A stretch of DNA of 64,000 bases, from contig NZ_CP018632.1 of assembly GCF_002215215.1 (NCBI RefSeq), positions 2,352,501 to 2,416,500 on the forward strand, given 5' to 3'. The notes beneath the pieces were generated by a model. That model made no database searches, was not told where the DNA came from, and was given only the letters and a program-made list of their open reading frames with translations. This stretch comes from Granulosicoccus antarcticus IMCC3135. GTDB lineage: Bacteria > Pseudomonadota > Gammaproteobacteria > Granulosicoccales > Granulosicoccaceae. Shown piece after piece: positions 1 through 64,000 of this stretch (within the stretch, counting starts at the first letter, position 1; each line of letters opens with the position of its first letter). The position numbers and the translations under genes were made by a program.

Positions 1-44
1 AGCATTTCATCTGTGTTAAAGGGCAGGTCAAGAGGGTTAGTCAT
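1..44 (-). CDS. 5' end of a gene running off the left edge (next gene of the peptide cassette)
   Basis: An ATG read from position 44 opens a frame (MTNPLDLPFNTDEML) that runs out of the window after 14 codons. It lies 80 bases downstream of the M20D gene on the same strand, so it is probably the last or next gene of the same operon. The start resembles the N-terminus of some M20 glutamate-carboxypeptidase-like proteins, but 14 residues are far too few for a family call. No strong ribosome binding site is visible. Confidence 0.4.
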   Translation of the reverse strand, partial: MTNPLDLPFNTDEM

Positions 45-124
45 GTAAGCGGTCTCTGCATATGCCAGACTCACGCAAGGTGAGCCGGAGGTGTCTGAAA
101 GTGATTAATCAGGGAGCAAGTGAT

Positions 125-1291
125 TCAGCTATTGGGTAGACGGGTCTCGACAATGCGCGCATAAATAGATGCACCTACAGGCAAAATGCCGTCGTCAAGT
201 ACAAAGGCTGGGTTGTGTAGTGGAATGCTGCCCGCATGGCCAACCCGGCAATAGGCACCCGGGACCACCTTGAGCATATCGGCGAAATCCTCAGAGCCGG
301 TCGACTGTTCAGTGGATTCCGTCGCCATGTCCGCACCGACGATATCGGCAGCTGCAGCGACATAGGCGGTAGTGAGTTCGGCATCATTTATCAGCACATC
401 GAAGACGTTGCGCAGCTCTACGGTGATCTCGACCCCATAGGCCTGTGCCATTCCTGCGCAGAGTTCACGGATACGTGTATCTGCCATCTGCGAGACCTCG
501 TCGTGGAAATACCGGACCGTACCCGATAGGGTGGCTGTGTCGGGTACTACGTTATAGGCTGAACCTGCATTGAACGTGGTTACCGATAGCACAATGGGTT
601 TGTTCGGCGATGTATTACGACTGACGATGCTCTGTAACTGCTGGACCAGGCTAGTGCCGATGACAATAGGATCCTTTGACTGGTGCGGCATGGCGGCATG
701 GCTGCCGGTACCTTTGATAGTGATATCAAAGAACGAGGCGCCGGCCATGGCTGGACCGGGAGTCACTGTCACAACGCCTGGGTCGGAATTAGGGTCGTTG
801 TGCATGCCGTAGATTTCCTCGCAGGGGAATTTATCAAACAAGCCCTCACTGATCATGCGTCGTGCACCGCCCAGCCCTTCTTCGGCGGGTTGGAAGATCA
901 GTACGACAGTACCCGCAAAGTCGCGAGTCTCCGCCAGGTAGCGCGCCGCACCCAGCAGCATGGTGGTATGACCGTCATGCCCGCAAGCGTGCATCCTTCC
1001 TGTGTTGGTCGAGGTATAGGGCACGCCTGAGGTTTCCTCAATGGGCAGGGCGTCCATGTCGGCGCGCAAGCCGATGCGGCGATTACTATCACCCTTGCCC
1101 TTGATCAGCCCGACCACCCCTGTGCCGCCCAATCCTTCAAACACCTCATCCACTCCATAGCTGTGAAGTTGTTGGGCAACGATGCCGGAGGTGCGGGTCT
1201 CTTCGAAGCCCAGCTCGGGGTGGGCATGAAAATCCTGACGGATTTGTGTCAATTCTGGGGCAAATGCTTCGATCTGAGGGATAACGTTCAT
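125..1291 (-). CDS. M20D family amidohydrolase / amino-acyl hydrolase
   Basis: A 388-residue metal-dependent amidohydrolase of the M20D branch (hippurate hydrolase, N-acyl-amino acid and IAA-conjugate hydrolases). Visible motifs are RADMDALPIEE (76-86), HACGHDGHT (101-109, with the M20D metal ligands Cys103 and His105), PAEE (135-138, catalytic glutamate), a ligand histidine near 164, and a late His in PLHNPAF. No signal peptide is seen, so it should act in the cytoplasm on an imported N-acylated amino acid or small peptide. Its start overlaps the stop of the upstream ABC ATPase gene by 4 bases (ATGA), so the two are translationally coupled. The exact substrate cannot be read from sequence. 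Confidence 0.9.
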   Translation of the reverse strand: MNVIPQIEAFAPELTQIRQDFHAHPELGFEETRTSGIVAQQLHSYGVDEVFEGLGGTGVVGLIKGKGDSNRRIGLRADMDALPIEETSGVPYTSTNTGRMHACGHDGHTTMLLGAARYLAETRDFAGTVVLIFQPAEEGLGGARRMISEGLFDKFPCEEIYGMHNDPNSDPGVVTVTPGPAMAGASFFDITIKGTGSHAAMPHQSKDPIVIGTSLVQQLQSIVSRNTSPNKPIVLSVTTFNAGSAYNVVPDTATLSGTVRYFHDEVSQMADTRIRELCAGMAQAYGVEITVELRNVFDVLINDAELTTAYVAAAADIVGADMATESTEQSTGSEDFADMLKVVPGAYCRVGHAGSIPLHNPAFVLDDGILPVGASIYARIVETRLPNS

Positions 1292-2979
1292 GCTGCAGTT
1301 CCTGTAAAAGTTGAGGCGCGATCCAGCGCGCAGAAATTGGCGAAATCCCAGTCACGTCCAGGGGCTGCCTCTATCAGATTTCTTGTGTAGTCGTGGTGTG
1401 GGCTGGCCAGTACCTCGCCAGCGGGCCCGTGTTCTACGACCAGTCCCTTTTGCATCACCAGAACTTCATCGCATATCTGCGCCGCGACACGCAGATCGTG
1501 GGTAATGAAGAGCATGGCGACACCAAATTTGTCCTGAATGTCGTCAAGCAGATCCAGAACCTGTGCCTGTACGCTGACATCGAGTGCCGACACCGCTTCA
1601 TCCGCAACCAGTAGGTCAGGTTTCATGGCCACGGCTCGTGCTATAGCGATTCGTTGACGTTGCCCGCCCGAGAACTGATGAGGATAACGCTCCAGAGCAT
1701 CGCGAGGCAGGTCCACCAGTTCCATTAGCTCGGCAGCATGCTCCATGGCCACTTCGCGGGAGGTGCCGAAGTTAATGGGCCCTTCGCACAAGCTGCGTGC
1801 GACGGTCCAGCGCGGGTTGAGTGAGCGGTAGGGGTCCTGAAAGACAATCTGAAAATGTTTGCGATGCGGCTGCAATTGGCGGCGGGTGAGTTGGGCTATC
1901 TCTGAACCTGCGATGGTGATCTTGCCCGCGGTAGGATCAATCAGCCGCATGATACAGCGTGCCACTGTGGATTTACCGGATCCTGACTCACCGACGATTC
2001 CCAGTGTGCGGCCCGGAGCAATGGAAAAGTTTACGTTGCGGGCAGCCTTGACCCCTTCGGATTTAAAGAAAAAGCCGTTGCCGCCATAGGTCATGTCCAG
2101 GCCTTCGACGGCGACGATGTCCGGTCCCGCCGAGACCTGTCGTGCGGCGCGCGGTGCAAGGTTCGGCACGGCGCTTAGCAGTTTTTTGGTGTAGGCCACT
2201 TGCGGGTTTGTCAGCAGATCCCGGATCGGTGCATGTTCGACAATCTGACCCTTTTGCATGACGCTGACCGTGTCGGCAATCTCGGCCACAACACCCATGT
2301 CATGGGTTATGAACAGTACGGCGGTGCCGTTGCGTTCCTGCATCTCGGCTATCAGTTTCAGAATCTGGAGCTGCGTGGTGACATCCAGCGCCGTCGTTGG
2401 TTCGTCCGCGATGAGCAGGTCAGGGTCGAGGATCAGTGCCATCGCAATCATGATGCGCTGCCGCTGGCCACCTGAAAGTTGATGTGGAAAAGCGGTGTAG
2501 ATCCGCTCCACATCCGGCAGATGGACCTGTTCCATCATGTCGATGGTGCGCTTTTTAACTTCTGAGCCGGTCATGTTGGTGTGCGTATTGAGTACTTCCT
2601 CGATCTGCTCGCCGACTCGCAGAACAGGGTTCAGTGCAGTCATCGGCTCCTGAAAGATCATTGAGATTTTACGGGCGCGCAGATCGCGCATCTGCGGTGC
2701 GGTGGCATTTGTGATATCAAATCCATTGAGATCGATCAGACCGCCCTGAATTTCCAATGCATCCTTTGGCAGCAAGCTCATCGCGGCCAATGAAGTGACG
2801 GATTTTCCCGATCCGGACTCGCCGACAAGGCAGTGCGTTTCTCCGGCGCGGATATCAAGGTTGATGCCGTTGAGTACGAGCTCGGCATTGGGTCGACCCG
2901 TCAGGCGTACTTCAAGGTTGCGAATCTTGAGAACGGGCTTGGCGTCACTGAAGTCCTTTGATTTGAATTCCATGTTCAA
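1288..2979 (-). CDS. Dipeptide/oligopeptide ABC transporter, fused two-domain ATPase (DppD-DppF type)
   Basis: A 563-residue protein carrying two complete ABC ATPase domains in tandem, equivalent to a DppD-DppF fusion such as GsiA. Domain 1 has Walker A GESGSGKS at 53-60, signature LSGGQRQR and Walker B LLIADEP. Domain 2 starts near residue 290 with a second GESGSGKS, signature FSGGQRQR and Walker B LLVADEAVSALD, where the usual proline after DE is replaced by alanine. It powers peptide import together with the two permeases encoded just upstream. Both junctions are 4-base overlaps: its start with the DppC-like gene and its stop with the M20D gene. Confidence 0.93.
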   Translation of the reverse strand: MNMEFKSKDFSDAKPVLKIRNLEVRLTGRPNAELVLNGINLDIRAGETHCLVGESGSGKSVTSLAAMSLLPKDALEIQGGLIDLNGFDITNATAPQMRDLRARKISMIFQEPMTALNPVLRVGEQIEEVLNTHTNMTGSEVKKRTIDMMEQVHLPDVERIYTAFPHQLSGGQRQRIMIAMALILDPDLLIADEPTTALDVTTQLQILKLIAEMQERNGTAVLFITHDMGVVAEIADTVSVMQKGQIVEHAPIRDLLTNPQVAYTKKLLSAVPNLAPRAARQVSAGPDIVAVEGLDMTYGGNGFFFKSEGVKAARNVNFSIAPGRTLGIVGESGSGKSTVARCIMRLIDPTAGKITIAGSEIAQLTRRQLQPHRKHFQIVFQDPYRSLNPRWTVARSLCEGPINFGTSREVAMEHAAELMELVDLPRDALERYPHQFSGGQRQRIAIARAVAMKPDLLVADEAVSALDVSVQAQVLDLLDDIQDKFGVAMLFITHDLRVAAQICDEVLVMQKGLVVEHGPAGEVLASPHHDYTRNLIEAAPGRDWDFANFCALDRASTFTGTAA

Positions 2980-3863
2980 CCCTCCCGTTTTTTCATACGT
3001 GGATCAAGTAGATCGCGCGCTGTATCACCCAGCAGGTTGATGGCGAGAATACATAGGGACAGCAACAGTCCTGGCCAGAAAATCAGCCCCGGTTTAATCT
3101 GAAAGTAGGTGCGTCCCTCAGCCATGATATTGCCCCAAGTAGGAATCTCTGTTGAAACGCCGGCACCCAGGAAGGACAGAATTGCCTCGATCAGGATAGC
3201 TGATGCGCATATATAAGTGCCTTGCACGATCAGCGGCGCAAACGTGTTGGGCATCAGATGTTGAATCAGAATCTTTGGCATGGAAGAGCCAAGTGCGATG
3301 GCTGCTTCTACAAAAGGTTCTTCGCGGGCCGACAATACAACCGAGCGGACAAGGCGCACGACACGCGGTACCTCCGGTACGGTGATTGCGATGATGATCG
3401 AAGACAGGCTCGGGCCGTTCAAGGCAACCAGGGCTATGGCCAGCAGGATTGCCGGGATCGCCATGAGGCTATCCATTATCCGCATGATCACGCCATCGGC
3501 GGCGTGAAAGAAACCTGCGACCAGGCCGATCATCATGCCGACAGAGATGCTGACCAAGGCGGTGCCTATACCGATCAACAGCGATACCCGCCCACCCATC
3601 ATGACACGGGAAAAGGTGTCCCGACCATAGGGATCGGTGCCCAGAAGATGTGTGTCGGAAGGTGGTTTCAGGCGTGCCATTGCATCCATTGCGAGCGGAT
3701 CATAGGGGACATAGAGTGGTGCGAAGAGTGAGGCCAGAACGATCACCACGAGGATCACGGCAGCAATCATGGGACCTATACCTATGCGGGCATCGGCAGG
3801 TAGGGAAAACAGGCCGCTCAGTACCTGAAAGGCACTATGCCGCGAATTGGAAATGGCTGTCAT
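2976..3863 (-). CDS. Peptide ABC transporter permease, DppC type
   Basis: A 295-residue inner-membrane permease. It has an N-terminal membrane segment followed by the DppC/OppC hallmark GTDPYGRDTFSRVMMGGRVS, several further hydrophobic helices and the EAA loop (VEAAIALGSSMPKILIQHLMP) that docks on the ATPase. It pairs with the DppB-type permease one base upstream. The nickel-, glutathione- and peptide-transporter permeases share this architecture, so only peptide-class import is certain. Confidence 0.92.
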   Translation of the reverse strand: MTAISNSRHSAFQVLSGLFSLPADARIGIGPMIAAVILVVIVLASLFAPLYVPYDPLAMDAMARLKPPSDTHLLGTDPYGRDTFSRVMMGGRVSLLIGIGTALVSISVGMMIGLVAGFFHAADGVIMRIMDSLMAIPAILLAIALVALNGPSLSSIIIAITVPEVPRVVRLVRSVVLSAREEPFVEAAIALGSSMPKILIQHLMPNTFAPLIVQGTYICASAILIEAILSFLGAGVSTEIPTWGNIMAEGRTYFQIKPGLIFWPGLLLSLCILAINLLGDTARDLLDPRMKKREG

Positions 3864-3864
3864 G

Positions 3865-4806
3865 TCAGTACCGGATCCTTGGATCGAAGAAGGAATATGA
3901 GATGTCGACGAGCAGGTTCACAAAGACATAGATGCCCGCGGTCAACAGGATCATGGCCTGAATTACCGGATAGTCGCGCGCCAGGATGGCGTCGACGGTG
4001 AGACGTCCAATACCGGGAATATTGAATACACTTTCTGTCACGACCACACCCGAGATCAGTAGTGCGAAACCGGTACCGATGATCGTCAGAATGGGTACCG
4101 CAGCATTGCGCAGTGCATGGCGGAACAGTACAACGTTTTCACGCACACCCTTGGCACGGGCAGTACGGATATAGTCCTCGCCCAATACTTCGAGCATGGA
4201 GGCTCGGGTCATTCTTGCGATCAATGCGATATAGATGGTTGCCAGCGTAAGAGAGGGTAGGAGCGCTCGCGAAAAGAAGGCGCCAAAGCCATCTGAAGGA
4301 TCCTTGTAGCCTTGCACGGGTACCCAGCGCAGCTCGATGGCAAAAATCTGAATCAAGATGTAGCCGATAACGAAGACCGGTACGGAAAAACCAAGCACTG
4401 AAAAGGACATTACAAGAAAATCGATCCAGGTGCGATGGCGCCAGGCAGCGATAACCCCCATGGGGACCGCCAGCAGGACCGAGATTGTGATGGTCATCAG
4501 AGCGATATTGATTGTCGGTCCCAGTCGTTCAGCGACCATGCCCGCAACGGGTGTATTGGACAGCAGCGAGGTGCCCAGATCGCCATGTAACAGCTGGTTC
4601 ATCCAGGTCATGAATTGCGTGATCAGTGGGTCGTTCAAGCCAAGTCCGTCGCGAATGCGTTCGAGTTGGGCAGGAGTTGCAGCATCTCCGGCTAGGATCG
4701 CAGCAGGGTCGCCGGGCGTCAGGCGCAGGAGCAGGAACACAAAGATGGCGACGATGATCATCACCGGGATCGTGGCCAGCACGCGTTTGAGAATATAGAG
4801 AAACAT
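3865..4806 (-). CDS. Peptide ABC transporter permease, DppB type
   Basis: A 313-residue permease of the DppB/OppB family. The N-terminus (LYILKRVLATIPVMIIVAIF, then LLLRLTPGDPA) is diagnostic, and a permease EAA loop is present (YIRTARAKGVRENVVLFRHA). About six membrane helices are expected. It forms the transmembrane channel with the DppC-type protein. It is separated from the solute-binding protein gene by 66 bases that hold a strong stem-loop, unlike the tight junctions further downstream. Confidence 0.92.
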   Translation of the reverse strand: MFLYILKRVLATIPVMIIVAIFVFLLLRLTPGDPAAILAGDAATPAQLERIRDGLGLNDPLITQFMTWMNQLLHGDLGTSLLSNTPVAGMVAERLGPTINIALMTITISVLLAVPMGVIAAWRHRTWIDFLVMSFSVLGFSVPVFVIGYILIQIFAIELRWVPVQGYKDPSDGFGAFFSRALLPSLTLATIYIALIARMTRASMLEVLGEDYIRTARAKGVRENVVLFRHALRNAAVPILTIIGTGFALLISGVVVTESVFNIPGIGRLTVDAILARDYPVIQAMILLTAGIYVFVNLLVDISYSFFDPRIRY

Positions 4807-4836
4807 GGTCCGTGCTTTCCTTATGAGCTGGCGAGG

Positions 4837-4863
4837 CGGAGGCTGCGTAATACACAGCCTCCG
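4837..4863 (-). other. Intercistronic stem-loop between binding-protein and permease genes
   Basis: A perfect 9-bp stem (CGGAGGCTG / CAGCCTCCG) with a 9-base loop lies just after the stop of the solute-binding protein gene. There is no U-run after it, so it is unlikely to be a full intrinsic terminator. Hairpins here in binding-protein-dependent transporter operons commonly stabilise the upstream mRNA and lower expression of the permeases; that role is inferred. Confidence 0.55.
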
Positions 4864-4872
4864 GGACGGGGG

Positions 4873-6471
4873 TTACTCGTCTTCTTTGGTCATGTTCCAG
4901 AAAACAGGGACCGGTGAGGGAAGCATGTTCTGAATGGTGGTTCGACGCGCCTGCGGAATGATGTATTCGCCCATCATTATGTAGTTGACGTTGTCCATCA
5001 CATGTTCCTGAATCTCAAGGGCCACTTCTTTCTGGGCTGCCATATCGCCAGCTGCGACAAAGTCGGCACGCAGCTTTTCAATCTCAGGATCAGTCGGCCA
5101 GCCAAACCAGGCCTCGTCGCCACGACCGTTTGCCATGACGTTGATCAATGGATCGGAAACCTCAGGCACTATCCAGTTGGTGAAAAACAGGTTCCAACCG
5201 CCCTCGGACACGGGTTGTTGCTGGGCACGTCGTTGTACAACTGACTGCCAGTCCATGGATTGCATATCAACCTCAAAGCCGGCTTCTCGCAGAGCCTGTG
5301 CCGCAACGACGGGTTGGTTGATCAAGCTGATGACATCCGTTGGTGCCATCAGGACGATGGGTGTTCCGTCATAGCCGGCCTCTTTAAGAAGGGCTTTGGC
5401 CGTATCGACATTGGCACCACTGGTCAGAACTTCAGAGCCAGCTTCATCCCCAAGCGGCGTTGAGCAGCCGAAGATTGCGCCACAGACATTGTAGTATTCG
5501 GGATCGCCCTGCATCGTTGCAAGCATCGACTCCTGGTCAAGTGCTGCCATTGCGGCCTGGCGAATCAGTTTGTTATCGAACGGAGGCAACAAGTGGTTAG
5601 GGCGTCCGATGGTCACGTAACCCAGTTCATCGCGTTTTTCGACAATAACGTCCGGATTGCCTCCGACGATCGGCATCAGGTCGATCTGAACCTGTTCAAG
5701 GTAATCGATCTCACCGGCTGACAAGGCGTTGAGTGCTGTCAAAGCGTCGGGCATCGTGGTCCAGATTACCTTGTCTACGTTGACAACCTTGCCACCTGCC
5801 ATCCATGAGGCGGGTTCGGAGCGCGGTACATAGTCGTCGAATTTTTCGTAAGTGACATTGACACCGGGCTTGTATTCCGATTCGTTGAACACGAAAGGTC
5901 CTGAACCGACATACTCAGTGATAGTCTCGTCTGCCGATGTCTCGGCGACTCGAGCCGGCATGATAAAAGGCGGTACAGCAGATTGTTTGGAGATCACGTC
6001 AAGCAGCGGTCCGAACTGCTTGCTCAGTCTCCAGACAACGGTCTTTTCGTCTGTAGATTCAAGGCTTTCAGTGACATCAAAGATGAGCTGGCCGCCCGAA
6101 TCCTTTTTACCCCAGCGTTTGAGCGAGGCGACTACATCAGCTCCAGTCACGGGCGCACCGTCATGAAACATCAGTCCGTCACGCAGAGTGAATGTGTAGC
6201 TCAATCCGTCCTCGGAGATCTCCCAGCTGGCCATTTGCGGTTGGGGGGCAAACTTGTCGTCCACTGCTGTCAGCACGTCATAGATCATGTAACCATGGTC
6301 TCGCGTGATATGGGCCGTGGTGATTACCGGGTCCAGAACACGCAAACCCGAATGCATCACAGCGGTGACGGTTGTCTCGTTTTCCTGTGCGCTTGCAAGC
6401 AGCGCAGTTCCCATCAGTAGCGCTGCGGTAATATAGTGTGTGTTTTTCAGTACAGACCTAAAAGTCGACAT
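4873..6471 (-). CDS. Peptide ABC transporter periplasmic substrate-binding protein (SBP_bac_5 family)
   Basis: A 532-residue extracytoplasmic binding protein of the DppA/OppA family. A signal peptide occupies about residues 1-28 (hydrophobic core AALLMGTALLASA, cleavage after ASA-Q). The mature part shows family landmarks such as SEDGLSYTFTLRDGLMFHDGAPVT, typical of lobe I. It delivers the ligand to the permeases and ATPase encoded next. The gene begins 2 bases after the MlrC-family gene, so the peptidase and transporter are co-transcribed. The C-terminal lobe with NLFFTNWIVPE suggests a peptide or opine-like ligand, but specificity is not readable. Confidence 0.92.
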   Translation of the reverse strand: MSTFRSVLKNTHYITAALLMGTALLASAQENETTVTAVMHSGLRVLDPVITTAHITRDHGYMIYDVLTAVDDKFAPQPQMASWEISEDGLSYTFTLRDGLMFHDGAPVTGADVVASLKRWGKKDSGGQLIFDVTESLESTDEKTVVWRLSKQFGPLLDVISKQSAVPPFIMPARVAETSADETITEYVGSGPFVFNESEYKPGVNVTYEKFDDYVPRSEPASWMAGGKVVNVDKVIWTTMPDALTALNALSAGEIDYLEQVQIDLMPIVGGNPDVIVEKRDELGYVTIGRPNHLLPPFDNKLIRQAAMAALDQESMLATMQGDPEYYNVCGAIFGCSTPLGDEAGSEVLTSGANVDTAKALLKEAGYDGTPIVLMAPTDVISLINQPVVAAQALREAGFEVDMQSMDWQSVVQRRAQQQPVSEGGWNLFFTNWIVPEVSDPLINVMANGRGDEAWFGWPTDPEIEKLRADFVAAGDMAAQKEVALEIQEHVMDNVNYIMMGEYIIPQARRTTIQNMLPSPVPVFWNMTKEDE

Positions 6472-6473
6472 TG

Positions 6474-7973
6474 CTATTTCTCATCTTGGTTTGTGTTTGG
6501 TGACAACCGTAATCCCGGACGTAGCCGGGTAAACGGCAGTTTGGAAGGGTTGAACGGCATTGGGCCAGGTGCCAGAGCGACGATTATGTTTCGGGCAATG
6601 GGGGCAAAGTCAGCTCGGAAATGCGTTGAGCTTTTGACAACCAGAATCGATTGTTCCTCTGGGGCTACCCCGATAAAGCGGAACATCTCTCGGTCAGCCA
6701 TTTGTGCTATCTGGCTGGTGACGACGACACGCACGCCACCAATGCGCAGACAAGCAGAGAGGCCTAGATCCAGATGAGTGCCGCCATAGTAGGGGCCTGT
6801 TGCACGCAGCCGTCCATCTGACAGACTCTCGACGATGGCCATGGTTGAGACGGGCACCTCATCGGGCAGGCCGGGGTGACCACCGATATTGAATTGTGCG
6901 GTGGCGCCTTGTCCTGCATCGTGTGCCGCTTGAGCGGTGGCGGGATCCACGATCAGCCCGATGGCGGCATCGGTTGTGTCAGCCGCAATCATCGCACGCA
7001 ACATCCCTGTGGTCGCGGAGACGCCACCGGCTCCGGGGTTATCCTGCGTGTCGGCTATGACAACAGGTCCTCGGCCTTCAATTGCCAGAAGCCTTGCAGC
7101 CTCCACCATTGCATTCTCAGGTGTGTAAGTCACTGTGTTGAAGTCAGATTCCGCCGCTTCGTATGCTGCGAAAATACGTTCTGCCGCTTGATCTGCCGCA
7201 ACTTGCGTATTGGCAAAGGCGATAGCTGTCGGGCCACAGTCAGGCGTGTCGGTTGCTGGAAATCCCATAAAGAGCGAGGCGGATAAAGCGCCTTCTGCCT
7301 CGACTGCGGCAAGCTCTGCATAGAGTTTTTTCGCAGGCGCCAGGTCAGTAGATTGGGATGGAATGGGTACAAGGTAGGACATTTTCCGATAGGCTTTGGC
7401 AGGACGTATTCCCGTTTTCATCATGTCGTCCAGGATCCGGGCTGCACTGGCTCCGGTGACTGCCATATCGACATGTGGGTAGGTGCGAAAACCGACGAGT
7501 GCATCAACGAGATCTACCATTTGTTCTGAAATATTTCCGTGTAGATCCAGCGCGACTGCTATTGGGACCTTGGGGCCGACAACGGCCCGCACACGTCGTA
7601 CAAGTTCGCCTTCACCATCGTCGATATGCTCCGCCACCATCGCGCCGTGAAGATCGAGGAATACGCCGTCAAGAGGTCCTGCATCACGAATGCCTGACAC
7701 AATTTCTTCTGCGATCTGTTCAAAGGCGATTTGTGTGACATGTGCCGAGGGAATGGCTCCAGCCCACAGAACAGGAATCAAGTGCCAACCTTGTGTTTTA
7801 GCCACAGAGATTGCACCTGACATTCCCAGGTTTACATCCCGGAAAGCTTCAAGCAATTCAGGGCCGCGTACCATAGGTACGTAACCACCACCTGAACGAA
7901 ACTCTTCAAGACCCGCTTTTGACGGGGCAAATGTATTGGTTTCATGAAGAAATCCAGCCAATGCTACTCGCAA
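6474..7973 (-). CDS. M81 family metallopeptidase (microcystinase MlrC family)
   Basis: A 499-residue member of the MlrC/DUF1485 family, which includes the sphingomonad enzyme that hydrolyses linearised microcystin and the Adda-containing tetrapeptide. The start VALAGFLHETNTFAPSKAG, the DLHGAM and ALDLHGNIS blocks carrying the presumed zinc ligands, and the C-terminal ATGPYYGGTHLDLG / GVRVVVTSQ region cover the N- and C-terminal MlrC domains at full length. No signal peptide is visible, so it is cytoplasmic. It is the first gene of the minus-strand operon and divergent from the IclR regulator. The family is broad; actual microcystin activity is not implied. Confidence 0.88.
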   Translation of the reverse strand: MRVALAGFLHETNTFAPSKAGLEEFRSGGGYVPMVRGPELLEAFRDVNLGMSGAISVAKTQGWHLIPVLWAGAIPSAHVTQIAFEQIAEEIVSGIRDAGPLDGVFLDLHGAMVAEHIDDGEGELVRRVRAVVGPKVPIAVALDLHGNISEQMVDLVDALVGFRTYPHVDMAVTGASAARILDDMMKTGIRPAKAYRKMSYLVPIPSQSTDLAPAKKLYAELAAVEAEGALSASLFMGFPATDTPDCGPTAIAFANTQVAADQAAERIFAAYEAAESDFNTVTYTPENAMVEAARLLAIEGRGPVVIADTQDNPGAGGVSATTGMLRAMIAADTTDAAIGLIVDPATAQAAHDAGQGATAQFNIGGHPGLPDEVPVSTMAIVESLSDGRLRATGPYYGGTHLDLGLSACLRIGGVRVVVTSQIAQMADREMFRFIGVAPEEQSILVVKSSTHFRADFAPIARNIIVALAPGPMPFNPSKLPFTRLRPGLRLSPNTNQDEK

Positions 7974-8030
7974 TTCTGACTCCTGTTCTTCGGCAACCTA
8001 CAGTGTCAGCAGAAGGTTGCTATTATGGTG

Positions 8031-8045
8031 TATCGCACTGCGATA
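8031..8045. promoter_or_regulatory. Palindromic candidate IclR-family operator
   Basis: A perfect 7-bp inverted repeat around one central base (TATCGCA-C-TGCGATA) lies in the 136-base divergent region between mlrC and the IclR regulator start. Weaker outer symmetry (TTGC at 8017, GCAA at 8056) shares the same centre. IclR-family repressors bind palindromes of about this size near their own divergent promoters, so this is the best candidate site. The binding itself is inference. Confidence 0.5.
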
Positions 8046-8109
8046 TAACTATAGTGCAATAGAACGATCATACAATCACATTTTAAGCTTTGTCAAGCGA
8101 GAACAATTC

Positions 8110-8919
8110 ATGTCTATAACTCATAGAGCAGTCCCGACTACAGTGCCCAATTATGAGGCAGACGGTGATCGTTTATTCATCCGCTCGGCAGCACGTGCAA
8201 TGCAGGTTTTAAGTGCCTTTCATAATGCAAGTGGTGCACTCAGTTTGTCGGACATTGCCAGGGAGGCCGATATTGATCGTTCGGCTGCGCAGCGTCTGGT
8301 GCACACTTTGGTGAAGCTTGGCTATATGCGGCGCAGCGCAGATGACCGAGGTTATCTTCCCGGAATTCGATTGCTTGATCACACACTGGATTTGCTTCGT
8401 CTGGATCCTGTTGTGCAAAAGGCGACGCCAGTTTTACTGGAGCTACGCAGGACAATTCAGGAGCGTGTTGATTTCAGTCTGTATGACGACACTCGCCTGA
8501 TCTATGCTCTTCGGATGCAAAGCAAGCGCGAAACTTTCTACGCATCTCTCGTTGGTCACAGTGTTCCGGCCTATTGCACAGCGGGAGGTCGTGCGGTTCT
8601 GGCAGCACTACCTGAGGCGCAAGTGAAGGATGTTTTGAAGCGATCCGTACTTCAAAAACATACCGGCAAAACCGTCATCAATCCAACCACTCTCATGAAG
8701 CTTGTGCGACGAGCAAGCAAGGACGGTTACGCGGTCGTTGTCGATGAATTCGTACAAGGCGAGGTGGCTGTCGGTGTCGCGGTGAAAAGTCCTGACGGGG
8801 CGCCCCTTGGTGCTATTCATGTAGCAGGATCACTCTCGGAATGGACACCAGAGGAGTTCGTCGGACAGGCGTCCCCTTTGGCGAGCGAGGCGGCGCTGGC
8901 GATCAGTGGCAGTCTGTAA
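8110..8919 (+). CDS. IclR family transcriptional regulator
   Basis: A 269-residue IclR-type regulator. The N-terminal winged helix-turn-helix spans about residues 20-80 (LSLSDIAREADIDRSAAQRL, then a LGYMRRS wing), followed by the effector-binding domain with the family-typical HSVPAYCTAGGRAVLAALP block and a VAVGVAVKSPDG strand. The ATG at 8110 is preferred; an in-frame upstream codon at 8017 would place 31 atypical residues before the domain and put coding sequence across the palindrome. Divergent orientation suggests it controls the mlrC-transporter-M20 operon and itself. Confidence 0.9.
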   Translation: MSITHRAVPTTVPNYEADGDRLFIRSAARAMQVLSAFHNASGALSLSDIAREADIDRSAAQRLVHTLVKLGYMRRSADDRGYLPGIRLLDHTLDLLRLDPVVQKATPVLLELRRTIQERVDFSLYDDTRLIYALRMQSKRETFYASLVGHSVPAYCTAGGRAVLAALPEAQVKDVLKRSVLQKHTGKTVINPTTLMKLVRRASKDGYAVVVDEFVQGEVAVGVAVKSPDGAPLGAIHVAGSLSEWTPEEFVGQASPLASEAALAISGSL

Positions 8920-9317
8920 AGCTGTAATGATTGCCTGAGCGCTTGCGCATGGCTGGTTCAGTTCTGGCCCCTGATTGTTCATGATAATAGGGACATGCTT
9001 GTAAATACTATCAACAGATTCATGTTTGTACAGAGCCGGACAAGGTTCATTAGTGCGTCAGTTATCTGTGCCGGAATGCAGGATGTGGCGATCAATGGAG
9101 ATCTTGGTGCGCGGTCGCACCAATCAGGGGCGTAATAGTTGGCATGGCTTTTGGCTGTCAGGCCCAGTTTGCTGAATCAAAGGCGCGGGTTTGCTAAAAC
9201 TCGCTCTGCGTGTATGATCCGTCTATCAAGATAAAGGCTTTTAAAGCGCTGCCTTGAAATTAACTCGGGTTTTCATCGACTCGTCTTTTTTCTCAAATCA
9301 GTTGCAAAGGAGCATTT
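8920..9317. other. 398-base non-coding interval, leader of the PLP enzyme gene
   Basis: No credible gene is visible on either strand. A perfect 8-bp hairpin sits at 9104-9123. A ribosome binding site (AAAGGAG, 9306-9312) precedes the ATG at 9318. No recognisable SAM or other riboswitch pattern was found by eye, and no clear terminator follows the IclR gene. Confidence 0.5.
9104..9123 (+). other. Perfect hairpin in leader region
   Basis: TTGGTGCG and CGCACCAA form an uninterrupted 8-bp stem around a CGGT tetraloop. It is not followed by a U-tract, so it is not a standard terminator. It could also be read as a 20-base protein-binding palindrome. Confidence 0.5.
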
Positions 9318-10523
9318 ATGACTGATACATCCCCAAAAAGCCAAACACCTGGTCAATCCACACTCAGTATCTGGGGTGGCGAGCAGGAGCACGAGCTGTA
9401 CGAGCGCTCGACACAAGTTCCCGTGGTGCACAGCGTATCCTTTGCGTATAAGGATATTGATACCTGGCATGCGGTCGCGTTAGAACAAGCGCCTGGACAT
9501 ATCTATTCGCGCAACACCAATCCGACCGTTCGTGCCTTTGAAGATAAGGTCAAAGAGCTGGAAGGCGCTGAAGCTGCCACCAGTTTTGCCAGTGGCATGG
9601 CGGCTATCAGTAATATCTTTGGAACATTCTTGCGCCCGGGTGATCGTGTTGTGTCTATCAAAGACAGTTACGGTGGTACCAACAAGATATTCACTTCTTT
9701 TTTGCCGCCATTAGACATCGATGTGACACTTTGCGACACGGTGGAATACGCCGAGATTGAGGCTGAGATCGCCAAAGGCTGTACTCTGCTTTATCTGGAG
9801 ACGCCGACTAACCCCACGGTCAAGATCATCGATATCAAGCGTCTTGCCGCTGCTGCAAAAAAGGTAGGCGCATTGGTCGTGGTTGACAATACATTTGCGA
9901 CGCCGATAAACCAGAACCCGTTGCAACTGGGTGCTGATCTGGTTTTGCATTCGGCTTCAAAGTACCTGGGTGGACATGCGGATGCTTTGGGTGGTGTTGC
10001 TTGTGGCAGCAAGGATCTGATCAAGATGGTTTATCACTACCGTGAAATCAATGGTGCAACGCTTTCTCCTATGGATGCGTACAGCTTTATCAGAGGTATG
10101 AAAACTCTGAGTCTGCGTGTAAAGCGCCAGAATGAGAGTGCCATGACCATTGCAACCTGGTTGCAGAATCACCCGGCCATTGAGCTGGTTAATTACCCCG
10201 GGCTTGAAACACACCCTCACCATGATGTTGCCAAGGCTCAGATGAGTGGTTATGGCGGCATGTTGAGTTTTTCGGTTAAGGGTGGGTTGGATGCGATAAA
10301 GTTGTTCTTGCCACGCTTGCAATATGCACACATGGCGGCAAACCTGGGTTGTGTTGAAACAGTTGTTGGACCTCCTGTCACCACCAGCCATGTCGAGTGT
10401 ACCGCCGAGGAGCGTGCAGCTGCGGGCATTCCTGAGGGCTTGGTTCGTTACTCAACGGGTATAGAAGATGTTGAAGATTTGCTCGCGGATCTAGAGCAGG
10501 CTCTGAGCTGCCTGATAACTTGA
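9318..10523 (+). CDS. Cystathionine gamma-synthase/lyase family PLP-dependent enzyme
   Basis: A 401-residue enzyme of the Cys/Met metabolism PLP-dependent family (cystathionine gamma-synthase, beta/gamma-lyases, O-acylhomoserine sulfhydrylases). The PLP lysine is Lys215 in SASKYLGGH. The phosphate-binding SGMAA loop, the LETPTNPT strand, the DNTFATP segment with the aspartate that contacts the cofactor nitrogen, and YSTGIEDVEDL near the C-terminus are all present. Members with this N-terminus (TLSIWGGE...) are usually annotated only as cystathionine gamma-synthase family. Synthase versus lyase activity cannot be settled here. It stands alone with its own ribosome binding site and no met neighbours. 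Confidence 0.85.
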   Translation: MTDTSPKSQTPGQSTLSIWGGEQEHELYERSTQVPVVHSVSFAYKDIDTWHAVALEQAPGHIYSRNTNPTVRAFEDKVKELEGAEAATSFASGMAAISNIFGTFLRPGDRVVSIKDSYGGTNKIFTSFLPPLDIDVTLCDTVEYAEIEAEIAKGCTLLYLETPTNPTVKIIDIKRLAAAAKKVGALVVVDNTFATPINQNPLQLGADLVLHSASKYLGGHADALGGVACGSKDLIKMVYHYREINGATLSPMDAYSFIRGMKTLSLRVKRQNESAMTIATWLQNHPAIELVNYPGLETHPHHDVAKAQMSGYGGMLSFSVKGGLDAIKLFLPRLQYAHMAANLGCVETVVGPPVTTSHVECTAEERAAAGIPEGLVRYSTGIEDVEDLLADLEQALSCLIT

Positions 10524-10863
10524 GCAGAGCCCAGGCTGACTGCGATTTGAACTGAAAATTCGTGCTCAAGGATTGGCGATGCGACTCAAGGAGGAGTCGG
10601 GCAGGGTGAGGCTTGGGCCGATATTGCAAGCATTAATACAAATTTGGGGTGCCCACAGAGACCAGAATATTTTTCTGTCATATTTCTGTTATAAAAAATT
10701 CATATTCACGTTATAAAAAGGATAGAAAACTAACCCTGTCAATAGTGAACTTTACAAGAGAGCCGGCGACAAACGCACTAGTGGCCATTAACGAGCTGGC
10801 ATTACTGTTTTGCTCGACCTCTTCAATATTTCAGAGTCCATTATGACAAAAGGAAAATTCCCA
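10524..10863. other. 340-base non-coding interval with AT-rich promoter region
   Basis: No gene is supported. A GACTC/GAGTC mini-hairpin lies near 10576-10590. An AT-rich tract at 10660-10730 holds a direct repeat of GTTATAAAAA (10688-10697 and 10710-10719, 22 bases apart, about two helical turns), likely part of the promoter or a binding site for the lipoprotein gene downstream. Confidence 0.4.
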
Positions 10864-11994
10864 ATGAGCAATCAACTGAAAAGCGCTTTGACGCTTTCAG
10901 TGCTACTTGCATTAGGCGCATGTAGCAGTGACGATGACAATGACGATATAGGGGACAATGTCGAACAGCCTGATGGCAGTGAGACACAAACCATTTCAGT
11001 CACTCTGAGCAGCGCACAAGAAATACCTGTGCCAACAGGTGTACCGGCCGGTGCCAGCGGTGCTGCAGATGTCGCTGTTGATGCTAATGGTGTTGTAACC
11101 GCCACCGTTGGTGTTAGCAACCTGTCAGGGGCTGCAACCATGGCTCACATCCATCGAGGATTTGCCGGATCGGCTGGTCCGGTACTGATAGGTCTATCCA
11201 GTGATGATGGTGGAACGACATGGACGGTACCTGAGGATGCTCGTGTATTGACTGAAGAGGAAATAGGCGCATTCAATCGAGGTGAGCTGTATTTTAATGT
11301 TCATACAGAAACCAATTCAGCTGGCGAAATCCGTGGTCAGATCGATGCGGGTAACGCGACAACATTCTCGGTGCTGCTGGAAAATATCTCCACAACCGAG
11401 ACACTGGGTGTTGCTTCAGATAGCACCACACAGGCTGTTCCTTTATCTCCTGGGGTTTTCATCGTTCATCGTGATGCAGCTGACAGCCCGCTGTTGTTGC
11501 CACGTGATGCCGCCAATGCGGGTTTGGAGGCCGTTGCTGAAGATGGCAATGTAGCTCTCTATGCCGAAGCGGTTCCTGGTTCTGTGCCTTTCAATACTCC
11601 AGTTGGTGCAGATGCACCGGGTCCGATTGGTCCTGGCGGTGCTTATGAGTTTACCCTGCAGGCGGTAGACGGTGACAAACTTGATTTTGTCGCCATGTTT
11701 ATCCCTTCCAACGATTGGTTCTATACGGCAACTGATGCCGACAACAGTCTTGATCTATTCGTCAATGGCCAGCCTGTTTCCGGAGAAGTGGCCGAGGGCG
11801 AGATAGCTATCTGGGATGCTGGTACAGAAATTGACGAAGAGCCAGGCACAGGGGCCAATCAGGTTCAGCGTCAGGCAGAGGCTAATACCGGTGATGTTGA
11901 TCCCGACACACGGGTCAGCAGTCTGACTGGCCGTGGCCAAACGGTCAATTTGAATGGCCGCGTACTACGAGTGACCATCACTCCACAGCCATGA
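10864..11994 (+). CDS. CHRD and spondin-like domain lipoprotein
   Basis: A 376-residue predicted outer-surface lipoprotein. Signal peptide and lipobox (LGAC, lipidated Cys20) are followed by an acidic linker (SSDDDNDDIGDN). Residues about 40-165 form a CHRD domain, recognised by its repeated beta-strands and the closing HTETNSAGEIRGQI; residues about 170-310 match the bacterial spondin N-terminal domain (SVLLENIST, PLSPGVFIVH, MFIPSNDWFY). The start at 10864 is chosen because AAAGGAA lies just upstream; ATGs at 10843 and further up lack this. Such proteins are common in marine bacteria; the function is unknown, probably adhesion or matrix-related. Confidence 0.82.
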   Translation: MSNQLKSALTLSVLLALGACSSDDDNDDIGDNVEQPDGSETQTISVTLSSAQEIPVPTGVPAGASGAADVAVDANGVVTATVGVSNLSGAATMAHIHRGFAGSAGPVLIGLSSDDGGTTWTVPEDARVLTEEEIGAFNRGELYFNVHTETNSAGEIRGQIDAGNATTFSVLLENISTTETLGVASDSTTQAVPLSPGVFIVHRDAADSPLLLPRDAANAGLEAVAEDGNVALYAEAVPGSVPFNTPVGADAPGPIGPGGAYEFTLQAVDGDKLDFVAMFIPSNDWFYTATDADNSLDLFVNGQPVSGEVAEGEIAIWDAGTEIDEEPGTGANQVQRQAEANTGDVDPDTRVSSLTGRGQTVNLNGRVLRVTITPQP

Positions 11995-12026
11995 GTCGTC
12001 TCTTGAACTCGTAGAGTCGGTACGAG

Positions 12027-12060
12027 CAAACCCGGTGTGACAGTGATCGCACCGGGTTTG
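12027..12060 (+). terminator. Stem-loop after the CHRD/spondin gene
   Basis: A perfect 11-bp stem (CAAACCCGGTG / CACCGGGTTTG) with a 12-base loop follows the stop codon by about 30 bases. The U-tract is missing, so termination here would be inefficient or Rho-assisted; it may mainly protect the 3' end. Confidence 0.5.
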
Positions 12061-12176
12061 CGAACCGACACACGATCACGAAGCGCAGTGATATCAGACG
12101 GCCATCAAGATTGGCTCCCGGTGAAATGAATCCGGCATAAACATGAAACTGCTACCATAAAACGACTTGCACGCAA

Positions 12177-13619
12177 ATGGAGCGGATGATCAGCATGCGT
12201 GATCGGTTAAGGCAGTTGTTCTTCAAGCCAGTGGATGCCATTTCGCTGTCAGTGTTCCGCATTGTGTTCGGTGCACTGCTGCTGTTCGAGAGTGTCAATT
12301 ACGGCATCTTTCTGTGCCTTGATTGCATGTACCGTGACACCTCGCTGCTGTTCAAGTATCACCATTTTGAATGGGTGGGTTTACCGCCGGGTAACGGGCT
12401 GGAGTGGATGTATCTGGCCATGGGCATCAGCGCATTCTGCGTGATGGTTGGCCTCTACTACCGGGTCGCCATCATCGTGACCGCTCTGCTGTTCAGCTGG
12501 TTGTTTCTGCTTGATCAGGCGTTGTACCTGAATCACTTCTATCTGGTCATTATCTACGCGGTGATCATGATCTTTGTACCCGCGCATCGACACCTGTCGC
12601 TCGATGCCATGCGCAAGCCCGAGTGGGCCAGTGCGGTTGTGCCCAACTGGGGGCGGTTGTGGCTAGGTGCGCAGACCGAGATCGTGCTGCTCTATGCCGG
12701 TGTGGTAAAGCTGAATCTTGATTGGCTCAACCTGGAACCGATGCGTTTGTGGATGAACTGGCGCAGTGCCGACGCCGCACCATTTTTCCAGTGGATCACT
12801 CAGGACTGGGGCATTGGGCTGGCAAGTTACGGAGTTATCGTGCTGCATCTGGTGGGTGCTCCTCTATTGCTCTGGCGTCGTACCCGCTTGCCGGTGTTTC
12901 TGGTGTACTGCTGTTTCCATCTGATCAACGCGTTCGTGTTCAGCATCGGTATTTTTCCGTTTCTGACGATCAGTGCCACGCTGATTCTGTTTGATGCCGA
13001 TTGGCCAAGGCAGTTTGCGCGCTGGCTGAGTGAGAGAAAATGGGCGAGGCGCACTGGTGATCCTGGCGGGTTTTCCCGCTGCCTGGCTCATATAGCCGAA
13101 CCGCTGAGTAGCGTGGCATACAGACCCGGATTGACACTGTCGCCTGTCTGGCGGCGGTCGATCGTGATTGGAGTTTGCGTCTGGTTGAGCGTGCAGCTGG
13201 TAGTGCCGTTACGACATTTGGCAGCACCCGGCAATGTGGCCTGGAACGAGGATGGGCATCGTTTCAGCTGGCGCATGAAGCTGCGATCAAAGCAGGGCAC
13301 GACGAAGTTTGTGGTCATCCGCGAGGATGGCAAACGATGGCAGGTAGATCCGGCTGAATATCTCAACAAGAAGCAAGTTGGCAAGATGGCCTGCATTCCT
13401 GATCTCATCTGGCAGTTCGCCCAGTTTCTTGATACCACCTACAGCGAGAACGGTCGCTTTCAGATTGCGGTACATGCTGATGCGATGTGTTCACTGAACA
13501 CTCGTGAGCGAGCGCCTTTGGTAAATCGTTTGGTGGACCTGAGCATGGTAAAACGCTCCGAGCCGGTGACGCAGTGGACCTACCCACTGACAAAGCGGCT
13601 ACCGCATCAATTGTTTTGA
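12177..13619 (+). CDS. HTTM-domain membrane protein (vitamin K-dependent gamma-carboxylase-like)
   Basis: A 480-residue polytopic membrane protein of the HTTM family, the bacterial relatives of vitamin K-dependent gamma-glutamyl carboxylase. Recognisable pieces are LFFKPVDAISLSVFRIVFG near the N-terminus, DQALYLNHFYL (113-123) and YAGVVKLNLDWL (173-184); Lys178 aligns with the catalytic-base lysine region (VKKLDADW) of the animal enzyme. About seven to eight helices lie between 20 and 370, then a soluble C-terminal part. ATGs at 12177, 12186 and 12195 are all possible; a GGAG at 12179 would favour the later ones. Bacterial substrates are unknown. Confidence 0.8.
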   Translation: MERMISMRDRLRQLFFKPVDAISLSVFRIVFGALLLFESVNYGIFLCLDCMYRDTSLLFKYHHFEWVGLPPGNGLEWMYLAMGISAFCVMVGLYYRVAIIVTALLFSWLFLLDQALYLNHFYLVIIYAVIMIFVPAHRHLSLDAMRKPEWASAVVPNWGRLWLGAQTEIVLLYAGVVKLNLDWLNLEPMRLWMNWRSADAAPFFQWITQDWGIGLASYGVIVLHLVGAPLLLWRRTRLPVFLVYCCFHLINAFVFSIGIFPFLTISATLILFDADWPRQFARWLSERKWARRTGDPGGFSRCLAHIAEPLSSVAYRPGLTLSPVWRRSIVIGVCVWLSVQLVVPLRHLAAPGNVAWNEDGHRFSWRMKLRSKQGTTKFVVIREDGKRWQVDPAEYLNKKQVGKMACIPDLIWQFAQFLDTTYSENGRFQIAVHADAMCSLNTRERAPLVNRLVDLSMVKRSEPVTQWTYPLTKRLPHQLF

Positions 13620-13817
13620 ATGGAAATATATTCTGAATTAAATAGACGGTGAGATTTTAACGGGTTCAGCTCAGAGTGGTCGGCAGTCAGGCAAAAGGTA
13701 ATATGAGGGGTCTATAGGACAGATAAGTGGTTCGCGTTTCTCTACAATATCTATGGTTACATTCGCGTAGTGTTTGCGCTCAATTGCAGGCGTCTATATC
13801 CGCATATTTATTTGTTT

Positions 13818-13823
13818 TTGACA
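13818..13823 (+). promoter_or_regulatory. Candidate -35 box of mgsA
   Basis: A consensus TTGACA lies 37 bases before the mgsA start. The matching -10 (around 13841-13847) is weak, so only the -35 is marked. Confidence 0.3.
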
Positions 13824-13860
13824 AATGAACTGCAACTGCCATTTCTACTAGAGCTAAGTA

Positions 13861-14325
13861 ATGAACGTTAAACCACGAGTTGCCCTTATTGCACACGATA
13901 ATACCAAGCCCGATTTAATCGAATGGGCTGGACGACATCGAGCTGAGTTGAAAAAATTTGATATTGTATCTACAGGCACCACAGTTGCCTTGCTAAGCAG
14001 ATCTTATCCTGAATTTTGTCTCACAGCTGTTCGAAGCGGGCCGCTGGGCGGTGATCAGCAAGTGGGTGCAATGATCGCCAATGGGCAGTTGGACATGATG
14101 ATCTTTTTCGAAGACGTGATGACAACGCAGCCGCACGATGTTGATATCAAGGCGCTGTGGCGCCTGGCTGTTTTGTACGAACTACCCATTGCCAGTAATC
14201 GTATCACCGCTGATTTGTTGATGGCGAATCTGGACATCGCGTTTACCTACAAAGAGCGTTATCCGCACCCGGAACAAAAGCATGTGAAATATTTACGCCG
14301 TTCAGTTGAGCCGAGTCTGGAGTGA
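13861..14325 (+). CDS. mgsA: Methylglyoxal synthase
   Basis: A 154-residue cytosolic lyase converting dihydroxyacetone phosphate to methylglyoxal and phosphate, a bypass that relieves sugar-phosphate stress. Full-length against the 152-residue E. coli enzyme. Active-site features are present: VALIAHDNTK (phosphate binding), GPLGGDQQ with Asp65 (the catalytic aspartate), and PHDVDIKAL with His92 and Asp95. The enterobacterial FFWDPL is FFEDVM here, a mild divergence beside the active site. It is a single gene; the downstream space holds an inverted-repeat element. Confidence 0.93.
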   Translation: MNVKPRVALIAHDNTKPDLIEWAGRHRAELKKFDIVSTGTTVALLSRSYPEFCLTAVRSGPLGGDQQVGAMIANGQLDMMIFFEDVMTTQPHDVDIKALWRLAVLYELPIASNRITADLLMANLDIAFTYKERYPHPEQKHVKYLRRSVEPSLE

Positions 14326-14376
14326 TGTGCCGAGCATAATAGGTACTGCCCGGCGCATTTTCTAACGCAAGCTGTT

Positions 14377-14535
14377 AGGGATCGTGAAACAATTAATTAT
14401 CATTTTCAGTCGTCCCTGCATCCTGCCCTGCAGCGTTGTTCGGCGGTTGAATAGCAAGCTATTCGCCCTTCTCACGCCTTGCCGGACAGGCGCAGGACCA
14501 ACTGAAAACTGATACTTAATTATTTCACGATCCCT
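14377..14535. repeat. 159-bp imperfect inverted repeat (MITE-like or giant hairpin element)
   Basis: The outer 34-35 bases of each end (14377-14410 and 14501-14535) match in inverted orientation at about 32 of 35 positions. The symmetry continues more weakly to the centre, where GAATAGC-AA-GCTATTC is perfect (14449-14464). TA dinucleotides lie at or one base outside both ends, as expected of an IS630/mariner-type non-autonomous element, though this is not proof. It fills nearly the whole gap between the convergent mgsA and RCC1-like genes and abuts the stop codon of the latter, so it may also work as a bidirectional terminator. No second copy was noticed in the window. Confidence 0.7.
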
Positions 14536-16007
14536 TAGTTGTCACTCGTCTCAACACTGACGCCGTTAAATCCCAATATGGATCCATCCTGACTGACGGC
14601 AAGGACATCGTAGTGATAGCTTGAACCCGGCGTGACGCTATTATCGTAGAAACTCGTGCCAGGGGTGAATGCATGGAAAACGTGATTTCTCCAGATTTCG
14701 TAGCCATTGAAATTTACGGGCAATGATGTCGGACGATCCCAGAAAAGTTCCAGGTCCTTCGCGCTGTAATTCACAGCCCTCAGCCCTGTGGGTGTTAATG
14801 CCCGGTTTACCGGGGTGTAGTCTGAGCCCATGCCGCTTGAATCCCTGTCCGAATTCACGGTGATAGGGGGGCTTTGTGCGCCACGTTCTCCTGTGGACAT
14901 GTACAGAGCTACGGAATATTCATAGTCGACACCCGGGGTCAGTGTGTCATCAATAAAGCTGTTTCTGTTCGTGGTGGAGGTAAGGAGTGCACCATCGCGA
15001 TAAATGTCTGCCCCAGCCAGCGTAAAAACGTTGTTGATGTCAGTGGTGATTCTCCATGATAGTTCTACTGTCGAATCTGAGTACACATCAGCGCTAAGGT
15101 CGAGTGGTGCGTCGAGCATCGGCAACCCACTATCAGGCAGAAGCGGCTCCCCCGAGTTTTCTCGACCAAAACAGTCAAATCCGTCATCGGCAGTTGAGTA
15201 GCAAATTTTCGTAAAATACCCACCACCGCCATATAAAGCGACAACCTCAGCTCCATTGTTGATATCTGCAATTTTTCCGTCCAGATATTGCTGCCAATCC
15301 TGGTTACTGTTGTTGCTTCTACAGCTCAGCTCCCCTGTGGATTGCAGCCCACAAACCAGATCTCCGGTCATGGCAACATCGATCATGTTTGTGCCGCTCG
15401 GTGCCAGAGACTCAAAGTTGCAGAGAATACTGCTGGTCTCAGTCAAACCGCATAGATTGTTGTCCTTGAGTGCTATTTTCGTAAACGTTTCCTGTTCGTT
15501 GAGTTGCGTTGCCAGGTCGTATTGCCCCCAGCATGACAATTCGTTATTCAGTTTCAAACCACAACTGCTGTTAGCGTCAAGCGCGAGTTGCAGGAAGCGT
15601 TGATCTGATGGTGGCTCTGCATCACCCTGTGTATCCAGGCCCCAACAAAGGGCTCGGCCATCTGTAGTCACGCCGCAGGAAAAATTGATCCCTGCGCTTA
15701 TGCTGAGAAACTGCTCATCCTGAGGTGCATTGAGCTGCCCGAAATCGTTGTCACCCCAGCAATAAGCCGAACCCGATTCAGTCAGTCCACAGACATGGAC
15801 ATCGCCTGCGGCAATCGAGGTGAGCACCGGCGTAGTGGAGGGTGGTTGCAGACGTGTGGATGCGTTGTCGGTCGCACAATTCAAAGCTCCACTGTCATTA
15901 AGCGCACAGATCATGCGGCCGCCAACAGCATAGGACTTGGTTGATTGGGCATGTGCGCTGGTGGTGCACACGATGGCCAGGGTGAATGCCAATAAAATGT
16001 ATTTCAC
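14535..16007 (-). CDS. Secreted RCC1-repeat-like beta-propeller protein with C-terminal fibronectin III-like domains
   Basis: A 490-residue exported protein. The signal peptide ends at AHA-Q (residues 1-20). Residues about 25-265 consist of repeats of the form VCGLTESGSAYCWGDNDFGQL spaced about 40 residues apart, the bacterial RCC1-like pattern, each with paired cysteines. Residues about 290-390 and 395-490 look like two fibronectin type III modules (LDLSADVYSDSTVELSW; TGLRAVNYSAKDLELFWD). It is likely an extracellular or periplasmic binding protein; no catalytic motif is seen. The stop codon overlaps the end of the inverted-repeat element. Confidence 0.75.
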   Translation of the reverse strand: MKYILLAFTLAIVCTTSAHAQSTKSYAVGGRMICALNDSGALNCATDNASTRLQPPSTTPVLTSIAAGDVHVCGLTESGSAYCWGDNDFGQLNAPQDEQFLSISAGINFSCGVTTDGRALCWGLDTQGDAEPPSDQRFLQLALDANSSCGLKLNNELSCWGQYDLATQLNEQETFTKIALKDNNLCGLTETSSILCNFESLAPSGTNMIDVAMTGDLVCGLQSTGELSCRSNNSNQDWQQYLDGKIADINNGAEVVALYGGGGYFTKICYSTADDGFDCFGRENSGEPLLPDSGLPMLDAPLDLSADVYSDSTVELSWRITTDINNVFTLAGADIYRDGALLTSTTNRNSFIDDTLTPGVDYEYSVALYMSTGERGAQSPPITVNSDRDSSGMGSDYTPVNRALTPTGLRAVNYSAKDLELFWDRPTSLPVNFNGYEIWRNHVFHAFTPGTSFYDNSVTPGSSYHYDVLAVSQDGSILGFNGVSVETSDN

Positions 16008-16232
16008 TGTTTATTCCGCTGCCTTTGGAAAAATCAGTCTACTCACTACGATGTATGCAAACATCAAATACAGTGGGCATAATTACCATCGAATGTAAAA
16101 AATGATGACGACATCGCATCCCTTTTCGGTCGACGTCACGACATCACATGATGTTTTACATATCAATGTCATTTTTGCGCAAAGTTTGATTTACAGTGAA
16201 CATAATAGATATTGAATGGAGCTCGTACCTTG

Positions 16233-16952
16233 ATGGGTTTTGACATGAATTACCTGCTGATGGTCATGTTGCCGGGCATGGTCCTGTCTGGACTGGCATC
16301 CATGATGGTCAAGCGCACGTTTGCAAAGTACGAGAAGGTGGGTACGCAGGCGAATATGACAGGGGCGGAAGCTGCCAAGCTCATGCTTGAGCGTCAAGGT
16401 GTGACCGACTGCAAAATCGAAGCGGTATCAGGCCGGCTCAGCGATCACTATGATCCACGCGATAAAACCTTGCGATTGTCCGAACCTGTCTATAACGCTC
16501 GTTCCATATCGGCTATCGGGGTTGCCTGCCACGAAGCTGGTCACGCCTTACAGCATGCGCAGGGCTATCGCTGGTTGCAAATGCGTTCAAAACTTGTGCC
16601 CGTGACCAACATTTCCAGCAAGATGTCGATGCCAGTGATTATGGTCGGTGGACTCTTGATGGGGCTGGTTCCAGTATTTGGCATGCCGGTGTTGTTATTC
16701 GGTTGTGCCTTGTTCGCTGCTGCAGTTGTATTTTCAGTAGTAACGCTACCCGTTGAGTGGGATGCCAGCGCTCGTGCAAAGAAAGCGATGGTTGATGCCG
16801 GAATCGTAACTCAGCAAGAAGCGGGTGGAGCCAGCAATGTGCTCAATGCCGCGTTCCTGACGTATCTTGCTGCCGCCATCGCATCCATCATGACCCTGCT
16901 TTATTATCTGCACCGAACCGGTGTGCTCAGAATGTTGATGAATCGACGTTAG
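16233..16952 (+). CDS. YugP-type membrane zinc metallopeptidase
   Basis: A 239-residue membrane protein of the Zn_peptidase_2 (YugP) family. An N-terminal membrane segment is followed by the HEAGH zinc motif (His100, Glu101, His104 from this start) inside ACHEAGHALQHAQGY, then two central hydrophobic segments and a C-terminal helix. A conserved VEWDASARAKKAM segment follows the central helices. Start: ATG 16233 is used; TTG 16230 and TTG 16212 are in frame, and GGAG at 16218 is closer in spacing to 16230. Role unknown, probably membrane-protein quality control. Confidence 0.8.
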   Translation: MGFDMNYLLMVMLPGMVLSGLASMMVKRTFAKYEKVGTQANMTGAEAAKLMLERQGVTDCKIEAVSGRLSDHYDPRDKTLRLSEPVYNARSISAIGVACHEAGHALQHAQGYRWLQMRSKLVPVTNISSKMSMPVIMVGGLLMGLVPVFGMPVLLFGCALFAAAVVFSVVTLPVEWDASARAKKAMVDAGIVTQQEAGGASNVLNAAFLTYLAAAIASIMTLLYYLHRTGVLRMLMNRR

Positions 16953-17120
16953 TCCGGATTAGTGCCGTGGCATCAGGTGCTGTCGGTATATTCTTTTGCA
17001 ATTCTGAGATTGCGCATTCAGAAGTGAGGATATCCGTTAGAATTCAGAACTCCAGGCTCTGATGCCCGTGTTGTCTATTACAGTTCTTCTCATTCAGGGC
17101 AATGCGCTATTCATGAAAAA

Positions 17121-17145
17121 TGAGCCAGATTCCTGGTCTGGCTCA
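17121..17145 (-). terminator. Hairpin with terminator form on the minus strand, in the leader of the amino acid importer
   Basis: TGAGCCAGA and TCTGGCTCA form a perfect 9-bp stem with a 7-base loop. Read on the minus strand it is followed by TTTTT, the form of an intrinsic terminator, but no minus-strand gene lies to its right for over 4 kb. On the plus strand it lies 60 bases before the binding-protein ribosome binding site and could be a leader structure. Confidence 0.45.
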
Positions 17146-17203
17146 GGTGATGCTTCTGTCACGGATGCCCCATAGGTTCAGGCCCTTTAAAGGAGATCCT
17201 CTC

Positions 17204-17965
17204 ATGCTCAAACTCATTGCCCTGGTCGCCGCGCTGTCGGCAGCCCTGCCTGCCACTGTCTTTGCCCAGGATGCGGGGCAGTTGCGGGTTGGTATGTCAG
17301 GCGGCTACTTCCCTTTCACTTTTGTTCGTCAGGACAAGCTTCAAGGTTTTGAAGTTGACGTGATGAATGCGGTGGGCGAACAGGCCGGTCTGGATATCTC
17401 TTTTGAAACGATGTCCTTTTCCGGATTGATCGGCGCGCTTGAATCCGATCGCATCGATACGATCGCCAACCAGATCACTATTACGCCAGAGCGCGAAGTG
17501 AAGTTCGCCTTCACTCAGCCTTACGTCTACGATGGCGCGCAAGTGGTGGTGAAAGCCGGTGAGGAAGACAAGATCAAGGGACCCGAAGACCTGAAGGGCA
17601 AGACGGTGGCTGTCAATCTGGGTTCGAACTTTGAGGAGCTGCTGAACGATCTGCCCTATGCCGAGCAGATCAACGTCAAGACTTACGAAAGTAATATCGC
17701 ACTGGACACCTCGCTCGGACGAGTCGACGCTTTCGTGATGGACCGCGTCTCCTCGGTGCAGCTGATTGCGAAAAGCCCGCTGCCGCTGGCTCTGGCCGGA
17801 AAGCCTTTCGACGAGATTCACAATGCACTTCCGTTCCGCAATGATGACGAAGGTCGTGCGATGCGCGACAAGGTCGACACGGCTCTGAGCACGCTTCGGG
17901 AAAACGGCACGCTGGCTGAAATCTCGGCTAAATGGTTCGGCAGTGACATTACGGTTGCGGAGTAA
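17204..17965 (+). CDS. Polar amino acid ABC transporter, substrate-binding protein
   Basis: A 253-residue periplasmic binding protein of the SBP_bac_3 family. The signal peptide (LKLIALVAALSAALPATVFA, cleaved after VFA) is followed by LRVGMSGGYFPFTFV and FEVDVMNAVGEQ, the family ligand-pocket pattern, and the ITPEREVKFAFTQPYVYDGA hinge region. The start is fixed by AAAGGAGAT a few bases before ATG 17204; an in-frame codon at 17120 would cut off the signal peptide. First gene of a three-gene importer. The sequence resembles cystine/polar amino acid binders of alphaproteobacteria. Confidence 0.92.
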   Translation: MLKLIALVAALSAALPATVFAQDAGQLRVGMSGGYFPFTFVRQDKLQGFEVDVMNAVGEQAGLDISFETMSFSGLIGALESDRIDTIANQITITPEREVKFAFTQPYVYDGAQVVVKAGEEDKIKGPEDLKGKTVAVNLGSNFEELLNDLPYAEQINVKTYESNIALDTSLGRVDAFVMDRVSSVQLIAKSPLPLALAGKPFDEIHNALPFRNDDEGRAMRDKVDTALSTLRENGTLAEISAKWFGSDITVAE

Positions 17966-17971
17966 CTACCG

Positions 17972-18646
17972 ATGCAGGGCCTCGATCTAGACTACATGCT
18001 CGGCCTTGTGCCGGTACTGCTGAGCTACATACCGCTGACACTGGGTATGGCAACTGCCAGCATGGTTCTGGCTCTGATTCTGGGCTCGCTTCTGGCGGTC
18101 GAGCGGGTAGTCCGGGTGCCTGTGCTCGACCTGTTTGTCATGCTTTACATCAGTTTCTTTCGCGGTACACCGCTACTGGTGCAATTGTTCCTGTTCTACT
18201 ACGGGTTGCCTCAGGTGCTGGCATTTCTGACACAGATCAATGGCGTCACGGCCGCCATCATGGGGCTGACTCTGCACTTCTCGGCTTATATGGCCGAGAG
18301 CATTCGTGCAGCGATTGTCGGCGTCGATCGCAGCCAATGGGAAGCCGCCCAGTCAATCGGCATGACTCAGGCGCAGATGATGCGACGAATCGTATTGCCG
18401 CAGGCAGCCAGGGTTGCGGCGCCAACGCTGGTCAACTATTTTATCGACATTATCAAAAGCACCTCGCTGGCGTTCACGCTGGGCGTGACAGAAATGATGG
18501 GTGCTACTCAGAAAGAGGCGGCCGGCAGCTTTTTGTATTTCGAGGCCTTTCTGGTGGTCGCTATTCTCTACTGGATCATTGTGGAAGTACTCTCGCAGTT
18601 ACAGAAGATTCTTGAAAACCGACTCAACAAGGCGTTCGCTCGATGA
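17972..18646 (+). CDS. Polar amino acid ABC transporter, permease
   Basis: A 224-residue HisM/TcyB-type permease. It has hydrophobic helices throughout, the family FFRGTPLLVQLFLFYYGLP segment and the EAA loop EAAQSIGMTQAQMMRRIVLP contacting the ATPase. As a single permease gene it should form a homodimer. It starts 6 bases after the binding-protein gene and its last 4 bases overlap the ATPase start (ATGA). Confidence 0.93.
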   Translation: MQGLDLDYMLGLVPVLLSYIPLTLGMATASMVLALILGSLLAVERVVRVPVLDLFVMLYISFFRGTPLLVQLFLFYYGLPQVLAFLTQINGVTAAIMGLTLHFSAYMAESIRAAIVGVDRSQWEAAQSIGMTQAQMMRRIVLPQAARVAAPTLVNYFIDIIKSTSLAFTLGVTEMMGATQKEAAGSFLYFEAFLVVAILYWIIVEVLSQLQKILENRLNKAFAR

Positions 18647-19374
18647 TCAAGGTTCAAGGCCTTACCAAGCGTTTCGGGAAGACGACTGTCCTGGATGGTA
18701 TTGATCTGGAGATTGCCGATGGCGAACGGATCGTGGTGATCGGCCCATCAGGTACCGGCAAGTCGACACTGCTGCGTTGTCTGAACTTTCTGGACAGTCC
18801 CGAGGCAGGTCATATCAGTATTGGCGATCTGGAGTTGGATGTGGCGACAGCCAGCAAAGCCGACATCCTTACACTGCGTCGCCGCACCGCCTTCGTCTTT
18901 CAGAATTATGCACTCTTCGCCAACAAGACGGCCCGTGAGAATATTACCGAGGCGCTGATAGTGGTACAGAATCGATCACGTGCCGACGCCGAGGCACGCG
19001 CTGACGGAATTCTTCAGGAAACGGGGTTGGCCGATAAGGCCGACTCTTATCCGGCAGCGCTCTCGGGTGGTCAGCAGCAGCGCGTTGGCATAGGGCGGGC
19101 GATGGCGCTTGACGCCCAGCTCATGCTGTTTGATGAACCAACCTCGGCTCTCGACCCGGAGTGGGTTGGTGAGGTTCTCGATCTCATGCGCCGCGTTGCC
19201 GAACGTCGGCAAACAATGCTGATTGTCACGCACGAGATGCAGTTCGCCCGTGAGATTGCGGATCGTGTGATCTTCATGGATGGCGGTCGTATCGTTGAGC
19301 AGGGACCACCGGAGCAACTCTTCGATGCTCCTCAGGATCCGCGAACCAAAGAATTTCTCAGACGGGTCGGTTGA
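18643..19374 (+). CDS. Polar amino acid ABC transporter, ATP-binding protein
   Basis: A 243-residue ATPase of the polar amino acid group (GlnQ/TcyC type). Walker A is GPSGTGKST (34-42), the Q-loop is FVFQNYALFANKTARENI, the signature LSGGQQQRVGIGRAMA, Walker B LMLFDEPTSALDPE and the switch histidine lies in IVTHEMQFA. Last gene of the importer operon. Substrate class (cystine, glutamine or similar) cannot be fixed from the ATPase. Confidence 0.94.
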   Translation: MIKVQGLTKRFGKTTVLDGIDLEIADGERIVVIGPSGTGKSTLLRCLNFLDSPEAGHISIGDLELDVATASKADILTLRRRTAFVFQNYALFANKTARENITEALIVVQNRSRADAEARADGILQETGLADKADSYPAALSGGQQQRVGIGRAMALDAQLMLFDEPTSALDPEWVGEVLDLMRRVAERRQTMLIVTHEMQFAREIADRVIFMDGGRIVEQGPPEQLFDAPQDPRTKEFLRRVG

Positions 19375-19459
19375 TATTCTGGACTCAGGTGCTCTGTTTA
19401 CTGTTGCTTAACGTGGCCCGTATCTCGGTGTTGTCGCTCAACCAGTGTCATGGCTGACG

Positions 19460-19465
19460 TATAAT
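19460..19465 (+). promoter_or_regulatory. Candidate -10 box of folA
   Basis: A consensus TATAAT lies 30 bases before the chosen folA start, giving a predicted transcript start near 19472. No good -35 hexamer is at the usual spacing. Because it falls inside the longer reading frame beginning at 19445, it argues for the internal ATG at 19496. Confidence 0.45.
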
Positions 19466-19495
19466 ATGCCGGTCTCCCATTGCAGCATCGGCAGA

Positions 19496-20017
19496 ATGAA
19501 ACAAAAATCTGAACCGGTTCTCGCCATGATGATGGCGATGGATAAAAACCGGTTGATTGGCCAGAATGGTCAAATGCCTTGGCATATACCCGGTGAAATG
19601 GCCTATTTCAAGTCAGTGACTCTGGGCAAGCCCATTGTCATGGGGCGCAAAACCTTTGACTCCATTGGGCGTCCCTTGCCGGGACGACCCAATATCGTGG
19701 TGACGCGCAATCCGGATTGGACGGCGGAGGGTGTACAGGCTGTGGCAGGTCTGGATGAGGCTCTGGAAATGGCAGGCAATCTGGCAGCAGACTCTGGAGC
19801 AGAGGAGCTGATGATCATCGGCGGCGCTGTTTTGTGTCGCGATGCTATGCCGCGTACGCAACGTCTTTATCTGACCGTTGTGGATCATGAGTACGAAGGC
19901 GATACCTGGCTTGAGAGTTTCAACTGGTCAGACTGGCAAGTGATCTCAGAGGATGTTCGTGATCCTGAGACAACCGGTGGCGTGCCCGTCACTTATTGGG
20001 TGCTGGAGAAACCCTAG
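19496..20017 (+). CDS. folA: Dihydrofolate reductase
   Basis: A 173-residue NADPH-dependent reductase making tetrahydrofolate for one-carbon metabolism. Conserved parts: AMDKNRLIGQNGQMPWHIPGE (with the Trp of the Met20 loop), VMGRKTFDSIGRPLPGRPNIVVT (NADPH-binding), and IIGGAVL before DAMPRTQRLYLT. The acidic active-site residue, Asp27 in E. coli, is Glu here in PGEMAYFK, a common variant. It begins at ATG 19496; upstream starts would overlap the -10 box. The acyltransferase gene follows after 3 bases. Confidence 0.94.
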   Translation: MKQKSEPVLAMMMAMDKNRLIGQNGQMPWHIPGEMAYFKSVTLGKPIVMGRKTFDSIGRPLPGRPNIVVTRNPDWTAEGVQAVAGLDEALEMAGNLAADSGAEELMIIGGAVLCRDAMPRTQRLYLTVVDHEYEGDTWLESFNWSDWQVISEDVRDPETTGGVPVTYWVLEKP

Positions 20018-20020
20018 ATC

Positions 20021-22012
20021 ATGAAGCAAAATTCTGAAGCGGTTAGTGCGATGACGCCTAGCCAGAAATATCAGCCGGAAATAGATGGTCTGAGAACCAT
20101 TGCCGTGATGAGTGTCGTGCTGTTTCACCTGGAATTCAAATGGATTCCGGGGGGCTTCGTCGGTGTTGATGTTTTTTTTGTGATCAGTGGATTTCTGATT
20201 ACGCGGTTGCTGGTCAAGGATGTCCAGGCTGGTAATTTCAGCTTCAAGCATTTCTATCTGCGCCGCATACGCCGTCTGGGTCCGGCATTGATCGCGGTCT
20301 TGCTGGGGACATTTGTTGTCGCGGCCTTCTTCCTGACCCCTGATCACTTTCAGCGATTCAGCGGCGCTCTGCTGGCCTCGCTATTCTCGGCATCCAATCT
20401 GTTTTTCTGGGCAGAATCGGGCTATTTCGATGCAACAGCCGAACTCAAGCCGCTGCTGCATACCTGGTCACTGAGTGTCGAAGAGCAGTTCTATCTGGTT
20501 TGGCCGGCCTTGATTTTCCTGGTAGGCAGGCGTTCACGCTGGGTGTTGCCGGTGGTGGTTCTGCTGCTTTCATTGCTTAGTCTGTATGGTGCGCTGGTAT
20601 TCACGAAATACGAGCCATCAGCCGGCTTCTTCCTGATGCCCTTCAGAATTTATGAGTTTGGTATTGGTGCAGGTCTGGCTCTGTTGGCGCTGCAACCATT
20701 GCGAAATACATTCCGAGAGTTTTTCTGTCTGCTGGGTCTGTTGATGATTGGCTACAGTCTGTTGGCATTTGACAAGCTCACACCCTTTCCGGATATCTAT
20801 GCCTTGCTGCCTTGCATGGGAGCGGCTCTGGTGATAGTGGGTGGCAATGCCCGTTTCCTCGGTTATTTACTGCGAAATCCGATTAGTGTCTGGGTTGGCA
20901 AGATATCCTATTCTCTCTACCTGGTTCACTGGCCGATCGTGGTGTTGTACAAACACGTGACCTTTGCGGATGCGGTGCTCGGCAAGACTCGGATTGCTTT
21001 GTTGGTGCTGATGTTCATGGCAGCCCCCGTGATGTATTACGGTATCGAGAAACGTTTCAGGTTTGGCGCTGGCAGTAACAAGCCCGGTGCAAGCCGTCGG
21101 CTTTGGGGCTGGCTGGCAGTACCGTTGGTTTTATCGATGCTATCGGTGCATGCCTATGCCATTAACGGCTGGTCCTGGCGTTTTGATGATGCCGTTATCC
21201 ATTCCATCGGCATTCTCGAGGAAAGACAGCAAGATCGACGACAGTTCATCGATAATGAGCAGGCGACATCCAACCTGCCTTTTGATGCTGCTGCAGAGAA
21301 AGTGCTGGTAATGGGAGACTCGCATTCGACTGATATGTTCAATGCCCTGTACCTGAATGTGGAAGGGGATAGCCGCATTTCTGTGAGGCGGCTTGAGTTG
21401 GACGACGTCTGTCTGTACTTGTTTGCAGATAAACCTGACGAACAGGTAACCGGCTTGTCTGCCTCCGAACTTGTTCGCTGTGGCGAGCAGTATGATGCTG
21501 TGTTGGCGTCTGAGATGCTGGCTCAGGTCGATCGAATCGTTATATCGACGCGCTGGCAAGAGACATCCTTTCCCAATATCGAGCCATTTGCAAACTTTCT
21601 GAGGTCAGCCGGAAAGCCAGAGTCGCCGCCTCAAGTGGTTGTGATGGGACGCAGTGCAGAATTCAAGAATGTACCGGCTCTGATTCTGCAGATCGGCCTT
21701 GACGATACTATCGATCAGCAATTGGCTGCAACACGAACGACAAACCTGGATGCGCTGAATGAGAATCTGAAGCAACAGGCTGAAGTGTTGCAATTGCCAT
21801 TTGTTGATAAAGTGTCGTACCTGTGCAGCGATGAGGCGAGCCGCTGTGATGCCATTGATGAGCAGGGGCTGGTTTTGTACACCGACTATGGCCACTGGAG
21901 TCTTGAAGGGGCTCGCCTCTTCGGTCAGCGGATGCTGGCAGACTCAGCGACAGCCGTCATGCTGACCGGTATGAGTACCAGTGAGCTCAATGCTCGCTCA
22001 ACAGCTAACTGA
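20021..22012 (+). CDS. Acyltransferase 3 / SGNH fusion (OafA-type O-acyltransferase)
   Basis: A 663-residue membrane O-acyltransferase. Residues about 20-380 form the acyltransferase-3 domain with ten or so helices; YQPEIDGLRTIAV, FHLEF and GGFVGVDVFFVISGFLITRL are diagnostic, as are HTWSLSVEEQFYLVWP and YSLYLVHWP. The C-terminal periplasmic SGNH domain starts near 425 with GDSHSTDMFNA (catalytic Ser) and ends with TDYGHWSLEGA (Asp-x-x-His near 620). Such proteins acetylate O-antigen, peptidoglycan or exopolysaccharide. No LPS genes flank it, so the target is unknown. Confidence 0.9.
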   Translation: MKQNSEAVSAMTPSQKYQPEIDGLRTIAVMSVVLFHLEFKWIPGGFVGVDVFFVISGFLITRLLVKDVQAGNFSFKHFYLRRIRRLGPALIAVLLGTFVVAAFFLTPDHFQRFSGALLASLFSASNLFFWAESGYFDATAELKPLLHTWSLSVEEQFYLVWPALIFLVGRRSRWVLPVVVLLLSLLSLYGALVFTKYEPSAGFFLMPFRIYEFGIGAGLALLALQPLRNTFREFFCLLGLLMIGYSLLAFDKLTPFPDIYALLPCMGAALVIVGGNARFLGYLLRNPISVWVGKISYSLYLVHWPIVVLYKHVTFADAVLGKTRIALLVLMFMAAPVMYYGIEKRFRFGAGSNKPGASRRLWGWLAVPLVLSMLSVHAYAINGWSWRFDDAVIHSIGILEERQQDRRQFIDNEQATSNLPFDAAAEKVLVMGDSHSTDMFNALYLNVEGDSRISVRRLELDDVCLYLFADKPDEQVTGLSASELVRCGEQYDAVLASEMLAQVDRIVISTRWQETSFPNIEPFANFLRSAGKPESPPQVVVMGRSAEFKNVPALILQIGLDDTIDQQLAATRTTNLDALNENLKQQAEVLQLPFVDKVSYLCSDEASRCDAIDEQGLVLYTDYGHWSLEGARLFGQRMLADSATAVMLTGMSTSELNARSTAN

Positions 22013-22017
22013 AGAGC

Positions 22018-22824
22018 TCAGGCTTGGCCGCTGACCCAATGGCTGGTGGCGGTTTCGATAGCGTAAGCTGCCAGATCACCACCCCAGGCGCAGCCCCGAT
22101 CGGTAGGAATAACGCCGGGACGGCATAGGCTGGGGTGGCTGGACCAGTGGCCGAAGATGAGCGTGGTGGGCAGCGATTTGCGATCGGGCAGGGCATACCA
22201 GGGAAGCAGTGATTCGGGTGCCCGTGCGGGTGCGCCGTTAAAATCCAGCTCCAGGCTGCCATCCGAACGACAATAGCGCATGCGGGTGAACGCATTGATG
22301 GCAAATCGTCGGCGTTTTTTGGGAGAGAGTTTCTTGCTCCATTGATCGGGTGTATTGCCGTACATATACGACAGAAAATCTTCCAGCTCCCGGGTCAGTG
22401 TCAAGTGCAGCTCGGCGCTGAGTTTTTGTGCGTTCTGCAGTGTCCAGTGAGGATGAATGCCCGCATGCACCAGCGTATGGCCCAGTGCTTTGTCTACATG
22501 CATCAATGGGCGTGCAGCCAGCCAATGCAGAAGCTCGTCTCTATCCGGGGCGTCCAGAATTTCCTGCAAGGTGTCCTTGCCCGAATTTTTCCGAATTCCA
22601 TGGGCTACTGCAAGCAGGTGCAGATCGTGGTTGCCCAGAACACTGATGGCACTATCGCCCAGGGAGCGGACGAAGCGAAGCACATTCAGGGAGTCCGGAC
22701 CTCGATTGACCAGATCACCGACAAACCACAAGGTATCGGCGTTTGGATCAAACGCCAGATGATCGAGCAAGCGATGTAGCGGTGTCAGGCAACCGTGCAG
22801 ATCGCCGATGGCATAAGTTGTCAT
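22018..22824 (-). CDS. apaH: Symmetrical bis(5'-nucleosyl)-tetraphosphatase
   Basis: A 268-residue metallophosphatase hydrolysing Ap4A to two ADP. The phosphoesterase signature is complete: GDLHGC (7-12), GDLVNRGPDS (about 36-45) and GNHD (about 64-67), with a later HAGIHPHW. It is the promoter-distal member of the lptD-surA-pdxA-rsmA-apaG-apaH block, an arrangement conserved across gammaproteobacteria. It is convergent with the acyltransferase gene, only 5 bases apart, with no obvious terminator between them. Confidence 0.95.
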   Translation of the reverse strand: MTTYAIGDLHGCLTPLHRLLDHLAFDPNADTLWFVGDLVNRGPDSLNVLRFVRSLGDSAISVLGNHDLHLLAVAHGIRKNSGKDTLQEILDAPDRDELLHWLAARPLMHVDKALGHTLVHAGIHPHWTLQNAQKLSAELHLTLTRELEDFLSYMYGNTPDQWSKKLSPKKRRRFAINAFTRMRYCRSDGSLELDFNGAPARAPESLLPWYALPDRKSLPTTLIFGHWSSHPSLCRPGVIPTDRGCAWGGDLAAYAIETATSHWVSGQA

Positions 22825-22876
22825 GCGGGTTGTCTGCAGGTTTACCGGGTCGAAGTCCGGATAAGGTCGATAGAGT

Positions 22877-23260
22877 CTAATGCAATGTGCGAGGCGCTGA
22901 GAGCAGGAAGTCTGCGATCGGTGCCTTGAATTCCTCGCCTGTATCGGTCACCAGGCAATAACTGCCTCCCATGGTTCCCATGGAAGTTTCCAGCATTGTG
23001 CCGCTGGTGTACTGGAAGCCTTCGCCGGGTTTCAGGTGAGGCTGTTCGCCGACCACACCGTCGCCCTGGACTTCCTGCACCTTGCCATTCGCATCACGAA
23101 TGACCCAGTGACGAGTCATTAATTTAGCCGGGATTTCGCCTATGTTACGAATAGTAATGGTGTAGGCGAAAACAAAGCGATTGTTATCCGGGTCTGATTC
23201 GGATTCCACATACAGGGTATCCACATCTACCTGGATACCATCACTGATGTTGAGGTCCAT
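22877..23260 (-). CDS. apaG: ApaG domain protein (Co2+/Mg2+ efflux-associated)
   Basis: A 127-residue single-domain protein with the ApaG beta-sandwich pattern: FVFAYTITIRNIGEIPAKLMTRHWVIRDANGKVQEV, then GVVGEQPHLKPGEGFQYTSG and MGGSYCLVTDTGE. ApaG is linked to Co2+ resistance and Mg2+ efflux in enterobacteria through an unknown mechanism. It lies between rsmA (26 bases upstream) and apaH. Confidence 0.94.
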   Translation of the reverse strand: MDLNISDGIQVDVDTLYVESESDPDNNRFVFAYTITIRNIGEIPAKLMTRHWVIRDANGKVQEVQGDGVVGEQPHLKPGEGFQYTSGTMLETSMGTMGGSYCLVTDTGEEFKAPIADFLLSAPRTLH

Positions 23261-23286
23261 GGTGTCGGAGTCCTGAGTGAGATTGC

Positions 23287-24096
23287 CTATTTTAACACCG
23301 CTTGCACATCACCCAACTGTTTTGCTATGCGATAAAACGCTTCAAGGTTCAGAGTTTCTGCTCGGGCCTGGGGGTTGATTTGCAGATTTTCCAGTGCCGC
23401 CTCATCAAGATAGCCCTTGAAGTTGTTTCGGAGCGTCTTGCGTTTGCTGGCAAAGGCGATACGGGTACAGGCTTGCAATGCTGCCAGAAATGCCTTGTCA
23501 GGGGCATCCGTGCGTGGTTTCAGGCGCACCACCGCTGACTGTACCTTGGGTGCCGGGTCAAATGACTCGGGCGGGACCGTAAACAGTGGGGTTACTTCAA
23601 AGACGCTTTGCATCAATACGCTGAGTCGTCCAAAAGCGCGAGTGCCGGGATCGGCATGCAGCCGGTCGACGACTTCCTTTTGCAGCATGACGTGTACATC
23701 ACGAATCTGTTCATGGCAATCAAGCAGTTGTATCAGCAACGGTGTGCCGATGTTGTAGGGCAGGTTGCCGACCACGCGCAATGAGTGCTCTGTCGGCGCG
23801 CTACCTGCCAGTTCCGCGGCCAGAGCATTGAAGTCGAACTTCATGACATCGCCGTTATGTATGGTCAGGCCATCAAGGTTGCGGGCTTCCAGTAGCTGGA
23901 TGAGATCTCTATCGATTTCAACCACGGCCAGGCGATCGAGTCGCTCCAGCAAGGGAAGGGTCAGTGCGCCCAGGCCGGGACCCACTTCCACCACCGGATC
24001 GTCTCTTTCCAGACGCATGGCGGCCAGCATGCGTTCAATGATGCTCAAGTCTTGCAGGAAGTTCTGGCCAAAGCGCTTGCGAGCTCTGTGATTCAC
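23287..24096 (-). CDS. rsmA: 16S rRNA (adenine1518/1519-N6)-dimethyltransferase
   Basis: A 269-residue SAM-dependent methyltransferase (KsgA) that dimethylates two adjacent adenines in the terminal 16S helix. RKRFGQNFLQD at the N-terminus, the SAM motif VEVGPGLGALT, and the NLPYNIGTPLL catalytic motif are all intact; the C-terminal helical domain has FASKRKTLRNNFKG. Its start overlaps the pdxA stop by 4 bases. Confidence 0.96.
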   Translation of the reverse strand: MNHRARKRFGQNFLQDLSIIERMLAAMRLERDDPVVEVGPGLGALTLPLLERLDRLAVVEIDRDLIQLLEARNLDGLTIHNGDVMKFDFNALAAELAGSAPTEHSLRVVGNLPYNIGTPLLIQLLDCHEQIRDVHVMLQKEVVDRLHADPGTRAFGRLSVLMQSVFEVTPLFTVPPESFDPAPKVQSAVVRLKPRTDAPDKAFLAALQACTRIAFASKRKTLRNNFKGYLDEAALENLQINPQARAETLNLEAFYRIAKQLGDVQAVLK

Positions 24097-25127
24097 GAGT
24101 TGTTTGTAGCCTGTCGCGATGCCACCAGTTGGGTGGCGAGTGCGATTGCGGCGCCGAGGCTGCCGCTGTTGATGTTGCCGCTACCCGCCTTGTCCAGGGC
24201 GGTGCCATGGTCAACGGAGGTGCGGATGATGGGCAAGCCCAGAGTGATATTGATGGCCTTGCCAAAACCTGCGTATTTGAGCACTGGCAAGCCCTGATCA
24301 TGAAACATGGCCATGACCGCGTCTGCATGTTGCAGATGCTGTGGTGTGAACAAGGTATCGGCAGGCAGTGGTCCTGTCAGATCCATACCGCTGGCACGAA
24401 GCTCGGCGAGTACGGGTTCGATGACATCAATTTCCTCACGACCCATATGTCCGCTTTCACCGGCATGGGGGTTGAGTCCGGCGACCAGAATTCGGGGTTG
24501 CGCCAGGCCGAACTGTTCAATGAGATCCTTGTGCAGTATCTGCAGGGCACGGCGCAGCACCTGGGCGGTGAGTGCCGCTGGCACAGCCGATAACGGTAAA
24601 TGTGTCGTGGCCAGAGCGACCCGCAAGGGACCGTCAGCTGTCTGGGCCGTCAGCATCATGACAGGCTCGCTGTGGGTGCGTTCAGCCAGGTATTCAGTGT
24701 GCCCGGTGAACGCAATGCCCGCATCGTTGATGATGCCCTTGTGCAAGGGGGCTGTCACCATGGCGCCATACTGGCCGCTCAGGCAACCATCCACGGCAGC
24801 ATTCAGTGTCGCCAGAACATAGGGGCCATTGCTGGCGTCCAGCTGACCGCATCTGACTTTGTTGTGCACCGGAACATGCTGTACGAAAAGTTCGCCGGGC
24901 AGGTCCATGGCTTCACCCGATGGAGCCGCTTGGCAGTGCTGCGGATTGTCAGGTTGAAAATCGTGTATCCGCAGGGGCAGTTTGAGCAGTTCTGCCCGTT
25001 CCTGCAGCATTTCACGATCGGCTATGGCGACGATGCGTGATTGGCGCGAGCTCTGCGCCAGCATGACTGTCAGATCAGGCCCGATACCCGCAGGTTCTCC
25101 GGGGGTCAGGGCAATGCAAGTACTCAA
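24093..25127 (-). CDS. pdxA: 4-hydroxythreonine-4-phosphate dehydrogenase
   Basis: A 344-residue NAD-dependent enzyme of the DXP-dependent pyridoxal phosphate pathway. LTPGEPAGIGPDL at the N-terminus, VTAPLHKGIINDAG and FTGHTEYLA (metal and substrate histidines), LNPHAGESGHMGREE and the C-terminal FHDQGLPVLKYAGF, IRTSVDHGTALD identify it at normal length. It is coupled by 4-base overlaps to surA upstream and rsmA downstream. pdxH, the last step of the pathway, is at 36979-37647. Confidence 0.95.
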   Translation of the reverse strand: MSTCIALTPGEPAGIGPDLTVMLAQSSRQSRIVAIADREMLQERAELLKLPLRIHDFQPDNPQHCQAAPSGEAMDLPGELFVQHVPVHNKVRCGQLDASNGPYVLATLNAAVDGCLSGQYGAMVTAPLHKGIINDAGIAFTGHTEYLAERTHSEPVMMLTAQTADGPLRVALATTHLPLSAVPAALTAQVLRRALQILHKDLIEQFGLAQPRILVAGLNPHAGESGHMGREEIDVIEPVLAELRASGMDLTGPLPADTLFTPQHLQHADAVMAMFHDQGLPVLKYAGFGKAINITLGLPIIRTSVDHGTALDKAGSGNINSGSLGAAIALATQLVASRQATNNS

Positions 25128-26461
25128 TTGCGAATTTCCACGAAGGACTCATCACGTAACTGCCGTGACCAGCGTTCGATTTCCTGCTCAACCTTGCCTT
25201 GACGCAGGGCGTTATTGGCCTGTTCACGCAAGGCATTCTCATCGATTTCTTGCGTACGTCGTTCTACGACCTCCAGCAAGTGCCAGCCAAACTGTGTGCG
25301 AAAAGGTTCGCTAAGCTCGTTCAGAGCCAGAGAGTTGGCCATATCTTCCATAGCAGGTGGCAACTGTCCTTCGGAGAACCAGGGTAGTTCGCCGCCTTTC
25401 TTGGCACTGTTCGGGTCCTCGCTGAATTTGGCTGCAAGCTCGTCAAACGAGCCGCCTTCAAGTAGCTGTGTGCGCACCTCGCGCAAACGATTCTCAACAT
25501 CAGAGTCGTCGCCGGCAATGAATATATGGCGTGCCAGAGTCTGTTCCTGCTGTGTCTGGTCGCCACTTTGACGGTCAGACAGTCGTATTACGTGCAGGCC
25601 GTTAGCCGAGCGCAAAGGTTCGCTGAGATCGCCAGGGGACATGTCTTTCAGAGCCGTGGATAGAAACTCGGGTAGCTCCTGGAGTGTTCGCCATCCCAGA
25701 TCGCCACCTTGCAAGGCACGGGCGCCATCCGATAGCGCTGTTGCAACTTCCGCAAAATCGTCGCCGGCGCGCAGGCGTGTCAGAACTTCCTCTGCACGAC
25801 TTTCGGCATCGGTCATTTGCTCGGCCGTGGCCGATTCTGGGACCGCCAGCAGAATGTGCTGGATACGGTAGCGTTGCTGTTCTTCAGCATCATTCTTGAT
25901 GGAGTCGACGTAGTCGTCGATTTCCTGTTGGCTCACGCGAATGCGCGATTGCACTTCACGTTCTATCAGGCGCTGCATCAGAAGCTCCTGCTCGATGTTC
26001 TGACGGAACAAATCGTAATTGAAACCCTGGTTCTGCAATGTCTGACGAAATTGCAGAGTATCCATATTGTTATTGCGGGCGATCTGCTCGATGGCGCGAT
26101 TGACACTGGCAGCATCTGTGGAGATACCTGTTTCACGGGCGTGCTGTCGCCGAATTTCCTGATTGATGAGATCTTCGAGCACCCGGTTGGCGAGTACATC
26201 ATCGGGCGGAACAGTCTGGCGATTACTGCGAGCCTGTTGCTTGAAGAACTCGATAGCCGAGATAACATCGCTATCAAGTACGACCCCTTCGTTGACCACG
26301 GCACGAATACCGTCCAGGACGATATCGTCGCTGGCGGTTGCAGGCGTGCCTGGCTGACTCTGAGCCTGCAGAGTTGTGAGCGGTGCTGTGCACAGGCAGG
26401 CCAGTAATAGTGCAACTGTGCAGCTGGAGGGTTTTTTCAGAACCATTGATCTGTCAATCAT
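25124..26461 (-). CDS. surA: Periplasmic chaperone / peptidyl-prolyl isomerase SurA
   Basis: A 445-residue periplasmic chaperone for outer-membrane proteins. A signal peptide (hydrophobic VALLLACLCTAP, cleaved near LQA-Q) precedes the N-terminal chaperone domain (about 45-190), two parvulin domains (about 195-300 with IQHILLAVPE; about 305-410 with ARHIFIAGDD and FGWHLLEVVERR) and the C-terminal helix. It is coupled to lptD upstream by an ATGA overlap. LptD is a classic SurA client, so the pairing is functional. Confidence 0.94.
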   Translation of the reverse strand: MIDRSMVLKKPSSCTVALLLACLCTAPLTTLQAQSQPGTPATASDDIVLDGIRAVVNEGVVLDSDVISAIEFFKQQARSNRQTVPPDDVLANRVLEDLINQEIRRQHARETGISTDAASVNRAIEQIARNNNMDTLQFRQTLQNQGFNYDLFRQNIEQELLMQRLIEREVQSRIRVSQQEIDDYVDSIKNDAEEQQRYRIQHILLAVPESATAEQMTDAESRAEEVLTRLRAGDDFAEVATALSDGARALQGGDLGWRTLQELPEFLSTALKDMSPGDLSEPLRSANGLHVIRLSDRQSGDQTQQEQTLARHIFIAGDDSDVENRLREVRTQLLEGGSFDELAAKFSEDPNSAKKGGELPWFSEGQLPPAMEDMANSLALNELSEPFRTQFGWHLLEVVERRTQEIDENALREQANNALRQGKVEQEIERWSRQLRDESFVEIRN

Positions 26462-28785
26462 TGAACGTCGTCTCGATAACCCAAAATGGCATTTTCCAAC
26501 AAGTCGCCATAGTTTTGCCCAAGTGGAGCAAGCCCCTTCAATACCAGCTGGAAATAGATGCTGGTGTCATGTTCTTCACCATCGTCCGCTATATAACGTC
26601 TGGCGGCAAAACGTACTGCCCAGCAACAACTGTCATATTCGAGACCCAATAGCGTCTCTATACTTTGATCAGCATCCAGCGAGTAGTTCCATCGACTGGC
26701 GAGCTGCCAGTTGTCGCCTATGTCCCAGAGTGCCGAGAGATCAATCTGCTGTGAACTGGCCTCACTATCATCGCTGCCATCGCTGTTTACGACACGATGT
26801 GTCAAGTTCAGAATGCGACTGGGTGCGGGGCGGTAGCTGAGTGATAAGGAGCTGCGCACAGTACTTTCGTTGTCAGGATTCCACTGGATGCTGCCTTTGC
26901 CGTTCCAGTCTTTGCTCAGACTGGTGGAAACTTCGCCGACAAAATCCGAATAGTAACGCTCATCCACTTCATCAGTCGTCGATAAGGTTACCTGACGATC
27001 TTCGAAATAGCGGATTTGTCCAATACTGGCACTGAACCGTTCCTGGCCGCTGGCACCGTCAATCATGCGTGTCGTCAAAGCCATGGACAGCTGATTGGCA
27101 TCGGCGACTCTATCGGCGCCACTGAAGCGGTTTTCGCGAAACAGCTGGCTGATGTTGAAATCGAAGGCACTGGAATCGAATATCGGAATGGTCGATTGAT
27201 CCCGATAAGGGACTTTCAGGTAGAACAGTCGAGGTTCCAGTGTCTGCACAGAGCCATGCTCATCCAGCGAACGATCAAAGAACAGGCCGCTGTCGACACT
27301 CAGGGAGTCAAGATTACGGCTGCGGCTGGGTTCGAAGCCGGTGTCTTCACCACCCGGACTGGTATTGTTCAGGTTGTAATAGGTGAACTGGTGAGCGACG
27401 CTGGGTTTGATGAACCAGGCATCACGCACGATAGGCAGCGACAAACGTGGCCTGATGTCAACTCGTGCACCGGTGACGGCATTATCTTTGTCGAAATAGA
27501 CAAATTCGCCCTCGATGTCACTGCGAATACCGAATGGCAGTCGTTTTGAACGTGCAGAGGCTTTGAGTTGAGGCAGTCGTCGATGGGGTCTGTCCTCAGC
27601 GGAGATGCTGTCGTCAACCGTCTGAAAACTTTGCAAACGAGCCAGCGCCGTCACGCCGCCGCGTTCATAGTTCAGATCTGCTCGTTGCTCCAGATGAGTG
27701 ATGCTGGCAATCTCTGAGCTGTCACTCAGGTCGTCCAGATAATCCGTGTCCGATACCCGCCTGGCCAGGATGGAGGAGGTGAGATCAGAACTGAAACTGC
27801 CTTCATGCGCTAGTTGAGTGAAATACCGCGACTGTCCATCCAGCACACTATCTTTAAGGTACTCGTGGTCCAGTGTCCACAATCCCTGGCGATTCAGGTA
27901 GCGCAGTTCGCTTTTCAGCTGTACCCCACGTTTGCTCATGAAACGGGGTGTGAAAGTGGCATCCAGGTCAGGGCGGATGTCCCAGTACCACGGCAGATGC
28001 AGTTCCAGCCCTGTGGTATCCCTGCGTGCCAGAATCGGTGCCAGAAAACCGGTCTTGCGTTTGTCGCTGATGGGGAAACTGAAGACTGGCAAGGCCAGCA
28101 AGGGCACGCCCTTGAAGACCAATCGCAAGTCTCTGGCAGTGCCGACGCCTTCTTCGGTGTCAAGATCAATACGATCTGCACGAACGAACCAGCTCAGATC
28201 ACCTGGAGGGCAGGTCGAATAGGTGGCGGCTTCCATGATGAAATGGCCGTCAGCATTGCGTTCCATGGTTTCTGCGGTACCCGTCGCACGCTTGCCATTG
28301 AGATCGAGCTCGTATTCACTTTGTCCTGTTCGGAACAAGTCATCGTCCATGTCGATGACTGCATCACTGCTCTCCAGTTGAAAGCCTTCACCGAGAAATT
28401 TCAGATCACCGGTGACGGAGACTTTGCCGGTTGTCGGGTTGTAAGAGGCGTTTTCTGCCGCCAGCTCACGTCCCTGATAGCGAACCGTCGTATTACCTTC
28501 CAAGGAGACAGTGCCGTCTTGTGAGGTTATTCGATCTGCCTCTGCTTCTATCTGCTCGCCGGGCACCTTTGCAAAGGCCCCCGGTTCATAGACGAACCGG
28601 GAAACCGGGCACTGGGCGGCCTGCACGTCTTTGACGATGAAGGTACTGCCGACCAATGATAAGGTCGCGACCGGCAACAGGCCGAGCAAACCGGTATAGA
28701 TTAGGTGCACGGGCCTGATGTCGAAAGTCCGGAGCGGTGATAGATAGGTCTGATGATAGACGGCTTTGTTGCCCGTCTCAATCAC
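26458..28785 (-). CDS. lptD: LPS-assembly protein LptD
   Basis: A 775-residue outer-membrane beta-barrel that inserts lipopolysaccharide into the outer leaflet with LptE. A long N-region and signal peptide end near VQA-AQ; the OstA-like N-domain (about 75-200: IEAEADRITSQDGTVSLEG, MERNADGHFIMEAATYSTC) is followed by the barrel. The cysteine pattern of E. coli LptD is conserved: Cys59 and CPPG in the N-domain and the adjacent pair YDSCCW near the C-terminus, which form the functional disulfides. The start is GTG at 28785; no ATG fits. First gene of the block, divergent from ung. Confidence 0.95.
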   Translation of the reverse strand: MIETGNKAVYHQTYLSPLRTFDIRPVHLIYTGLLGLLPVATLSLVGSTFIVKDVQAAQCPVSRFVYEPGAFAKVPGEQIEAEADRITSQDGTVSLEGNTTVRYQGRELAAENASYNPTTGKVSVTGDLKFLGEGFQLESSDAVIDMDDDLFRTGQSEYELDLNGKRATGTAETMERNADGHFIMEAATYSTCPPGDLSWFVRADRIDLDTEEGVGTARDLRLVFKGVPLLALPVFSFPISDKRKTGFLAPILARRDTTGLELHLPWYWDIRPDLDATFTPRFMSKRGVQLKSELRYLNRQGLWTLDHEYLKDSVLDGQSRYFTQLAHEGSFSSDLTSSILARRVSDTDYLDDLSDSSEIASITHLEQRADLNYERGGVTALARLQSFQTVDDSISAEDRPHRRLPQLKASARSKRLPFGIRSDIEGEFVYFDKDNAVTGARVDIRPRLSLPIVRDAWFIKPSVAHQFTYYNLNNTSPGGEDTGFEPSRSRNLDSLSVDSGLFFDRSLDEHGSVQTLEPRLFYLKVPYRDQSTIPIFDSSAFDFNISQLFRENRFSGADRVADANQLSMALTTRMIDGASGQERFSASIGQIRYFEDRQVTLSTTDEVDERYYSDFVGEVSTSLSKDWNGKGSIQWNPDNESTVRSSLSLSYRPAPSRILNLTHRVVNSDGSDDSEASSQQIDLSALWDIGDNWQLASRWNYSLDADQSIETLLGLEYDSCCWAVRFAARRYIADDGEEHDTSIYFQLVLKGLAPLGQNYGDLLENAILGYRDDVQ

Positions 28786-28841
28786 GGCGACGACATACTA
28801 TACCTCAGCCATTCGCCCGACCAAGCAGGTAGACTCTGTGT

Positions 28842-29540
28842 ATGGCACAACAATCCGCAATTGACCCCAGCTGGCAGACCCGTCTGGACGCTGAATTTGC
28901 AGCTCCCTACATGCGTGAGTTGCGAGAATATCTCGCAACCCGTAAAGCGCAGTCGGCAGTGATCTTTCCGCATTCGAGTAACTGGTTCAAGGCGTTCTCG
29001 CTGACACCATTCGATCAGGTGAAGGTCGTGATCCTGGGGCAGGACCCTTACCACGGACCCGGGCAGGCACAGGGGCTGAGTTTCTCCGTGCCCGAAGGTG
29101 TCCGTGTGCCACCTTCGCTATTGAACATGTACAAGGAAATTGACAGCGACCTGAACGATGGTGAGCCAAAGATGGCTGCTGCGCGCAATGGCTGTCTGAT
29201 TCCGTGGGCCGAGCAGGGTGTTTTCCTGCTAAACAGCGTTCTGACGGTGGAGAATGGTCAGGCGGCCTCCCATCAGGGGCGTGGTTGGGAAACCTTTACG
29301 GATAATGTGATTCGGCAACTCAGTGATGAACGTGACGACCTGGTATTTCTTCTCTGGGGCAGTTATGCACAGAAAAAGGGGCAGGTCATTGATGAAAAAC
29401 GTCATCATGTATTAACCGCACCACATCCTTCACCGTTATCGGCCCACCGTGGATTCATGGGGTGCCGGCATTTTTCGAAGACCAATCAGTGGTTACAGGA
29501 GCATGGACAGGCACCGATTGACTGGTTTGATGTCAGATAG
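28842..29540 (+). CDS. ung: Uracil-DNA glycosylase
   Basis: A 232-residue family-1 UDG that removes uracil from DNA in base excision repair. The catalytic motif GQDPYHGPGQAQGLSF (with the water-activating Asp), the uracil-pocket LLNSVLTVE and the C-terminal HPSPLSAHRGFMGCRHF minor-groove loop are intact. It is divergent from lptD with 56 bases between the starts. Confidence 0.97.
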   Translation: MAQQSAIDPSWQTRLDAEFAAPYMRELREYLATRKAQSAVIFPHSSNWFKAFSLTPFDQVKVVILGQDPYHGPGQAQGLSFSVPEGVRVPPSLLNMYKEIDSDLNDGEPKMAAARNGCLIPWAEQGVFLLNSVLTVENGQAASHQGRGWETFTDNVIRQLSDERDDLVFLLWGSYAQKKGQVIDEKRHHVLTAPHPSPLSAHRGFMGCRHFSKTNQWLQEHGQAPIDWFDVR

Positions 29541-29578
29541 GTAAAGATCACCTGAATTGTCAGGATCTGTGAACTAGA

Positions 29579-30655
29579 ATGTCGATAATGATCAAGCTTT
29601 CAATTCTTGCCGTATTGGCAACGGTACTGTTGAGCCCGATGACAAGTGCATCGCTGCTCGCAGATTCCACTCAGACACCGACCGAGGTACCCGATGGGAA
29701 TCCGCCAGGTAAATTCCTGCAGCGCACGGATGTGCGCGACTTTCTGGATGAGCTGAGTCAGAGCAGCGGTCTTGATCGCAATCGCCTCGCAGGTATCATG
29801 TCGCGTGCCACCTACCAGCAGGCAGTGATCGATGCGATTTCCCGACCGGCAGAACGTACACTGACCTGGGCCCAGTATCGCCCCATCTTTCTGAAACAGA
29901 AACGAATCGACCAAGGTCAGGAGTTCATGAGCGAGCACGCCGAGTTGCTCGAACGTGCCAGGCAGACCTACGGGGTGCCGCCCGCCATCATTACGGCCAT
30001 TATTGGTGTGGAGACCTTCTACGGACGCATCACAGGCAAATACGATGTACTGGATTCCCTGAGCACTCTGGGGTTTGACTACCCACCCAGAGCCGAGTTC
30101 TTCCGCAAGGAGCTGGGAGAATTCCTGATACTGGCCGAGAACGAGGGTTGGGATGTTCATCAGCGTCAGGGCAGCTACGCGGGGGCCATGGGAGTGCCGC
30201 AATTCATTTCCTCAAGCTATCAGCAGTACGCAGTGGATTTTGACAACGATGGCAAACGAGATCTGTTCAATTCGATTGCGGATGTGATTGGCTCGGTTGC
30301 CAACTACTTTTCGATACACGGCTGGGTCGAAGGTGCGCCGGTTGCAGATCGCTGGGAATTTGATGGCGCCATTCCTGATGCGGTAAGTACCCTGGTGCAA
30401 AGTTCACTCTCACCTGCGGTGACGGCTCAGGGCGTTTCGGCATTGGGTTTCAGATCTGACAAGCTGCAAGCCGGTACGGCTGACGAACGTCTGCTGTCAG
30501 TCATGGTGCTCGATGGTGCCGACGGTGAAGAGGCCTGGGTGGGCTATCAGAATTTTTATGTGATAACACGTTACAACCACAGTCGTCTGTATGCCATGGC
30601 TGTCTTGCAACTGGCACAGAATATCGACTCGACCCTGGCTCAATCTGACCCATGA
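29579..30655 (+). CDS. mltB: Membrane-associated or periplasmic lytic murein transglycosylase B
   Basis: A 358-residue peptidoglycan lytic transglycosylase of family 3. A signal peptide covers residues 1-25 (LSILAVLATVLLSPMTSAS); no lipobox is visible, so it may be a soluble SltB-like form. The catalytic glutamate is Glu145 in AIIGVETFYGR, followed by the QGSYAGAMGVPQFISSSYQ substrate-binding segment and YAVDFDNDGKRDL. The gene overlaps rlpA by 4 bases, a common pairing since both act on glycan strands. Confidence 0.93.
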   Translation: MSIMIKLSILAVLATVLLSPMTSASLLADSTQTPTEVPDGNPPGKFLQRTDVRDFLDELSQSSGLDRNRLAGIMSRATYQQAVIDAISRPAERTLTWAQYRPIFLKQKRIDQGQEFMSEHAELLERARQTYGVPPAIITAIIGVETFYGRITGKYDVLDSLSTLGFDYPPRAEFFRKELGEFLILAENEGWDVHQRQGSYAGAMGVPQFISSSYQQYAVDFDNDGKRDLFNSIADVIGSVANYFSIHGWVEGAPVADRWEFDGAIPDAVSTLVQSSLSPAVTAQGVSALGFRSDKLQAGTADERLLSVMVLDGADGEEAWVGYQNFYVITRYNHSRLYAMAVLQLAQNIDSTLAQSDP

Positions 30656-31563
30656 AAATGTTGACCTTACGTGTCGGTGTCTGTCTCTTGGCAGCAGGCC
30701 TGACGAGTAGTTGCTCTGCGGTAGGCGCTCAGCCAGCCTGGAAGCTGGCCGTTGCCGGCGATGGCCCCGGCGACCCCGCCAGTCTGAGCATGCGTAAGGT
30801 GATCGTGGAGAACCTGCCCAAATCACGCTACGGCAACGCGACTCAATACAAGGTCTTCGGCAAGGACTACCAAGTGCTGGACAGTGCCGAGGGCTTCAAG
30901 GAGAGGGGCGTGGCGTCCTGGTATGGCAAGAAGTTTCATGGTCGGCCCACCTCCAGTGGTGAACCTTATGACATGCACTTGTTGACAGCGGCCCACAAGC
31001 ATCTGCCGTTGCCCACTTTTGTACGTGTAACACGTGTCGATACAGGGCAATCGATCGTGGTCAAGGTTAATGATCGTGGTCCGTTCGTGGAAGATCGAAT
31101 CATTGATTTGTCATATGCAGCCGCGGTCGAGCTGGATATGCTGGAGCAGGGCAAGACGGAAGTTTTCATAGAAGCCCTCAGCACTCACGAGCCTGAGATT
31201 CAGGCAGAGGCAGAGGTTGCACCGCCAAAGGTTGTTGTGGTTCAGGCCGAAGTCGCAAGTCCGGCCGAGGCGTTATCCGAGCCGCTGCCCGAACCACTAT
31301 TGAACGCTGAATCAGAAGATGCGTCCGAGTGGACCTACCTCCAGGTGGGGGCTTTTGCCAATGCTGGCAACGCGGAGACGATGCTCGACAATTTGCAGAA
31401 CTTTCTGGCTGAAGTGCCGGCAGAGATCAGTCATGATGCGGCTCTCAATTTGTTCCGCGTGCGTATCGGCCCCCTGTCCAGTGAGCAGTCGATGAAAGAT
31501 GCACAGAGTTCTCTGACGCAGGCTGGAATCCAGAGTTACAAGGTAATTTCGGCCAACCCCTGA
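30652..31563 (+). CDS. rlpA: Septal ring lytic transglycosylase RlpA family lipoprotein
   Basis: A 303-residue exported protein with an N-terminal signal and an imperfect lipobox ending at Cys21 (LTSSC). Residues about 85-180 form the double-psi beta-barrel domain (GVASWYGKKFHGRPTSSGE, VKVNDRGPFVEDRIIDLSY), with the conserved His and Asp of RlpA enzymes. A variable acidic linker (190-225) leads to a C-terminal SPOR domain (WTYLQVGAFANAGNAE, FRVRIGPL), which binds denuded septal glycans. Coupled to mltB and followed by the D,D-carboxypeptidase gene. Confidence 0.92.
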   Translation: MKMLTLRVGVCLLAAGLTSSCSAVGAQPAWKLAVAGDGPGDPASLSMRKVIVENLPKSRYGNATQYKVFGKDYQVLDSAEGFKERGVASWYGKKFHGRPTSSGEPYDMHLLTAAHKHLPLPTFVRVTRVDTGQSIVVKVNDRGPFVEDRIIDLSYAAAVELDMLEQGKTEVFIEALSTHEPEIQAEAEVAPPKVVVVQAEVASPAEALSEPLPEPLLNAESEDASEWTYLQVGAFANAGNAETMLDNLQNFLAEVPAEISHDAALNLFRVRIGPLSSEQSMKDAQSSLTQAGIQSYKVISANP

Positions 31564-31636
31564 TTAACTCTAACCACTAATCCCTTAAACTGTTGTGCAG
31601 ATTTTACGGTTTGCGCCTATCCAGCCAGGTTTTACT

Positions 31637-32812
31637 ATGAAGTTCCCTCGAGTCATATCCACCCGCCTTCTTCTCTGTTTGGGTTTTAGTGTCGCCCTGT
31701 TGATGGTTTTGCTGACAACGGTGAACCCTGCCGTGGCAGCCGCGCCGTTGCCGGCACCGCCGCAGCTGGCGGCTAAAAGCTATCTACTGTTCGATTATGC
31801 CAGCGGCAGGGTTCTGGCCTCCAAAGAGCCGGACATGCGCATCGAGCCTGCCAGCCTGACCAAGCTCATGACCGCCTACGTTGTCTCAGAAGAGCTCAAG
31901 CGGGGTAGTGTGACGCTGGATGAGCCGGTCATTGTCTCAGCCGCGGCCCAGGCCATGCCGGGTTCACGCATGTTCATTGAAGCCGGCACCCTGGTACCAC
32001 TGGGTGATTTGCTGCGCGGGCTGATAATCCAGTCTGGCAATGACGCCAGTGTTGCACTGGCTGAGCATATTGCTGCCAGCGAAGCCGGTTTTGTCGACAT
32101 GATGAACCGCACCGCGGAAGGGCTGGGCATGAGTGCAACGCATTTTGCCAATGCCTCGGGCCTGCCTGATCCGGAGCACTACACAACCGCCAGCGATCTT
32201 GCCTTGATAGCCAGTGCCATCATTCGCGAGCATCCAGAAACCTACGAACTGTATTCTGAGCGCGAATTTACCTACAACGAAATAACCCAGAAGAATCGCA
32301 ATACGCTGTTATGGCGTGACGATTCTGTCGATGGCATGAAGACTGGTCATACAGAGGCTGCAGGCTATTGCCTGGTGGCATCAGCAGTTCGTGATGATAT
32401 GCGACTGATCACAGTGGTTCTGGGTACCAGCAGTGACAAGGCACGTGTTACCGAGAGCCAGCGCCTGCTCAATTATGGCTATCGTTTCTTCAAGACCCGC
32501 AAAGTCTATTCGGCAGGTGAACAGCTGACTCAGGCGCGCATCTGGATGGGAACTCAAGAGACTATCGGCTTGGGAGTGGCTGAAGATCTGTATCTGACTT
32601 TGCCACGTGACGCCTTCGACAATCTGGAAACCCGGCTCGAAGTTACCGAGTACCTGCGGGCGCCGATGCGTATCGGTCAGGACGTAGGGCGCAGCGTGTT
32701 GATGGTTAATGAAGACATCGTTAGCGAAGTTCCATTGCTGGCCTTGCAAAAAGTGGAAGAGGGCGGCATCTTCTTGCGCATGAAACATTCCATCCAGCGC
32801 TATTTCCAGTAA
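31637..32812 (+). CDS. dacA: D-alanyl-D-alanine carboxypeptidase (PBP5/6 family)
   Basis: A 391-residue serine carboxypeptidase trimming the terminal D-Ala from peptidoglycan stems. A signal peptide covers residues 1-35 (cleaved at AVAAA). Active-site motifs: SLTK (Ser73, Lys76), SGN in IIQSGNDAS, and KTG in DGMKTGHTEAAGY. The C-terminal PBP5-type beta domain and the amphipathic anchor (FLRMKHSIQRYF) are present. The start at 31637 gives a normal signal peptide; an in-frame codon at 31595 adds 14 atypical residues. In a cell-wall cluster with mltB and rlpA; dacA versus dacC is not distinguishable. Confidence 0.93.
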   Translation: MKFPRVISTRLLLCLGFSVALLMVLLTTVNPAVAAAPLPAPPQLAAKSYLLFDYASGRVLASKEPDMRIEPASLTKLMTAYVVSEELKRGSVTLDEPVIVSAAAQAMPGSRMFIEAGTLVPLGDLLRGLIIQSGNDASVALAEHIAASEAGFVDMMNRTAEGLGMSATHFANASGLPDPEHYTTASDLALIASAIIREHPETYELYSEREFTYNEITQKNRNTLLWRDDSVDGMKTGHTEAAGYCLVASAVRDDMRLITVVLGTSSDKARVTESQRLLNYGYRFFKTRKVYSAGEQLTQARIWMGTQETIGLGVAEDLYLTLPRDAFDNLETRLEVTEYLRAPMRIGQDVGRSVLMVNEDIVSEVPLLALQKVEEGGIFLRMKHSIQRYFQ

Positions 32813-32816
32813 GGGC

Positions 32817-33077
32817 ATGACAACAGAAACTCTTATAGAATTTCCGGCTGAGATTGCGGTCAAGGCCATGGGCCTAAACGCAGACGACTTCGAAACACTG
32901 ATTGCCACAACGGTCATGCCCCTGATCGAACCTGAGCCAGTACGTTTCGATACGCTATTGAGCAAGGAAGGCAAGTATCTGTCCGTTCGTGTGCATTTTA
33001 CTGCCCGTGATCATGAGCACCTGCTAAGTATTTATGCGGCGCTGAAGTCTGAGGAACGGGTGTTGTATACGCTGTGA
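32817..33077 (+). CDS. ybeD: YbeD/DUF493 family protein
   Basis: An 86-residue cytoplasmic protein of the YbeD family, an ACT-like fold between dacA and lipB in many gammaproteobacteria, as here. LIEFPAEIAVKAMG at the start and YLSVRVHFTARDHEHLLSIYAALKSEERVLYTL at the end (of which only the family shape is used) support the call. In E. coli it has been proposed to regulate lipoate metabolism. The stop overlaps the lipB GTG start by 4 bases. Confidence 0.88.
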   Translation: MTTETLIEFPAEIAVKAMGLNADDFETLIATTVMPLIEPEPVRFDTLLSKEGKYLSVRVHFTARDHEHLLSIYAALKSEERVLYTL

Positions 33078-33682
33078 TAACGCGCTATCTAGGTCTTGCG
33101 GATTATCACGCTACATGGAAGGCCATGCGCGAGTTCACCGATCAGCGATCAGCGGATGATGCTGATGAGTTGTGGGTCTGTGAGCATCCGGCTGTCTATA
33201 CCCTGGGTCAGGCGGGAAAGCGCGAGCATATCCTCAACTCGGCAGACATTCCCATCGTGCAGAGCGATCGTGGTGGTCAGGTTACGTATCACGGGCCGGG
33301 TCAGGTCGTTATCTATACCCTGATCAATCTGCGGCGATCGAATCTGGGCGTGCGCGATATGGTTATCCGGCTGGAAAACAGCGTTATCGAATTGTTGGCA
33401 GAGCACAACATCGAAGCGGCCGGGCGTCGTGATGCGCCAGGCGTCTATGTCAAAGAGGCCAAAATTGCTGCATTAGGGCTTCGCGTCCGGCGCGGCTGCA
33501 CGTATCACGGCCTGGCCATGAACATTGATGCCGATCTGACCCCTTTTTCCGGTATCGACCCTTGTGGTTATCGTGGCCTGGAAGTCACGTCTACCAGCCT
33601 GCAGGGTGTTACTGTAGCCAAAGATAAAATCATCGAACAACTCGTGTCCCACGTTCGTGGTCAATTGGCCGGTACGCCATGA
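33074..33682 (+). CDS. lipB: Lipoyl(octanoyl) transferase
   Basis: A 202-residue enzyme moving octanoyl groups from acyl carrier protein to lipoyl domains. RGGQVTYHGPGQVVIY (substrate loop), the thioester cysteine in SGIDPCGYRGLEVTS and the AKIAALGLRVRRGCTYHG segment with the catalytic lysine are intact. It starts at GTG inside a GTGA overlap with ybeD. LipA, which adds the sulfurs, follows after 45 bases. Confidence 0.95.
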   Translation: MITRYLGLADYHATWKAMREFTDQRSADDADELWVCEHPAVYTLGQAGKREHILNSADIPIVQSDRGGQVTYHGPGQVVIYTLINLRRSNLGVRDMVIRLENSVIELLAEHNIEAAGRRDAPGVYVKEAKIAALGLRVRRGCTYHGLAMNIDADLTPFSGIDPCGYRGLEVTSTSLQGVTVAKDKIIEQLVSHVRGQLAGTP

Positions 33683-33727
33683 AGCCCATTAACGGTAACC
33701 CGGCATTGAACTGGTAGAATTCCACTT

Positions 33728-34690
33728 ATGGACCATACAGCCCCCTCTCGATTCGACCCCGAAGGTCACCAGCGTGGCGCTGCCAAGCTGGCGCGCATCC
33801 CCGTCAAGGTAGCTCCCACCACCGAGCTTGTTCGCAAGCCTGAGTGGATCCGAACCCGGGTTTCAACCAACCCCCGGGTACAGGAAATCAAACAGATGAT
33901 GCGGGAGTTGAATCTCTCCTCTGTCTGTGAAGAGGCCAGCTGCCCCAATCTGGGGGAGTGCTTTAGTCATGGCACGGCAACCTTCATGATCATGGGCGAT
34001 ATCTGCACACGCCGCTGCCCGTTCTGCGACGTGGCACACGGTAAGCCTAATCCGCTGGATGCCGATGAGCCAGCCAACCTGGGGAAGGCGGTAGCGCAGC
34101 TGGGTCTGAGTTACATCGTGATCACATCGGTTGATCGGGATGACTTGCGAGACGGTGGTGCCAGTCATTTTGACGCTTGCATCAAGGCCGTACGAGCCGC
34201 CAGTCCTGGTATTCAGATTGAAGTGTTGGTACCTGACTACCGAGGCCGTATGGAAAAGGCATTGGATGGCATGTCCAGCAATCCGCCAGATGTGTTCAAT
34301 CATAATCTGGAAACAGTGCCAAGGCTGTATCGACAGTGCCGACCGGGTTCCGACTACGAGTGGTCGCTGGATCTGCTGGAAAATCACAAGAAGCGTTTTG
34401 CTCATGTGCCGACCAAATCGGGCCTGATGCTGGGTCTGGGAGAAACCATCGAAGAGGTGCAGCAAGTCATGCAAGACTTGCGAGATCATAATGTCGACAT
34501 GCTGACACTGGGTCAATACCTGCAACCCAGCAAGTCGCATTTGCCAGTATCACGTTTTGTCCATCCCACCGAGTTTGATGAGCTGGCTCGTGTTGGTAAT
34601 GAAATGGGTTTCTCGCACGTTGCTAGTGGTCCCATGGTGCGCTCGTCCTATCATGCCGATCGGCAGGCTGCGAACGTCGTCGCAAAATAG
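33728..34690 (+). CDS. lipA: Lipoyl synthase (radical SAM)
   Basis: A 320-residue radical SAM enzyme that inserts two sulfur atoms into protein-bound octanoyl. Both iron-sulfur motifs are present: the auxiliary cluster [12 protein letters not shown] and the radical [13 protein letters not shown] (CxxxCxxC). The C-terminal RSSYHADR contains the serine ligand of the auxiliary cluster. Normal length. Confidence 0.97.
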
Positions 34691-34763
34691 TTGGTGCACG
34701 TTACGTAAACCTTACCTTACGCTCGATGCAGGCCGATATCTGTTCAAATTCAATGAATAGATC

Positions 34764-36530
34764 GTGCACATGGAGCCGCAAGGTGAAGTCAGAGAGGTAA
34801 ATGCGGCGCTCCAGCGGGCTCTGTTTGATGACGCGCTATCATCCTGGTTGCTGGCGCTGATCATCTTTTTCAGTACAGTGGCATTTTTCTATGATCGCGT
34901 GGCAGATGATGCCTTGCTGTACTGGTCGATCGCTGCTGTTGCGGTGTTCGGTTTGCGGCTGGCGTTGATTTTCTGGGCACGCGCTCATCACGATCGGCCC
35001 TTACCCGTGCTGCTGTTTACCGCCTTGATGGCCTTGACGGGCATGTGGTGGGGCTCCATTGCCTTGTTGTGGAGTCCCCAGCTCGAATTGGCTGATCAAT
35101 TCATCATTGCCGTGTTGCCAGTCATCGCAGCGCTGGGTGCCGTCGTCTCCCTGGGTCATTGGCCGGTCTGCTATCAGGTCTTCATTGCTGGCGTCCTTGC
35201 AGGCCTGGTGCTGTGCTTGAAGGACATCATCGACGAGAGTTTTTTCCGTGTTCTGGTGCCCGTGGCCTTGATCAGTGCAGGCTGCCTGTATCTGGCTTAT
35301 CGCTTCCATCAGCAGAAACGTGAGACCTTGCTTTTGCGCCTGCGCAACCAGCGAGCCTTGCTGGGCAAGGATGAATTTCTGACCCGCATGAGTCACGAGT
35401 TACGTACGCCCATGAACGGTGTGCTGGGCATGGTGAGAATGCTGGGCAAGACCTCGTTGAGTCGCGAGCAGCAAAGCCTGGTGGAGACCCTCAACGTGTC
35501 CGGTGAGGAAATGCTCGAGTTGGTGAGTGATCTGCTGGATGCTGCCAGTCTTGCCAGTCAGGATATCAAGCTGGTTATCGATGGTGGTGACCTGGGCAAT
35601 ATCACGCAGGAAGTGGTTGATGTGTCGCACAGTAAACTGCGAGGCAAGCCCGTTGCTCTGACACTGGATATCGACCCAGGCTTTCCACCCTTCGTTTTGG
35701 TGGATTCGCAGCGCTGGCGACAAATATGTCAAAAGCTTCTCAGTAATGCGGTGAAGTTCACCGAGCAGGGCGAAATTACCATTCAGCTGATAGCAGAAGG
35801 CGACATGCTGGAGCTGAGTATCTGCGATACGGGTTGCGGCATCCCGGCATCCGATCTGAAAGCGGTCAGACAGCTATTTCACCAGGTGCCGGGTAATTCC
35901 AAACGGCCTGCGGGTGGTAGTGGTATTGGACTGACCATCGTCCAGGGGCTGGTTGATCTGATGGATGGCAGTTTGCAGATTGACAGTGAGCCCGGGCACG
36001 GGACGGTTGTTGCCGTGCGTGTGCCCCTGAATCCTGTGGATATGCTCAGCCCACCCGTAACCCGAATGTCCAGGGATGCTGCTACCCTGGCTGATTCTGA
36101 GTTCGCCAGACAAATAGCCGATGTACAGCCTGTGCTGCCAGTGCGCACCTTGGTGGCGGAGGATAATCCGATAAATCAGCTGGTTATAGAGGCTGCGCTG
36201 GAGGATCTGGGTTGTGATATCACGGTTGTCGAAAATGGTCTAGAAGCTTTGCTTGCACTGCAGGCGTCAAGTTACGACATCATCTTCATGGATTGTCAGA
36301 TGCCAGAGCTGGATGGTTATGAGGCTACACGACAGGCTCGCGAGAACGGTTGCACGATTCCCATCATTGCCGTTACTGCCAATGCGATGGCAGGGGACCG
36401 TGAGCGTTGTCTGGAGGCGGGTATGGATGACTATGTCATCAAGCCCATCGCCGAGGGGGCCTTGCAGCAGATGCTCGACAAATGGTTGAGCAAGCCGAAT
36501 TCAAAGCCGATTGATGCTATCGCGGCGTAG
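34764..36530 (+). CDS. Membrane hybrid sensor histidine kinase / response regulator
   Basis: A 588-residue orphan hybrid kinase. Residues about 25-180 hold five or six hydrophobic segments with almost no periplasmic loops, so the sensor is membrane-embedded. The dimerisation domain has the phospho-acceptor His211 in RMSHELRTPMNGVLGM; the ATP-binding domain has NAVKFTEQGEI, CDTGCGIP and SGIGLTIVQGL. The C-terminal receiver (about 455-575) carries Asp510 in IIFMDCQMPELDGYEA and the lysine of DDYVIKPI. There is no output domain. The start may be GTG 34764 or ATG 34770. Its last 30 bases overlap the convergent DUF1499 gene. Confidence 0.92.
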   Translation: MHMEPQGEVREVNAALQRALFDDALSSWLLALIIFFSTVAFFYDRVADDALLYWSIAAVAVFGLRLALIFWARAHHDRPLPVLLFTALMALTGMWWGSIALLWSPQLELADQFIIAVLPVIAALGAVVSLGHWPVCYQVFIAGVLAGLVLCLKDIIDESFFRVLVPVALISAGCLYLAYRFHQQKRETLLLRLRNQRALLGKDEFLTRMSHELRTPMNGVLGMVRMLGKTSLSREQQSLVETLNVSGEEMLELVSDLLDAASLASQDIKLVIDGGDLGNITQEVVDVSHSKLRGKPVALTLDIDPGFPPFVLVDSQRWRQICQKLLSNAVKFTEQGEITIQLIAEGDMLELSICDTGCGIPASDLKAVRQLFHQVPGNSKRPAGGSGIGLTIVQGLVDLMDGSLQIDSEPGHGTVVAVRVPLNPVDMLSPPVTRMSRDAATLADSEFARQIADVQPVLPVRTLVAEDNPINQLVIEAALEDLGCDITVVENGLEALLALQASSYDIIFMDCQMPELDGYEATRQARENGCTIPIIAVTANAMAGDRERCLEAGMDDYVIKPIAEGALQQMLDKWLSKPNSKPIDAIAA

Positions 36531-36959
36531 GGCTTCCACGCGTTTCGCATTGGCTCCCAGATCGCTCTTGCCGAGGCGTGAGGCGCTGCGAACCAGCACC
36601 CGTGGTTGTGAGCCTGTCTGAGCGTCACCATCAGTGTCGAGCAGGAACTCCACATCGTCCACGAACCCCATGACACGTGTGGAATAGGTGGCGTGCAGAT
36701 AGTCTGAACCCTGTGTGATGATTTTTACGCCGGGTTGCCCGCTGACGATATCCGCCAGAGTGCTGATGGCAAGCGATGGATCCGCTGAGATGGTGAATTG
36801 ATCACGATGACAATTGGGAGTGTCCGGGCAATCGGCCAGGCTTACCCGACCCTCAAGCTCCACAATTCCACCAGCGACACTGTGGCCCAGCCTTGGGGCC
36901 ACAAGCCGCACACCAATGGCCAGCAGAGCCAACAGGATCAGAATGACAAGTAGTTTCAT
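36501..36959 (-). CDS. DUF1499 family protein
   Basis: A 152-residue protein with one N-terminal membrane anchor (LLVILILLALLAIGVRLVA) and a DUF1499 domain: CPDTPNCHRDQF, YLHATYSTRVMGFVDDVEF and VRSASRLGKSDLGANAKRVEALR. Function unknown. It is encoded opposite and overlapping the tail of the hybrid histidine kinase gene. Confidence 0.87.
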   Translation of the reverse strand: MKLLVILILLALLAIGVRLVAPRLGHSVAGGIVELEGRVSLADCPDTPNCHRDQFTISADPSLAISTLADIVSGQPGVKIITQGSDYLHATYSTRVMGFVDDVEFLLDTDGDAQTGSQPRVLVRSASRLGKSDLGANAKRVEALRRDSINRL

Positions 36960-36978
36960 GAAGGCTCTGATGATTTAA

Positions 36979-37647
36979 CTAAGGTGAGATACGTTGAATG
37001 GACCAGTTCTGATGGTCATCGCCTGCCTGGTAGATAAATCGATCATGCAATCGATCCGCACGGCCTTGCCAGAATTCCAGGCGCTGCGGCCGAATGCGAT
37101 AACCACCCCAGGCATCGGGTCTTGGAACATTGCCGTTCGGATGCTGCTGGTGTAATTCGGCGACCCGGTGTTCAAGCACCTCGCGGTTGGCAATCGGTGA
37201 GGATTGAATCGAGGCGGCGGCACTGAAGCGGCTGCCCTCAGGGCGTGACTGGAAATAGATTTCAGCGTCTGCAGGATCAAGTTTCTCGACTGTGCCTTCT
37301 ATGCGAACCTGACGTTCCAGAGCGCTCCAGTAGAACAGCAGTGAAGCCTTCGGATTGGCGGCCAGTTGGCGGGCTTTGTCACTTTCCTGGAAGGTATACC
37401 AACTGAATCCTTCGGTATCAAAATGCTTGAGCAGAACAACCCGTGAATGCGGCTGTCCCTGAGCATCTGCGGTGCTCAGCATCATGGCTGTGGCATCCTT
37501 CAGCTTCGCGTCACGAGCATCTTGCAGCCACTGGGTAAATTGTGTGAAGGGATCACTTGCCAGCTCTTTTCGTCGCAATGTATTGGCCGTGTAATCACGG
37601 CGCTCTTCGATCAGAAGGCCAGGGTCTTTAGTGAATTCTGTGCTCAT
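36979..37647 (-). CDS. pdxH: Pyridoxamine/pyridoxine 5'-phosphate oxidase
   Basis: A 222-residue FMN enzyme, the last step of PLP synthesis and salvage. FTQWLQDARDAKLKDATAM, SRVVLLKHFDTEGFSWYT, KARQLAANPKASLLFYW, RVEG-like RIEGTVEKL, and the C-terminal WGGYRIRPQRLEFWQGRADRLHDR (only landmarks quoted) identify it. The ATG at 37647 gives normal length; a longer in-frame version would overlap the end of the upstream DUF423 gene. Cytoplasmic. Confidence 0.95.
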   Translation of the reverse strand: MSTEFTKDPGLLIEERRDYTANTLRRKELASDPFTQFTQWLQDARDAKLKDATAMMLSTADAQGQPHSRVVLLKHFDTEGFSWYTFQESDKARQLAANPKASLLFYWSALERQVRIEGTVEKLDPADAEIYFQSRPEGSRFSAAASIQSSPIANREVLEHRVAELHQQHPNGNVPRPDAWGGYRIRPQRLEFWQGRADRLHDRFIYQAGDDHQNWSIQRISP

Positions 37648-37679
37648 GTGCGTCTCAGTATTTACGCGGGTTTCAGGGT

Positions 37680-38117
37680 TCAGCCACCCACAGGGGTGGG
37701 GCGCAACCGGCTGGCAGCTACCGCCAGAGTGCACCAGGCAATGATCAGCAACAAGCCTCCAATCGGTGTAATCATGCCTAGACGGGTAATACCGGTGAAG
37801 GCCATCGCATACAGACTACCCGAGAATACAAATGTGCCGCTTGTAAAGCAGATGCCAGCAATTTGCAACCAACGGCTACCCGGGCCCTGGCCGGTATGCA
37901 GTGATAACAGCCCGCAAGCCAGCAAAGCCAGGGCATGGCCGGCATGATACGTCACAGCCGTGCCATACCAGCCTTGGGCCTTGTCGGATAGCAAGCCTTG
38001 CAAGGCATGGGCGCCAAATGCTCCTGACATGACACCCAGCGCGCCAAGCACAGCGCCAATAACCAGCATCCATCTACCTGTCACGGGCTTATTTGTTGGG
38101 GTGAAGGCTGCTAACAT
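37680..38117 (-). CDS. DUF423 family small membrane protein
   Basis: A 145-residue inner-membrane protein with four hydrophobic segments. GAVLGALGVMSGAFGAHAL at the first helix, WYGTAVTYHAGHALALLA and SGTFVFSGSLYAMAFTGI, ITPIGGLLLIIAW are the DUF423 (YgdD) pattern. Function unknown. Ends 32 bases before pdxH, probably co-transcribed. Confidence 0.88.
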   Translation of the reverse strand: MLAAFTPTNKPVTGRWMLVIGAVLGALGVMSGAFGAHALQGLLSDKAQGWYGTAVTYHAGHALALLACGLLSLHTGQGPGSRWLQIAGICFTSGTFVFSGSLYAMAFTGITRLGMITPIGGLLLIIAWCTLAVAASRLRPTPVGG

Positions 38118-38156
38118 GAGTGAATCATTCTGAACGAGTCCCTACGGAGCACACGC

Positions 38157-38639
38157 ATGCCCACATTCGATGTTGTATCTGAAGTTGATCAACATGAACT
38201 CAGCAATGCCGTTGATCATACTCAGCGAGAGATTGGCACTCGCTTTGATTTCAAGGGTACATCAGCCAAGGCCGAGTTGGCTGATGGAAACATCATGTTA
38301 CACGCCGATAGTGATTTCCAGATTCAGCAGATTCATCCAGTGCTGTATCAGAAATTGACGGCGCGCAAAATTGATATCGCCTGTCTGGAAGCTGGCAAGG
38401 TGGAAAACAGCGGCAAAGGTGTCAAGCAGCTGGTCAAGGTCAAGCAAGGTATCGACAAGGACGTTGCCAAAAAAGCCATGGTCAAGATCAAGGAATCCAA
38501 GCTCAAGGTACAGGCGCAGGTGCAGGGCGAGCAGTTACGGGTTACCGGCAAGAAACGTGATGATCTGCAGGCTGCCATGGCGTTGCTGAAAGCGGCAGAG
38601 CTGGGCGTACCATTGCAATACCAGAACTTCCGCGACTAA
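38157..38639 (+). CDS. yajQ: YajQ family nucleotide-binding protein
   Basis: A 160-residue cytoplasmic protein with two ferredoxin-like halves. PTFDVVSEVDQHELSNAVD, EIGTRFDFKG and VKVKQGIDKDVAKK, LRVTGKKRDDLQAAMALLK are characteristic. Xanthomonas homologues bind cyclic di-GMP and act as effectors; others bind nucleotides. It is divergent from the DUF423 gene, 39 bases away. Confidence 0.93.
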   Translation: MPTFDVVSEVDQHELSNAVDHTQREIGTRFDFKGTSAKAELADGNIMLHADSDFQIQQIHPVLYQKLTARKIDIACLEAGKVENSGKGVKQLVKVKQGIDKDVAKKAMVKIKESKLKVQAQVQGEQLRVTGKKRDDLQAAMALLKAAELGVPLQYQNFRD

Positions 38640-38656
38640 GCGACCGACCCGACCTC

Positions 38657-39490
38657 TTATCGACAATGGTAGACGTCATACCGGGTATTGGGTGATTCCA
38701 TCTCGGTTCGCTGGCCTTGCCAGGTGCCCGTGTCTCCCAGAAGCTCTGCTCCCCGTGGACGTTTGACAACCACGCGATCAACCGGGCACTGCAAGGCTGC
38801 GTGCAGGAGTCTGGCGCCAGCTTCAGCCTCGGCCGGACCCAGCAGGGCATGCAGAAATTGCATGCCCTTGCGTGAGCCGGCTTTTTTGCGGCTGCGCTCC
38901 GGGTACATCGGATCCAGATAGATCACCTGTCCGGTAGCGGTGGGGAGCAATTGTTCCGCTGTGCCCGCAAGCAAGGTGATACGCGATGCAATCTCACAGG
39001 TGTCAGGATGTTCGATGGCTCTTGCCAGAGCATTGGCCAGTAAGGCATGCACGATCGGATGGCGCTCGATCATGGTGATCGGCATGCCCAGCGATGCAAG
39101 TGCCCAGCTATCCTGTCCCAGTCCGCCGGTGGCATCAATGATGGAGGGCAGGGTTCCGAATTTCTTGCGATAGCCGGGTGCTCCCAGAGCCCTGGCCAGT
39201 GGCTGAATACCCTTGCCGGCCTCTTTGGCGCGATGACGGGCTTTGCCCGAACTGAAATCGATGGATAGTTTCACCCCATCGGGTCTGACAAGCTCCAGAG
39301 TGTCAATCTGCTCTGCATCGGCAGGCTCTGCTGAGCGACGCTGTACCAAGGCCCAGCTTTGGCTGGGCAGGCAATCCTGCACAGCGATGCCCAATGCATC
39401 AAAAATATTGGCCACCGGCATGCCCGAGCTGGCCGGATCACAGGCTGACTCACGAAAACCGATAAGTATCGGAGGCGTCCATTCATTCAT
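38657..39490 (-). CDS. rsmJ: 16S rRNA (guanine1516-N2)-methyltransferase
   Basis: A 277-residue SAM-dependent methyltransferase. The SAM motif is IDATGGLGQDSWALASLG, followed by MIERHPIVHALL and the catalytic IYLDPMYPERSRKKAGSRKGM; VVVKRPRGAELL lies near the C-terminus. About 25 residues longer than the E. coli enzyme at its N-terminal half, within family range. Convergent with yajQ and divergent from the Rieske-like gene. Confidence 0.93.
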   Translation of the reverse strand: MNEWTPPILIGFRESACDPASSGMPVANIFDALGIAVQDCLPSQSWALVQRRSAEPADAEQIDTLELVRPDGVKLSIDFSSGKARHRAKEAGKGIQPLARALGAPGYRKKFGTLPSIIDATGGLGQDSWALASLGMPITMIERHPIVHALLANALARAIEHPDTCEIASRITLLAGTAEQLLPTATGQVIYLDPMYPERSRKKAGSRKGMQFLHALLGPAEAEAGARLLHAALQCPVDRVVVKRPRGAELLGDTGTWQGQRTEMESPNTRYDVYHCR

Positions 39491-39543
39491 CGGTGCCGTA
39501 CACTCTGTATTCCACCCATCTGCCTGCTAAGGCACTGCCATCC

Positions 39544-40128
39544 ATGTCCGTTAAACCCACCTCTGTTGAAGACCAGCAACGGCGTCTGAAATTGCGCGTC
39601 GCTGTCAAATTGATGTTGTCCCTGGGCGTACTGGGTGTGCTGTATGTCTTTATCGCCGGACTTCGCTCGGGTGGCGGGGATGTGGACGATGTGCCTAGTC
39701 TGCGCGTCAGTACGGCCGATTTGCTGCCTGGCCAGCATCGCCTGCTGTCCTGGGAAGGGCGGCCTGTCATGCTCTACCGACGGCAAGACAGCGATTATGC
39801 CAATCTGCGAACACCTGACGAGCGACTGAGCGATCCGCAATCGGCAAAATCGATACAGCCTCAGACCATGGCTACGCCATTCAGATCGGCGACGCCCGAT
39901 GTGTTTGTCGCCATAGCGCTGGGTACCGATCAAGGTTGCTCGATCAGTTTCCTGCCACCGGATGACAGCCTTTTTCAGAGGCTGCCGTGGACGGGGGGCT
40001 TTGTCGATAGCTGCCGCAAATCCCGATACGATGTCGCCGGCCGCGTCTATGAGACGCAGTACGCAGACAAGAATCTGGTGGTGCCACCGTACACCTTCAA
40101 CGATGAGGTGCTTATTCTGGGGCGTTGA
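39544..40128 (+). CDS. Rieske-fold membrane-anchored protein lacking the iron-sulfur ligands
   Basis: A 194-residue protein with one N-terminal membrane helix (about 18-40) and a C-terminal domain laid out like the Rieske subunit of cytochrome bc1. VSTADLLPGQHRLLSWEGRPVML matches the Rieske N-strands, and DVAGRVYETQYADKNLVVPPY the strands after box II. Box I (CTHLGC in Rieske) reads GTDQGC (127-132) and box II (CPCHGS) reads DSCRKS (155-160): both cysteine and both histidine ligands are lost, while the two cysteines that form the disulfide (Cys132, Cys157) remain. ATG 39544 is preferred to GTG 39493, which would start 2 bases from the divergent rsmJ start. Function unknown. Confidence 0.7.
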   Translation: MSVKPTSVEDQQRRLKLRVAVKLMLSLGVLGVLYVFIAGLRSGGGDVDDVPSLRVSTADLLPGQHRLLSWEGRPVMLYRRQDSDYANLRTPDERLSDPQSAKSIQPQTMATPFRSATPDVFVAIALGTDQGCSISFLPPDDSLFQRLPWTGGFVDSCRKSRYDVAGRVYETQYADKNLVVPPYTFNDEVLILGR

Positions 40129-40132
40129 CAAT

Positions 40133-40369
40133 TTAATAGTGCGGCGGCAGTTCATCAGTGGTCGATGGTGTGTCTGCTGAGTCAGTAGAGCCGTGCATAC
40201 GATTCATCAGTTCGTTTTGCTGAAGCTGCAGGCGTTCGATGTCACGGTATTGCCGCAAGATGACTTCATGCAGCTCCTGTACGGTGTTTTCAACGTCCAT
40301 GAGCTTCAGTTCAAGCGTCTCGATTCTGGCATCAACGGCAGGATCGGTGGGGTATGTGGATTCACTCAT
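40133..40369 (-). CDS. slyX: SlyX family protein
   Basis: A 78-residue protein, mainly one coiled coil (ARIETLELKLMDVENTVQEL, then EVILRQYRDIERLQLQ), with the usual C-terminal DELPPHY tail of SlyX. Function unknown. The ATG at 40369 is chosen: the reading frame continues upstream but with non-SlyX sequence lying antisense to gatC. Its stop is 4 bases from the convergent Rieske-like gene. Confidence 0.9.
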   Translation of the reverse strand: MSESTYPTDPAVDARIETLELKLMDVENTVQELHEVILRQYRDIERLQLQQNELMNRMHGSTDSADTPSTTDELPPHY

Positions 40370-40454
40370 GTGTGCTTGCTTGCGGGTTATCAGGGTCTGA
40401 AGGCCTACAGTATGATAGATTGCGGCGCTTGAAACCAAGACTGGACTGACGCTT

Positions 40455-40742
40455 GTGTCCCTGACGACAGACGATATCAAACAGATTGCCCATCTGGCAC
40501 GTTTAGGAATAGACGAAGAGGCGCTAACACCGCTGGCCGCCGATCTGTCCACGATGCTGGAACTGGTAGAGCAGCTACAGGCCGTGGATACCGACGGGGT
40601 AGAGCCCATGGCGCATCCTGCCAATGCCACTTTGCTGCTGCGCGATGATGTGGTTACTGAAACAGATCAGCGAGAACAGTTGCAGGCACCGGCTCCCGCA
40701 ACCCAGGATGGTTACTTCCTGGTGCCTCGCGTAATTGAATGA
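40455..40742 (+). CDS. gatC: Asp-tRNA(Asn)/Glu-tRNA(Gln) amidotransferase subunit C
   Basis: A 95-residue GatC, the belt subunit stabilising GatA-Gat[18 protein letters not shown] at the start, [20 protein letters not shown] in the middle and [11 protein letters not shown] at the end are typical. GTG start at 40455. The final four bases (ATGA) overlap gatA. Presence of gatCAB implies indirect charging of Asn- and/or Gln-tRNA. Confidence 0.95.
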
Positions 40743-42211
40743 CAGGTGCTGACCACATGCATGACAAGACTTTGGCCGAACAGGCCCGACTGCTCGCTAG
40801 CGGCGATATCACCAGTATGGATCTGGTTGATCATTACCTGCAGCGCATCGAGCAATACAACGGCCAGCTCAACGCTTATCTGGCGGTTGATGCCGAAAGT
40901 GCGCGCCGCGGAGCCGAAGCTGCCGATCAGGCTCGGCAAAGCGGTGAGGCAGGCCCCCTGACCGGGGTGCCGATTGCTCACAAGGATATATTCTGCACCA
41001 CCACCATGCCGACTACCTGTGGTTCGCGCATGCTGGAAAATTTTGTCTCCCCCTACAATGCAACGGTGGTGGACAAGCTGAAGGCTGCAGGCGTGGTGAC
41101 ACTGGGCAAGGCCAACATGGATGAATTTGCCATGGGATCCTCCAATGAAAACAGCTACTACGGTCCGGTTGCCAATCCCTGGCAGGATGATCGCGTGCCG
41201 GGCGGCTCTTCGGGCGGCAGTGCTGCCATTGTTGCCGCTCGACTGGCCTCAGCAGCCACAGGCACTGACACAGGGGGCTCCATCCGGCAGCCAGCGGCCT
41301 ACTGCGGTATTACCGGCATCAAGCCTACCTACGGTCGCGTGTCTCGCTACGGCATGATCGCCTTCGCCTCGAGTCTTGATCAGGCGGGCCCCATGGCACA
41401 GACAGCAGAAGACTGCGCGTTGTTGCTGCAAGCCATGGCTGGGCATGATGTGCGCGATTCAACCTGCTCGCAAGATGCTGTACCGGATTTCAGTGCCGAT
41501 CTGAACAAGGATCTGAAAGGTCTGCGTATCGGCATCCCTGAAGAGTATTTCGCAGCAGGGCTCGATAGCGAAGTGGGTGATCGGGTCAATGCCGCTTTAG
41601 CTGAACTGGAAGGGGCTGGCGCTATTCTCAAGCGTATCTCCCTGCCTAATCAGAAGCTGTGCATCCCTTCCTACTACGTGATCGCCCCGGCCGAGGCCTC
41701 CAGTAACCTGTCCCGTTTTGATGGCGTACGGTTCGGTCATCGCTGCGAGAACCCTCAGGATATCGATGATCTGTATACCCGCTCACGCGGTGAAGGTTTT
41801 GGTGCCGAGGTCAAGCGTCGGATACTGATGGGGGCTTATGCCTTGTCAGCTGGTTACTACGATGCGTACTACAAGAAAGCGCAGCAGGTTCGACAGCTGG
41901 TCAGTGATGATTTCACCCGCGCCTTTGCCGAAGTGGACGTTATCGCCGGCCCGACCACGCCGACACCCGCTTTCGCACGTGGCTCAAAAAGCGATAACCC
42001 GGTTGCCATGTATCTGAACGATCTGTTCACGGTGTCGGCAAATCTGTCCGGTCTGCCAGCTATTTCCGCGCCATGCGGTTTTGTTGAGGGTCTGCCGGTC
42101 GGACTGCAACTCTGTGCACCTGCGAATCAGGAAGCCCGTTTACTCAACGTGGCACATCGCTATCAGGGTATGAGTGACTGGCACAGTCAATCACCTTCCT
42201 CCTTTGCCTGA
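40739..42211 (+). CDS. gatA: Asp-tRNA(Asn)/Glu-tRNA(Gln) amidotransferase subunit A
   Basis: A 490-residue amidase that releases ammonia from glutamine and channels it to GatB. The Ser-cisSer-Lys triad is in place: Lys in GVPIAHKD, then [10 protein letters not shown] and [12 protein letters not shown]. The C-terminal half has GPTTPTPAF and [13 protein letters not shown] 40739 is coupled to gatC; ATG 40757 is an alternative. Confidence 0.96.
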
Positions 42212-42249
42212 ACGACCACTGGCTAACGAATGACACAGGTTTGTAGACC

Positions 42250-43686
42250 ATGACATGGGAAACCGTAATCGGGCTGGAGATTCACGCACAGCTCGCCACA
42301 CGTTCGAAGATATTTTCGGCCGCATCCACCGCCTTCGGCGCTGAGCCCAATACACAGGCGAGCGCGGTTGATCTGGGCCTGCCGGGTGTCTTGCCGGTCG
42401 TCAATCGCGAAGTGGTGCGCATGGCCGTGCGCTTTGCACTGGCCACGGGCGCCAGCATTACCAAACGCTCCGTGTTTGCACGCAAGAACTACTTCTATCC
42501 TGATCTGCCCAAGGGCTACCAGATTTCACAAATGGCCTTTCCCATCGTCGGCGAGGGCAGCATTTCAGTCACCTTGCCTGATGGCGAGGTCAAAGTGGTG
42601 GGTCTGACGCGGGCGCATCTGGAAGAGGATGCAGGCAAGTCGGTACACGATCTGTTTGAAGGCAATACGGCTATCGATCTGAACCGGGCAGGCACGCCAT
42701 TGCTTGAGATCGTCTCCGAGCCTGATATGAGATCGGCAACCGAAGCGGTGGCCTATGCGCGTTTCATGCATTCTCTGGTGCGCTATATCGAAATCTGCGA
42801 CGGCAATATGCAGGAAGGCTCTTTCCGCTGCGATGCCAATGTGTCGATTCGCCAGAAAGGCTCTGAGACTCTGGGTACGCGTACCGAAATCAAGAACCTC
42901 AACTCATTCCGTTTTCTGGAACGTGCCATCGATTTCGAGGTTGAGCGCCAGATCGATATCCTTGAAAGTGGCGGCAAGATCACTCAGGAGACGCGATTGT
43001 ACGATGCTGATCGTGATGAGACGCGCTCCATGCGTAGCAAGGAGGAGGCGAATGACTACCGCTATTTTCCTGACCCTGATCTACCACCTCTGGTTATCGA
43101 TGATGCCTTCATTGAAAGTGTGCGCAGCACCATGCCCGAACTGCCGACAGCCCGTCGGGCTCGCTTTGTCGAAACACTGGATATACCGGCCATCGACGCT
43201 CAGGCATTGTGCGCCGATCGTCAGACAGCCGATTACTTCGAAGCGGTTTTCGCAGGCCAGAGCTTTGCGCCACGACTGGCTGCAAACTGGGTGTTGGGCG
43301 AATTGTATGGCCGCATGAACAAGGAAGACGTTGTCCTGGCTGATGTGCCCGTCAGTGCTGCTGGTCTTGGAACCTTGATTGCCCGGGTCGATGACGGCAC
43401 TCTTTCCGGCAAGCTGGGCAAACAAGTATTTGATGCCATGTGGAGTGGTGAGCAGGATGTCGATGCCATCATCGAAGCTCGCGGACTGAAGCAGATTTCT
43501 GATACGGGTGCGATCGAAGCCATGATTGATGAGGTCATGGCTGCCAATCCGTCGCAGCTGGAAGAATACCGTGCAGGCAAGGAAAAACTGTTGTCCTTCT
43601 TTGTAGGCGCGGTTATGAAAGCCTCTCGTGGCAAGGCTAATCCGGCTCAGCTGAACCAGATGTTGCGCGAAAAGTTAAAGCCCTGA
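42250..43686 (+). CDS. gatB: Asp-tRNA(Asn)/Glu-tRNA(Gln) amidotransferase subunit B
   Basis: A 478-residue subunit that binds the misacylated tRNA, phosphorylates the carboxylate and transfers ammonia. [13 protein letters not shown] opens the cradle domain; [24 protein letters not shown] and [13 protein letters not shown] follow; the C-terminal helical and YqeY-like tail ([20 protein letters not shown]) binds tRNA. Normal length, directly abutted by the next gene. Confidence 0.96.
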
Positions 43687-44622
43687 TTGAGTCAGTTTTT
43701 CGCTTTTCTGGGACGTCATGCGCGCTGGGTTCTGCCGGGTGGATTGCTTGCAGGTTTACTGCTGCCATGGGCGGCAGAACCCCTGCGACAAGGTATTCCC
43801 GGCTTCATCGCCTTACTGCTTTTTCTGGCGGTACTGAGAATTCTGCCTGATGCGGCAGCTGCTGCAAGCCTTCGCAGTCGTGTCGCCTGGATAGGAACCC
43901 TGCTGCGTGTTTTGCTAGCGCAGCTGGCTCTGCCTATCGTGGTTTTTTTCATTTTATCCCTCAGTGGCGTACCGCGACTCTGGGTGCTGGCTGCCACCCT
44001 GGTTGCTGCAGCACCACCGATCTCGGGTAGTCCTAATCTGGTGTTGCTACTTCGTGGCGATGCTGCGCTTGCAATGCGCTGGTTGATGCTCGGTACCGTT
44101 GTTCTGCCCTTGTCCAGTCTGCCGGTGCTCTACCTCTTGCATCCCGGGCAATCAGCCACCACGATGCTCGCTCCAGCATTGGTTCTGCTGGTCATGATTG
44201 GCAGTTCCGTATTGCTGGCATCGGTGATTATCCGACAAGTAAGGCGGGGCAGAATTCACCTGAATCACGAAGTACTGGATGGCATCAGTGCGCTGACACT
44301 GGCGTTGATGGTGATCGGTCTGATGTCGGCTTTGCATGCGCCAGCCAATGATTGGCTGGATATTGCGCAAATGCTGTTGTTGGCAGTTGCCATCAATGTC
44401 GGTTTCCAATGTCTGGGTGTGGCCGGTGCCAGCGCCATGAGACAGACCGCGGCCAGAAAGATCGGCACGGGTGTGGTTTATGGCAATCGCAATATCGCCT
44501 TGTTTCTGGCGGCTTTGCCTGCTGCTCAGATGGAACCGCTGTTGTTGTTCATTGCCTGTTATCAGGTGCCGATGTACCTGACCCCGTTGATTGGCGATCT
44601 GTTTTATCGTCGCCTGGAGTAA
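43687..44622 (+). CDS. Bile acid:sodium symporter (BASS)-like membrane transporter
   Basis: A 311-residue protein with about nine or ten membrane helices in two halves, resembling the BASS/SBF superfamily. AAPPISGSPNLVLLLRGDAALAMR in the first half and GTGVVYGNRNIALFLAALPAA in the second look like the two discontinuous-helix regions. The only start that keeps the first helix is TTG 43687, immediately after the gatB stop; it would be translated by reinitiation. hslO begins 6 bases downstream. Substrate unknown. Confidence 0.6.
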   Translation: MSQFFAFLGRHARWVLPGGLLAGLLLPWAAEPLRQGIPGFIALLLFLAVLRILPDAAAAASLRSRVAWIGTLLRVLLAQLALPIVVFFILSLSGVPRLWVLAATLVAAAPPISGSPNLVLLLRGDAALAMRWLMLGTVVLPLSSLPVLYLLHPGQSATTMLAPALVLLVMIGSSVLLASVIIRQVRRGRIHLNHEVLDGISALTLALMVIGLMSALHAPANDWLDIAQMLLLAVAINVGFQCLGVAGASAMRQTAARKIGTGVVYGNRNIALFLAALPAAQMEPLLLFIACYQVPMYLTPLIGDLFYRRLE

Positions 44623-44628
44623 AGCCCG

Positions 44629-45546
44629 ATGAGAAATCAAGATACCCAACAAAAATTCATGGTCGACACCTGCGATGTGCGTGGTCATATCGTGCAGATG
44701 GACGACACCTGGCGCAATGCCATTGCACGGGTAGATTACCCGGCACCGATTCGTCAGGTTTTGGGGGAGGCTTTTGCGGCGGCAGCATTGCTGGCCAGTA
44801 CCATCAAGTTCGATGGCAAGCTGACCTTGCAGGTGCGTGGCGAAGGCCCCGTGTATCTGTTGGTTGTGCAAGTGACCGATGATGGCAGTCTGCGAGGATT
44901 GGCACGCTGGCACGAAGATCAAGAGCTTGCTGATGCCTCACTCGAGACCTTGTTCGGCTCCAACGCCCGCATGATTGTGACCATCGAAGCCAAGCGCAAT
45001 GCCGAGTCCTATCAAGGTATCGTGCCGCTGGAATCCGATAATCTGGCCGGTGCGCTGCAAGCCTATTTTCGTACCAGTGAACAATTGCCTACTCGCCTGT
45101 TCCTGGCGGTGAATGAAAGCAGTGCGGTTGGCGTGCTGATACAAAAACTGCCTACCGATGAACGTCAGGCACACGACAGCGATGGCTGGCAGCGGGCAGC
45201 GGTATTGTGCGAGACCCTGACCGATGAAGAGCTGTGCACAGAAGGCAGTGAAGTCTTGTTACACCGCATTTTTCACGAAGAGCAGGTACGTGTGTTTGAA
45301 CCGGAGCCTGTGCGATTTCACTGCAGTTGCTCGCGCGAACGCACCGATGGCATGCTGGCAGGACTGGGAAAAACAGAGGTACACAGCATTTTGGAAGAGC
45401 AGGGCAAGGTGGAAATAATCTGTGAATTTTGCGACGCCGTCTACAACTATGACAAAGTTGATGTGGCCGCTTTATTCAAGGGTGTTGCCACCGAAGTTAT
45501 TGCACCGCTGGCAGATGATGACGGATCAGAAGTCACTCGCCATTAA
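44629..45546 (+). CDS. hslO: Redox-regulated chaperone Hsp33
   Basis: A 305-residue cytosolic holdase activated by oxidative unfolding. Domain 1 begins with HIVQMDDTWRNAI and contains the GEAFAAAALLASTIKFDGKL segment; the C-terminal zinc switch has HCSCSRERTDGML (CxC) and CEFCDAVYNY (CxxC), the four redox-sensing cysteines. A GGAG in the end of the preceding gene serves as its ribosome binding site. An intrinsic terminator follows. Confidence 0.95.
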   Translation: MRNQDTQQKFMVDTCDVRGHIVQMDDTWRNAIARVDYPAPIRQVLGEAFAAAALLASTIKFDGKLTLQVRGEGPVYLLVVQVTDDGSLRGLARWHEDQELADASLETLFGSNARMIVTIEAKRNAESYQGIVPLESDNLAGALQAYFRTSEQLPTRLFLAVNESSAVGVLIQKLPTDERQAHDSDGWQRAAVLCETLTDEELCTEGSEVLLHRIFHEEQVRVFEPEPVRFHCSCSRERTDGMLAGLGKTEVHSILEEQGKVEIICEFCDAVYNYDKVDVAALFKGVATEVIAPLADDDGSEVTRH

Positions 45547-45583
45547 TGTGATGTAACTGACAACGCGTATAAATAACGTGCCT

Positions 45584-45610
45584 GACGGGTAATGTTACCC
45601 GTCGTTGTTT
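45584..45610 (+). terminator. Intrinsic terminator after hslO
   Basis: GACGGGTA-ATGT-TACCCGTC makes a perfect 8-bp GC-rich stem with a tetraloop, followed by GTTGTTT. It closes the gatCAB-transporter-hslO unit. Confidence 0.7.
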
Positions 45611-45644
45611 ACATTTGACGTCAATTTCTGAATATACGGCTGGT

Positions 45645-45650
45645 TATAAT
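45645..45650 (+). promoter_or_regulatory. Candidate -10 box of the GH16 gene
   Basis: A consensus TATAAT 38 bases before the start codon. No -35 at normal spacing; a TTGACG lies too far upstream (24-base spacer), so activation by a regulator is possible. Confidence 0.4.
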
Positions 45651-45687
45651 AGGTTTCATCGGCAATAGCCATCCAGAGCGTAATTCA

Positions 45688-47667
45688 ATGAACATCAGGC
45701 ATAAATTTGCCTGTGCCTCGAGTCTTTGGCACAAGGTAGGTACCAAACGGACAACAGCTTGTATTGTTGTATTAGCAGCTTTTGGCAGCAACGCAGCTTT
45801 GGCTGCACCCACTGTCGCCGGCAATACGATTTCCTGGCCCGACGACGGCTGGTATCAGGTTCAAAATGCAGCCACCTACGAATCCGTCTGTCAGGGTGGA
45901 CAGTCCTGCGAAGTACCGGTTGGTAAATACATTGTCATCAACCATTCGACTGGTCAGCGTTTTGAAAATATATCGGTCGTAGCGAGCAGCAACAGTGCGA
46001 CAGACGTGACGGTCGAAGGTATGACGATCAGCTGGCCAGACGATGGCTGGTATCAGGTCCAGAATGCCGCCACCTATCAATCCGTCTGTCAGGGTGGGCG
46101 CTCTTGCAGCGTGCCGGCTGGAAAATACATTGTCATCAACCACTCGCTCGGTAAACGCTTCGAGAACATTATCGTGGCAGATGAAGCTCCTGATTTGCCG
46201 CAGGATGATGATCCTGATGTTGGTTTGCCTGATGATCTGCCTGAGCCGCAGGTACCGGTGCTGGCAGATCCCTTCGCATTGCCATTGCCACTGCCCAATC
46301 CGAAAGACCCCTTTGGTTCTTTTCTGGAGGCAGACAACGAGCCGGCAGTTGTCGGTGGACCGCCGTCACAACCCAAGAACCTGCGATTGGATCTGGTGTC
46401 GAACAACTGGGCCGAGATCAACTGGGCACCCGCCAATGATGACGGTGAAGTGGTTCAATACACCTTGTATCGCAGCGATGGCGTGACCTATGAGATTCGT
46501 GGTGATCAAACTGATCCGTCCAGCAGCGTACAGAATGAACTCAGCAAATACTGGCTGACGACCTCGTTCATCGATTGCAACTACACACGCTTTGATCAGC
46601 TTTTTCATCGATGTGGTTCCAATACACCGACCGCTGGTGAAACCTATACCTATGAGGTCACCGCGACTGATGATAGTGGGCAGGAATCGGCGGCCTCGGA
46701 GCCTTTGACGATCACTTACCTGGAAAACTCCAACGCGCCTGTGCCGTTGTACGATGACCTGTACAAAGGGGCTAACGATCGCTTCGTACAAAATCATGAT
46801 CTGTCGGCTGTGCCTTACTGGCTTGACGAGTTCGACCTGGTGTTCTCTGATGAATTCGACGGAGACTCACTCGACCCTGACAAATGGCAGACTAGCCTGA
46901 CGTGGGGCGATAGTCGCATCGTCAATAGAGAGCAGCAATACCTGGTCAATGCGCAAAGGGATCCGGATTTCGGTTACGACCCTTTCAGCTTTACGGGTGA
47001 GTCGCTGGTTATCAGTGCTGTGCCGACACCTGAAGAATTGCGTGAGAAACTGCCCAGTGTCTGTGACGAAGGCGATGCCACAGGCCCTGAGCGCTGTGCC
47101 TTTTTGTCGGGAGCCTTGTCATCACACGACAAATTCCAGTTTATTTACGGTTATACCGAAGGGCGTTTCAAGCTCAGTGGTACTTCAGGAGCGTTGTCCA
47201 GCTTCTACCTGTATCACCGCTACGCCGGTAGTGGTGTCAATTATCATGCACCTGAGATTGATATCGTTGAATACCTGGGCGAGAACCCCTATGGCGATCC
47301 GGATGCTTTCCAGACCCACCATTTTGGTGACGTGAATACGGGTATTACTCGTTCTGCGCCCACCATGTCGTACAAGAAACCCGATGGTGGAAACTACGCA
47401 GATAACGACGAGTGGCATACATTCGGAGTGCTTTGGGAGCCGCAACTGGTGGTCTGGTACATCGATGGTCGTGAAGTGAAGCGTTTGTTCGGACCACAGG
47501 TTTCTCGCCAGCCGATGAATCTGGTCAGCTACCTGGTGGCGGGCAGTGGTTGGGCGCCGACTCCGGATCTGACGGACCCCAGTCAGTTTCCAATCACGAT
47601 GGAACTGGACTATGTTCGGGTTTATCAGCGCGACGCATTCAAGCAGACAGCTACCTTCGGGCGCTAG
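45688..47667 (+). CDS. Secreted GH16 family glycoside hydrolase with duplicated N-terminal modules
   Basis: A 659-residue exported enzyme. The signal peptide is cleaved near ALA-AP (residue 40). Two near-identical modules of about 50 residues (47-96 and 113-162; each with WPDDGWYQVQNAATY, paired cysteines and GKYIVINHS) are followed by an acidic-proline linker (165-230), a fibronectin III-like domain (about 232-345) and the GH16 catalytic domain (about 375-650). The catalytic motif is EIDIVE: nucleophile Glu523, Asp525, acid/base Glu528. GH16 enzymes cleave beta-1,3/1,4-glucans and galactans such as laminarin or agar; the substrate is not decided here. Confidence 0.88.
   Translation: MNIRHKFACASSLWHKVGTKRTTACIVVLAAFGSNAALAAPTVAGNTISWPDDGWYQVQNAATYESVCQGGQSCEVPVGKYIVINHSTGQRFENISVVASSNSATDVTVEGMTISWPDDGWYQVQNAATYQSVCQGGRSCSVPAGKYIVINHSLGKRFENIIVADEAPDLPQDDDPDVGLPDDLPEPQVPVLADPFALPLPLPNPKDPFGSFLEADNEPAVVGGPPSQPKNLRLDLVSNNWAEINWAPANDDGEVVQYTLYRSDGVTYEIRGDQTDPSSSVQNELSKYWLTTSFIDCNYTRFDQLFHRCGSNTPTAGETYTYEVTATDDSGQESAASEPLTITYLENSNAPVPLYDDLYKGANDRFVQNHDLSAVPYWLDEFDLVFSDEFDGDSLDPDKWQTSLTWGDSRIVNREQQYLVNAQRDPDFGYDPFSFTGESLVISAVPTPEELREKLPSVCDEGDATGPERCAFLSGALSSHDKFQFIYGYTEGRFKLSGTSGALSSFYLYHRYAGSGVNYHAPEIDIVEYLGENPYGDPDAFQTHHFGDVNTGITRSAPTMSYKKPDGGNYADNDEWHTFGVLWEPQLVVWYIDGREVKRLFGPQVSRQPMNLVSYLVAGSGWAPTPDLTDPSQFPITMELDYVRVYQRDAFKQTATFGR
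45826..46173 (+). repeat. Tandem duplication of a 150-bp module in the GH16 gene
   Basis: Units at 45826-45975 and 46024-46173 encode nearly the same 50 residues, offset by 198 bases, with high identity at DNA level (for example the shared segment coding for GKYIVINHS). The intervening 48 bases are unrelated linker, pointing to a recent internal duplication of a small carbohydrate-binding or surface module. Confidence 0.8.
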
Positions 47668-47685
47668 AAGCCTACAAGCGGTAGT

Positions 47686-48444
47686 CTAGTCAGAATCACC
47701 GGAGTGTCCGCAGACAGGACACTTCGGGTTCTTGCGTAGTCTGATCTCGTTCCATTCCATGGACAAGCCATCCAGAAGCACCAGTCGGCCGGATAGACTG
47801 GTGCCGATCTCGCAGATCAGCTTCAGGGCTTCAATGGCCTGGACGCAGCCCACCATGCCTACGACGGGCCCCAAAATGCCAGCCTGGGCACAACTGTCTG
47901 CCTGTCCATCGGTGTCGCTGTACAAGCACCGGTAGCACGGAGCGTCGTTCTGACGTGAGTCATAGACGCTGATTTGTCCGTCAAAGCGAATGGCGGCACC
48001 GCTGACCAGAGGCACGCATCGCTTGACGCAAGCAGCATTGACTGCAAATCGGGTAGGGAAGTTGTCGCTGCAATCCAGAACCACGGTGCAGTCTGACAAG
48101 AGGCTCTCCAGATCCTCGTCATCCAGAGCGTAGTTCAGAGTGTCAATCTGACATTCCGGATTGATATCCAGGCAGGCCTGTCTGGCAGAGTCGGTCTTGA
48201 GCTGCCCAACGCGTTCGGTTGTATGGGCAATCTGCCTTTGCAGGTTGGAGACTTCGACTGTGTCGAAGTCTGCCAGTGTCAGTCGTCCTACACCCGCTGC
48301 AGCAAGATACATAGCCGCCGGTGAGCCCAGGCCGCCCAGACCGACGATGAGCACGTGGCTTGCACGTATTCTTGCCTGTCCTGATTCCCCGATCTGCTCA
48401 AGACTGGAGTGCCGGCTATATCGATTGTTCGGTGTCAGATCCAT
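47686..48444 (-). CDS. moeB: MoeB/ThiF family adenylyltransferase (E1-like)
   Basis: A 252-residue E1-like enzyme that adenylates the C-terminal glycine of MoaD or ThiS. NRYSRHSSLEQIGESGQ, the ATP loop VLIVGLGGLGSPAAMYLAAAG, DFDTVEVSNLQRQ, the LDCSDNFPTRF segment and two CxxC zinc pairs (CYRC, CPVC) are present. No rhodanese domain. ATG 48444 is preferred to 48465 because it leaves space before the divergent acpH gene. Molybdopterin versus thiamine role cannot be separated; no moa or thi genes are nearby. Confidence 0.9.
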   Translation of the reverse strand: MDLTPNNRYSRHSSLEQIGESGQARIRASHVLIVGLGGLGSPAAMYLAAAGVGRLTLADFDTVEVSNLQRQIAHTTERVGQLKTDSARQACLDINPECQIDTLNYALDDEDLESLLSDCTVVLDCSDNFPTRFAVNAACVKRCVPLVSGAAIRFDGQISVYDSRQNDAPCYRCLYSDTDGQADSCAQAGILGPVVGMVGCVQAIEALKLICEIGTSLSGRLVLLDGLSMEWNEIRLRKNPKCPVCGHSGDSD

Positions 48445-48473
48445 GAACGCAAGAATACAGTACATTCAACACC

Positions 48474-49097
48474 ATGAACTTTTTAGCCCATACCCTGCTC
48501 GGGTTCGAGAATGCTGATTTGATCGCCGGCCAAGTGTGTGGCGACTTCGTCCGTGGCAGTCAGCTTCAGCACTTTCCTGCCGGAGTGGAAGCGGGTATCC
48601 GCTTGCATCGACATCTGGACGTATTCACAGACTCGCATCCGGCGCTACAAGCGGCACGAGGGCAGATGAATGATGTGCCCTATCGTTTTTCGGGCATTGT
48701 CATCGATGTGCTGTTCGACCATTTTCTGGCTCGGCAGTGGTCGCGTTTCAGTCAGTTGAGCCTGTCGGGGCACGCCAGTTCCGTGCACGCGGCGCTGGCG
48801 CTACACGAACCCCTCTTACCTCCGAGATTATTGCGATTCATGACGGTGCTGGAAAGTGAGCGTATCCTTGAACGTAATGTGGACCTGTCTGCCATCAAGC
48901 AGACATTGGCCAGATTGTCGCGGCGCTCAGAGCGGTTTGCTCCTCTTGCTATCGACGTTGAGCATTTGAGCCGATTGGTGGATCACTTGCAGGGCCCGTT
49001 CGAGTCGTTTCATCCGGACCTGCAAGTTGCCGCCAGACGGTATCTTGAAGTGTCTTTCGACTCACATATTTTAGTTAACGCCAACCTGCAGGAGTAA
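48474..49097 (+). CDS. acpH: ACP phosphodiesterase family protein (DUF479)
   Basis: A 207-residue AcpH-type hydrolase that removes the 4'-phosphopantetheine arm from acyl carrier protein. MNFLAHTLLG, GQVCGDFVRG, GIRLHRHLDVFTDSHPAL and GIVIDVLFDHFLARQW hold the metal-binding His/Asp residues of the HD-like fold. Divergent from moeB by 29 bases; ppk1 follows 5 bases after its stop. Confidence 0.88.
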   Translation: MNFLAHTLLGFENADLIAGQVCGDFVRGSQLQHFPAGVEAGIRLHRHLDVFTDSHPALQAARGQMNDVPYRFSGIVIDVLFDHFLARQWSRFSQLSLSGHASSVHAALALHEPLLPPRLLRFMTVLESERILERNVDLSAIKQTLARLSRRSERFAPLAIDVEHLSRLVDHLQGPFESFHPDLQVAARRYLEVSFDSHILVNANLQE

Positions 49098-49102
49098 ATG
49101 CA

Positions 49103-51259
49103 TTGAGTAACAGTCGTGCCGGAAAGTCGGCTGTGTTACCAGAGCAGTGGTCAAGAAGTCAATATACGGCCTTGCCGCTGGCAAATCGTGAGGTCAGCTT
49201 CCTGGCTTTTGATAATCGTGTGCTGGAGCTTGCCAGTGACCCGAAGGTACCCTTGCTCGAACGCTTGCGGTTCCTGTGCATTTCCAGCAGCAATCTGGAT
49301 GAATTCTTCGAAATCCGGGTAGCTGGACTGAAGCAGAAGATACTGGGCGGCATCGAGGGGGCTGGTATTGATGGGCTGTCACCGTTGCAGGAAATGGCCA
49401 TTATCAATACAGAAGCTCAGGCTCTGGTGGAAAAACAGTATCAGCTTCTGAACGATGTTCTGATTCCCGAACTGGCGCAAGAGGATATTCGTTTCTTCAA
49501 TCGTCAAAGCTGGACTCCCGAAATCAGTTCGTGGGTGAAGGATTTTTTCAGCAATGAAATTGGACCCGTACTCAGCCCTCTGGGGCTCGATCCGGCTCAT
49601 CCGTTTCCGCGCCTGACCAACAAGAGTCTGAATTTCATCATCGATTTGCGTGGCGTCGATGCATTCGGTAGAGAATCCGGTTTTGCCCTGGTTCGGGCGC
49701 CGCGCTCGTTGCCGCGGGTTGTGCGTGTGCCCGCCGAGATCTGTGGTGTCCGCGATGGTTTCGTCTTTCTCTCATCCATCGTGCATTCGCAAATCGGTTC
49801 GCTGTTCAATGGCATGGACCCGGTCGGTGTCTACCAGTTCAAGGCCACTCGCAACAGTGATCTTTACGTGCAGGAAGAGGAGGTTGCCAATCTGCGGCGC
49901 GCATTGGAAAGTGAGCTGGTGCAGCGCAACTTTGGTCAGGCAGTGCGTCTGGAGGTGGCTTCCAACTGTCCCAATCGCATCGTGCGATACCTGCAGCGCC
50001 AGTTCCAGCTGGAGCACGAAGATGTTTATCGAGTTGATGGACCGGTTAACCTGAACCGCTTGCTGGCCATCCCGGATCAGATTGATCGACCGGACCTGAA
50101 ATATCCCTCATTCTCGCCGCATGTGTCACCGGCTTATGATTCAGGGGCCAGTATTTTCGACAATATCGCGCAACGCTCGCCGGTCATCTTTCATCACCCC
50201 TACGAATCCTATGTACCGGTGATCGACCTGGTTCGTCAGGCTGCACTGGATCCTGAAGTGCTGGCCATCAAGCAGACTCTCTACCGCACCGGTCACGAAT
50301 CCGCTTTTGTCAGCGCCTTGATGGAAGCGTCGCGTCGTGGCAAGGATGTGACGGTGGTTATTGAATTGCGTGCACGCTTTGATGAGGCGGCAAACATCGA
50401 GCTGGCCACGCAACTGCAGGAGGCGGGCATTCAGGTTGTCTATGGCGTGGTCGGGTTCAAGACGCATGCAAAGATGGTGTTGGTAGTGCGGCGTGAGAAA
50501 AAGAAACTGGTGAAGTATGCCCATGTAGGCACGGGTAACTATCATGCAACGACAGCACGTGCCTATACCGATATCAGCCTGCTGACCAATGACAACGCCA
50601 TTACCGAGGATGTGCACAGGGTTTTTACTCAGCTTACCGGGCTGGGGCAGACACTCAACTTGCGCAAACTACTGCAGGCACCTTTCAATCTGCATTCGTC
50701 CGTCATTGTGCGAATACGCCATGAGACAGATATCGCCACCCAGGGCGGCAGCGGACATGTCATTGCGCGCATGAACTCACTGGTTGATCCCGGCGTCATC
50801 TCCGCCTTGTATGACGCCTCACAGGCTGGTGTCAAAGTGGAGCTGGTGGTTCGCGGTATCTGCATGCTCAAGGCTGGTGTGAGCGGTCTGTCGGAGAACA
50901 TCAGGGTCGTGTCGGTGCTAGGCCGGTTTCTGGAGCATTCGCGCATATTCTGGTTCCAGAACAAAGGCAAAGGACTGCTTTATCTCAGCAGTGCCGACTG
51001 GATGCCGCGTAATTTCTTCAACCGGGTGGAAATTGCCGTGCCTCTGGAAGGCGCGTCGATGAAGCGTGTCAAAGAGGAATGCCTGGATATCTACCTGAAG
51101 GACAATACCTTTGCCTGGCAGCTAGACCCTGATGGTACCTATCGACGCCTGGTTCCCGAGCTGCTGGAGGCATCTGAGAATAGCGACGGGGCTGACAATG
51201 CATTCTCAGCTCAGCAATTTCTCATGGATCGTTTCGACGGCACGCATCTGGATCACTAG
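49103..51259 (+). CDS. ppk1: Polyphosphate kinase 1
   Basis: A 718-residue enzyme polymerising ATP gamma-phosphate into polyphosphate. NREVSFLAFDNRVLELA opens the N-domain; IKQTLYRTGHESAFVSALMEA contains the first active-site histidine, VVIELRARFDEAANI the nucleotide site, and HVGTGNYHATTARAYTD the second HKD-like region. The start is TTG at 49103: an AGGAG lies 8 bases upstream, and the nearby ATG at 49098 is followed two codons later by a stop. Convergent with ppx, which degrades its product. Confidence 0.95.
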   Translation: MSNSRAGKSAVLPEQWSRSQYTALPLANREVSFLAFDNRVLELASDPKVPLLERLRFLCISSSNLDEFFEIRVAGLKQKILGGIEGAGIDGLSPLQEMAIINTEAQALVEKQYQLLNDVLIPELAQEDIRFFNRQSWTPEISSWVKDFFSNEIGPVLSPLGLDPAHPFPRLTNKSLNFIIDLRGVDAFGRESGFALVRAPRSLPRVVRVPAEICGVRDGFVFLSSIVHSQIGSLFNGMDPVGVYQFKATRNSDLYVQEEEVANLRRALESELVQRNFGQAVRLEVASNCPNRIVRYLQRQFQLEHEDVYRVDGPVNLNRLLAIPDQIDRPDLKYPSFSPHVSPAYDSGASIFDNIAQRSPVIFHHPYESYVPVIDLVRQAALDPEVLAIKQTLYRTGHESAFVSALMEASRRGKDVTVVIELRARFDEAANIELATQLQEAGIQVVYGVVGFKTHAKMVLVVRREKKKLVKYAHVGTGNYHATTARAYTDISLLTNDNAITEDVHRVFTQLTGLGQTLNLRKLLQAPFNLHSSVIVRIRHETDIATQGGSGHVIARMNSLVDPGVISALYDASQAGVKVELVVRGICMLKAGVSGLSENIRVVSVLGRFLEHSRIFWFQNKGKGLLYLSSADWMPRNFFNRVEIAVPLEGASMKRVKEECLDIYLKDNTFAWQLDPDGTYRRLVPELLEASENSDGADNAFSAQQFLMDRFDGTHLDH

Positions 51260-51323
51260 CATCGAACAAGGCAAGGCCGGGAGCCTGTGCGGGGCAAGCA
51301 AGCTCTCGGACAGGTTCCGGTTC

Positions 51324-52841
51324 CTAGGCTGATTTTTCAGCCTTGAGCCTGATATTGACATGCGTCAGACGTTCAGCTTCTGCGAGTAATTCTGCCCAGG
51401 TCAGTGGGTGTTCGTCGAGCCAGCGCTGTGGGGCAATCACGGTGATCTGTCCGTCCTTGATCCTCAGGTTGATATCATCCAGTGGTTCATCATGACGGCC
51501 GCGGTGCAGCAGTGCGGCCAGGCGCAGCAGGCCCAATAGTCGCAGCAGGCGCTGACGTTCCTCGTCTGGCAGGGTGCTGAAGGCTTCCTTGTCTATCTTG
51601 CGCCGGTGATAACGAACCAGTAAGGACAGAGCCTTTTGCTCGGCGAGTGAGAATCCCAATAAATCGGAATTTTCCAGAATGTAGGCACCATGCTTGTGGT
51701 ATTGCGTATGGGCAATCACCATCCCCAGCTCATGCAAACGGGCAGCCCAGATCAGCAGTTCACGATCTGTTTCCCGGTCAAGCTTCCACGGTTCGGCTGC
51801 CAGTTCGAACAGTTGTGTCGCCGTCTTCTCGACCCGGCTTGATTGTCGTATGTCGATCGAATACCGGTTGCTCAGGTTGGCCAGGGTCTGGCTTTGAATA
51901 TCAGCATGCTCAGCCTTGCCCAGCATGTCGAATACCAACCCTTCGCGCAATGCGACCTGGCTGGCTTTGATTGAACTGATATCGAGTGTGCGCATGGTGG
52001 CGAGAAGTATCGCCAGACCACCTGCAATCACCTGAGCACGGTTGGTACTGATGCTGCGCAGGTTCAAGGCCTGCACGCTGCCAGCCTTGATAGCCCGTCT
52101 GGTCAGCTTGTCCAGGCTTTCCTGGGTGATGGTACCGTCGCTAAGTCTGAGCTCGGCGAGCATGTTGGCAGCCGCCTTGATGGTGCCCGAACAACCAATT
52201 ACCTCATCCCAGCCAGCATGTTGATAGGCCACGATCAGTGGTTGTAACTCAAGTTCTGCCTCCATCATGGCTCTCTTGAAGTTGGCGGATGTCAGCTTGT
52301 CGTCGTTATTCAGGTAGAGCGTGCTGTAGCTGACGCAGCCCATATTCACGCTCTCCATCAAGGAGGGGGCGATGCCGCGACCAATAATCAGTTCGGTGCT
52401 GCCACCGCCAATGTCGATGACCAGTCGCTGATTGTTGTTGCCGGGAAAAGTGTGAGAGACAGCGAAGTAGATCAGCCGTGCCTCTTCGCGTCCGGATATG
52501 ATTTCAATCGGCTTGCCCAGAAGCCGGTTGGCTTCGCGCATGAAATTATCTGTGTTTCTGGCTCGTCGCAGGGTGTTGGTACCCACCATGCGGATGTGTT
52601 TTCTGGGTACATTGCGAAGACGTTCGGCAAATTGGGCCAGTGCGTCCAGAGCCGCGGCTTCCGTTTCAGGGGTAAGCCGCTTGTTCTTGTCCAGACCGGC
52701 ACCCAGTCGGGTAGGCATGCGCAAGCTGTCGATTTGCCGTATCGAGTTACCTTCAGCCTCTGCAATCATCATGTGAAAGCTGTTGGATCCCAGGTCGATG
52801 GCAGCGTAGATCTGGTCTGATACGGGGTCTTCTGTGTTCAC
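51324..52841 (-). CDS. ppx: Exopolyphosphatase (Ppx/GppA family)
   Basis: A 505-residue actin-fold phosphatase that removes terminal phosphate from polyphosphate (or pppGpp). YAAIDLGSNSFHMMIAE and LVIDIGGGSTELIIG are the two phosphate loops; the C-terminal HD-like domain carries HELGMVIAHTQYHKHGAYI. Start GTG 52841 has AGGA 8 bases upstream and no overlap with prmC; a TTG at 52871 would overlap the prmC end. Ppx versus GppA is judged by length and by pairing with ppk1. Confidence 0.93.
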   Translation of the reverse strand: MNTEDPVSDQIYAAIDLGSNSFHMMIAEAEGNSIRQIDSLRMPTRLGAGLDKNKRLTPETEAAALDALAQFAERLRNVPRKHIRMVGTNTLRRARNTDNFMREANRLLGKPIEIISGREEARLIYFAVSHTFPGNNNQRLVIDIGGGSTELIIGRGIAPSLMESVNMGCVSYSTLYLNNDDKLTSANFKRAMMEAELELQPLIVAYQHAGWDEVIGCSGTIKAAANMLAELRLSDGTITQESLDKLTRRAIKAGSVQALNLRSISTNRAQVIAGGLAILLATMRTLDISSIKASQVALREGLVFDMLGKAEHADIQSQTLANLSNRYSIDIRQSSRVEKTATQLFELAAEPWKLDRETDRELLIWAARLHELGMVIAHTQYHKHGAYILENSDLLGFSLAEQKALSLLVRYHRRKIDKEAFSTLPDEERQRLLRLLGLLRLAALLHRGRHDEPLDDINLRIKDGQITVIAPQRWLDEHPLTWAELLAEAERLTHVNIRLKAEKSA

Positions 52842-52845
52842 GTTT

Positions 52846-53727
52846 CTATTCCTGCCTTGTGTCGCCTGCAAGCTCAGTCGTCAGAAACCCGAAGCTCACC
52901 CGTTCGTGTCCAGCCAGATCCCGTTCTGTCTGAATGTGTTTGAAATTGTACTGACCCAGCAAGGATCTCACTGCATCGCCTTGTTCATTGCCGTGCTCCA
53001 GCAGTAGCAGGCAGCCTGGGCGACCCACACGGCAGGTGGCACTGATGATTGTTTCCAGGTCTTCCAGTCCGCTCTGACCGCTAACCAGAGCGCTGAGAGG
53101 TTCGTAGTGCAGGGCAGGCAGGTGCGGATCATTATTGGCAAGATAAGGCGGGTTGCTGATGATCATGGCTGCGCAGTCATCGGCCAGAGCGTCAAGCCAG
53201 CTACCTTGTACCAACTGAACACGTCCATTGCCAAAGCGACCGATATTACCTTGAGCTACTTTGATTGCAGCGGTATGACATTCCACCGCAATAATGGCGC
53301 GATCGGAAATCTCCTGTGCCAGAGCCACAGCGATGGCACCCGAGCCGGTCCCCAATTCGATAATGCCGCCCGCGGGCAGGGTCGATAAACGGGCCAGGGC
53401 CTGTTCCACCAGAATCTCGGTGTCGGGTCTGGGTATCAGCACACCTTCACCCAGTTGCAAGGGCAAGGACCAGAACTCCCGTTGACCGGTTATATAGGCC
53501 AGTGGCTCTCCCAGACAGCGTCGCTGCAGCAGCGCATCCAGTGCATCCAGCTGTTCCGGGGTCAGTGTGGCCTCCGGAAATGCAAACAGGGAAGCACGAG
53601 ATTTACCGGTGACATGCTGGACCAGCAGATCGCTATCCAGTCTGGCGGATTCCGGATCAGCCCCCTGTTTGTCTGAGGCGGCGAGCAGCAGGCGAGCCTG
53701 CTCCAGCCAGTGTCCTATGGTGTTCAG
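52846..53727 (-). CDS. prmC: Peptide chain release factor N5-glutamine methyltransferase, with non-standard CTG start
   Basis: A 293-residue methyltransferase that modifies the GGQ glutamine of release factors. The catalytic part has [28 protein letters not shown] and the [10 protein letters not shown] motif. The N-terminal helical domain is also encoded, without stops, upstream of the first conventional start: [46 protein letters not shown]. No ATG, GTG or TTG opens it. The frame has a CTG at 53727 forming CTGA with the prfA stop, the same geometry as the ATGA overlaps elsewhere here. A TTG at 53466 would lose the substrate-binding domain. prfA, its substrate, is directly upstream. Confidence 0.85.
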
Positions 53728-54806
53728 TCTCCAAACTCTGCCAGCAAGTCGGCCTGATGCTCGGCAATCAGGGGATCAATGACCTCTCCCAGTCCACCGG
53801 CCATGACTTCATCGAGTTTGTAGAGGGTCAGGTTGATGCGATGATCGGTTAGCCGTCCTTGCGGGAAGTTGTACGTTCGAATCCGTTCAGAACGATCGCC
53901 TGAACCTACTTGCAGGCGGCGTGACTCGGACTCGGCATCCTGCTGTTTGGACACCTCGGCATTGAGTAGTCGTGCCTGCAACAGCGACATGGCCTTGGCC
54001 CGGTTTTTGTGCTGCGAGCGTTCATCCTGGCATTCAACCACGACACCGGTTGGCAGGTGCGTCAGGCGTATGGCTGAATCGGTTTTGTTGATGTGCTGAC
54101 CACCGGCACCTGAAGCGCGGAAGGTATCGACGCGCAGATCGGAGGCGTTGATGGTGATTTCTTCAATCTGATTGGCTTCGGGCAGAATGGCGACGGTTGC
54201 TGCCGAGGTGTGGACGCGGCCTTGAGATTCGGTTTCTGGAACGCGCTGAACACGGTGAGCGCCGGATTCGAACTTCAATCTGGAGAACACACGATCACCG
54301 ACCAAACGGCACACAACTTCCTTGTAGCCACCGTGATCGCCTGCGCGTTCGGTGATGATTTCACTACGCCATTTGTTCAGTTCGGCATAACGCAGATACA
54401 TACGTAGTAGATCACCGGCAAAAATGGCCGCTTCATCACCACCGGTACCCGCTCGGATTTCCAGAAAGGCGTTGTTCTCGTCTCGTGGGTCACGCGGCAG
54501 CAGTAAGGTCTGTAGCTCGCGCTCCTGGCTGTCGAGTCGGCCCTGTAGTCCGGGTATCTCGTCTTGTGCCATGGCGCGCATGTCCAGGTCACTGTCTTTG
54601 GCCATCTCTTTGGCGCTGGCCAGCTCCCTTTCAATGTCCTGAAAGCCTGCAAAGGCTGTGACGATGGGTTCCAGCTGCGCATACTCTTTCGAGAGGTCGC
54701 GGAATTTATCCTGATTGTTGATGATATCCGCGTCACCCAGCATTGCTGCTATTTCTTCGTGGCGTTCGCTGATGCTCTCAAGCTTGGACTGAATGGAAGC
54801 TTTCAT
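53724..54806 (-). CDS. prfA: Peptide chain release factor 1
   Basis: A 360-residue class I release factor reading UAA and UAG. The catalytic GGQ is in [19 protein letters not shown]; the stop-codon reading element is in the [23 protein letters not shown] region (PxT-type PET). Full length. The start overlaps the hemA stop by 4 bases and the stop overlaps the putative prmC CTG start, giving a coupled hemA-prfA-prmC operon. Confidence 0.97.
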
Positions 54807-56065
54807 GGTTTGGTGGTTGGCAGGTCCAGTAGCGTACGAGCTGCTTCGAGCAGTGTATGGTTGCCGTTCTCGGCGGCTTGACGCAGACGTGCCGTCGGTT
54901 GATGCATGACCTTGTTGCTCAGTGAGTGAGCCAGCTGCTTGAGTACAGCTTCCGGGTCTTGACCAGCTTGCAATTGTTTCAGTGATTTTTCCAGCGAACT
55001 GGCCCGAATGGCCTCGATCTTTTCGCGATAGGAAAGAATCATATCCTTGGCGCCCAGCGACTGCATCTTGCGCATGAACAGATCCACCTGAGTGGTGACA
55101 ATCTGTTCGGCTTCAAAGGCAGCTTCCTGGCGCGATTGCCGGTTCTCTTCAATGACGGCTTGCAGATCATCCACTGTGTAGAGAAAAACGCCGTCTATAT
55201 CGTTGACTTCCGCTTCCACGTCCCGTGGGACTGCGATATCGACTATCAGTTGCGAGCGAAATTTGCGCTGTTTCAGGGCTCTTTGCACAGCCCCCTTGCC
55301 CAGAATGGGCAGTTGGGAGCCGGTGGAGCTGATAATGATGTCAGCATGCGGCAGTGCGTCGGGAATATCCTTCAGCTCGATCGCGGTGCCTCCTACTTCC
55401 TGCGCCAGTACTGTGGCACGTTCCAGGGTGCGGTTGGCAATACGGATATTGCCGATGCCAGCGGTTTTCAGATGGCGGGCAGCCAGCTGGATGGTGTCGC
55501 CGGCTCCGATCAGCAGTGCAGACTGTTTGCTCAGATCGGCGAAGATCTGTCGCGCCAGGCTGACTGCGGCGAAAGCGACGGACACGGGGCTGTTGCCGAT
55601 GGCTGTGTCGGTACGTACCTGTTTGGCGACAGAGAAGGCTGTCTGGAACAGGACGGAGAGCTCCTGGCCGAGCATGCCGTGCTGGTCGGCATCCCGGTAG
55701 GCACTTTTGATTTGCCCCAGAATCTGAGGTTCGCCCAAGATCATGGAGTCCAGGCCGCTACATACACGCATCAGGTGGTGGACAGCGTCGCGATCCTCAT
55801 GATGGAAAAGGTACGGTTGAAAGCCCTGATCACGCAGTTCAAAATAATGGTGCATCCATTCCACGACAGCTCCGGTATCCTGATGATCCATACCGCAGTA
55901 GATCTCGGTACGGTTGCAGGTAGATACGATAGCGGCCTCATTGACACCGCCGACACGTCGTAAAGTGGCTAGCGCTTCGCCTACTTGCCCTTCGGCAATG
56001 ACGGCGCGTTCTCGGATGTCGAGGGGGGCGGTGTGATGGTTGAGTCCGAGGGCGAGGATGGGCAT
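54803..56065 (-). CDS. hemA: Glutamyl-tRNA reductase
   Basis: A 420-residue NADPH-dependent enzyme, the first committed step of the C5 route to heme. [11 protein letters not shown] contains the catalytic cysteine; [17 protein letters not shown] and [17 protein letters not shown] (nucleotide-binding) follow, with the C-terminal dimerisation domain. First gene of the hemA-prfA-prmC operon, divergent from the TPR lipoprotein gene (96 bases between). Confidence 0.96.
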
Positions 56066-56161
56066 TGCCTGATTCTAGCAAAAACAGTAGCAAATCCGAC
56101 TGTATTGGCATCTGATTCGTATGCAAGTGTCGTTACACTCACTAATTGACGACAGTATTGC

Positions 56162-57970
56162 GTGAACAAACGCACGGGATTGAGAATGAGCAACAATCTG
56201 AACGGCAGGGACAGACTCTTGCAAAGGCTGGTATCCGGCGCTTTACCCTTTTTGATGTTGGGGTGCAGCACGGTGCCCATGGGCCCCGGTACGGCGCTGG
56301 CGGCGCAGTCCGATGGCGCCGAATCACTGGCGCAGGCACAACCCGAGCCAGAAGCGGTGTCAACGGCCCCGGTAAGCCAGTCGACCATGGACGGGCAATT
56401 GATGTTCGAGCTGATGATCGCCGAACTGGCAGGACGGCGTGGGCAGCTGGATGTGGCCATGGCCGGATACCTGCGCGCCTCCAAGCACACAGACGATCCA
56501 CGGGTCTCAGAAAGGGCCACACGCCTGGCTATGTATGGGCAGCAATGGGCCGAAGCACAGACTGCAGCTCAAAGGTGGCTTGAGCTGGACCCTGATGCCG
56601 CAGAGGTCAGGGAGATGCTAGGCCAGACTTTTCTGCAACAGAACAAGACAGCTGATGCGATTGAGATCTACCAGCAACTGATCACTGAGACAGACAATCC
56701 TGAGCAAACGATTTATCAGGTTCAGTCTGAATTGCAGGCGGCGAACAACCCGGTGCAGGCTATCGAGGTCATGCAGGCACTGATCAGCGCTGTACCGGAT
56801 AACTCTCAGGCCCATCTGGCACTGGCAAACCTGCTGATGGCGACCAACGATGAAAAAGGTGCTCTTGCCTCCCTGGAACAGGCATTAAGCCTGGATGCAG
56901 GTAACAGCAATGCCTTGCTGCTCAAAGCACGATTACTGATGGCATCAGGTCAGTCGGAAGAGGCGTTCGCAAGCCTTGAAACCGTATTGGAAAAAAATCC
57001 TGACAAGTTACTGTTGCGATTGGGCTATGCACAGTTGCTGCTTGATGCCGGGCGAGCGGACGAGACTGGCGAACAGCTGGACGTGGTTTTCCAGGGGGCT
57101 GATAACAACCCTGATACGTTGCTGACCATCAGCCTGCTGGCGCTGGACGCCCGCCAGGTGGATCGGGCTGAAACCTATCTGAAGCGTTTGCGCGAGACGG
57201 GTCGCTATACCGAGCAGGCAAACTTCTATGAGGCCCGCATCAATGATCAGCGTAAGGATTACGATGCCGCTATTCAGCTTTATGACGCAGTAGGTGAAGG
57301 TGAGCTTCAGCTGCCTGCGCAAATTCGTGTCGCTGAGCTTATGGGGATCTCTGGTGATCTGGACGGTGGTCGTGATCGACTGCATCAGTTGATGGTTGCC
57401 GTCAGCGACCCCCAGATTCAGACCCAGCTGTTGACCGCTGAAAGCCGGATGTTGCAGGAAGCAGGGCAAGGCGAGCAGGCGGTAAGCGTACTGACTGAGG
57501 CTCTGTTGCGCTTCCCTGGCAATGGCGATCTGCTGTACGCACGTGCGCTGGCCGCCGATTCTGCTGGTGATACCGATCGACTGGTTGATGATCTGAATGA
57601 GCTGATCAAATCCGAGCCTGACAATGCCCATGCATTGAATGCGCTTGGGTATCACCTGGCTGATAACAACGTGGAGTTGGGCCGGGCAGAGGAGCTGTTG
57701 GTCAAGGCCAACAAATTGTTGCCTAATGATCCTGCCATCCTCGATAGCCTCGGGTGGTTGCGTTATCGCCAGGGCAATTACACAGAAGCTGTCTCCATGC
57801 TCAAATCAGCCTACAGCCTCTATCAGGACCCTGAAATTGCAGCTCATCTGGGCGAAGCTCTATGGCACGATGGCAGTGAAGAGGAGGCGAGGACTGTGAT
57901 CGATGATGCATTGATCGAGAGCCCGAAAGATGATCGCCTGCTCAAGATCAAGCAGAAATATACCGAGTAA
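56162..57970 (+). CDS. TPR-repeat lipoprotein
   Basis: A 602-residue exported protein. The signal peptide ends in LMLGC (Cys35 from the GTG start at 56162; ATG 56186 is an alternative), predicting outer-membrane anchoring. The rest is tetratricopeptide-like helical repeats: YLRASKHTDDPRVSERATRLA, then WLELDPDAAEVREMLGQ, LEQALSLDAGNSNALLLKARLL, and LDSLGWLRYRQGNYTEAVSML near the end. A gene of this kind precedes lolB in many gammaproteobacteria; it probably scaffolds envelope complexes. Its stop and the lolB start share one base (TAATG). Confidence 0.88.
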   Translation: MNKRTGLRMSNNLNGRDRLLQRLVSGALPFLMLGCSTVPMGPGTALAAQSDGAESLAQAQPEPEAVSTAPVSQSTMDGQLMFELMIAELAGRRGQLDVAMAGYLRASKHTDDPRVSERATRLAMYGQQWAEAQTAAQRWLELDPDAAEVREMLGQTFLQQNKTADAIEIYQQLITETDNPEQTIYQVQSELQAANNPVQAIEVMQALISAVPDNSQAHLALANLLMATNDEKGALASLEQALSLDAGNSNALLLKARLLMASGQSEEAFASLETVLEKNPDKLLLRLGYAQLLLDAGRADETGEQLDVVFQGADNNPDTLLTISLLALDARQVDRAETYLKRLRETGRYTEQANFYEARINDQRKDYDAAIQLYDAVGEGELQLPAQIRVAELMGISGDLDGGRDRLHQLMVAVSDPQIQTQLLTAESRMLQEAGQGEQAVSVLTEALLRFPGNGDLLYARALAADSAGDTDRLVDDLNELIKSEPDNAHALNALGYHLADNNVELGRAEELLVKANKLLPNDPAILDSLGWLRYRQGNYTEAVSMLKSAYSLYQDPEIAAHLGEALWHDGSEEEARTVIDDALIESPKDDRLLKIKQKYTE

Positions 57971-58686
57971 TGAGCACTTCTTTGCGTCAGCTCCTGCTAC
58001 CGGCTCTTGTTTGCCTGTCGTCAGTCTTGCTCAGTGCCTGCCAAAGCATGGGAATGACTGCACCCGAAGGCACAGATAGCAAAGTCGATGAGGTGGGGCT
58101 GGCGGCAAGTATAAAATTGCGGGAGTCTGTTCTGGGTGTGCGTAACGACTTTCGCGTGGAAGGTGGTCTGGGTATCTGGACTGACACGGAAACGATTTCT
58201 GCACGGCTCGACTGGCAGCAGAAATCAGATGAGTTGGATCTGACTTTGTCTGGTCCACTGGGCATTGGAACGATGCAATTGACTGATGATGGATCTTTGG
58301 TAACGTTGAGTCGTGGTGGTGCCCGCGTTGGACAAGGACCCGTTGCCGATGATGTTTTGCAAAAAGGACTTGGATTGAGCGCACCGGTGCCACTCGATGA
58401 GCTTGGCTTCTGGGTCAAGGGCTTGCCCGGTAACGCCACGGCAGTCAGCCGTGATGCGCAAGGTCGCTTGGTCTCATTGCGTTACACCGACGTTCAGGGG
58501 ACACGCTGGCAGGCACGTTTTCTCCGCTATGTTACTTGGGACAAAATTGAGGTGCCGGAGCTGATTACCGCCTCTGGAGGCCCTTATTCGGTGCGTTTGC
58601 GCTTGAAAAACTGGCGATACAATACTACAACTGTTGTGCCGGACAGGCCCGAATTGAACAATAGGCTTCCGATCCCGGGCCGGTAG
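57970..58686 (+). CDS. lolB: Outer-membrane lipoprotein insertion factor LolB
   Basis: A 238-residue lipoprotein with lipobox LSAC (Cys24). It accepts lipoproteins from LolA and places them in the outer membrane. GGLGIWTDTETISARLDWQQ, LSGPLGIGTMQL and the LPGNATAVSRDAQGRLVSL segment follow the LolB beta-barrel pattern. Coupled to the TPR lipoprotein gene; ispE follows after 48 bases, the usual order. Confidence 0.9.
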   Translation: MSTSLRQLLLPALVCLSSVLLSACQSMGMTAPEGTDSKVDEVGLAASIKLRESVLGVRNDFRVEGGLGIWTDTETISARLDWQQKSDELDLTLSGPLGIGTMQLTDDGSLVTLSRGGARVGQGPVADDVLQKGLGLSAPVPLDELGFWVKGLPGNATAVSRDAQGRLVSLRYTDVQGTRWQARFLRYVTWDKIEVPELITASGGPYSVRLRLKNWRYNTTTVVPDRPELNNRLPIPGR

Positions 58687-58734
58687 CGGTACACTGCATT
58701 CCGTTTTCATTTAACAGCGAATCAAAGGACTACG

Positions 58735-59577
58735 TTGACTACAAGATGGCTGGCCCCTGCCAAGATAAACCTCTTCCTGCATGTGACTGGACGACGCAGT
58801 GACGGATACCACACGCTTCAAACCGTGTATCAATTCGTCAACCTGTGTGATGTCCTGCAGTTTGCAGTTCGAGAAGATAGTGAAGTCCACCTGAAGTCGG
58901 ACTTCAAGGAAGTACCGCCCGAGAGCAACCTTGTGGTGCGCGCTGCAAGGGCGTTGCAGGCACATTCAGGTACTCGGGCAGGTACTGACATTACCCTTGA
59001 AAAGGTCATCCCTACGGGTGGCGGATTGGGTGGTGGAAGCTCTGATGCGGCGACTACTCTGGTAGCGCTCAATGAATTCTGGCGCCTGGGTCTTAGTATC
59101 AAGGAGCTGGCAGAGATCGGTGTAACCGTCAGTGCTGACGTGCCGGTATTTGTCTATGGACAAGCAAGTTGGGCTGAAGGTATCGGCGACAAGCTGACGC
59201 CCGTTGCTCCTCTTGAGCCTTGGTACCTGATCGTGAATCCGATGGTGCAGGTCTCAACGGCTGCATTATTTGCTGCCCCTGAATTGACAAGGAACACAAG
59301 TCCAGTCACAATACGCGACTTCATGGACGGGAGAAGTACTAATGTCTTTGAAAAGGTAGTGGTGGCACGACATCCAGAGGTTGGTGTGGCACTTGATTGG
59401 TTACGTAACAATTACCGCGGTTTTCGCGCTAAAATGAGTGGCACGGGCAGTTGTGTGTTTACAGCCTTTGATTCTCAAGAAGAAGCGCAAAAGTTATGTG
59501 ACCTTCTGCCGAAAGGTATGAAAGGTTTTGTAGTAAAAGGCAGAAATGCTTCTCCACTTTATGACTTTTCTGGTTAG
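58735..59577 (+). CDS. ispE: 4-diphosphocytidyl-2-C-methyl-D-erythritol kinase
   Basis: A 280-residue GHMP kinase of the MEP isoprenoid pathway. APAKINLFLHVTGRRSDGYH at the N-terminus and the ATP loop PTGGGLGGGSSDAATTL are diagnostic; KMSGTGSCVFTAF is the third GHMP motif. The start is TTG 58735; the first in-frame ATG lies far inside the conserved domain. Directly upstream of tRNA-Gln and prs. Confidence 0.95.
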   Translation: MTTRWLAPAKINLFLHVTGRRSDGYHTLQTVYQFVNLCDVLQFAVREDSEVHLKSDFKEVPPESNLVVRAARALQAHSGTRAGTDITLEKVIPTGGGLGGGSSDAATTLVALNEFWRLGLSIKELAEIGVTVSADVPVFVYGQASWAEGIGDKLTPVAPLEPWYLIVNPMVQVSTAALFAAPELTRNTSPVTIRDFMDGRSTNVFEKVVVARHPEVGVALDWLRNNYRGFRAKMSGTGSCVFTAFDSQEEAQKLCDLLPKGMKGFVVKGRNASPLYDFSG

Positions 59578-59585
59578 TTATAGCG

Positions 59586-59591
59586 TATAGT
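59586..59591 (+). promoter_or_regulatory. Candidate -10 box for tRNA-Gln
   Basis: TATAGT is followed by a GC-rich TGTGCGC discriminator, as is common for stable-RNA promoters, 15 bases before the tRNA. The -35 (TGACTT, 59562) is weak with an 18-base spacer. Confidence 0.4.
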
Positions 59592-59606
59592 GTGCGCTTC
59601 TGTGAT

Positions 59607-59682
59607 TGGGCCGTCGCCAAGCGGTTAAGGCACTGGGTTTTGATCCCAGCATTCGGAGGTTCGATCCCTCCCGGCCCAGCCA
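59607..59682 (+). tRNA. tRNA-Gln (anticodon TTG)
   Basis: A complete cloverleaf: acceptor TGGGCCG / CGGCCCA, D-arm with GGTTAAGGC, anticodon stem CTGGG / CCCAG around TTTTGAT (anticodon TTG at 59640-59642), T-arm GGAGG-TTCGATC-CCTCC, discriminator G and encoded CCA (59680-59682). The U-A first acceptor pair is typical of tRNA-Gln. A run of six T follows directly. It sits between ispE and prs, a standard gammaproteobacterial position. Confidence 0.97.
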
Positions 59683-59738
59683 TTTTTTATTTGCACCAGA
59701 TCAGCTCTCTTTATTGAACGCAACGAGTTACTGATCTT

Positions 59739-60692
59739 ATGCATGAGCGCAAACTGATGATTTTTGGCGGAAACGCCAATCCTCGTTTGACTCAAAATAT
59801 CGCCTCCTATCTGCAACAGCCTATTGGCAAGTTGCAATTGACGCGATTTAGTGACGGCGAGACTGCTGTCGAAATTCTCGAAAACGTGCGAGGCGGTGAT
59901 ATCTTCATCGTCCAGCCCGTTTGCGCTCCCACCAACGACAATCTGATGGATCTGCTGGTCATGGTCGATGCCATGCGTCGCTCGTCTGCAGAACGCATTA
60001 CAGCCGTTGTGCCTTATTACGGCTACGCCCGCCAGGATCGACGCGTTCGATCGGCTCGCGTACCCATTACGGCCAAGCTGGTTGCCAACATGCTGAGTGT
60101 TGCCGGTGTGGACCGCGTACTTACCGTCGATGTTCACGCAGAACAGATTCAGGGTTTCTTCGATATCCCGGTCGACAATGTTTACGCCTCACCGTTGTTG
60201 TTGCTGGATATCTGGCGCAGCAAATACGAAAACCTGGTAGTAGTATCACCCGATGTCGGGGGTGTTGTTCGTGCCAGGGCCGTTGCCAAGCAATTGGATG
60301 ATGCCGATCTGGCCATTATCGACAAGCGTCGGCCTCAGGCCAATCAGGCGCAGGTCATGCACATCATCGGAGAAGTCGCTGATCGTACCTGCGTAATCAT
60401 TGACGATATGGTTGATACCGCAGGGACCTTGTGTAAGGCCGCTGAGGCACTGAAAAAGCACGGCGCAACTAAAGTTGTGGCTTTGGCCACACATCCGGTG
60501 CTTTCCGGTAAAGCCATCGCCAATATTACCGATTCGGAACTGGATGAGCTGGTAGTGACTGACACGATACCCCTGTCGGAAGCAGCTCGTGCATGCGATC
60601 GTATCCGGCAATTGTCAGTTGCGGACCTCCTGGGTGAGACTATCCGCAGAATACATGAGGACGAATCAGTCAGCTCCGTCTATATGGACTAG
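59739..60692 (+). CDS. prs: Ribose-phosphate pyrophosphokinase
   Basis: A 317-residue enzyme making PRPP for nucleotide, histidine, tryptophan and NAD synthesis. [18 protein letters not shown], the flexible loop with [24 protein letters not shown] and the PRPP-binding [21 protein letters not shown] are intact (landmarks only). Normal length. Confidence 0.97.
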
Positions 60693-60700
60693 CTATCTGA

Positions 60701-60706
60701 TATACT
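60701..60706 (+). promoter_or_regulatory. Extended -10 promoter element of rplY
   Basis: TGA-TATACT is an extended -10 (TGn plus a near-consensus hexamer) about 75 bases before the rplY start. It overlaps the region just after the prs stop. No matching -35 is needed for this class. Confidence 0.5.
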
Positions 60707-60781
60707 CCGCCGGCTCTGCCTGGTCGCGGGCAGTGAAACGATGCACCAATTCCGGTGACATCGCCTTACGGAGATTCCGAC

Positions 60782-61438
60782 ATGTCTGACGAAAACATCA
60801 GCGTCAATGCCACGTCGCGCAGCGTATTTGGGAAAGGTGCGAGCCGCCGCCTGCGTCGTGACAATATGGTACCAGCCATTCTTTATGGTGCCGATAAAGA
60901 ACCACAAGCTATCCAGCTGAAAGCTAACGAGGTCTTCAAGCACCTTGAGTCTGAAGCTTTCTATTCACAACTGCTGTCTGTCAGCGTTGATGGTGGCGAG
61001 CCAGTTCGTTCATTGCTCAAGGACGTTCAGCGTCATCCATACAAGCAGCAAATTCTGCATATGGATTTCGTACGCGTTGTTGCCGGTGCCGAACTTCAGG
61101 TTAGTGTATCTCTGCACTTCACAAACGAAGACGCCAGCGTCGGTGTGAAGAGTGGCGGTATCATCAGCCATACAGACAACGAAGTACTGATTGCCTGTCT
61201 GCCACGCCATATTCCTGAATATATCGAAGTTGATATGTCCAACATGAACATTGGTGATTCAGTTCATCTGTCCAGTCTGGTTCTGCCTGAAGGTGTACGA
61301 CTGGTTGACCTTCATGAAGCAGGCGACGATTCAGATCGTCAGGTTGCTGCTGTTAACGCTCCACGCGTTGAAGCTGAGCCTTCTGAAGATGATGATGCAG
61401 CACCTGCTGCCAGTGCCGAAGACGGCGCTGCCGAGTAA
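60782..61438 (+). CDS. rplY: 50S ribosomal protein L25/general stress protein Ctc
   Basis: A 218-residue long-form L25 that binds 5S rRNA. RSVFGKGASRRLRRDNMVPAILYG and LLKDVQRHPYKQQILHMDFVRV are the L25 core; the C-terminal TL5-type domain and an acidic Ala/Asp-rich tail (SEDDDAAPAASAEDG) follow. ATG 60782 is chosen because GGAG lies 10 bases upstream. The stop codon is part of a small hairpin. Confidence 0.94.
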   Translation: MSDENISVNATSRSVFGKGASRRLRRDNMVPAILYGADKEPQAIQLKANEVFKHLESEAFYSQLLSVSVDGGEPVRSLLKDVQRHPYKQQILHMDFVRVVAGAELQVSVSLHFTNEDASVGVKSGGIISHTDNEVLIACLPRHIPEYIEVDMSNMNIGDSVHLSSLVLPEGVRLVDLHEAGDDSDRQVAAVNAPRVEAEPSEDDDAAPAASAEDGAAE

Positions 61439-61495
61439 TCAGTTTTCTGATTACTGCAAGAACGCCTCTCTGGGAGCCATGCTCCTGGGGAGGCG
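61436..61495 (+). other. Two adjacent hairpins between rplY and pth
   Basis: Hairpin 1 (61436-61453) is TAATCAG-TTTT-CTGATTA and includes the rplY stop codon. Hairpin 2 (61463-61495) pairs CGCCTC with GAGGCG around an inner GGAGC/GCTCC stem. Neither has a trailing U-run, so transcription probably continues into pth; they may separate the expression levels of the two genes. Confidence 0.45.
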
Positions 61496-61520
61496 CCTGA
61501 TGATGAGCCTGTAGCTTCCC

Positions 61521-62123
61521 ATGCCTGGTCAACGAGTCCAATTCGAACTGATAGCGGGTTTCGGCAATCCGGGATCAGAGTATGCTGCCACTCGCCACAA
61601 TGCCGGTTTCTGGTATGTGGATGAACTGGCCCGCCAACTGGGCGCCAGCTTCAACACCGACAAACGATTTTTTGCCGCCGTTGCCACCGCGCAATTCGAA
61701 GGCCGCAAGATCATTCTTGTCAAACCCATGAATTTCATGAATAACAGTGGGCAGGGGCTCGGCGCCGTTGCACGCTTCTACAAGATCGAACCGGGCAAGA
61801 TACTGGTTGCTCATGATGAACTGGATCTGTCCCCGGGTCATATCCGCTTGAAGAACGGCGGGGGTCACGGTGGGCATAACGGTTTACGTGATTCTCTGGC
61901 AAAGCTGGGCAGTAGCGATTTCTGGCGCATGCGCATCGGTATCGGCCACCCCGGACACAAGAGTGCCGTGTCCGGCTATGTACTCAAACGGGCTCCGGCA
62001 GACCAGCAACGCCTGATGGATGAAGCCATCGAGCTTGCCCTGCGTGAATCGCCCACCATTATCGACGGTGACATCAATGTTGCCACCAAGGCTTTGCATA
62101 GCCACAAGCCTCCAACCACCTAA
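61521..62123 (+). CDS. pth: Peptidyl-tRNA hydrolase
   Basis: A 200-residue hydrolase recycling peptidyl-tRNAs. AGFGNPGSEYAATRHNAGFW carries the catalytic histidine and the Asn; KPMNFMNNSGQGLGA, VAHDELDLSPG (catalytic Asp) and GGGHGGHNGLRD complete the family pattern. It lies between rplY and ychF, as in E. coli. Confidence 0.96.
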   Translation: MPGQRVQFELIAGFGNPGSEYAATRHNAGFWYVDELARQLGASFNTDKRFFAAVATAQFEGRKIILVKPMNFMNNSGQGLGAVARFYKIEPGKILVAHDELDLSPGHIRLKNGGGHGGHNGLRDSLAKLGSSDFWRMRIGIGHPGHKSAVSGYVLKRAPADQQRLMDEAIELALRESPTIIDGDINVATKALHSHKPPTT

Positions 62124-62138
62124 CAGGTACGTACTGAC

Positions 62139-63230
62139 ATGGGTTTCAAATGCGCGATCGTAGGCTTGCCTAACGTTGGCAAATCAACGTTGTTCAATGC
62201 CCTGACCAAGGCCGAAATAGCTGCCGAAAATTATCCGTTCTGCACCATCGAGCCCAATGTCGGAATCGTTCCAGTGCCAGATCTACGCCTGGACGCACTC
62301 GCACTAATCGTCAATCCGCAGCGCACATTGCCGACTGCCATGGAATTTGTGGATATTGCGGGTCTGGTTGCCGGCGCCTCGAAAGGGGAAGGGCTGGGCA
62401 ACAAGTTTCTGGCCAATATCCGTGAGACGGATGCTATCGCCCATGTGGTCCGATGCTTCCAGGATGACGATGTTATCCATGTCGCCGGCAAGGTTGACCC
62501 GCTGGACGATGTTGAGATCATCAACACTGAGCTGTTGCTTGCCGATATGGAAACGATCGACAAGGCGTTGCTCAGAATTCGAAAAACGGCAAAATCTGCC
62601 AACAAGGATGCCATGGCTGAGCAGGCATTGCTGCAGAGGCTGGCGGACGCTCTGGCGGAAGGGGTGGCTGTGCGAACTCTGGACATGAATGATTCAGAGC
62701 GTAAATTGCTGCGCAACTTTCACTTGCTGACAGTGAAGCCCACCATGTATATCGCCAACGTTGATGAGGGTGGTTTCGAGAACAACCCCATGCTGGATGC
62801 TTTGCGCGAATATGCTGCTGGTGAAGGTGCTGAAGTGGTGCCGGTCTGTGCGGCGATTGAAGCTGAAATCGTGCAGTTGGATGATGCTGACAAGAAAGAT
62901 TTTCTTGATGAAATGAATCTGGATGAGCCTGGCCTGAACCGCGTTATCCGCGCAGGCTACGATCTGCTTGGTCTGCAAACCTTTTTCACTGCAGGTGAGA
63001 AAGAAGTGCGTGCCTGGACGGTACATGCAGGCGCCACAGCTCCACAGGGAGCAGGGCGTATTCATACCGATTTCGAAAAAGGATTTATTCGTGCAGAAGT
63101 TGTCGGCTATGACGATTTCGTTGAATTCAAAGGTGAAAGCGGTGCCAAGGACGCAGGTAAATGGCGTCTGGAAGGCAAGGAATACATCATGCGCGAAGGT
63201 GATGTCGTGCATTTTCGATTCAACGTCTAA
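62139..63230 (+). CDS. ychF: Redox-regulated ATPase YchF (OLA1 family)
   Basis: A 363-residue Obg-family P-loop ATPase. [19 protein letters not shown] is the P-loop; [12 protein letters not shown] the switch [20 protein letters not shown] the G3 region. The usual NKXD is replaced by the ATP-selective NVDE (YIANVDEGG). The C-terminal TGS domain ends with [13 protein letters not shown]. Normal length. 15 bases downstream of pth, probably co-transcribed. Confidence 0.97.
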
Positions 63231-63251
63231 TCTACTGAATCAGATAAATGT

Positions 63252-63289
63252 CTGAATCTCACTGCGGCATAGACTGCAGTGAGATTCAG
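63252..63289 (+). terminator. Long perfect stem-loop after ychF
   Basis: A perfect 14-bp stem (CTGAATCTCACTGC / GCAGTGAGATTCAG) with a 10-base loop begins 22 bases after the ychF stop. Only a short CTTTG follows, so termination may be partial, but position and strength favour a transcript end before the LysR gene. Confidence 0.6.
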
Positions 63290-63362
63290 CTAGCTTTGTC
63301 AGTGAAGCTATGTGAATTGGATCACAATATGTTCAGATAGTTTTGTATCGACAAGAGCATTG

Positions 63363-64000
63363 ATGCGACACCTACAACAACTCAAATATATTGATGCTGT
63401 CGCACGTATCGGTTCGATACGCGGCGCCGCAGACACACTGGCCATCACCTCAACGGCTTTGAACCGCCGCATCCTTGCTGTAGAAGAAGACCTGGGAACG
63501 CCGATATTCGAACGGCTGCCCAACGGAGTTCGACTCAGCGTTGCAGGTGAGGTGTTCATTCAGTATGTACGGCAGCAACTGTCGGATATGCAACGAGTGC
63601 AGTCCCAGATTGCTGACCTGTCTGGGGAGCGACGCGGACAGATTTCCGTAGTCTGCGGCCAGGCGATGATGCTGCAGTTTCTTCCGGCACTGGTATCGAA
63701 ATACCGAGCCGCTCATCCGGGAGTCTCGTTCAATATCTTCGTCGGTGGACGTCAACTGGCCGTCAGCTCTCTGATCGATTTTTCGGCAGATCTTGCGCTT
63801 ATTTTCGAACCAGAGCCAAATACTGGCGTACAGGTTTTGCTGGATGTGCCGCAGCAATTGCATGCGCTGATGGCAACCGACCACCCATTGGCAAAGCAGG
63901 GCGTCGTGAGGCTCAGCGACTGTGCACAGTTTCCGTTGGCCTTGCCAAGTCAGAGGGCAGGGATACGACACATACTCACGCTGGCTGCCGCCAGGCGAAC
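63363..64000 (+). CDS. LysR family transcriptional regulator (truncated by window edge)
   Basis: An open frame from ATG 63363 runs off the right edge after 212 codons without a stop. The N-terminal helix-turn-helix is typical of LysR: LQQLKYIDAVARIGSIRGAA, then STALNRRILAVEEDLGTPIFER, followed by the linker helix and the start of the effector domain (GQISVVCGQAMMLQFLPALVSKYRAAHPGV; landmarks only). Target genes would lie beyond the window. Confidence 0.88.
   Translation, partial: MRHLQQLKYIDAVARIGSIRGAADTLAITSTALNRRILAVEEDLGTPIFERLPNGVRLSVAGEVFIQYVRQQLSDMQRVQSQIADLSGERRGQISVVCGQAMMLQFLPALVSKYRAAHPGVSFNIFVGGRQLAVSSLIDFSADLALIFEPEPNTGVQVLLDVPQQLHALMATDHPLAKQGVVRLSDCAQFPLALPSQRAGIRHILTLAAARR

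Follow-up and report, generated by a model that had tools for sequence, protein, structure and literature searches.

The window, a 64,000-nucleotide stretch of the Granulosicoccus antarcticus IMCC3135 genome, encodes a protein that belongs to a cofactor-free branch, maintained by selection, of the Rieske subunits of bc1 (respiratory complex III). It is the cluster by which Rieske proteins are defined. In this case, a duplicate of the bc1 type has been stripped of its ligands, of the loop that covers the cluster, and of the signal for folded export. This ligand-less copy, referred to as the pseudo-Rieske protein, is kept by selection in genomes that nearly always possess a working PetA as well. 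The best explanation, with a probability of roughly 0.7, is that it is an old, selected, cofactor-free protein, probably inserted through Sec, that serves as a disulfide-clamped protein-binding domain of the cell envelope.

The gene is located at 39544..40128 on the forward strand, where all of its features described below also lie. The open reading frame was confirmed, with an ATG at 39544, a stop codon at 40126-40128, and 194 encoded amino acids. A GTG at 39493 is a possible alternative start; conservation within the family starts near the ATG. A helix is predicted at aa 8-41 (39565..39666) from the AlphaFold2 secondary structure, and it begins with RR..LR...K. This helix is probably a membrane anchor and, judged by motif comparison, is not a Tat-type signal. 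The predicted model places a Rieske head domain at about aa 53-194 (39700..40125). In the alignment to the Pseudomonas aeruginosa bc1 Rieske protein (8smr_C), box I is GTDQGC (aa 127-132; 39922..39939) and box II is DSCRKS (aa 155-160; 40006..40023). The positions that bind the cluster in Rieske proteins are filled by G127, D129, D155, and R158, and the disulfide positions are filled by C132 and C157. The proline-loop position, which is PAP in most true Rieske sequences, aligns with Y173-A174-D175 (40060..40068). No CXXC motif was found in the window protein. The original prediction of a membrane anchor and a bc1 Rieske-like domain, in which exactly the four ligands are replaced and both disulfide cysteines are kept, was borne out by the open reading frame, the TIGR01416 match, and the alignment to 8smr_C. 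A sequencing or frame artefact was ruled out because tens of other genomes show this pattern too. A foreign origin of the gene was also considered, and its GC3 of 0.64, compared with 0.59-0.61 in four neighbours, is nothing unusual.

Membership in the bc1 Rieske family is indicated by both profile and structure comparisons. TIGR01416, the proteobacterial bc1 Rieske model, matches the pseudo-Rieske protein over profile positions 1-172 of 176 (E 4.2e-23). The score of 82.2 bits is below the cut-off of 97.4, and the curated model by itself does not assign the protein. TIGR01416 was the only NCBIfam model that matched. No Pfam family, Rieske PF00355 included, was matched at E <= 10 in a search whose HMMER filters drop most weak matches. 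Among 23 diverse ligand-less members, all match TIGR01416 at E <= 1, a figure that concerns detection and not the cut-off, and none matches PF00355. Because the window protein scores under the PetA model cut-off and has no Pfam match, proteins of this kind may go unnamed, and any that score higher may be mistaken for PetA. The best solved sequence relatives are the P. aeruginosa subunit 8smr_C (phmmer 3e-24) and TtPetA, 7yr9 (2e-20). AlphaFold2, supplied with 29 aligned rows, predicted the helix, a less certain linker, and a beta-sandwich with a pLDDT of 92.3. When compared with the PDB, the predicted head superposes on 7yr9_A with a Z of 22.9 and 1.6 A over 142 residues, as would be expected if the domain has the Rieske fold that had been proposed. 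The full chain superposes on 8smr_C with the same Z, 22.9, and 5.8 A over 184; the larger rmsd probably reflects a different angle between head and helix. The far-diverged relative L134, 158 aa long, likewise has a predicted Rieske fold (pLDDT 92.4), which superposes on 7yr9_A with a Z of 15.8 and 2.0 A over 116 residues.

Of the features that characterize PetA, the head fold with one membrane helix is present in the predicted model, and the two cysteines that would join the two loops are present as residues. The two Cys and two His ligands (C.H..C and C.CH) are absent, as are a Tat signal, judged by motif, and a place in petABC. The pseudo-Rieske protein should not be called PetA, since it fails the defining ligand test, and for the same reason it is not a [2Fe-2S] redox protein, as had been proposed.

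The genome of 7.78 Mb is a single contig that contains the pseudo-Rieske gene at 2.392 Mb. An ordinary petABC is present elsewhere, at about 6.686-6.689 Mb (G000:C1), with cytochrome b, cytochrome c1, and a true PetA that has CTHLGC/CPCHGS boxes and a PF00355 match. The original prediction had placed the gene away from any bc1 operon and next to rsmJ, slyX, and gatCAB, and this agrees with what was found. The genes nearest to it are rsmJ (38657..39490, reverse strand), which is divergent and matches Pfam SAM_MT, and slyX (40133..40435, reverse strand), which is convergent and matches Pfam SlyX. The GatC neighbour is likewise supported by Pfam. A gene that we take to be yajQ is found at 38157..38639 on the forward strand through tblastn and profile matches, and a homologue at another locus (L093) matches DUF520. 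The rsmJ, slyX, and yajQ genes are syntenic neighbours of ligand-less copies in other genomes.

The residues lost and kept were compared between 65 distinct ligand-less and 82 distinct true sequences. True sequences were defined as having all four ligands, so their 82/82 is by construction and the ligand-less side is the informative one. Frames of less than 90 aa, exact or contained duplicates, L152, and six rows with one or both boxes missing (L039, L129, L145, L146, L180, and L192) were dropped before counting; L141 and L147 were kept in spite of one gapped ligand column each. All four ligands are lost in 62/65 ligand-less sequences, while L135 and L154 keep one His and L144 keeps both. No Cys is found at 127 or 155 in any of the 65 (one gap at 127); with L152 included, Cys would stand there in 1/66. 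Position 127 is Gly in 49/65, and position 155 is Asp in 51 and Glu in 11 (D or E in 62/65). Positions 129 and 158 hold D/R, G/D, A/D, T/G, and other pairs, without the conservation of a metal ligand. C132 and C157 are each kept in 64/65, and the exceptions (L137 and L127, respectively) look by eye like alignment shifts. Together with G166, these cysteines are the three most conserved columns over the 65 sequences. Only four residues are invariant across 20 divergent members: both of these cysteines, a Gly, and a Leu.

A few individual sequences stand out. L144 (2704-3627) has lost both Cys ligands and kept both His (GPHYGC ... DPCHDI), and it might bind a single metal ion. L152 (2970-3587) contains a Rieske domain with a PF00355 match and the boxes CTFDGC/CPCCGS, an unusual ligand set in which both ligand Cys are kept and Phe and Cys stand at the His positions. 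In L143 (2977-4152) and L135 (2729-3676), the open frame continues past the ligand-less Rieske-like domain into ankyrin repeats (Pfam Ank).

Two other features of PetA appear to have changed along with the ligands. Proline at position 175 is found in 1/65 ligand-less sequences (10 gapped) and in 73/82 true ones. Twin Arg followed by ten uncharged residues was found in 0/63 ligand-less and 63/77 true sequences, with rows lacking an aligned N-terminus left out; a looser twin-Arg pattern, [KR]R.[FLMV]L, remains in 12/63 and 73/77, respectively. In the anchor, 91% of the ligand-less sequences retain K22 and 80% retain R18, positions at which true PetA most often has Thr. The title of PMC8432897 links Tat to the bc1 Rieske subunit of P. 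aeruginosa. As the ligands, the proline loop, and the Tat-like signal changed while the fold and the loop cysteines stayed, it appears that the ligands, the cluster cover, and the signal for folded export were lost together. This coordinated loss goes beyond the original prediction, as does the spread of the family through its class described below.

Residues 129 and 158 covary in the 65 ligand-less sequences. D129 and R158 occur together in 31 and are both missing in 28, with 3 and 3 in the mixed classes (Fisher 8e-12). On the tree, there are two starred independent pairs, of which 1.7 agree on average. The covariation could fit an ion pair that replaces the metal bridge, and it remains a suggestion because the tree holds too few independent changes.

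Ligand-less relatives are spread over many families of one class, the Gammaproteobacteria. Every one of the 48 genomes of the order has a match to the query (E <= 0.001), usually at two places, part of which were read. Of 30 copies read that are not PetA, 29 show the G[TS][DGA]..C / D.C pattern, and the sole exception, L039, leaves the frame before box I near a contig end. In the class sample, at least 35 of 369 genomes carry a ligand-less copy. Four of these belong to the window's own family, and the other 31, from 23 families, contribute 32 loci. Named carriers outside Granulosicoccus and its relatives are Ectothiorhodospira mobilis, Thioalkalivibrio sulfidiphilus, and T. denitrificans. The count comes from two profile searches and a search of 54 multi-match and 30 low-scoring genomes, with the fetched matches read. 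It is a lower bound that may hide genomes with only a pseudo-Rieske gene, because genomes with a single match of middle score were only partly read. In a sample of 398 genomes of the phylum, 16 match at E <= 1e-44. One is the genome of the window itself, and the other 15 belong to its class and score like true PetA (153-168 bits). Since this threshold is strict, the phylum sample cannot show absence beyond the class.

The possibility that the gene is a relic, a redundant petA copy that is losing function, was weighed against these data. One of the 30 copies of the order leaves its frame (L039, above) and an N-terminal remnant (L212) is present in genome G203, as decay would produce. Against this, dN/dS (omega) is 0.10-0.38 in 12 of 15 pairs, the other three being saturated in dS, and the two cysteines are among the three most conserved columns in a set that includes 23 families besides that of the window. 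Synteny is also conserved. One or more of rsmJ, yajQ, DUF423, and slyX was found in the flank of 30/30 distinct own-family copies, 20/35 other ligand-less loci, and 0/82 true loci, where about 0.1 to 6 kb of flank was read; rsmJ alone was found in 29/30 and 18/35, respectively. Both the selection and the conservation results contradict decay, which is highly improbable. That purifying selection maintains the ligand-less family is well supported. The original prediction that the gene is maintained, with ligand losses and cysteines conserved in orthologues, holds up on these counts.

The pseudo-Rieske gene likely arose as a PetA paralogue in the Gammaproteobacteria, once or a few times, with one origin the likelier from the trees. 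A tree built without the ligand columns, from all 65 ligand-less sequences and 31 of the 82 true ones (PetA of the window's genome plus 30 chosen at random), separates the two groups by one change with a weak support of 71, and by one with a support of 99 when seven long-branch rows are removed. The tree is unrooted and long branches may attract, so a single origin is likely but short of proven. Separate origins are possible because 15 of the 35 loci outside the family have no syntenic markers. The non-syntenic copies with annotated neighbours adjoin lolB/ispE (L154), lolB (L156), a mltD-like gene, sohB/pirin, dnaQ, or a mutM-like gene. L154, L155, L156, and L210 form a subgroup whose first ligand position is E or D and whose flanks, as read, contain no rsmJ; lolB lies beside L154 and L156, a mltD-like gene beside L155, and a mutM-like gene beside L210.

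The neighbours were also explored as a guide to function, and guilt by association gave nothing. No common partner was seen among the annotated neighbours of ligand-less copies. Of yajQ, rsmJ, DUF423, and slyX, which vary in orientation, each is a housekeeping gene or has no known function, and several other copies adjoin unrelated housekeeping genes. At L148 (3505-5556), the gene upstream of a ligand-less copy and on its strand encodes a protein with a PKD-like domain and with below-cut-off matches of the cytochrome c type.

An accessory or assembly subunit of bc1, which would bind PetB/PetC or PetA either as a substitute for the working Rieske subunit or alongside it, is weakly favoured as a role and is possible, if tentative. 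Homology to the bc1 Rieske subunit points in this direction, and a true PetA was found in 34 of 35 carriers, from 30 genomes checked (28 by pattern and 2 by eye) together with G000, G406, G308, and G354. A cytochrome c1 match is present in 33/35 carriers and in 290/369 of all class-sample genomes (Fisher 0.016), where this value and the other co-occurrence p value, 0.0037, ignore phylogeny and draw on matches that were only partly read. However, in none of those 34 carriers is the true PetA close to the pseudo-Rieske gene, the two being on different contigs or separated by at least 250 kb, and G178, a 95% complete draft of about 300 contigs that carries L134, gave no PetA or cytochrome c1 match. 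A Rieske head docks by its cluster loops and proline loop, and these are among the changed parts. The two cysteines could instead do the work, cycling between dithiol and disulfide as a sensor or electron carrier. They are the only chemically reactive invariant residues in the 20 divergent members, and the gene next to L134 encodes a thioredoxin-like/NHL protein. This reading is unlikely, since in true Rieske proteins the corresponding cysteines form a plain structural disulfide, the window protein has no CXXC, and the thioredoxin-like neighbour occurs at one locus only.

A bolder form of the thiol proposal, in which an ancient bc1-type clade would have traded its cluster for a disulfide that acts as a redox switch or sensor at the membrane, with D129-R158 tuning the loops, is quite unlikely. 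If it were true, a one-electron metal carrier would have become a thiol protein on the same fold. A mononuclear metal site, built from the new Asp/Glu or remaining His, is very unlikely. Position 155, a former Cys ligand, is nearly always acidic, L144 has Gly and Asp in place of the Cys ligands but still both His, and cluster-free TtPetA is reported to bind ZnCl2 at the cluster site (PMC10492824). That Zn is held by two Cys ligands in the same account, which are absent here, and positions 129 and 158 are not conserved as metal ligands would be.

The cofactor-free, protein-binding reading can be put together as follows. A PetA paralogue would have lost its [2Fe-2S] site and then been kept by selection. 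Its N-terminal helix probably holds it in the inner membrane, and the head would lie in the periplasm. Having no cluster, it would need no folded export, and by motif the Tat-like signal appears replaced by a positively charged plain anchor, so that it is probably Sec-inserted. The predicted head retains the Rieske beta-sandwich, and the two former cluster loops are probably pinned by a disulfide between C132 and C157, of which the cysteines are observed. In many members, the loops are possibly pinned as well by an Asp-Arg pair where the two His ligands once stood, as the covariation suggests. Without ligands, Rieske-type electron transfer would be impossible, and a structural role, most likely as a tethered protein-binding domain in the envelope, can be inferred. 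Within the respiratory chain it could act as an accessory or assembly factor, with bc1 as the candidate partner. The partner is the weakest step and is tentative.

The family is a natural setting in which to test what role the conserved disulfide of Rieske proteins has once the cluster is gone, and why PetA needs Tat. It also bears on whether cofactor-free look-alikes serve as partners of respiratory complexes. In the open-access literature searched, no account of a bc1-type Rieske family lacking the cluster was found. Compared with bc1 PetA (TIGR01416; 8smr, 7yr9/7yra), the pseudo-Rieske protein is alike in length, N-terminal helix, head fold, the two disulfide cysteines, and motifs around W70, D97, Q105-P106, R114, and D163-x-AGR. 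Unlike PetA, it has no Cys/His ligands, no Tat-type signal by motif, and no PAP proline loop, it is not encoded in petABC, it scores below the TIGR01416 cut-off, and its anchor has the conserved R18 and K22. NirD, the small subunit of NADH nitrite reductase, has a Rieske fold without cluster ligands. It is a soluble, cytoplasmic part of NirBD, with no membrane anchor and no bc1-type disulfide. As generally described, NirD is a precedent for a ligand-free Rieske fold, and a cluster-free Rieske protein is therefore not wholly new in kind. The immature, Zn-containing TtPetA (7yr9), a tied best structural match, resembles the pseudo-Rieske protein in that its head is folded without [2Fe-2S]. According to PMC10492824, that protein keeps all of its ligands and can be reconstituted with the cluster, whereas in the window protein the cluster ligands have been replaced.
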